Source: a virus
Length of the DNA: 22,867 nt
Reading direction: 5' to 3' (one strand)
Virus record (IMG/VR): IMGVR_UViG_3300035698_000958
Location: 1-22,867 of that record
Both the position numbers and the translations under genes were made by a program. This document shows, piece after piece, positions 1 through 22,867 of this stretch. The notes beneath the pieces are model-generated. The model ran no database searches. It saw nothing but the letters and a program-made list of their open reading frames with translations, and was not told the DNA's origin. Position 1 is the first letter of the stretch. Each line of letters begins with the position of its first letter.

Positions 1-27
1 CGTATCGAGTATTAAATAGGGGGAAGA

Positions 28-348
28 ATGATACTTAAAACCTTTCGGGGGATATCGCGGGTAGTGATAACGGACAGGGTGCTGCTTGGTATGCCCGATC
101 ACATGAGGGATGCCTTACCGTGGGTGAGTGAATTACAGAGATGGATATGGCTGTGTAAGAATCCTATCTTACAGTGGGCTAACGCTGCGGAGATAGAGGC
201 ACCTGTTCGGGATCAACTAAAATGGTGGTGGTTGTGGATAGTGCTGATGCCGTTATGTTCGGTATTGGAGTTCATAGACAGGCAGTATAAGGGGGTGCGA
301 AATGCAATTAGATATCAAAGTTTGCACCAACTGTTTAAGGCCGAATAA
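28..348 (+). CDS. Small Trp-rich membrane-like protein, unknown function
   Basis: Predicted protein of 106 residues; I do not recognise the family. The ATG has a good ribosome-binding site (GGGGGAAG, about 3 bases upstream). A Trp-rich hydrophobic stretch near residues 65-83 (WWWLWIVLMP core) could be one membrane segment or an amphipathic membrane-associated helix; the rest is basic and also rich in Trp. Its end overlaps the next gene (ATG at 302), which suggests translational coupling in the small-gene cluster before the terminase. The 27 bases before it contain stops in two plus-strand frames, so an upstream gene could end there, but this cannot be shown. Function is not inferred. Confidence 0.6.
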   Translation: MILKTFRGISRVVITDRVLLGMPDHMRDALPWVSELQRWIWLCKNPILQWANAAEIEAPVRDQLKWWWLWIVLMPLCSVLEFIDRQYKGVRNAIRYQSLHQLFKAE

Positions 349-469
349 AAAGAATCAGGTCAAGTGCTATGCCTGTGGCTGTGAGGAATTTGATGATAGG
401 CGCATGACCTCTGATTGTGATTCGATAGAGGCGTACTTAGAGGAGCCATTGGTCAAGGAGGAGATATGA
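302..469 (+). CDS. Small zinc-ribbon-like protein (55 aa)
   Basis: A 55-residue frame read by hand: MQLDIKVCTNCLRPN at the start and EEPLVKEEI at the end. Two cysteine pairs, C8-x2-C11 and C22-x2-C25 (followed by C27), form a treble-clef or zinc-ribbon-like pattern; the C-terminal half is acidic. The start is supported by a GGGGGTG ribosome-binding site, although it lies inside the end of the preceding gene. Its stop overlaps the ATG of the following gene (ATGA at 466-469), and its last codons (AAG GAG GAG) form that gene's Shine-Dalgarno, a typical compact phage arrangement. The role is unknown; zinc binding is inferred only from the cysteine spacing. Confidence 0.7.
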   Translation: MQLDIKVCTNCLRPNKKNQVKCYACGCEEFDDRRMTSDCDSIEAYLEEPLVKEEI

Positions 470-711
470 GAATACTAAATGATGAAGAGATACTAAAACT
501 ACAAGTAGAATATACAAACAACCCTATGCTTGGAGACAGTATGCCATTCAGGAACTACATAGCTCAAGCCCAACACCAGCAAGACCTCAAGGATACCAAC
601 GACTTAATTGACTCACTTGAGCCACCAGTAATTATTGCCAAAGACAAAACGGCTTTCTATGCGGGATTTCAAATGGCGAAGGAATCCCTCAAGCAGTTAG
701 TGGAGGGATAG
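466..711 (+). CDS. Hypothetical protein (81 aa)
   Basis: An 81-residue soluble, mostly helical and polar protein with no recognised domain. The ATG overlaps the previous stop (ATGA) and follows an excellent AAGGAGG ribosome-binding site, and the next ATG follows its stop directly at 712, so it belongs to a coupled string of small genes leading to the terminase. No cysteine motif, signal peptide or membrane segment is seen. The central segment with LIDSLEPPVII and the C-terminal helix (KTAFYAGFQMAKESLKQL) resemble small regulatory phage proteins only in general composition. No function is assigned. Confidence 0.65.
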   Translation: MRILNDEEILKLQVEYTNNPMLGDSMPFRNYIAQAQHQQDLKDTNDLIDSLEPPVIIAKDKTAFYAGFQMAKESLKQLVEG

Positions 712-894
712 ATGGCCTTGATGGATGAGGTTCTAAGGTGCCGTTCATGCGGCTTTGAGTTTGGGGAGGATGAAGCAAAGAGATGTGAAACGTGTCGCTC
801 CCATATCTGCCCCAAATGTAAAGAGTGTTTGTGCGATAAGGTAAAAGGTGCATTCCTTAATGGGGTGCTTTCACTCAGCTTTCCGGTTAATTAA
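712..894 (+). CDS. Cysteine-rich zinc-binding-like protein (60 aa)
   Basis: A 60-residue protein with nine cysteines, mostly paired: C10-x2-C13, C25-x2-C28, C33-x2-C36 and C39-x1-C41. This fits one or two zinc-ribbon or rubredoxin-like knuckles. The C-terminus (residues 46-60) is hydrophobic and ends in FPVN. The start at 712 directly follows the preceding TAG and has GGAGGG just upstream; a second in-frame ATG three codons later is possible. Family unknown. It is one of several small Cys-pair proteins in this phage, so a nucleic-acid or protein-binding adaptor role is plausible but not shown. Confidence 0.65.
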   Translation: MALMDEVLRCRSCGFEFGEDEAKRCETCRSHICPKCKECLCDKVKGAFLNGVLSLSFPVN

Positions 895-905
895 AGGAGT
901 AGTAA

Positions 906-1145
906 ATGGACGGATACAGTGAATCAATTAACCTGGCAAATGCTTTAGATATCACACCGGTTAAAGCTCGCAAGTATCTCACCTTACGAGATGAATACGA
1001 AAAGTCAAGTCATGGGAAGGTTAGGCTAGACCCCACTAGAAACCCTGATGCGAGGATTATTGATGCGATGGGATGGGGTGAAGGCGGTAAGCCGGAGGAG
1101 AAGCGCCCGTTGGTGCCGTCAAAGGGGCCTGGAGATTATGCATGA
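906..1145 (+). CDS. Small HTH-like protein before terminase (candidate small terminase)
   Basis: A 79-residue protein with an AAGGAG ribosome-binding site. Residues 9-35 (SINLANALDIT, then KARKYLTLRDEY) read like a helix-turn-helix, and the C-terminal third is basic, proline-rich and probably unstructured. It sits directly before the large terminase and overlaps it by ATGA (1142-1145), the usual place of the small terminase subunit that recognises viral DNA for packaging. It is shorter than most small terminases (usually well over 100 residues) and I see no oligomerisation domain, so the assignment rests on position and the HTH-like segment. It could instead be an unrelated regulator. Confidence 0.45.
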   Translation: MDGYSESINLANALDITPVKARKYLTLRDEYEKSSHGKVRLDPTRNPDARIIDAMGWGEGGKPEEKRPLVPSKGPGDYA

Positions 1146-2563
1146 CAACAACCCCATTAGCTGAAGAGGTTGAAGTCGCCAAGGTAGGTATTAACATACC
1201 GAAGCCGAACAGCGAGTGGCAGACGAACTTCGTTAAGTCCATTAAGAAACGGCAGGTAGTAAAGGCCGGCCGACAGAGTGGTAAGACATTCGGCGTTTCG
1301 ATTAAAGCGGCCCTGGCGTTTATGGGTGTTTGCTGGAACTGTTTGGGTGAAGGGTGTAACGATTGTGATAACACTGGGAAGACTGGGCAGAAGCGGGTAT
1401 TGTATGCGGCACCGACCAAAGAACAGACAGATATGTTCTGGTATGAAGTGGTGGAGGCGTTAAGACCTGGGATAGATGCAGGTGCGTTCAAGAAAGATGA
1501 AAGCGAGCAGACGATAGAGGTCATCGGGACGAATATCGTTCTGAAGGCAAAGACGGCTTGGAACGCTAATTCTCTCCGTGGTGGTAACTGGGAAGTATTG
1601 ATACTTGAAGAGTACCAGTTGATGAATGAGGATACATGGACATCTGTCGGTGCCCCTATGCTCCTTCTCTCCGATGGGACAGCGATATTTATTTTCACCC
1701 CGCCATCATTACAGAGCGAAGGGGTCAGTAAAGCCAAGGACCCGCGGCATGCTTCCAAGTTGTTCAAGAAAGCGGCACTGGACGTTACAGGAAGATGGGA
1801 GACATTCCACGCTACGTCACTTGATAATCCTTCATTGAGCCATGAGGCGTTAGGTGAGATTGTTGGGGATATGTCGGTTGACAGCTACCGCCGTGAGATT
1901 ATGGCGGAAGATGATGAGATAGAGGATTCCTGGCTGGTCTACGGTAAATTTGATGATTCCCTCTGTAAGATAAAGAGATTCACGATACCGGATAACTGGC
2001 CGGTGTTTTCAGGGCATGACTTCGGCACAGCTAACCCTGCGGCGCTATTCGTGGCTCAGGTCAGATTACCGTTACCACCTAATGCCCCTTCTTATATGAG
2101 GTATGGAGATTATGTCGCGTTCTATGAGTATTGCCCCGGTGCTGGTTTTGATGCACAACAGCATATTGATACGTTCAGGGATACATTGGGGGAGAAAAAA
2201 CTCTCAAGAGCCGTGGGTGGGAATGTTACTACTGAGGAAGAGACACGGCAATTATACCGGAACTTGAAGTGGTACATTGAAGCGCCAACGATAACAAGGG
2301 TTAATTTGCAGATTGACAGGGCACTGGCGATTATCGGGCAGAACCAGTTTTTTGCCTTTGAAGACTTGTACCGCTTTTTAGGACAGATTTCAAACTGTAT
2401 GTGGGTACTGGATAATGAAAAGCAACCAACAAACAAGGTAGACAATGAAGCCAAGTATCATCTTCTCGCTTGTTTCCGTTACCTGGCGACCATTCTAAGT
2501 CCGAAATATATACCGACAGTAAAAAAAGCAGGCGGCTATATCAACGGTGTCAGGGTTGATTAA
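1142..2563 (+). CDS. terL: Terminase large subunit (packaging ATPase-nuclease)
   Basis: ATP-driven DNA packaging motor and headful nuclease, docking on the portal. 473 residues, normal for the family. Walker A is GRQSGKT at residues 43-49. The Walker B position reads WEVLILEEY at 150-158, with Glu-Glu where Asp-Glu is usual. Adenine-side motif YAAPT lies at 88-92, and the coupling motif FTPPS at 185-189. The RNase-H-like nuclease begins with the strand SGHDFG (Asp293). The C-terminal helix near H440-Y447 lacks the Asp commonly found there (HLLACFRY in place of HxxDAxRY). Unusually, residues 64-79 between Walker A and the next strand carry C-x2-C-x-G-x-G-C-x2-C-x3-G, the DnaJ zinc-repeat pattern. 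It overlaps the preceding gene by ATGA and is followed by the portal after 14 bases. Confidence 0.93.
   Translation: MTTTPLAEEVEVAKVGINIPKPNSEWQTNFVKSIKKRQVVKAGRQSGKTFGVSIKAALAFMGVCWNCLGEGCNDCDNTGKTGQKRVLYAAPTKEQTDMFWYEVVEALRPGIDAGAFKKDESEQTIEVIGTNIVLKAKTAWNANSLRGGNWEVLILEEYQLMNEDTWTSVGAPMLLLSDGTAIFIFTPPSLQSEGVSKAKDPRHASKLFKKAALDVTGRWETFHATSLDNPSLSHEALGEIVGDMSVDSYRREIMAEDDEIEDSWLVYGKFDDSLCKIKRFTIPDNWPVFSGHDFGTANPAALFVAQVRLPLPPNAPSYMRYGDYVAFYEYCPGAGFDAQQHIDTFRDTLGEKKLSRAVGGNVTTEEETRQLYRNLKWYIEAPTITRVNLQIDRALAIIGQNQFFAFEDLYRFLGQISNCMWVLDNEKQPTNKVDNEAKYHLLACFRYLATILSPKYIPTVKKAGGYINGVRVD
1331..1378 (+). other. DnaJ-like CxxCxGxG zinc motif inserted in terminase
   Basis: Terminase residues C64, C67, C72 and C75, with glycines 69, 71 and 79, form two head-to-tail CxxCxGxG-type units (the second is CNDCDNTG). 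The motif follows the Walker A helix and precedes the strand RVLYAAPT, so it would protrude from the ATPase domain as a zinc knuckle. Zinc binding is inferred from spacing. Confidence 0.7.
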
Positions 2564-2577
2564 AAGAGGTAAATATT

Positions 2578-4230
2578 ATGGCTGAAAGCGCATCTGAAAT
2601 AAAGGCTAAAGTAAATGCCAAAATGCAGGAGTTCGAATCCCGGTTTACCAGGATGGATGATGACTATGAGATTTGGGATATGCAGGAAACGTCATCTACT
2701 ATGGACTATGACCGTGGCAAATATAAATCCATATCCCCCACCAAAAGGGATAATGATATTCATGTTATATCCAACGACCTCCGTACCTTTTCCGACCAGG
2801 TGCAATCTACTTTGACATCCGCTGAAATGCAGATAATGGTAAGAATGGCGGAGCAGGAAGGAGAGGATAAAAGGGATGACATTGGCAAACTGGAACGGTT
2901 GATGCGCTTTGCCCTTGATATGGCGGACAGGCGGTTGCGGAAACAGGTTGTGCCTGTGCTTATTGACAGTACCGCGTGGTTCTCTATCAATAGGGGCTGG
3001 GTTTCTGCCCGGGTGTTGGTGTATAAGACAAAAAGAGGGGATGTGATATTTGATATCTTACCCCAAGACCCGCGCTGGCTGGCATTTGAAACCTGCGCTG
3101 ACGGGCTTTCATGGACGGGATATACGACCTACAGGTCAGGGGAAAGCCTGAAAAGCGAGTGGGGATATACCGAAGGGGAGAAAAACAATAACGAGGTGAT
3201 AGACTACTGGCGGCAGATTGATTATGGTGTATTTGAAAATGTCGTGGTGAACGGGAGTAAATTCGTTAAAAAACCGGCAAAATATAAAATGCGTTCTTTC
3301 CCACAGATTATCGTGCCGGTAGCAACCCGCCCCCCCCTGGCTTCGTCAAGTTTAGACAGTACGGAGATGGCTGCAGGTTACGGCGACAGTATTTTTGCGC
3401 CTGCCAGAGAGATTAACAAGACATGGAACAGGGTTGCCTCCGTAGTAGCCACTCATGCCAATCTACTGGCTAAACAACCTGTTATCAATTACTTCGATGA
3501 TCAAGGGGAGCAGCTGACATCAACCGTTTACCTTGCTGAATATGTGAAAAACCTTCCGATGGGCCACAATGAATTAAAAGAAGCTCCTATGAAAGACATA
3601 TCACCGGCGGTGGCAGGGCTACTGGGGATGCTCAGTCAGCAAAAGGAAAGGGCGATGCTCCCTAATATACCGACAGGCCCACAACCCCCCTCCGGCACAC
3701 TTTATAATCTGGTACAGGAGCAGGGCAAAAAGATATTCAATCCGCAAATAAAGAACCTCAACTACTTTTACGAGGAGATATGCCGTCATATCGAGGAGCA
3801 ACTGGTTGACTCCGATATCAAGGTTGATGTGAAATACGAGGTAAAGAAAAAGTATTTTGAGACTAAAGTTACCCCCGTTGATTTGAAAAAACCACATACG
3901 ATAAAAGTTGAGTTTAATGCGCAGTCTCCGTGGACACAGCTTGATACCGCGCAGGTAGCACAAATGCTGATAGACCTCGGGCTGCCGAAAACGTGGGTCT
4001 GGGAGAATATCCTGAAGATAGATGATACCAGACTGATAAGACGGCTGCTGGCACTGGAGGCTTACGAGTATAGCCCTGAAGGGATAATGAGAGAGGCGGT
4101 TGACGTTCTGGTAGAAATGGGTTACAGATTCGAGGCCTCTAAGCTGGTTTCAAAAATGGACTTGATGGATGAACAGGAAAGACAGACAGTCGCAGGTGGG
4201 CAATCACCACCGGCAATGGGAGCAGGATAA
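2578..4230 (+). CDS. Portal protein
   Basis: Dodecameric ring at the capsid vertex through which DNA is packaged and ejected. 550 residues, within the usual range. Supporting features are its position directly after the terminase, an N-terminal helical region with basic and acidic stretches, a beta-rich wing (around residues 135-255 with many aromatic strands), the segment EINKTWNRVASVVATHANLLAKQ (about 276-300; typical of portal stem and clip regions), and a conserved-looking Pro/Gly loop PNIPTGPQPPSG before a long helical C-terminal part. The start has AGAGGT about 8 bases upstream. It ends TAATG, overlapping the next gene. The family is identified by composition and context rather than a single signature motif. 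Confidence 0.82.
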   Translation: MAESASEIKAKVNAKMQEFESRFTRMDDDYEIWDMQETSSTMDYDRGKYKSISPTKRDNDIHVISNDLRTFSDQVQSTLTSAEMQIMVRMAEQEGEDKRDDIGKLERLMRFALDMADRRLRKQVVPVLIDSTAWFSINRGWVSARVLVYKTKRGDVIFDILPQDPRWLAFETCADGLSWTGYTTYRSGESLKSEWGYTEGEKNNNEVIDYWRQIDYGVFENVVVNGSKFVKKPAKYKMRSFPQIIVPVATRPPLASSSLDSTEMAAGYGDSIFAPAREINKTWNRVASVVATHANLLAKQPVINYFDDQGEQLTSTVYLAEYVKNLPMGHNELKEAPMKDISPAVAGLLGMLSQQKERAMLPNIPTGPQPPSGTLYNLVQEQGKKIFNPQIKNLNYFYEEICRHIEEQLVDSDIKVDVKYEVKKKYFETKVTPVDLKKPHTIKVEFNAQSPWTQLDTAQVAQMLIDLGLPKTWVWENILKIDDTRLIRRLLALEAYEYSPEGIMREAVDVLVEMGYRFEASKLVSKMDLMDEQERQTVAGGQSPPAMGAG

Positions 4231-4460
4231 TGCCTGGTGAAGTGCTTAATCCCAGAGATTACCGGATGGCTCGCCTGACAAGGGGTGAAGAACCCTACCA
4301 CTTCCAGAGAAACCGGCAGTTGCTCAATAAACAGCCCAGACCCCCACAGCCTGGGATACAACCTAACCGTAAGCCTAGATTAGTAGGGTGGGGTATGAGT
4401 TCTACCGACTACTGGAACGGTATTACGGATGATTATCTGAGGAGAAAAAGCAATGGCTGA
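4230..4460 (+). CDS. Small basic protein between portal and internal proteins
   Basis: A 76-residue basic, Arg/Pro/Asn-rich protein. It starts in a TAATG overlap with the portal stop and ends 8 bases inside the next gene, so it is translated by coupling; no strong separate ribosome-binding site is needed. The sequence (RDYRMARLTRGEEPYHF, then many Pro and Arg, then YWNGITDDYLRRK) has no transmembrane segment and looks largely disordered. Possible roles are a head-assembly or DNA-associated minor virion protein, inferred only from location. Confidence 0.6.
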   Translation: MPGEVLNPRDYRMARLTRGEEPYHFQRNRQLLNKQPRPPQPGIQPNRKPRLVGWGMSSTDYWNGITDDYLRRKSNG

Positions 4461-5523
4461 ACCAGAAGAAAGAACTACCGAGGATAAGGCTGCTGAAGCA
4501 TGGCTTGACCGTCTTGGTGCTTACTTAGTGGCTCAGATGGAGCAGGGTTTTATTGCGGAAGCTGAAGCCGACCTGATATGGGCTGACATGATAGACCGCC
4601 TTGATGGACAGGGTAGATGGGAAGGAATGGTACATACTCTTCAGGACTTACCTTCCGAAGTGCTAAACGATGTTGAAAGGTATTGGACTTCCCTCCCTGC
4701 CGAAGCGCAGAAAGCCGCCGAGCTTAAAGCAAGAGAGACACAGCAAGACATCCAGACAGCAGAACAATTAACTCAAGCTGGTATTGAACAGCGTGGGCGA
4801 CTGCCTCTCAATGCTGGTGGAACTCCTGAAGAGCAGGCTAACGCCGGAATGACGGCTATTAATACCCTCAAACGGCAGATGGCAAATGCCCCTGCTAACC
4901 TGAAAGATATCATGGGTGTGCAAATCTCACAGCTTGAGGAGTCCCTGAATCAGATAAGGGGTAATATCAGGTTAGATGCCAGGCAGGGAACCTTTGAAGG
5001 TGAAAGACTACCCGAAGATGAAATACGTTCAAGGTTGAGATTAAGGGAACAGGAAGCAGAAGAAAAAGAACCATTGGAGATATCCAAGAGGTTTGCTGAG
5101 AAGTACGGCATGACTCCTGAATCCGCACAGAGAACTGGTTATAATTACATTGATAACCCTGATGATCCTGAATACGCCAACCTCTCCAGAGAGGAAAAGA
5201 TTGACCTTGAATGGGTGGGATTAAGGGCGCATGAAGATAGTGGTACGAGAAAAGAGCCGGCGAAACCTGTTGAAACGCCTGGCTTTGAAGGGATAGCCAC
5301 ACAAGGTTCTCAACAGTGGCGGTCGTGGTTCAAACAGAACTACCCCTCTATTGTCAGCCAGTTTGAAACTAAACCTGATGAAGCACAGACCTCAAGCGGA
5401 TGGGATGCGTTTCTTGAAAAGGAAAGAACCAGGCTGAAAGAACAATATTTGAAACGATCCCCATATCAGAGGGGTGAAAGACCAGGTTCGTATGCGCCAA
5501 AGATTAAGACGGTGGCCTTTTAA
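4453..5523 (+). CDS. Probable minor head or internal virion protein (356 aa)
   Basis: A hydrophilic, Glu/Gln/Arg-rich protein of 356 residues, mostly helical. The ATG follows GAGGAG about 8 bases upstream and overlaps the preceding gene by 8 bases. The N-terminal 130 residues contain long amphipathic helices (coiled-coil-like), followed by a Gln/Glu-rich helix near 150-210 and a linker. The C-terminus is more defined: a Trp-containing segment (QQWRSWFKQNYPSIVSQF) and the end SPYQRGERPGSYAPKIKTVAF-like stretch. I do not know the family. Position between portal and the 1608-residue protein suggests a virion component, perhaps a partner of that protein; the basic C-terminal tail could be a capsid-targeting or contact motif (inference). 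Confidence 0.6.
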   Translation: MAEPEERTTEDKAAEAWLDRLGAYLVAQMEQGFIAEAEADLIWADMIDRLDGQGRWEGMVHTLQDLPSEVLNDVERYWTSLPAEAQKAAELKARETQQDIQTAEQLTQAGIEQRGRLPLNAGGTPEEQANAGMTAINTLKRQMANAPANLKDIMGVQISQLEESLNQIRGNIRLDARQGTFEGERLPEDEIRSRLRLREQEAEEKEPLEISKRFAEKYGMTPESAQRTGYNYIDNPDDPEYANLSREEKIDLEWVGLRAHEDSGTRKEPAKPVETPGFEGIATQGSQQWRSWFKQNYPSIVSQFETKPDEAQTSSGWDAFLEKERTRLKEQYLKRSPYQRGERPGSYAPKIKTVAF

Positions 5524-5532
5524 GGAATTATA

Positions 5533-8500
5533 ATGCCAGTCGGACAATATATAGCTCCATGGAAAAGAATAAAACAAGCGCCTCCTGAGGGTCAAACTGG
5601 TAGACCACTGGCTCTTGATAAGCTATTGGAGATGGCAGGTGCTACGCCTACTGCTGCTACTGGTAGTGTTACCGAGGAAAGACCTTTAGGTGGTACTGGT
5701 GTATTAGCTGAGTTTCCTGGTATCAAGGGTGAAGTTGGGATAGAGGCGTTGCCCGAAGGTTTTAAGTACGATGAGAAAGCAGAGGAAAAGGCATCGTTAG
5801 ACCTACTTCAATCCCAGTTCGGCTTGTCGGATAAAGAAATCTCCACCATGAGAAGTGAGAGAACTGGCAAGGAAATTGTCAGACTTGTTGGTGAAGTTCT
5901 TGTCCTGAAAGGATTACCAACGGCTACGGCTGGGTTCAAGGCATTGGAAACGGCACCGCCCGTAGCAAAGTATATTGGTAGAACTGCATTAGCACCAATC
6001 GTAGGTGCGGAAAAGGTTATCAGCGCACCGTTTAAGTTAGCAAGGGCTGAGTTTGATGTTCTACTTGATGCAGGACTGGATAAGTGGATAGCTACTCAAG
6101 GGAGAAATCCCGACTTCCAATCTGCACTCGGTAAGTTCCTTGTGGGTAAACGGACACGGATGATTGAGTACGCTACTAATAATCTCAAGAGGCGTATGTC
6201 GGAAAAGACGGCTACCCCTCAAGCGGTAAAGACGGCAGTTGATGATACCATAAAACAGGTAGAGAAAGAACTGTTACCAGAGTTTACCAAGACTCGAACT
6301 GACCTCACTATCAAGGGCATTAAGGAAGGTGCATACGAACCAGCACCATCTATCCAAGCAGTTAAGGGTGTTGAGATGAGGCTTGGAAAACCTGCTGAAA
6401 TACGCAAGACACTACCGACTAGAACCGATACTGATACTCTTAATATCGTGCAACAGCAAGCGAAAAAGAAGGGTATGGATGTAGAGGCTGTACAAGGTAT
6501 ATCCGATGACGAATACTGGGTAGGTATATCACTTCCTAGTTTAACGAGCAACCCCGCATTTTCTGATTGGCTGGTAACACTGCGCAACAAAGACCCCGAA
6601 ATAGCTAATAGGGTTGAAAGGTTACTAGTAGGTAAATTTGAGTTTACAGGCGAGACATCGGTTGAACCTTTTGGGCGAAAGAGATTCATTCCCTTTAAGA
6701 ATATAGAGGATGCGCAAGACTTTATAAATGGCGACATCTCTAAAATAGCCACAGAACTCAGGTTAAAAGGGCCGTCAAGAGGGGTTGAGCCAGTACCAAA
6801 GGCAGTCAAGGGTGTTACTGCTGAGTTGAAACCTACCCCAGATGCCGAGAAGTTGTGGGGCAAAAGACAACCACTAGCAAGAAAATTAGAATCCGAACCA
6901 GATAATCCAAGTTTATTATCCGATTTGGGAGTGGTTGAAATTGAATTAGCAAAATTAGGCAAAATACCTATTGGTCAAGCAAAAGAAAGTATAAAAGCTG
7001 CTAGGTTATTTTGGGAAGAAAGATACAAGCCACCTGAAGGAAAGGGAGATTACTGGTCAGAAGATATGGAACGCAGGATAATTGCTTCAGAAAAGGCATT
7101 ATCCGAATATACTAAGCTAACCCCAGAGGTAGTACCCACACCCCCTGTAGCGGGTGTAACACCTGTTAAACCAGTAGGCGAGGTCGTTACCCCAACTGCG
7201 CCAATTATATCTCCTGTAGAGAGTGTGGCAAAACCTCCTCCTCCGCCAACTGCGCCTCCACCGGAAACAGGGATTATCACTGAGGTGCCCATATCAGATA
7301 AAGCTAGTTTTGCTAATCTTCAGGACATTCAAACGGTTATTAATTACTCTAACAAACCGGATGTCTCTAGGTGGATTGCTAATTTACCTCTAGTGAAACA
7401 GGTGATGTCAAGACTTAATCCTAGTGCTATCGCCAATACGCCAGGGGAGAAGGCTATTGTTGCCAGAGCAGTTTTAAGAGAAGAGGGTACGCAGAAAGCA
7501 CAGGGAGTAATGGCGTACCTCCATGAATTAGGAAGCCAGGAAAAGGTATTCGGTAAATTAGATGATAACGGGTTTTTAACTTCTGGTGAGCTTAAAGGGA
7601 AGTCTCTTAATGATGTCAGGACATACCCCAAGAGATATAAATTAACCACAGAACAAAAGGCATGGATAGATAGGGCGCATGAGATTGAGGCAGCAAAGTT
7701 GAAATTCATGCGTGATAACGATATTAACATTAACGAACTATCTTTTGAAGAGGGTGGTGAATACGCAGGAAGACGAGTCTATGCCAAGATGTCTTCTGAT
7801 GGGGAATTACTGGACAGTGGTTACGTTGGGGCTGGACCTGCAAGGATTGGCAAAAAGACTGCGTTTGAGAAGGGGCGTACTTTCAAGACAGTACAAGAGG
7901 CTCTGGAAGCTGGTTATAAATACTTACCGGAAGATGAGGCTTTATCTCTGAATACAAGGGCTGCTTATAACAGGGTAGCCGACAAAAAGATGTCTGAGTG
8001 GCTATTAACACAAGTACCGTGGAGGACTTCTGGGGCATCTGAGGAACTTGTTTTGGCTGCGGAGTCAGCAAAGACGAGGGTGAACAGCAGCAAACAATTA
8101 CTAGCAGCATTAAATAGGGTTGTCAGGGGAGAGAGAATACCTGATGCAACTATTACTTCAATAGCAAGAACATATCCTCAAGAAGCAGCAGAACTTAAAA
8201 GTCTTATACCAGAAATACAGGCTAATAAACCAACCGCAAGCAGAGTCCAAGCCCTTACCAAAAAGGCAAAAGCTTTGGTTAAATCAGATAAGGCAGATAG
8301 TAACGCTGCGATAAATGCAAGGGCGAGGGCGAGAGAAAGGGCTATGACACCGAAATTTGGGGAGGCTTCATTACAACATCCTGCCTTCTCAGGAAAGATA
8401 TTTACTGGGCCGGAGGCCAAACAGTTAGCGGAAACCATGCGTAATGCTTTGGAACCCAACGTAACTAAAGCATTAACAGATGTGAATAAAGTCAATGCGC

Positions 8501-10359
8501 TTGTCAGATATTTCAAATTAGCAGGAGATTTTAGCACACTTGGTATTCAGTTAATATTTCTGGCAGGGCAAAACCCAAGGATATATGGTGGTGCCGCTGC
8601 TTCTATACCCAAGATATTATTGGATAAAGAGTGGAGCGCGAAGTTCTTATCCAAACAAAAAGCTACTATTGATAGACACCCTGGATTGTTATTGTCATCT
8701 TTAGGTACTGAGTTTACAGAGGCTATGGCAAAGGGTGGGTTGTTATCGAGCAAAGTAAATGTATTTCCTAAACAGGAAGCATTGGCAAAAAAACTTGCCT
8801 TAGTGACTCCAAGAGCTATAGGTAAGTCTGCGGCTACCGTACTTGAGCCATTCCAGAGAGTATTTGAAGGTACAGTTGATTATGCCGGTATAAAAATGGC
8901 CGAAGCATTGGAACACTTAGCCAAAACTCCGGCAGAGATGGCGGAGGTAGACCAGTTTATTAACGAGTTTAGAGGACTAACATCAAGTGCAAAACTTGGG
9001 GTAGGTCCCAACTGGAGGGCGGGAGAAACCGCTACTATTCTGGCACCAAGATACAATAGAGCTATTGCGGCGCTGTTATACGATGCGTCAAAGGGAGCGG
9101 CTACCTTCGGTCAGTCTGGGTTGCGAAACAGGTTAGCGATACAAGGATTGACTAAGGGTATTGCCGCTATAGCAGCTATGACTGTTGCTATATCATTGGC
9201 ACTAGGAGAGGATGAGGATGATATCAAGAAACATTTTGACCCACTTTCCCCTAAGTTTTTTACATGGAATGTGGCAGGCCAGAATATCGGGCCAGGTTCA
9301 AAGGTTAGGAGTGTTGTCAAACTAATTGCTCAGGCAACTGATAATCCGGAAGCATTGTTACAACTAAGTATGGACAATCCTGCGTTGCGTTTCATCAGGG
9401 GAAATCTAGCCCCCGTTCCTGGCGGTGCGCTGAGTATCTTAACGGGTAAGAATTATATCGGTGATCCTGTGAGAAGTGATGTAGCCACTTTTACGAGGGA
9501 GATGATAGTCAAGAACTTCATGATGATATGGGCAGAGAATGTGATTTATGAAGGTGGTTCTATAAGCCAACGATTGATACGAGGGGCAGGTGAGTTCTTT
9601 GGTGGCAGGGCATATCCAGAGACAGAAAGCGATGAGGTTAGCAGATTAAGAGACAGGTATTCCGCACAGGAATACGGCAAAGAATGGGAAGACTTAAATA
9701 ATGAGGGTAGAGATGCTGTGCGTGATAAATACCCAAACCTTGTAGAATTGGAAAAATCAGCGAAAGAATCCTACTCCGAAAAGGGTAATGATATTGAGCG
9801 ATTCTATTTCAACGAGAAACAGAGAATAACAGACGATAGGAATAACAGTCTTGAAAAGGCAGCACAATCTTACCTTGATGGCAATATTTCTAAGTATGAT
9901 TATGATAATCAGAGGGGTTATATCAGACCATACTATTCGGGTGGGAGTGAGGTTCTTTGGTCGGTAAAGGAAAGTCTGGATGCCTACTCTGTCAAACAGA
10001 TGGAGAAATGGCTGGATGAGAATATAAAACCAGAGGATAAAGCTCTTGGTGAATACCAGCAATACAGGGGTGAGTTAATAGAAGGTGCTGACCTCCCGGT
10101 TGATTGGGATAGCATTGATAGGGAACTTGAGGATTATCTCACCAAGTATAGCACTGAAACCAAGAATTATATTTTGACGAACATGAACTCATGGGTAAAC
10201 GACTTGCCACCAGCAGCAAAACAGGTGGAATTAGATAGAACAAAAGGTATTGTAACCGGAAGTTGGTGGTGGAAATACAGGGAAAAAATGAGACCTTTAA
10301 GAACCACCACACCAAGTACGCAATCAAGTAAACGTATCGCGCCATGGAAGAAACAATAA
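5533..10359 (+). CDS. Very large multidomain virion protein (1608 aa), putative internal/ejection protein
   Basis: The largest gene in the window, starting 9 bases after the previous stop with AAGGAA just before the ATG. N-terminal part (1-525): mixed alpha/beta with helical stretches. Residues about 530-582 form a Pro/Val/Thr-rich linker including a KPPPPP run, separating the N-terminal part from a long mainly helical part (590-1500). A hydrophobic segment, IAAIAAMTVAISLAL (1210-1224), lies next to an acidic turn and could insert into a membrane. The last 250 residues are charged and aromatic. The pentapeptide IAPWK occurs near both ends (7-11 and 1602-1606). The general build resembles phage large polyvalent or ejection proteins; I see no nuclease, peptidase or lytic transglycosylase active-site motif that I would trust. 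Location between portal and scaffold fits an internal head protein. Confidence 0.6.
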   Translation: MPVGQYIAPWKRIKQAPPEGQTGRPLALDKLLEMAGATPTAATGSVTEERPLGGTGVLAEFPGIKGEVGIEALPEGFKYDEKAEEKASLDLLQSQFGLSDKEISTMRSERTGKEIVRLVGEVLVLKGLPTATAGFKALETAPPVAKYIGRTALAPIVGAEKVISAPFKLARAEFDVLLDAGLDKWIATQGRNPDFQSALGKFLVGKRTRMIEYATNNLKRRMSEKTATPQAVKTAVDDTIKQVEKELLPEFTKTRTDLTIKGIKEGAYEPAPSIQAVKGVEMRLGKPAEIRKTLPTRTDTDTLNIVQQQAKKKGMDVEAVQGISDDEYWVGISLPSLTSNPAFSDWLVTLRNKDPEIANRVERLLVGKFEFTGETSVEPFGRKRFIPFKNIEDAQDFINGDISKIATELRLKGPSRGVEPVPKAVKGVTAELKPTPDAEKLWGKRQPLARKLESEPDNPSLLSDLGVVEIELAKLGKIPIGQAKESIKAARLFWEERYKPPEGKGDYWSEDMERRIIASEKALSEYTKLTPEVVPTPPVAGVTPVKPVGEVVTPTAPIISPVESVAKPPPPPTAPPPETGIITEVPISDKASFANLQDIQTVINYSNKPDVSRWIANLPLVKQVMSRLNPSAIANTPGEKAIVARAVLREEGTQKAQGVMAYLHELGSQEKVFGKLDDNGFLTSGELKGKSLNDVRTYPKRYKLTTEQKAWIDRAHEIEAAKLKFMRDNDININELSFEEGGEYAGRRVYAKMSSDGELLDSGYVGAGPARIGKKTAFEKGRTFKTVQEALEAGYKYLPEDEALSLNTRAAYNRVADKKMSEWLLTQVPWRTSGASEELVLAAESAKTRVNSSKQLLAALNRVVRGERIPDATITSIARTYPQEAAELKSLIPEIQANKPTASRVQALTKKAKALVKSDKADSNAAINARARARERAMTPKFGEASLQHPAFSGKIFTGPEAKQLAETMRNALEPNVTKALTDVNKVNALVRYFKLAGDFSTLGIQLIFLAGQNPRIYGGAAASIPKILLDKEWSAKFLSKQKATIDRHPGLLLSSLGTEFTEAMAKGGLLSSKVNVFPKQEALAKKLALVTPRAIGKSAATVLEPFQRVFEGTVDYAGIKMAEALEHLAKTPAEMAEVDQFINEFRGLTSSAKLGVGPNWRAGETATILAPRYNRAIAALLYDASKGAATFGQSGLRNRLAIQGLTKGIAAIAAMTVAISLALGEDEDDIKKHFDPLSPKFFTWNVAGQNIGPGSKVRSVVKLIAQATDNPEALLQLSMDNPALRFIRGNLAPVPGGALSILTGKNYIGDPVRSDVATFTREMIVKNFMMIWAENVIYEGGSISQRLIRGAGEFFGGRAYPETESDEVSRLRDRYSAQEYGKEWEDLNNEGRDAVRDKYPNLVELEKSAKESYSEKGNDIERFYFNEKQRITDDRNNSLEKAAQSYLDGNISKYDYDNQRGYIRPYYSGGSEVLWSVKESLDAYSVKQMEKWLDENIKPEDKALGEYQQYRGELIEGADLPVDWDSIDRELEDYLTKYSTETKNYILTNMNSWVNDLPPAAKQVELDRTKGIVTGSWWWKYREKMRPLRTTTPSTQSSKRIAPWKKQ

Positions 10360-10365
10360 ATTTAT

Positions 10366-10372
10366 AGGAGGT
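10366..10372 (+). promoter_or_regulatory. Ribosome-binding site of scaffold gene, long spacing
   Basis: AGGAGGT is a perfect Shine-Dalgarno, but it sits 11 bases before the ATG at 10384, longer than the usual 5-9. No nearer ATG, GTG or TTG in this frame lies between them, so 10384 remains the best start. Confidence 0.6.
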
Positions 10373-10383
10373 AAGACAACATC

Positions 10384-11094
10384 ATGGGTGACAAACTAGA
10401 GGGGGCAACTGCACCCGAGGCTGAGGTTGTTGAGGCAACTCAGGGAACTGAGGAAGAAAAGCAAACTAAGCCGGAGGGAGAGTCAACTGTAGAGAAAACC
10501 TACACACAGAAGGATTATGACAAGGCTCTGGGAAAGGGGATGGATTCAATCAACCGGATACTTTCCGAACGGGATAAGACCATCTCTGCAAAAACTGCGG
10601 AACTGGAAGATCTCAAGAAATCCTCAAGCCGGAAACTAGAGGACTTACAGGATAGTCTTGAGGACATGAAGAGCGAACACCAGGATGCCATCAAAGCACT
10701 TGACGACCCTGACATCAAGCAGACATATACCGACAGGGTTACCCTGAGAAAAAGGGAGCGTGATGCAGACAGGCGGGAGAAAGACGCTGAGGACAAGCTC
10801 ACTAAAGCCGAGACACTGGTTTACAAACAGGGGTTAGAGGCGAAAGCTAAACTACTCCATGAGGAAACCGGCATACCCGTGAAGGAGATTGGGGAATGCG
10901 AGACTGAAGATGAGATGGAGGTTAAAGCACTTCGCTATCAAATGACTCACCCGTCTGAAGAAAAGGCTAAAACGCAGGAAGAGGAAGAGAATAAGTTTGA
11001 CTCTGGTTTATCTTCGGGCAAAGCATACCTTTCCGGACTATCATCTGAAGATAGATTGAAGAGAGCTTTGGCAAAAATGGACAAAGGAAAGTAA
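10384..11094 (+). CDS. Capsid scaffolding protein (putative)
   Basis: A 236-residue, strongly charged protein lacking hydrophobic core: an acidic, disordered N-terminus (EGATAPEAEVVEATQGTEEE), a long predicted coiled coil (about residues 55-150, with heptad-like SERDKTISAKTAELEDLKK and DADRREKDAEDKL), and a Lys/Glu-rich tail ending KRALAKMDKGK. This composition, length and its place directly before the major capsid gene match phage scaffold proteins, which template procapsid assembly and then leave or are degraded; the basic C-terminal end would contact the coat protein. No protease active site is seen, so it is not a fused protease-scaffold. The capsid gene follows after 21 bases. Confidence 0.78.
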   Translation: MGDKLEGATAPEAEVVEATQGTEEEKQTKPEGESTVEKTYTQKDYDKALGKGMDSINRILSERDKTISAKTAELEDLKKSSSRKLEDLQDSLEDMKSEHQDAIKALDDPDIKQTYTDRVTLRKRERDADRREKDAEDKLTKAETLVYKQGLEAKAKLLHEETGIPVKEIGECETEDEMEVKALRYQMTHPSEEKAKTQEEEENKFDSGLSSGKAYLSGLSSEDRLKRALAKMDKGK

Positions 11095-11115
11095 ATAACA
11101 GGAGGACTAAATAAA

Positions 11116-12147
11116 ATGGCTACTATACTTACTGAATACCAATTTGGTGGACTTGGGGCAGAACTGAAAAAGGAAATCGCCTTGGTTGCCGCTAATGTCT
11201 CCCCGCTACTGGGGGTTCTGCCGTTTGATGAACTGGATAACAACAATGTCTCACGGCAGAGAATGTATCTGGATGACGGGCAAATCACGGAACATGCCGT
11301 CAACTCTACCTGGGTTAAGAACAACCCGCACTGGGAGTTCAGGAACTCTCCGCTGGCGAATCTTGGGGACGATGTAACCGTTGATATGTTCGGCGCACAG
11401 GCCAGCGATACCACTTTCAACGCGCTTATGGCGGGCAACGTGGCACAGAAAACGCGCCAGATAAGCCAATCATTCGACCGTCTGGCGATTTATGCCGGTA
11501 CTACCGCCAACGCCAAGTTTTCCGCTTCCGCGATGGTAGGGTTGATGGCCCACATCGCTCGGGTGGAATCATCTACCACTGTTGACCTTGACGGCTGGCT
11601 ATACACCGGAACGGATGCCAGTGCCAACAACACTCAGGTCTTGGTTGCAGCTGCATCGGCATCAGCAACTTTGTCCCTCGGCATGATTCAGAGGCTTGTC
11701 AGTGCCGTCAAGCCTAGAGCAACTCACCTGATAATGAGCCAACTGGCGCACGATAAACTTCAGGCCTTGGCTCAGGCTGCGGGGACAAATCTGGTTGTTA
11801 CCGGAGAAAAGCTGGGTATGCCGGTGGAGATGTACGGAAGGACGCAGGTTCTCGTGAACGATGGTATCAAAGACAACTTCGTTGACCCGAGTTCCAGCGT
11901 GGCAACTATTTCTACCTACAACTACGATACCGGTACTGGCGACACCTCACCCATCTTCGCCGTTTACGTGGGAACGGATGGTTTCTGCGGTATCAACGGG
12001 CAGGGTATGATTCAGGTCGAGAACCTTGCCGGTGGTGGTGCGATGGAGAGCCTGGATGCCAGAGGAAAGCGCATCAAGTTCTACACCGGTACTGCCCTCA
12101 GGCACCGCAAAGCCGCCGCAGTTCTGGTCGGCGCAACCTATTCCTAA
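11116..12147 (+). CDS. Major capsid protein (HK97-fold type)
   Basis: Shell-forming coat protein, 343 residues. It has a GGAGG ribosome-binding site, follows the scaffold, and is the most G+C-rich and codon-tuned gene in the neighbourhood, as expected for the most expressed virion protein. The N-terminal helix with hydrophobic turns (ALVAANVSPLLGVLPF) resembles an N-arm; a long mid region contains the spine-helix-like segment LSLGMIQRLVSAVKPRATHLIMSQLAHDKL (about 190-220), commonly seen in coat proteins (beta strand ILMS-type following the helix), and the C-terminus forms beta strands ending RHRKAAAVLVGATYS. No cleavage-site evidence or N-terminal protease domain. The family assignment is from pattern memory; the role as coat is well supported by context. 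Confidence 0.85.
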   Translation: MATILTEYQFGGLGAELKKEIALVAANVSPLLGVLPFDELDNNNVSRQRMYLDDGQITEHAVNSTWVKNNPHWEFRNSPLANLGDDVTVDMFGAQASDTTFNALMAGNVAQKTRQISQSFDRLAIYAGTTANAKFSASAMVGLMAHIARVESSTTVDLDGWLYTGTDASANNTQVLVAAASASATLSLGMIQRLVSAVKPRATHLIMSQLAHDKLQALAQAAGTNLVVTGEKLGMPVEMYGRTQVLVNDGIKDNFVDPSSSVATISTYNYDTGTGDTSPIFAVYVGTDGFCGINGQGMIQVENLAGGGAMESLDARGKRIKFYTGTALRHRKAAAVLVGATYS

Positions 12148-12183
12148 CTCCAGATAACTAATAAACAAAAGGAGGAAAATAAA

Positions 12184-13002
12184 ATGGCTACTAATTCTGT
12201 TCCATATACACAAGCGGTTTACAATAAAGGTGGCTATGTGCTACTTTTCCCCAATGTTGAGGCTCAGTCCGATTTGATGGAAGGTGTACCACCGGACCCC
12301 TTCGTGTCAACTGCTGCGCAACAATTTCCTCTAGGCACACTAGCAATACGGGGGGAAGAGAAATGGCGTTATTGTTACGCAGGTGCTTCTCAACTTGAAC
12401 TTGGTGTGCCAACGCAGATGATGGACCCGGCCAATGCAGCGTCAGAGGATAATCTTGCCGTGGGGACTGGTTCATCTATTGGTGACACTACGGTTTATGT
12501 CACCAGCACGTCTGACATCGATGAGGCACCATATTCTACGAAGAATGGGTTGAGGGGAGGTTACATTTTTTGGAATACGGGGGTAGGACAGGGGCAGTGC
12601 CGCAAGATAAAGGACAATACTGCCTTTTCTAGTACTGAAAGCGCCACCATAGAGTTATACGACCCGATTACCATTGCCCTGACCACCGCTTCAAAGTGCG
12701 GCATCATCCCCAGTATTTGGTGGGGAACTATTGCCGTAACAACGACATCTGCTTTCTGTAATGGCGTTCCGGAGATTGTCGTACCGACCACAGCCCGTTA
12801 CTACTGGTCAAAGACTCGCGGCCCTATTGCGTTAATACAAGCCTCGACCATAGCCGTGGGGACTGAGGTTGTGATCGGCACTACAGCAGCCAAGGTTGAC
12901 CCTAGGTCTGCTTATACTACTGAAATTGTCATAGGCTTCCCGCTTACCCCTGCCGTGACAACCGATGCACAGCACTTCATGTGCTTCCTGACATTAGAAT
13001 AG
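12184..13002 (+). CDS. Beta-rich capsid-associated protein (possible decoration protein)
   Basis: A 272-residue protein with AAGGAGG ahead of the ATG, directly following the capsid gene by 36 bases. It is rich in Thr, Ser, Val and Gly, with many alternating beta strands (TTVYVTSTSDIDEAP, GGYIFWNTG, then TIELYDPITIALTTAS), typical of virion beta-sandwich proteins, and has no signal peptide or membrane segment. The N-terminal third carries an aromatic Cys-containing turn (WRYCYAG). Its position immediately behind the coat gene suggests a decoration or head-stabilising protein, but a short fibre cannot be excluded. A GC-rich hairpin follows its stop. Confidence 0.6.
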   Translation: MATNSVPYTQAVYNKGGYVLLFPNVEAQSDLMEGVPPDPFVSTAAQQFPLGTLAIRGEEKWRYCYAGASQLELGVPTQMMDPANAASEDNLAVGTGSSIGDTTVYVTSTSDIDEAPYSTKNGLRGGYIFWNTGVGQGQCRKIKDNTAFSSTESATIELYDPITIALTTASKCGIIPSIWWGTIAVTTTSAFCNGVPEIVVPTTARYYWSKTRGPIALIQASTIAVGTEVVIGTTAAKVDPRSAYTTEIVIGFPLTPAVTTDAQHFMCFLTLE

Positions 13003-13011
13003 GGGTTTCAA

Positions 13012-13036
13012 AAGGGGGGGGACTACCCCCCCCCTT
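13012..13036 (+). terminator. G8/C8 hairpin after capsid module (terminator-like, no clean U-tract)
   Basis: A perfect 10-bp inverted repeat: AA plus eight G (13014-13021), loop ACTAC, then eight C plus TT (13027-13036). Right after it the sequence is CCTTAAAGGAGG rather than a run of T, so termination would be partial. It lies between the stop at 13002 and the TTG start at 13054 and could lower expression of the downstream genes relative to coat protein, or stabilise the coat mRNA 3' end. Confidence 0.6.
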
Positions 13037-13042
13037 CCTTAA

Positions 13043-13048
13043 AGGAGG
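13043..13048 (+). promoter_or_regulatory. Ribosome-binding site deciding a TTG start
   Basis: AGGAGG lies five bases before TTG at 13054. No ATG or GTG in the frame is placed as well, so TTG is the likely initiation codon of the next gene. Confidence 0.75.
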
Positions 13049-13053
13049 TTTGT

Positions 13054-13746
13054 TTGGAAATACCTAAAGGATACGTAGTACTCAAGTCACGCTTCCCCCT
13101 AAACCCATTATTTCAGGCAATGAAGGATGGGACAAATAGTATTGACATGGATAATTCTGAATTATTTAAGCCAAAGATGTCAGACGCAAAAGCGATATAC
13201 TACACAGACTTGGAGAAATACAATCAAAATAAAAGCCAAGTTGACCTGGCAAGAGACCCCAATCTCTTATTGTCTTATTGGGCTTTGTTTGCTCCAATGA
13301 GGGGTTATGTCATAGAAAAAATCAAGGCACCTCTACAGAAGGCTATTGAAAGTGCCAAGACACTAGCGAGTGCATCCAAAGAGATAATATCGGCTACAAA
13401 GAAGATGCCGTTGATAACCAAGAAAAACACTTGCTTTCGCAACACTCATATCCTGATAGATAAAGAGGATTTGTTTTTGAAATACCACAACAACAAGGGA
13501 AGACAGAAACTAATGGAGGCTGCCTTCCATTTGGATATTTTTGAATATGAACACGATGGCTATTATGCCTTTATTCAGGACTGGCTATTAATAGAGTTGG
13601 CGATGGAATTAGCAAAGGGTAACTGGATCCCACGTTTTAGCCAATTCCCTATTAAGAAATGCTGGAAGGGGCCTGATTTACCTGATATTGAGACAATAAG
13701 ACAAAGATTAAGAGAGGCGTTAAATGAAAACAAGGAGGGAACATAG
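13054..13746 (+). CDS. Unknown protein, paralogue of the 15379-15942 product (KYH/FHL/HDxYY family)
   Basis: A 230-residue protein starting at TTG. The N-terminal 120 residues are polar and helical. Residues 141-194 match residues 91-144 of the protein at 15379 without gaps, with 21 of 54 positions identical. Invariant positions include KYH (143-145), RQ, FHL (158-160), HD-x-YY (167-171), DW (176-177), a Glu (181), a Gly (189) and PR (193-194). The repeated conservation of His, Asp, Tyr and Trp argues for a folded, perhaps metal-binding or interaction domain rather than chance. After this, a Trp-containing tail ends in a charged helix. Lower G+C than the coat gene. I do not recognise the family; tail-fibre assembly, lysis timing or accessory virion roles are all possible. 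Confidence 0.6.
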   Translation: MEIPKGYVVLKSRFPLNPLFQAMKDGTNSIDMDNSELFKPKMSDAKAIYYTDLEKYNQNKSQVDLARDPNLLLSYWALFAPMRGYVIEKIKAPLQKAIESAKTLASASKEIISATKKMPLITKKNTCFRNTHILIDKEDLFLKYHNNKGRQKLMEAAFHLDIFEYEHDGYYAFIQDWLLIELAMELAKGNWIPRFSQFPIKKCWKGPDLPDIETIRQRLREALNENKEGT

Positions 13747-13748
13747 AT

Positions 13749-14102
13749 ATGTCGGATTTAATATCTAGTTGTTCTTGGGAAGATTTCAAAAAGGTTGTGG
13801 AGGCGGGCAAAGTCGGAGAACTCCAATCGTGTGAAATCCTACTTCCGGATCATGACTTCACGGTGATAATCTTTCACGGTGATGCGTTTGCCAGGGACTA
13901 TGCCAGAACTCAGGCGGAATACTTAGCACAGAGGACTAACTCTGTTGCAGGAAAAACACCCGCCGAATTGATGGGCGAGATAGATGGAAAACCGAAAACC
14001 GATTTACACGAGTGTCCTACCTGCGGCTTTTCTGCCAAATCAAAGTTCGGGTTGCGGTCACACATGAGGAAGCATGCAAAAGAACTAGCAGGGGTAGCTT
14101 GA
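13749..14102 (+). CDS. Small protein with C-terminal C2H2 zinc finger
   Basis: A 117-residue protein with an AAGGAGGG ribosome-binding site about 9 bases upstream. Residues 1-80 form an alpha/beta region (CSWEDFKKVVEAGKVG, then EILLPDHDFTVIIFHGDAF) with no recognised family. The C-terminus carries a textbook C2H2 finger: C89-x2-C92-x12-H105-x3-H109, with an aromatic at 94 and a Leu at 102 in the usual hydrophobic places, followed by Lys. Such fingers are rare in bacteria but known in prokaryotic proteins of the Ros/MucR type and in phage proteins. It may bind DNA or a protein partner. The stop overlaps the next ATG (TGATG). Confidence 0.72.
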   Translation: MSDLISSCSWEDFKKVVEAGKVGELQSCEILLPDHDFTVIIFHGDAFARDYARTQAEYLAQRTNSVAGKTPAELMGEIDGKPKTDLHECPTCGFSAKSKFGLRSHMRKHAKELAGVA

Positions 14103-14308
14103 TGCCACTTTACGAGCTCAGATGTAAAAACGGATGCGGGAACTTTGAAGTCAGTAGGAAATACAACGAAACCTCGGAAATCAGGTGTCCTGCGTGCAAA
14201 GGCGAAGCGGAAAGGGTCTGGTCGCCGGTCAGTTGGAGCTTCGGCTGGAAGTATGACCCCCACGCTGACATAAGCAAGAACCCTGATATGATAGTAAAGA
14301 ATATCTAA
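14102..14308 (+). CDS. FmdB-like zinc-ribbon protein (68 aa)
   Basis: The start MPLYELRC is the hallmark of the FmdB/CxxC_CxxC_SSSS regulatory zinc-ribbon family, usually MPxYEYRC. Cysteines are at 8, 12, 29 and 32 (C-x3-C and C-x2-C). The tail after residue 38 is Trp/Ser-rich (VWSPVSWSFGWKYDPHAD). I place the start at 14102, where ATG overlaps the previous stop (TGATG); a longer frame from 14012 would cover the zinc-finger gene in another frame and lose the family N-terminus. Homologues occur in many phages and bacteria, with unclear function. A good SD for the following gene lies just after its stop. Confidence 0.75.
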   Translation: MPLYELRCKNGCGNFEVSRKYNETSEIRCPACKGEAERVWSPVSWSFGWKYDPHADISKNPDMIVKNI

Positions 14309-14328
14309 TACGATTAGGAGGTAAGAAC

Positions 14329-14646
14329 ATGGCACAAACCAGAAGAGGCACACAGGTGCAGGTGCATGAAATCACAGACGGCAGAAAGGTAGTTGCCGCT
14401 GCCGCTACCGCCGAAGCATTAGCTTCGTCAAGCATCTCCATTGATTATGTAATCATAACGGCTGAAACCAACAATACTGGCGTTATCGCCGTTGGGGCTT
14501 CAACCGTAGTAGCCACAGTCTTAACCCGCAGGGGAACGCCGCTGCTGGCAGGAGAGTCAGTCGTGCTTGAAGCCGTTGACTTGGCTGACGTTTATCTGGA
14601 TGCCACAGTGAGCGGTGACGGTGCTACCTATACATATCTGTCATAG
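14329..14646 (+). CDS. Small beta-structured virion protein (105 aa)
   Basis: A 105-residue protein with a strong AGGAGGT ribosome-binding site. It has alternating strands (VIITAETNNTGVIAVGASTVVATVL, PLLAGESVVLEAVDLADVYLDA) and ends in TYTYLS, matching the build of small phage structural proteins that cap or decorate head or fibre (a GESVVLE-type strand, then a DL-x-DVYLDA strand and YxYL end). No transmembrane or signal sequence. Placed before the LamG gene, it could be a head-fibre base, decoration protein or small tail protein; the specific role is not determined by sequence. Confidence 0.6.
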   Translation: MAQTRRGTQVQVHEITDGRKVVAAAATAEALASSSISIDYVIITAETNNTGVIAVGASTVVATVLTRRGTPLLAGESVVLEAVDLADVYLDATVSGDGATYTYLS

Positions 14647-14655
14647 GAGTAATTT

Positions 14656-15378
14656 ATGCAGAAAACAATCGGCGTGACTAAGAATATGTGGAGCCGCCAA
14701 GGTAATGGCATTTACGCTCCCAATACAAGAAATTTTCCTATTAACGGGCTGGTGTTCTATGCACCTTTATGGCATCCCGAATTGAGTGGTAGTCCATTCA
14801 TATCCAAAGACCTTAATGCTCATTCTTGTACTGTTACTGGTGCTCTCTGGACTCCACAGGGCAGGACTTTTGATGGTATTGATGACGTAATTAACTGTGG
14901 AAAGGCCGATTCTCTTAATGCCCTTACTGGCAATATGACGATTGAAGCATGGATAAATCCTACCAGCCTTGGGGAGAACAATGCAGGGAGAATCCTTGAT
15001 AAAACGGGTGGAGGAACTAGGGGTTTCACGATGACCGTTACTGCTACCCAAGCAACCAGGTTTATTTTTTATGTTGGTACTGTGACAAAGATAGCAATAA
15101 GCCCAAACAATTCTGCACCTTTCGGTAGTTGGGCTCATGTTGTCGGAATCTTTAATGGCGTTAATGCTCTGATTTATGTCAATAAGGTACTAACGACTGG
15201 AACTGCAACCGCTGGGCCGATTGATGCTCATTCCGCTGATGACCTTTTAATTGGGGACAGGGCTGATTCTTCCTATTGTTTTAATGGTCTCACCGGAGAA
15301 GCTAGAATATACAATCGTGCACTGAGTGCTGTGGAAATCCTGCATAGCTATCAAGCAACCAAGTGGAGATATATATAG
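14656..15378 (+). CDS. LamG/concanavalin A-like domain virion protein
   Basis: A 240-residue protein with GGAGT upstream. Residues about 70-233 show the LamG (Laminin G/concanavalin A-like jelly-roll) pattern: RTFDGIDDVINCG (72-82), the strand TGNMTIEAWINPTSLG (about 95-110), the central ILDKTGG turn, WAHVVGIFNG followed by IYVNKVL, then DDLLIGDRADSSYCFNGLTGEARIYNRALSAVEI near the end. The FDGxDD and RIYNRALS-like motifs are characteristic of the LamG_3-type family, which binds sugars or other ligands. No signal peptide, so it reaches the surface as part of the virion; a receptor-binding or adhesion role is inferred. Confidence 0.82.
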   Translation: MQKTIGVTKNMWSRQGNGIYAPNTRNFPINGLVFYAPLWHPELSGSPFISKDLNAHSCTVTGALWTPQGRTFDGIDDVINCGKADSLNALTGNMTIEAWINPTSLGENNAGRILDKTGGGTRGFTMTVTATQATRFIFYVGTVTKIAISPNNSAPFGSWAHVVGIFNGVNALIYVNKVLTTGTATAGPIDAHSADDLLIGDRADSSYCFNGLTGEARIYNRALSAVEILHSYQATKWRYI

Positions 15379-15942
15379 ATGATATCAGGTTATAATCCAC
15401 AAAGGCGGTCTTATATAATCCCTTCAAACCCTGGGATTACTGGCGACATCGTGATGTTTCGCAGGAAGTATTTTCAGAGGGTAAAGGAAAAACTACTTAA
15501 AATTCTGCTTGGTCTGGGCAGGGGGAGTTGGATCAAAAACTTCATCGCATTAGTAGTAGCGGTTAATCTGGTACGCAAGTATCCGAAGCTACTCAGGAAA
15601 GATATAGGTAATAAGAACACCCTCGCCTTTTTAGCTATAGTTGATAAGTTTAATAAGTACCACAAAAACGGGATGAGGCAACCTTTATTTGACCAGTTCT
15701 TCCACCTTGCCTTTGCGACTACGGCACATGATAAATACTACGGGTCGCTTCTTGACTGGTGGATAGAGGAAATTATCAAGGCGATACTTGACGGTAAGAT
15801 TGAACCTCGCCCCGAAGGATGGCTCAAGCCTCAGTGGTGGAAAGAACCACCGCCGTATGGTGGAAAATATACTATCATTTACAAGATGCTTGAGCATAGG
15901 GATGAAATTAAAAAACTCTTAGGGGTAGGAGACATGCCATGA
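15379..15942 (+). CDS. Unknown protein, paralogue of the 13054-13746 product
   Basis: A 187-residue protein beginning directly after the LamG stop. The N-terminus is Pro/Arg/Ser-rich, followed by a basic helical stretch (FRRKYFQRVKEKLLKILLGLG) and a hydrophobic helix (FIALVVAVNLV), so membrane association is conceivable. Residues 91-144 (FNKYHKN ... IEPR) align ungapped with residues 141-194 of the protein encoded at 13054, with 21 identities of 54, conserving KYH, RQ, FHL, HD-x-YY, DW, Glu, Gly and PR. The C-terminal tail (RPEGWLKPQWWKE and a charged helix) also parallels the other protein (both basic/Trp then a charged helix). The stop overlaps the next ATG. Confidence 0.6.
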   Translation: MISGYNPQRRSYIIPSNPGITGDIVMFRRKYFQRVKEKLLKILLGLGRGSWIKNFIALVVAVNLVRKYPKLLRKDIGNKNTLAFLAIVDKFNKYHKNGMRQPLFDQFFHLAFATTAHDKYYGSLLDWWIEEIIKAILDGKIEPRPEGWLKPQWWKEPPPYGGKYTIIYKMLEHRDEIKKLLGVGDMP

Positions 15943-16748
15943 GTTTATATAGCAATACACTAGCAAGCGTGAGACAGTACCTTTCATCAACGGTAGGCGA
16001 CCTTATTTTGAGGACGTTTGATTCAGGGGATACCAACCACGCCGTTGATACCATGCTGACAAAGGGTGATGATTATTACAATGAGCATCATTACAGATGC
16101 TATATCTATGCAGGGACTAACATAGGTGAAGAGAGAGAGGTAAGCGATTGGGTTAATTCCACTAATCAACTAACCTTTACCCCAGGTTTTACTGATTCTG
16201 TAGATACTACTACGGATTATGAGCTTCACTTTATCTTCACCGAGGATGAATACCGCAGGGCAATTAACATGGCGATTGAAAGTATTGCCGGCAAGTATCT
16301 GGTTTACCTGAAAGATGAGACGACAATAACGCTGGTAGCCGATACTTATGAATATGAACTACCTTTATCTTTCCTGTACCTCTACAGCGTGATTACAGAA
16401 GATTCGGTTGATACCGGTGTGTATAACGAAGAGGATGGGATTGACCCGAGGGACTGGGATGTTATCAAAGCGTACCCGCCGAAGCTGAAACTCCATGAGG
16501 ATAGATATTCCATAACCGCAGGGAGAGATTTACGGCTTGAGGGGCAAGGAACACAAGCGAAGGTAACTTCTGATACTGATGTTATCTACATTCCTACTGA
16601 CTGGCTGGTTCAGAAAGCGATTACTTTCCTTCCCAAGAATAAAATTCAGAGCAATAAGCTGGATGCTACTTACAGTCAGGCTCTTGTTTTATCAGCTAAG
16701 GAACCGAGGGCATGGCCTGACCCAAAGGCAAGGAGGATAGTGGAATGA
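15939..16748 (+). CDS. Head-tail adaptor-like protein (putative)
   Basis: A 269-residue protein, with start overlapping the preceding stop (ATGA) and preceded by AGGAGACA. It mixes beta strands (residues 60-90: RCYIYAGTNIGEEREV, LTFTPGF) with a helical segment that begins FTEDEYRRAINMAIESIAGKYL (about 103-124), a layout commonly found in phage adaptor/connector proteins (N-terminal strands, then helix bundle with an RxAIN-like start), and ends in a Lys/Arg/Pro-rich helix. In a podovirus-like layout it would sit between portal and nozzle. The family signature is weak, so other minor virion roles remain possible. The stop overlaps the next gene (ATGA). Confidence 0.5.
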   Translation: MSLYSNTLASVRQYLSSTVGDLILRTFDSGDTNHAVDTMLTKGDDYYNEHHYRCYIYAGTNIGEEREVSDWVNSTNQLTFTPGFTDSVDTTTDYELHFIFTEDEYRRAINMAIESIAGKYLVYLKDETTITLVADTYEYELPLSFLYLYSVITEDSVDTGVYNEEDGIDPRDWDVIKAYPPKLKLHEDRYSITAGRDLRLEGQGTQAKVTSDTDVIYIPTDWLVQKAITFLPKNKIQSNKLDATYSQALVLSAKEPRAWPDPKARRIVE

Positions 16749-16948
16749 GCATTACTACTGAAAATTTATTTACGGTTACTGTCAATGCCACCCACAGGAA
16801 CAGTATATGCAGAGAATGTAATACCAAGATGGAAGTAAAGGATGTTGCCATCAATAACAGGCTAGTCAAGCGACCTGTCTGCCAAACCTGTGGTGGTATG
16901 CTTGGGCAAATTATTGGAGTATATACAGGAAAAGGTATTGGAGGTTAA
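16745..16948 (+). CDS. Small zinc-ribbon protein (67 aa)
   Basis: A 67-residue protein with two cysteine pairs, C22-x2-C25 and C46-x2-C49, 20 residues apart: a typical rubredoxin-like zinc ribbon with a beta-hairpin (VKDVAINNRLVKRPVC) between. It starts in an ATGA overlap with the adaptor-like gene. Its last Gly-Gly codons (GGA GGT) form the Shine-Dalgarno of the following gene. The function of this ribbon is unknown; it is likely a small virion or regulatory protein. One of several zinc-ribbon genes in the window. Confidence 0.68.
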   Translation: MSITTENLFTVTVNATHRNSICRECNTKMEVKDVAINNRLVKRPVCQTCGGMLGQIIGVYTGKGIGG

Positions 16949-16951
16949 ATT

Positions 16952-17368
16952 ATGGCGCAGACGCAGACGTGGACAGATACAGGTATAGCGGAGCTAATTT
17001 TACTCTTGAGGGAAGAAGTAGCTACAGGTATGGAAAGCATTGTATGCCTTGATAAAGCAACTGTGGTCACAGCAGCAGTAGGTTCAACATTCGCTGCCCC
17101 AGGCTCAACATCAGCGCATCACACTGACTCAGGACTTCTCATAGCCGCAATAGATACGGTTGCTGGTGATACAGTTAATACTGCTGGAGACACCATTCTC
17201 TTTGACCATGTGTTTACCGCAACTGGCACAAAGAATGTGGCTGGTATTCATGTGTGCAACAATGACGATGATGTTACATTCATTGAGTGCGGCTTCAATG
17301 CGGTACTTGCCGTAGAGAGCGGCGACACCATCACGATTGACGGTCAAAGCACAATAAACCAAGCATAG
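16952..17368 (+). CDS. Beta-rich virion protein (138 aa)
   Basis: A 138-residue protein with GGAGGTT as ribosome-binding site. A helical N-terminus (IAELILLLREEVATGMESIVC) is followed by a Thr/Ala/Gly-rich beta region (GDTVNTAGDTILFDHVFTATGTKNVAGIHVCNNDD, then SGDTITIDGQSTI). It resembles small phage structural proteins that line the head-tail or fibre base: DTI-x-FDHVF and TITIDG strands. No signal or membrane segment. I do not recognise a specific family; the position just before the 602-residue adhesin-like gene hints at fibre or tail involvement. Confidence 0.58.
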   Translation: MAQTQTWTDTGIAELILLLREEVATGMESIVCLDKATVVTAAVGSTFAAPGSTSAHHTDSGLLIAAIDTVAGDTVNTAGDTILFDHVFTATGTKNVAGIHVCNNDDDVTFIECGFNAVLAVESGDTITIDGQSTINQA

Positions 17369-17375
17369 GAGTAAA

Positions 17376-19184
17376 ATGTCTGAGATTGTAAAGGTAACTA
17401 ACCCATTAAAGAAAGTTACTGACCCTGTTCTTCTATCTCAATTAAACAGGAGTGGCATAGACCCTGAGTATGTAGAATTTACTCAGGACTATGCCATGCC
17501 TGATATTGTTGATGGTAAGAAGGAAAAGGGTAAGTCCCCATATGTTAAATTCTATCGTAATCTGAAGGATAACAAACGGTTTATGGTAGTCTCAGGGCTA
17601 CCTATGGTTAAGCCAGATGGTAATAAGATTGAAGTAGGTTGGGTTTGTATTGATAATAAGTATCACTCCAAGCCTAACCTGTTCTCTGTTATCGTTAATG
17701 ATAAGGAAATTCAACTAACCTGTTTATATGACCAACCTTCAGGAACGAAAGCGGGGGATAGTGTTGCATGGAAACCACAATTTTTTCTTGATGGTAAAGA
17801 ACAGTTATGTGATAAAGCAGTCTTACTAGATGTTGACCCTATTATGTCAGACTACCACCAAAATACTATTGAGTGGAAATATGGTAGTTGCACAAGACGA
17901 ATACGGATTATACAAGGCAGATTCCGTGAGAGATGGATAACTAACTACAGAGGACTACATGAGATAGTTCACAATATCAATGGCAATATGTCTCTCAAGT
18001 TAGGCTATTGTACTCGTGCAGATAGTGAACCTATCATTATTAAAATCACAGGAGATAAGGAAGTTGTTGACACAACTAAACTTCCTGATAGTGCTTTCCC
18101 TGTTGTAATTGGAGCAAGTCCAGAGACTTTTTATCCAGATGCCGATACCGAATCTACTAGCGTTGATGGGTACGCCCTACATGCTGATAGTGGCGGCCTT
18201 ACATGGGCGCAAATTACTGCTGCTGCTGGTACAAGTGCGAGTCACAGTGCCAACAATATATTTGCATGTTATTTTCTACCTGACGGTAACAATAATGAAT
18301 GGGAACAAGTAAACAGGGGTATTCTCCTATTTGATACCTCTGCACTACCAGATACCGCCACTATTTCGGCTGCTGTTATGTCAGTCTACGGTGATGCAAA
18401 AGCAGATGTGGGTTCTAACACCCCCGATACACAGGTCTATGCTTCTGCACCTGACAGTAATACGACTATAATTGCAGGTGACTTTGACAGTATAGGGACT
18501 GCGGCTTTTAGTGATGCTGTTATAACCTACGGGAATTGGGATACGGCTGGCTACAATGCTTTCACATTTAATGCCGCTGGAATAGCAGCAATAAGTAAAA
18601 CGGGTGTGAGTAAATTTGGACTTGCCAACGCAAATTACGATACAGCAGAAAGACTAGGAACATCTGCACCAGATTGGTATTCGGGTGGAGCTTCTAGTTA
18701 TTTAAGAGGGTATTCAGCCGACCAAGGTGGTGCAACCAAACCAAAATTGGTGGTAACATATGTCGAATCAGTAGATTACCCTATTTCCCTTTCTCCGGGA
18801 TTAACAGCCTTAGCTACAGTTGCTTATAAAGCAGCATGGGATAGGGCAGTATCCCCTAGTTTAACTGCTAGTGTGATTATAGCCAGAGCATTAGCATACA
18901 ACAGAGCAATAACGGCTGGAGTTACGGTAGCAGTATCCATAGCACGGGCTGTAACATGGTCTTTAGCTATTACCTCTGACTTGGCAATAAGCGCTACTGT
19001 ATCAAGGACAGTGGCTTACAAGAAGGCTATTAGTGCTGGCTTAACTATCAGTATTAGTATATTAAATACTTGGGCAATAACCACTATCAGGAAATTAAAG
19101 AGCTTCACAGGCAGAGACCAGTCAACTGCGACTGGTAGGGATTTATCCGATGCGACCGGCAGAGACCTTAAGGATGTCTTTTAA
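17376..19184 (+). CDS. Adhesin-like tail protein with DNRLRE-like domain and C-terminal repeats
   Basis: A 602-residue protein; the preceding TAG is part of its ribosome-binding site (TAGGAGT). Residues 1-230: a soluble mixed domain with many aromatic strands and Arg/Trp (RRIRIIQGRFRERWI near 170-190). Residues about 240-465: a DNRLRE-like beta domain (ILLFDTSALPDTATISAAVMSVYG, then ending KPKLVVTYVES). Residues 469-568: five near-perfect 20-residue repeats. Residues 578-601: three octads TGRDQSTA, TGRDLSDA, TGRDLKDV. Codon and base use is clearly AT-richer than the coat gene (23 of 60 bases G+C at 17401-17460 against 36 of 60 at 12061-12120). Likely a host-contacting tail or fibre protein; role inferred from domains, not from family identity. 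Confidence 0.62.
   Translation: MSEIVKVTNPLKKVTDPVLLSQLNRSGIDPEYVEFTQDYAMPDIVDGKKEKGKSPYVKFYRNLKDNKRFMVVSGLPMVKPDGNKIEVGWVCIDNKYHSKPNLFSVIVNDKEIQLTCLYDQPSGTKAGDSVAWKPQFFLDGKEQLCDKAVLLDVDPIMSDYHQNTIEWKYGSCTRRIRIIQGRFRERWITNYRGLHEIVHNINGNMSLKLGYCTRADSEPIIIKITGDKEVVDTTKLPDSAFPVVIGASPETFYPDADTESTSVDGYALHADSGGLTWAQITAAAGTSASHSANNIFACYFLPDGNNNEWEQVNRGILLFDTSALPDTATISAAVMSVYGDAKADVGSNTPDTQVYASAPDSNTTIIAGDFDSIGTAAFSDAVITYGNWDTAGYNAFTFNAAGIAAISKTGVSKFGLANANYDTAERLGTSAPDWYSGGASSYLRGYSADQGGATKPKLVVTYVESVDYPISLSPGLTALATVAYKAAWDRAVSPSLTASVIIARALAYNRAITAGVTVAVSIARAVTWSLAITSDLAISATVSRTVAYKKAISAGLTISISILNTWAITTIRKLKSFTGRDQSTATGRDLSDATGRDLKDVF
18780..19079 (+). repeat. Five tandem 20-residue protein repeats
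   Basis: Residues 469-568 of the 602-residue protein divide into five 20-residue units, each of the type xxAI[ST]xxLTxxxxIARAxAY/W. Units begin at 469, 489, 509, 529 and 549. Similarity is at the protein level; DNA copies have diverged, so the repeat is old or selected. Alternating hydrophobic/small residues suggest a beta-rich or stacked arrangement. Confidence 0.75.
19107..19178 (+). repeat. Three TGRD octads at the C-terminus
   Basis: Residues 578-601 read TGRDQSTA, TGRDLSDA, TGRDLKDV: three 8-residue units with invariant TGRD, ending one residue before the stop. Confidence 0.85.
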
Positions 19185-19200
19185 TGAAGGGAGAAATTAA

Positions 19201-21342
19201 ATGCGTCAAATATTACTAAACGGAGTCCATTACCCGATACATTCTGATATACTCAGCCGAAGAATCAATCCGTGGAAAGCGAAACTCGGTGGGGGAAGTC
19301 TTACTTATAGCGACTTCAGCCAAGCAGAACTTGAGGAGTATTATGACTTCCGTAACGGCATCGGCAAGAAAAGAGGCGTTGGGTCTGATGCTCGGCTGGA
19401 TTGGTCTGAGGGTATTGACTTCACCAGCGAGGGACAGGCGGTTCTCGGCTCACTGGTAACGACAGCAGGGAATTTTGGCGTAGCCCCTGTAAAGATTATT
19501 GACTTTGAGAGTGGGACTTACGCTATCGGGAATAGCAAAATCTCCAAGTGGAACGCTGCCACTCCAGCGTGGGACTCTAAAGACACAAGTTTAGCCAGTC
19601 CGATAGATGCTATTGTCATTACCGATGATACCGATTCCTACCTGATAGTGTCCTCCGCTACCGCAGCCGTATATACTACTGACGGGGAAACATGGATTGC
19701 GCTGACTAACTGGGTAACTGGTGACAGCACTAATGACCTTTCGACTGCATGGACAGATGATGACAACGTGCTTGTTGACGCAGGTTACGCATTAGACGAT
19801 GTAGGCGCAAACACATATTCTGGACAACTTGAGATAATTTTAACAACCCCTATCTACACTGATACTGTGAGGATTGTCGTTGCTAGTGCTGCTGGTGGGA
19901 CACAGACAGCAGACGTTGACTTCTATTATGATGGCGCATATCATGGTGTCTATGAGGCCGTGATTGCACAAGGGGTAGGGGTAACTATTACACATACCAG
20001 TCAGGAACTTGTTGAAAAAATAAAGATTCGTCTAAAGGCTACTAATGCGGGAGAAATGAGGATAAGCCAGGTAAACTTCCAAGGGCAGGCGTTAGGATAT
20101 CTGGCTGACTTTGAAAACAGGCTTTACTGTATGAAAACTGACGGTAAAATTATCCTCTACTCTACGGCAAAAGATATTGATGCTATCACTGGGGCTTTCT
20201 CCCTGACTGGTAACTATGGGACAGTCCATGATTTCTTTGAAGGAAAGTTACTGTCCGATGGTACACCCACCCTCTACTTCTGTGGGACACAAGGGTTATA
20301 CAGCCTTGATACCACCAATGAGATAGCTTATAAACAAGAGGTAGCTTACCCTCCTGTAACCAATGCTGGTAACGTGGGGAAATACTGGAACGCTAACGTA
20401 TGGTTATCTACCGGCTACGGTATCTTAAAAGTAGCTCCCTCTGTGGCGACTTACGTGGGTCCTGACTTGGATGACGGCCTACCATCCACCTACCAAGGAA
20501 AGGTCTATGACTTCGCTACCGTTAATAACTGGCTGGTGTTTTGTGTTAACGGAGGGACTACCGATAAGAGTTCTATCCTGAAGCGTAACTCTACTTTGGG
20601 AGGGAATCTACAAGTCTACACTACGGCTTCAACAAACAAACCGATAGCCTGTATGCATCACTCACCTTCATCACTCTATACCAACGGGCGGCTTTGGTTC
20701 GGTGAAGGGACTGACGTTAAGTACATGATGTTTCCCGATACGACTTCCAACGTCAAGCAGATTGCTACCTATACCTATGTTAATGATTCGGGCTATGGGA
20801 AACTGCCTATCTTCCGTAAGTTAGCAGCTATCCCCAAGACAGCTCTCGGCGTGGCTGCTATTACCAAGAGTTGTAGTGCCACCGATTACATCCAGCTTTA
20901 CTACGGACTTAATGGTGCGGCACCAACGACTTCAATGGGGACGTTCATTACATCTCCCAAACCTACCGCACTAACATTCAGCAGCGGATTAGGTACTGCT
21001 TTCTATACCATTCAGTTTGCTATTAAGTTAATACAAGGTGCTACTGATACCAACAGTCCTGAACTTGAAAGCCTGATGTTCTACTATATCCCGACACCAG
21101 GTACTATTCGGGCATGGCAATTCAGGATACAGTGTACGGATGAGAACTCCGCCGAAACCATCGCGGCTTTAGAGGGTATCCGCGATACGAATACCCTTGT
21201 GGCGTTTTACCCTTCAGGTGACGAAAACAAAACATCTTATAGCGTAAAACTAACACAATTAAGCGAAAGAATAATGTACGAAGAACAAGGTGCTGCAGAA
21301 GGTTATCTTGATATTGTCTTGGAAGAGGTATTCAACGGATGA
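19201..21342 (+). CDS. Beta-propeller-like tail protein (putative nozzle/stabilisation)
   Basis: A 713-residue protein with GGGAGAAATTAA before the ATG. After a short N-terminal segment rich in aromatic and Arg/Lys residues (LSRRINPWKAKLGGG), long series of beta strands with recurring W/Y and small turns (IGNSKISKWN, AAVYTTDGETW, NRLYCMKTDGKIILYS, GTQGLYSLDT, NVWLSTGYGILKV, NRLWFGEGTDVKYMMF-type) read as propeller blades. Residues about 174-294 interrupt the blades with an inserted sandwich-like segment (VRIVVASAAGG, VDFYYDGAYHGVYEAV, KIRLKATNAGEMRISQVNF). In short-tailed phages such proteins form the nozzle; the family is not proven by sequence alone. It ends in ATGA overlap with the nuclease gene. 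Confidence 0.5.
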   Translation: MRQILLNGVHYPIHSDILSRRINPWKAKLGGGSLTYSDFSQAELEEYYDFRNGIGKKRGVGSDARLDWSEGIDFTSEGQAVLGSLVTTAGNFGVAPVKIIDFESGTYAIGNSKISKWNAATPAWDSKDTSLASPIDAIVITDDTDSYLIVSSATAAVYTTDGETWIALTNWVTGDSTNDLSTAWTDDDNVLVDAGYALDDVGANTYSGQLEIILTTPIYTDTVRIVVASAAGGTQTADVDFYYDGAYHGVYEAVIAQGVGVTITHTSQELVEKIKIRLKATNAGEMRISQVNFQGQALGYLADFENRLYCMKTDGKIILYSTAKDIDAITGAFSLTGNYGTVHDFFEGKLLSDGTPTLYFCGTQGLYSLDTTNEIAYKQEVAYPPVTNAGNVGKYWNANVWLSTGYGILKVAPSVATYVGPDLDDGLPSTYQGKVYDFATVNNWLVFCVNGGTTDKSSILKRNSTLGGNLQVYTTASTNKPIACMHHSPSSLYTNGRLWFGEGTDVKYMMFPDTTSNVKQIATYTYVNDSGYGKLPIFRKLAAIPKTALGVAAITKSCSATDYIQLYYGLNGAAPTTSMGTFITSPKPTALTFSSGLGTAFYTIQFAIKLIQGATDTNSPELESLMFYYIPTPGTIRAWQFRIQCTDENSAETIAALEGIRDTNTLVAFYPSGDENKTSYSVKLTQLSERIMYEEQGAAEGYLDIVLEEVFNG

Positions 21343-21677
21343 ACGTACAGAACATAAGCGACATAGAGAAAATAGTCTATGATTGGTTGATTGCCCGTAA
21401 GGTTGAGTTTACTTTCCAGAGTTCAATGCTTGGTGGTAGATACGAGATGGGCGGGTCGGTCGCTGACTTCCGCTTAGATGAGTCAAGAATAATCCTCAGG
21501 GTTCACGGAGATTACTGGCACAGACAGATAGCCAAGCAAGCTACCGATAGTGTCCAGAAAGAACTACTTGAAAGTGACGGCTGGACGGTGGTTGATGTCT
21601 ACGGGTCTGACCTTGAGACACCTGAAGAGGTGAACAGGACTATGGAGAAGGCTTTACTAGGACAGGAGGTAATATGA
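21339..21677 (+). CDS. Vsr/DUF559-like nuclease-fold protein
   Basis: A 112-residue protein. The pattern E-x3-Y-x2-L at 10-17 (IEKIVYDWLIARKVEFTFQ), the Gly-rich GGRYEMGGSVADF (about 32-44; candidate active-site Asp), RIILRVHGDYWH (50-61), then D...L-x4-GW-V-x-V (about 69-88) is the architecture of the Vsr/DUF559 branch of PD-(D/E)xK-like proteins: VHGDYWH is very close to the Vsr core motif. Length fits. Possible roles include DNA repair, a homing-type nuclease or late DNA processing. It starts ATGA with the tail gene and overlaps the next gene, so it is part of the late operon, an unusual place. Confidence 0.7.
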   Translation: MNVQNISDIEKIVYDWLIARKVEFTFQSSMLGGRYEMGGSVADFRLDESRIILRVHGDYWHRQIAKQATDSVQKELLESDGWTVVDVYGSDLETPEEVNRTMEKALLGQEVI

Positions 21678-21916
21678 GTCTATACAAAGCCCTTTGGTCA
21701 CGAATTGGCGGGAGACCATGGACTTTTATATTCCGTGACCTCTATCATAACTTTGAATATTTCATCTATGTAGGCTCATTCACGATTGGGTACTACCTTG
21801 CTGACTTGCTGAGTGACATTGAATACTGGACTATGGTAGGTGTATGGACCATAGGATATATCTTCGGCCATTTCCATTGGGGTAAGAGATGGATAGAGAA
21901 CCAGCAGGGAAAATAA
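21674..21916 (+). CDS. Small membrane protein, holin candidate
   Basis: An 80-residue protein with CAGGAGG just ahead and an ATGA overlap to the nuclease. The central part has two hydrophobic stretches (roughly YFIYVGSFTIGYYLADLL, 29-46, and MVGVWTIGYIFGHFHW, 54-69) separated by a short polar turn, with a basic start and a basic tail (GKRWIENQQGK). Two transmembrane helices with charged ends and a short length fit class II or small holins, but no signature is present. Position near the end of the late operon, before the terminator and before another small membrane protein, supports a lysis role only by context. Confidence 0.5.
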   Translation: MSLYKALWSRIGGRPWTFIFRDLYHNFEYFIYVGSFTIGYYLADLLSDIEYWTMVGVWTIGYIFGHFHWGKRWIENQQGK

Positions 21917-21928
21917 AAGGAGTGTGCT

Positions 21929-22105
21929 ATGGCAAATCGTGGTAGACCGAGTAAATATCTCACCGTGGAATTATTCAACAAGTTTTTAGGTAATGATTTC
22001 TGGCACGTCAAAAGGAATGTTAAGGTTTTAGTATGGCTGAATAGCACTATCCTTGGTTCAATAGTAGTATGGGCTTTGATAGATAGGCTAGTGAGCACAC
22101 ATTAG
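21929..22105 (+). CDS. Small single-TM protein (58 aa), possible holin or XhlA-like
   Basis: A 58-residue frame, ATG at 21929 with AAAGGAG about 7 bases before. A basic N-terminus (MANRGRPSKYLTVE) and amphipathic helix precede one hydrophobic segment (VLVWLNSTILGSIVVWALI, about 33-51), then a short tail. Such a WLxxTILGxIV-type helix resembles the C-terminal anchor of phage haemolysin XhlA-like proteins, but similarity is short. The intrinsic terminator starts 37 bases after its stop, so this is the last gene of the late operon. Candidate for holin or antiholin together with the gene before it. Confidence 0.5.
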   Translation: MANRGRPSKYLTVELFNKFLGNDFWHVKRNVKVLVWLNSTILGSIVVWALIDRLVSTH

Positions 22106-22141
22106 ACAAGCTGTAGCGGGTGTTACACCGTATGATAGGTT

Positions 22142-22175
22142 AGAGGCGAGGGTTTATTCTCTCGCCTCTTTTTTT
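22142..22175 (+). terminator. Rho-independent terminator of the late operon
   Basis: AGAGGCGAG (22142-22150), loop of ten bases, CTCGCCTCT (22161-22169): a perfect 9-bp stem followed by a run of T to 22175. It closes the plus-strand operon. On the minus strand the hairpin is not followed by a T run, so it is mainly one-directional. Confidence 0.9.
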
Positions 22176-22196
22176 GTGTCTCTTAATCATCTGGTT

Positions 22197-22295
22197 CTAT
22201 GTTTGGGTAGTATGCATAACTAGCCCACAATTAGGGCAACGAGATACATTCTTTACCTTTATTAACTTTGTCTGACAAATTGGACACTTATCCAT
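22197..22295 (-). CDS. Tiny zinc-ribbon protein (32 aa)
   Basis: A 32-residue minus-strand frame, MDKCPICQTKL then SRCPNCGLVMHTTQT. Two cysteine pairs, C4-x2-C7 and C20-x2-C23, form a minimal zinc ribbon. It has GGAGGAGAAAG before the ATG and overlaps the preceding minus-strand gene by 8 bases (ATGGATAA). It is the last gene of the convergent minus-strand group. Confidence 0.62.
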   Translation of the reverse strand: MDKCPICQTKLIKVKNVSRCPNCGLVMHTTQT

Positions 22296-22455
22296 CTTTC
22301 TCCTCCTGTAGTCTATCTAATAATTCTTTCGCTGCCGAGAATAGTTCTTCAGCCATCCATACTTTAAGAGGCTCTCTGATTAAAGGAAAGCGTTTATTGA
22401 TTCTTGCGTTGGCTATCTTGACAGCACCTTCTATTATACTTTCGTCAAATTCCAC
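22288..22455 (-). CDS. Small helical protein (55 aa), GTG start
   Basis: A 55-residue minus-strand frame starting at GTG (22455) two bases after the phosphoesterase stop, with GAGGT four bases upstream. The protein is almost entirely helical and charged (SIIEGAVKIANARINKRF, then AAKELLDRLQEEKDG). No family is recognised. Translational coupling with both neighbours is evident (2-base gap before, 8-base overlap after). The GTG choice is supported by ribosome-binding-site placement; a later ATG (MAEELF) would lose half of the protein. Confidence 0.58.
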   Translation of the reverse strand: MEFDESIIEGAVKIANARINKRFPLIREPLKVWMAEELFSAAKELLDRLQEEKDG

Positions 22456-22457
22456 AG

Positions 22458-22867
22458 TTACCTCGCTGCCCCTTTTACTATTCTCTTGTTCTCTATCTGA
22501 AAGTCATCACCATCAAATTCCAGCCCTGCCATGCCGTGATTCCACTTGTTAATACGGGCGTACTCAGGGTGCAGTTGGCACAAGCAACCAATTGACCATG
22601 CAGTATCCAATCTCCCCGACATGGACATCTCCGCATGCTGTGAAGTCCTGTGGCAGTGAGCCAGCAAGACACACTCCAAAGCCTTCAGATATGCGCCTCT
22701 AGCCGGATTAACTGCTGTGGATAAGCTCTGTATCTCATGTCCGTGTAAGATACTTAGCTTACCGACTTTAATTGGGACATCGTGGGGTACAGAAATGAAT
22801 CCTCTTTTCTTTAGCTTGAGGTATTCGTCCTTGATAAATTCTTCCATGTCAAGAAGTTCAGCAGCAC
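22458..22867 (-). CDS. Calcineurin-like metallophosphoesterase, C-terminal part (5' end outside window)
   Basis: Minus-strand frame open to the right edge of the window, so the N-terminal part is missing; an ATG at 22847 is internal (the frame continues as AAELLD before it). The C-terminal motifs of phage metallophosphoesterases are clear: ILHGHEI (fourth metal motif with His), then VNPARGAYLKALECVLLAHCHRTSQH (the GHxH motif, here AHCH), then IGCLCQLHPEYARINKWNHGMAGLEFDGDDFQIENKRI, a typical closing region. The enzyme would hydrolyse phosphodiester or phosphomonoester bonds with two metals; DxH, GDxxD and GNHE motifs would lie beyond the window. It leads a minus-strand operon convergent to the late genes. 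Confidence 0.78.
   Translation of the reverse strand, partial: AAELLDMEEFIKDEYLKLKKRGFISVPHDVPIKVGKLSILHGHEIQSLSTAVNPARGAYLKALECVLLAHCHRTSQHAEMSMSGRLDTAWSIGCLCQLHPEYARINKWNHGMAGLEFDGDDFQIENKRIVKGAAR

Follow-up and report, generated by a model that had tools for sequence, protein, structure and literature searches.

Diverged paralogues of a previously undescribed late protein family, as judged from database searches, between the capsid and adaptor genes of uncultivated viruses

Genes at the locus

The stretch of DNA analysed here at its full length, termed the window, is a virus record of 22.9 kb (IMGVR_UViG_3300035698_000958). Its genes follow each other in the order terminase (phrog_2), portal-like protein, a protein of 1608 aa, scaffold-like protein, major capsid protein, decoration-like protein and P0001; the second half of the order comprises the C2H2-finger protein, Zn-ribbon protein, a small protein, the laminin-G-like (LamG) protein, P0002, an SU10-like adaptor and further tail-like genes. 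The portal-like call is based on position and size, the scaffold-like call on position and composition. The features around the two genes of interest, P0001 and P0002, are the following:

11116..12147, + strand: major capsid protein (phrog_212, E 4e-22)
12184..13002, + strand: decoration-like protein, named from its position and appearance; no family match
13054..13746, + strand: P0001, subfamily I, 230 aa, TTG start, in slot A directly 3' of the decoration-like gene
13267..13677, + strand: family domain in P0001, about residues 72-208 (profile alignments, AlphaFold helices)
13549..13566, + strand: EHDGYY motif of P0001, where two helices meet (family alignment and helix boundary of the model)
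13749-14102, between P0001 and P0002: C2H2-finger gene (zinc finger, E 3e-4)
about 14102-14308, between P0001 and P0002: Zn-ribbon gene
14329-14646, between P0001 and P0002: small-protein gene
14656..15378, + strand: laminin-G/concanavalin-like virion protein (PF13385, E 6e-26; phrog_8510)
15379..15942, + strand: P0002, subfamily II, 187 aa, ATG start
15409..15852, + strand: family domain in P0002, about residues 11-158 (profile alignments, model)
15850..15927, + strand: C-terminal motif of subfamily II (PPYGGKYTIIYKMLEHRDEIKKLLG; alignment, identity by region)
15939..16748, + strand: probable head-tail adaptor (PF24175 SU10_adaptor, E 1e-4, under the gathering score)

Both open reading frames were found where the sequence-only reading had placed them (13054-13746 and 15379-15942); the number of genes lying between them has to be corrected from three to four (C2H2-finger, Zn-ribbon, 14329-14646 and LamG). 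An AGGAGG lies 5 nt 5' of the TTG start of P0001. P0002 starts 1 nt past the LamG stop (gap of 0 nt), and its end overlaps the adaptor start by 4 nt; the same 4-nt overlap of the adaptor start by a family copy is present in the relative record G036. Phage SU10 is short-tailed (PMC9509320); on the strength of the one weak adaptor match, the window virus may be short-tailed too.

Several further features of the region were recorded. A G-run/C-run hairpin (13014-13033) separates the decoration-like gene from the subfamily I copy, and a hairpin before the family gene was seen in four records (window, L092, L090 and L068; stem of 8-11 pairs): its z-value was -2.8 to -3.6 in L090, L068 and L092 and only -0.2 in the window as a result of the homopolymer runs; the hairpin may limit expression past the capsid and decoration genes. 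The N-terminal part of the C2H2-finger protein is conserved at the place 3' of the family gene in G007, L030, L031, L068, L069 and L092, and its finger part also matches the Methanosarcina virus MetMV. The window terminase has 47 relatives in IMG/VR, and a stretch of MetMV is 57% identical to it; the MetMV terminase (MK170447.1 = L003, 7982-9730) matches in two pieces about 1.07 kb apart, near the Walker A region, and several of the IMG/VR terminase relatives gave partial matches only, for which inteins or other insertions are the likely cause. The 1608-aa protein (5533-10359) has no family match above threshold; its relatives in other records (about 1000-2500 aa) have a portal-like gene on one side and a scaffold-like gene on the other, and it is perhaps an internal ejection protein. 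At 21339-21677, directly 3' of the large tail-like gene, a gene with a weak phage endonuclease match (phrog_13076, E 1e-4) has a relative at the equivalent place in L092, and the C-terminal part of the minus-strand product of 22458-22865 matches the metallo-phosphoesterase family phrog_221 (E 3e-6).

Homology of the two proteins and anatomy of the family domain

The ungapped block of 54 residues reported earlier (P0001 141-194 versus P0002 91-144; 21/54 identical) was recovered as part of a longer similarity: BLASTP aligned 96 residues without gaps (112-207 versus 62-157; 30 identical) at E 3e-13, and the second copy was found at E 1e-12 in a genome search of the window alone. The Smith-Waterman score of 132 is far above chance, as the scores of 5000 shuffles averaged 31.5 and did not exceed 64. 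By these comparisons P0001 and P0002 are truly homologous, as diverged paralogues; at the DNA level the block is 48% identical (78/162), which indicates an old duplication.

Neither single-sequence scans nor a two-sequence profile revealed direct IMG/VR relatives of P0001 or P0002; family members were reached only via the relatives of the terminase. A two-row alignment run against their whole records identified one record, G007, carrying both paralogues; the resulting four-row profile then reached further IMG/VR records, and later rounds brought the set to 16 genes from 11 distinct virus records, one of which is the window (distinct records were counted, G035 being a near-duplicate of G036). 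All copies come from uncultivated viruses, many of the relative records are fragments whose genes were called by a simple script, and the collection scans rely on short exact patterns, by which distant or more diverged members will be missed. The family profile detected the window proteins at E 5e-50 and 4e-43, values to be read with the fact that both were in the profile; independent support for a shared family comes from the BLASTP match given above. In both window proteins the domain aligned throughout, and both genes lie on the late strand between capsid and adaptor. The central proposal of the sequence-only reading, that the two proteins are diverged paralogues from an unrecognised family and are encoded in a late (head-to-tail) operon, is in consequence borne out, and the family recurs in the late regions of other viruses.

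No significant match of the family was obtained in Pfam, PHROGs or NCBIfam, nor in the PDB by sequence and profile; tblastn retrieved nothing at E up to 1 from INPHARED phages (queries P0001, P0002 and the G034 and G037 members) or from plasmids (G036 member), and two scans of genome contigs yielded no family member. As far as these collections and BFVD can tell, the family is previously undescribed. The nearest approaches were all below significance: phrog_29388, of unknown function, aligned with 24 residues of P0002 (E 0.38) and with no other member. The FCD domain of GntR/FadR regulators gave a weak helical alignment at the FRA..RI..EYEHDPYY stretch (E 0.4), with PdhR chains as the top PDB sequence matches; the alignment is not significant, the family has neither a DNA-binding domain nor the metal-binding His set of FCD, and membership in this FadR-type group was rejected on the E-value of 0.4 and the missing Pfam match.

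According to the profile alignments, the shared domain comprises about 125-135 residues. It starts with an N-terminal helix (R.YVI.KVKAPL.KAI) that is followed by a linker of highly variable length and by P.PT..N; the middle part consists of a helix LID..D.F..YE.N..GR..LF and a helix ending in EYEHDPYY; a helix R.DW.LEE and a tail W.PR....CWKE form the end. R.YVI.KVKAPL.KAI, D.F..YE.N..R..LF, E.EHD.YY and W.PR...CWKE define the family. The earlier picture of a 54-residue module fused to different N-termini does not hold, since the domain takes in part of these N-termini: P0001 and most relatives possess the N-terminal helix, of which P0002 has a degenerate form; P0002 deviates at this helix and also lacks the Glu preceding the His-Asp pair. 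The C-terminal motif PPYGGKYTIIYKMLEHRDEIKKLLG of P0002 is found again in the slot A copies of G007 and G037 and, in weaker form, in that of G039, with the subfamily II consensus PPYGG..TIIYK...EHRDEIK..LG. An internal repeat of the domain occurs in two family genes (G038, G039); repeated-domain proteins were noted at L068:6574-7287 and L069:11743-12474, and the second L068 repeat is devoid of the His-Asp pair. P0002 and the G033 and G041 members carry a hydrophobic insert whose Kyte-Doolittle mean, taken over 19 residues, is as high as 1.4-1.8. A membrane anchor for the family was rejected, as most of the other members are lower on this scale and show no convincing membrane segment.

In the alignment of 15 domains, Phe141, His167 and Trp204 (P0001 numbering) are present in 15/15 rows, and Arg83, Lys91, Pro93, Leu94, Pro119, Leu134, Glu166, Asp168, Tyr171 and Trp191 in 14/15. 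The 21 identities of the block comprise 15 that equal the majority residue of the family and six that do not (Lys3, His5, Gln11, Phe18, His19, Leu20). Invariance had been predicted for His5, His19, His27 and Asp28 of the block; this proved correct for His27 (15/15) and nearly so for Asp28 (14/15, the same as Tyr31), and failed for His5 and His19, which like Gln11 are confined to the two window proteins (2/15 rows each). The Asp of the His-Asp pair is replaced by Ser in one intact copy (slot B of G036), and the 15-row alignment contains no second invariant His, Asp or Cys able to complete a metal site. The suggestion that the preserved His, Asp, Tyr and Trp residues form such a site is therefore unsupported.

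The AlphaFold models of the two window proteins reached a mean pLDDT of 72 and 76, the core blocks mostly 80-93. Helices were predicted for residues 73-78, 82-100, 104-115, 129-144, 148-167 and 169-187 of P0001 and for residues 79-94, 101-117 and 119-137 of P0002. The last three helices of P0001 and those of P0002 lie in the same register with an offset of 50, as expected for paralogues, an agreement that is partly built in because both models derive from the same 11-sequence alignment. The family proteins are predicted to be mostly helical. No known fold was recognised: the best Foldseek matches against PDB and BFVD had E of about 0.5-1.3, which is not meaningful, and VIA-align returned Z 3.9 at best. 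HD-domain phosphohydrolases are all-helical and carry the signature H...HD...D; the family resembles them in its helical nature and conserved His-Asp pair, but differs in having one invariant His, in the Asp-to-Ser substitution of G036 slot B and in lacking a Pfam match. The fold check gave no significant Foldseek match and no VIA-align row above Z 4.

Genomic position and exchange of places between the subfamilies

In every record the copies are situated on the late strand, 3' of the known or presumed major-capsid gene and 5' of the adaptor where one was recognised; the capsid genes of these records are not all recognisably related. A copy immediately follows the decoration-like gene in the window, G007, G033, G037-G040 and G042 (in the relatives, too, the label comes from position and appearance, no family match having been obtained), and the decoration-like gene is kept immediately 5' of the family gene in G007, G037, G038, G039 and G042. 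In the four multi-copy records (window, G007, G039, G036) one copy abuts the LamG gene, upstream with short overlaps in G007, G039 and G036, downstream with a 0-nt gap in the window. In the single-copy records with a LamG gene (G033, G037, G041) the family copy is not adjacent to it, and a terminase relative (L016, G010) possesses a LamG gene but no family copy. The records L030 and L031 have a capsid gene about 42% identical to that of the window and have kept relatives of the C2H2-finger and Zn-ribbon genes; no family copy was found within the fetched region of either, and the gene is thus dispensable for some relatives. LAGLIDADG- or HNH-like homing endonuclease reading frames, recognised by eye, occur among late genes at L069:13286-13711, L066:3640-3852 and L092:10601-10975.

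The tree of 15 domains separated two subfamilies with a support of 100/98, and the split was also recovered without the block (87/95); most inner branches inside each subfamily are weakly supported. The members are:

Subfamily I: P0001, G007 slot B, the three G036 copies, G033, G034, G038, G040, G042
Subfamily II: P0002, the slot A copies of G007, G037 and G039, the G041 copy

Three records, the window, G007 and G039, contain one copy of each subfamily (a separate analysis grouped the second G039 copy, which has the internal repeat, with the slot B copy of G007). In G007 and G039 the copy behind the decoration gene belongs to subfamily II and the copy before LamG to subfamily I; in the window it is the subfamily I copy that comes after the decoration gene, and the subfamily II copy sits between LamG and the adaptor. 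The joint retention of both subfamilies and their exchanged places in the window argue that the duplication is older than the divergence of these viruses and that the copies have swapped places. Across P0001 residues 141-168, P0002 resembles P0001 more than it does the other members of subfamily II (46% match, versus 36% for the next best relative). Gene conversion between the window copies is not supported by the residues unique to the pair in the block, which number three, no more than for other pairs. Taken as a whole, the family is old, duplicated, late, mostly helical by prediction, position-bound and dispensable.

Possible roles of the family

Any reading has to accommodate a family whose two subfamilies demonstrably hold a fixed late position, vary in copy number and move between slots. 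Tentatively, and fully aware that it may well prove wrong, we infer a soluble accessory or adaptor protein for particle assembly, acting most likely with virion surface components or the neck. The conserved helical core would be the scaffold common to all copies; the partner would be determined by the variable N-terminal segment and by the C-terminal tail specific to each subfamily, and would most likely be an adjacently encoded capsid-surface protein (decoration-like or LamG) or the neck; and extra copies would have arisen along with extra surface proteins. The late position, the adjacency to decoration-like and LamG genes, the overlap with the adaptor, the co-retention of the subfamilies, the helical models and the scarcity of membrane segments speak for this role; against it stand the non-adjacency to LamG in G033, G037 and G041, the terminase relative that has a LamG gene and no family copy (L016, G010), the absence of the family from L030 and L031 and the lack of a recognised fold. 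As evidence for the partner, the LamG adjacency is only suggestive, because extra copies must land somewhere and about three independent cases are at hand. A more specific version, according to which the proteins are assembly partners of capsid-surface proteins, the two old subfamilies serving different surface proteins, with places exchanged and the core partially exchanged in the window lineage (P0001 141-168), is doubtful in its entirety.

Tail-fibre assembly chaperones (Caudo_TAP, PF02413 type) are small, adjoin the genes of surface proteins, occur in several diverged copies and are patchy or mobile together with their client. The family would be alike in small size, adjacency to surface genes, diverged copies and patchiness, but unlike in being mostly helical by prediction and in adjoining capsid-decoration and LamG genes instead of tail fibres; no match to a chaperone of this type was found in Pfam (E up to 1) or PHROGs. 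By analogy, a family protein might help the adjacent surface protein to fold or assemble as a chaperone would, a likeness suggested by the adjacency of the genes alone.

Two other readings are close rivals of the assembly role. The proteins could be minor structural components of head or neck that belong to the virion itself instead of helping its assembly, for instance a plug or head-vertex protein, with the paralogues at different sites: the fixed place between capsid and adaptor genes fits such a component, as does the overlap of a copy with the adaptor start in the window and in G036. We nevertheless hold it to be rather unlikely, as L030 and L031 do without it, no fold match to known neck proteins was returned, and it would be odd for an essential neck piece to accompany capsid genes without recognisable relationship to each other. 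Unlikely as well is a moron-like accessory gene within the late operon whose product is directed at the host or at competing viruses (anti-defence, superinfection, host takeover); patchy presence, variable copy number and shifts between slots would be typical of it, but there is no break in promoter, strand or composition, the overlaps with structural genes are tight, and the slot after the decoration gene is conserved across divergent records. An enzyme or nuclease dependent on metal, to which the metal site of the sequence-only reading would point, is quite improbable, and this holds also for a free-standing mobile nuclease as an account of the moving copies: the invariant His167 with Asp168 in 14/15 rows, the movement of copies between gene junctions and the homing-endonuclease-like frames seen by eye in the same region of relatives are outweighed by a single invariant His whose Asp is replaced in one intact copy, by the missing conservation of His5 and His19 and of any second His, Asp or Cys, and by the lack of a nuclease or hydrolase match in Pfam or NCBIfam. 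The free-standing homing endonuclease as such was rejected, no HNH, GIY-YIG or LAGLIDADG profile match and no conserved catalytic set having been detected.

The capsid-to-neck region of tailed viruses is usually thought to be well understood; to this region the present analysis contributes a family that is clearly defined, divides into two subfamilies and keeps a fixed genomic position. If its members are indeed assembly partners of surface proteins, the family would be a marker for the swapping of surface proteins in uncultivated viruses; if not, it is a further phage protein family of unknown function, now with a set of conserved residues open to testing (Arg83, Phe141, His167, Asp168, Tyr171 and Trp204 in P0001 numbering).
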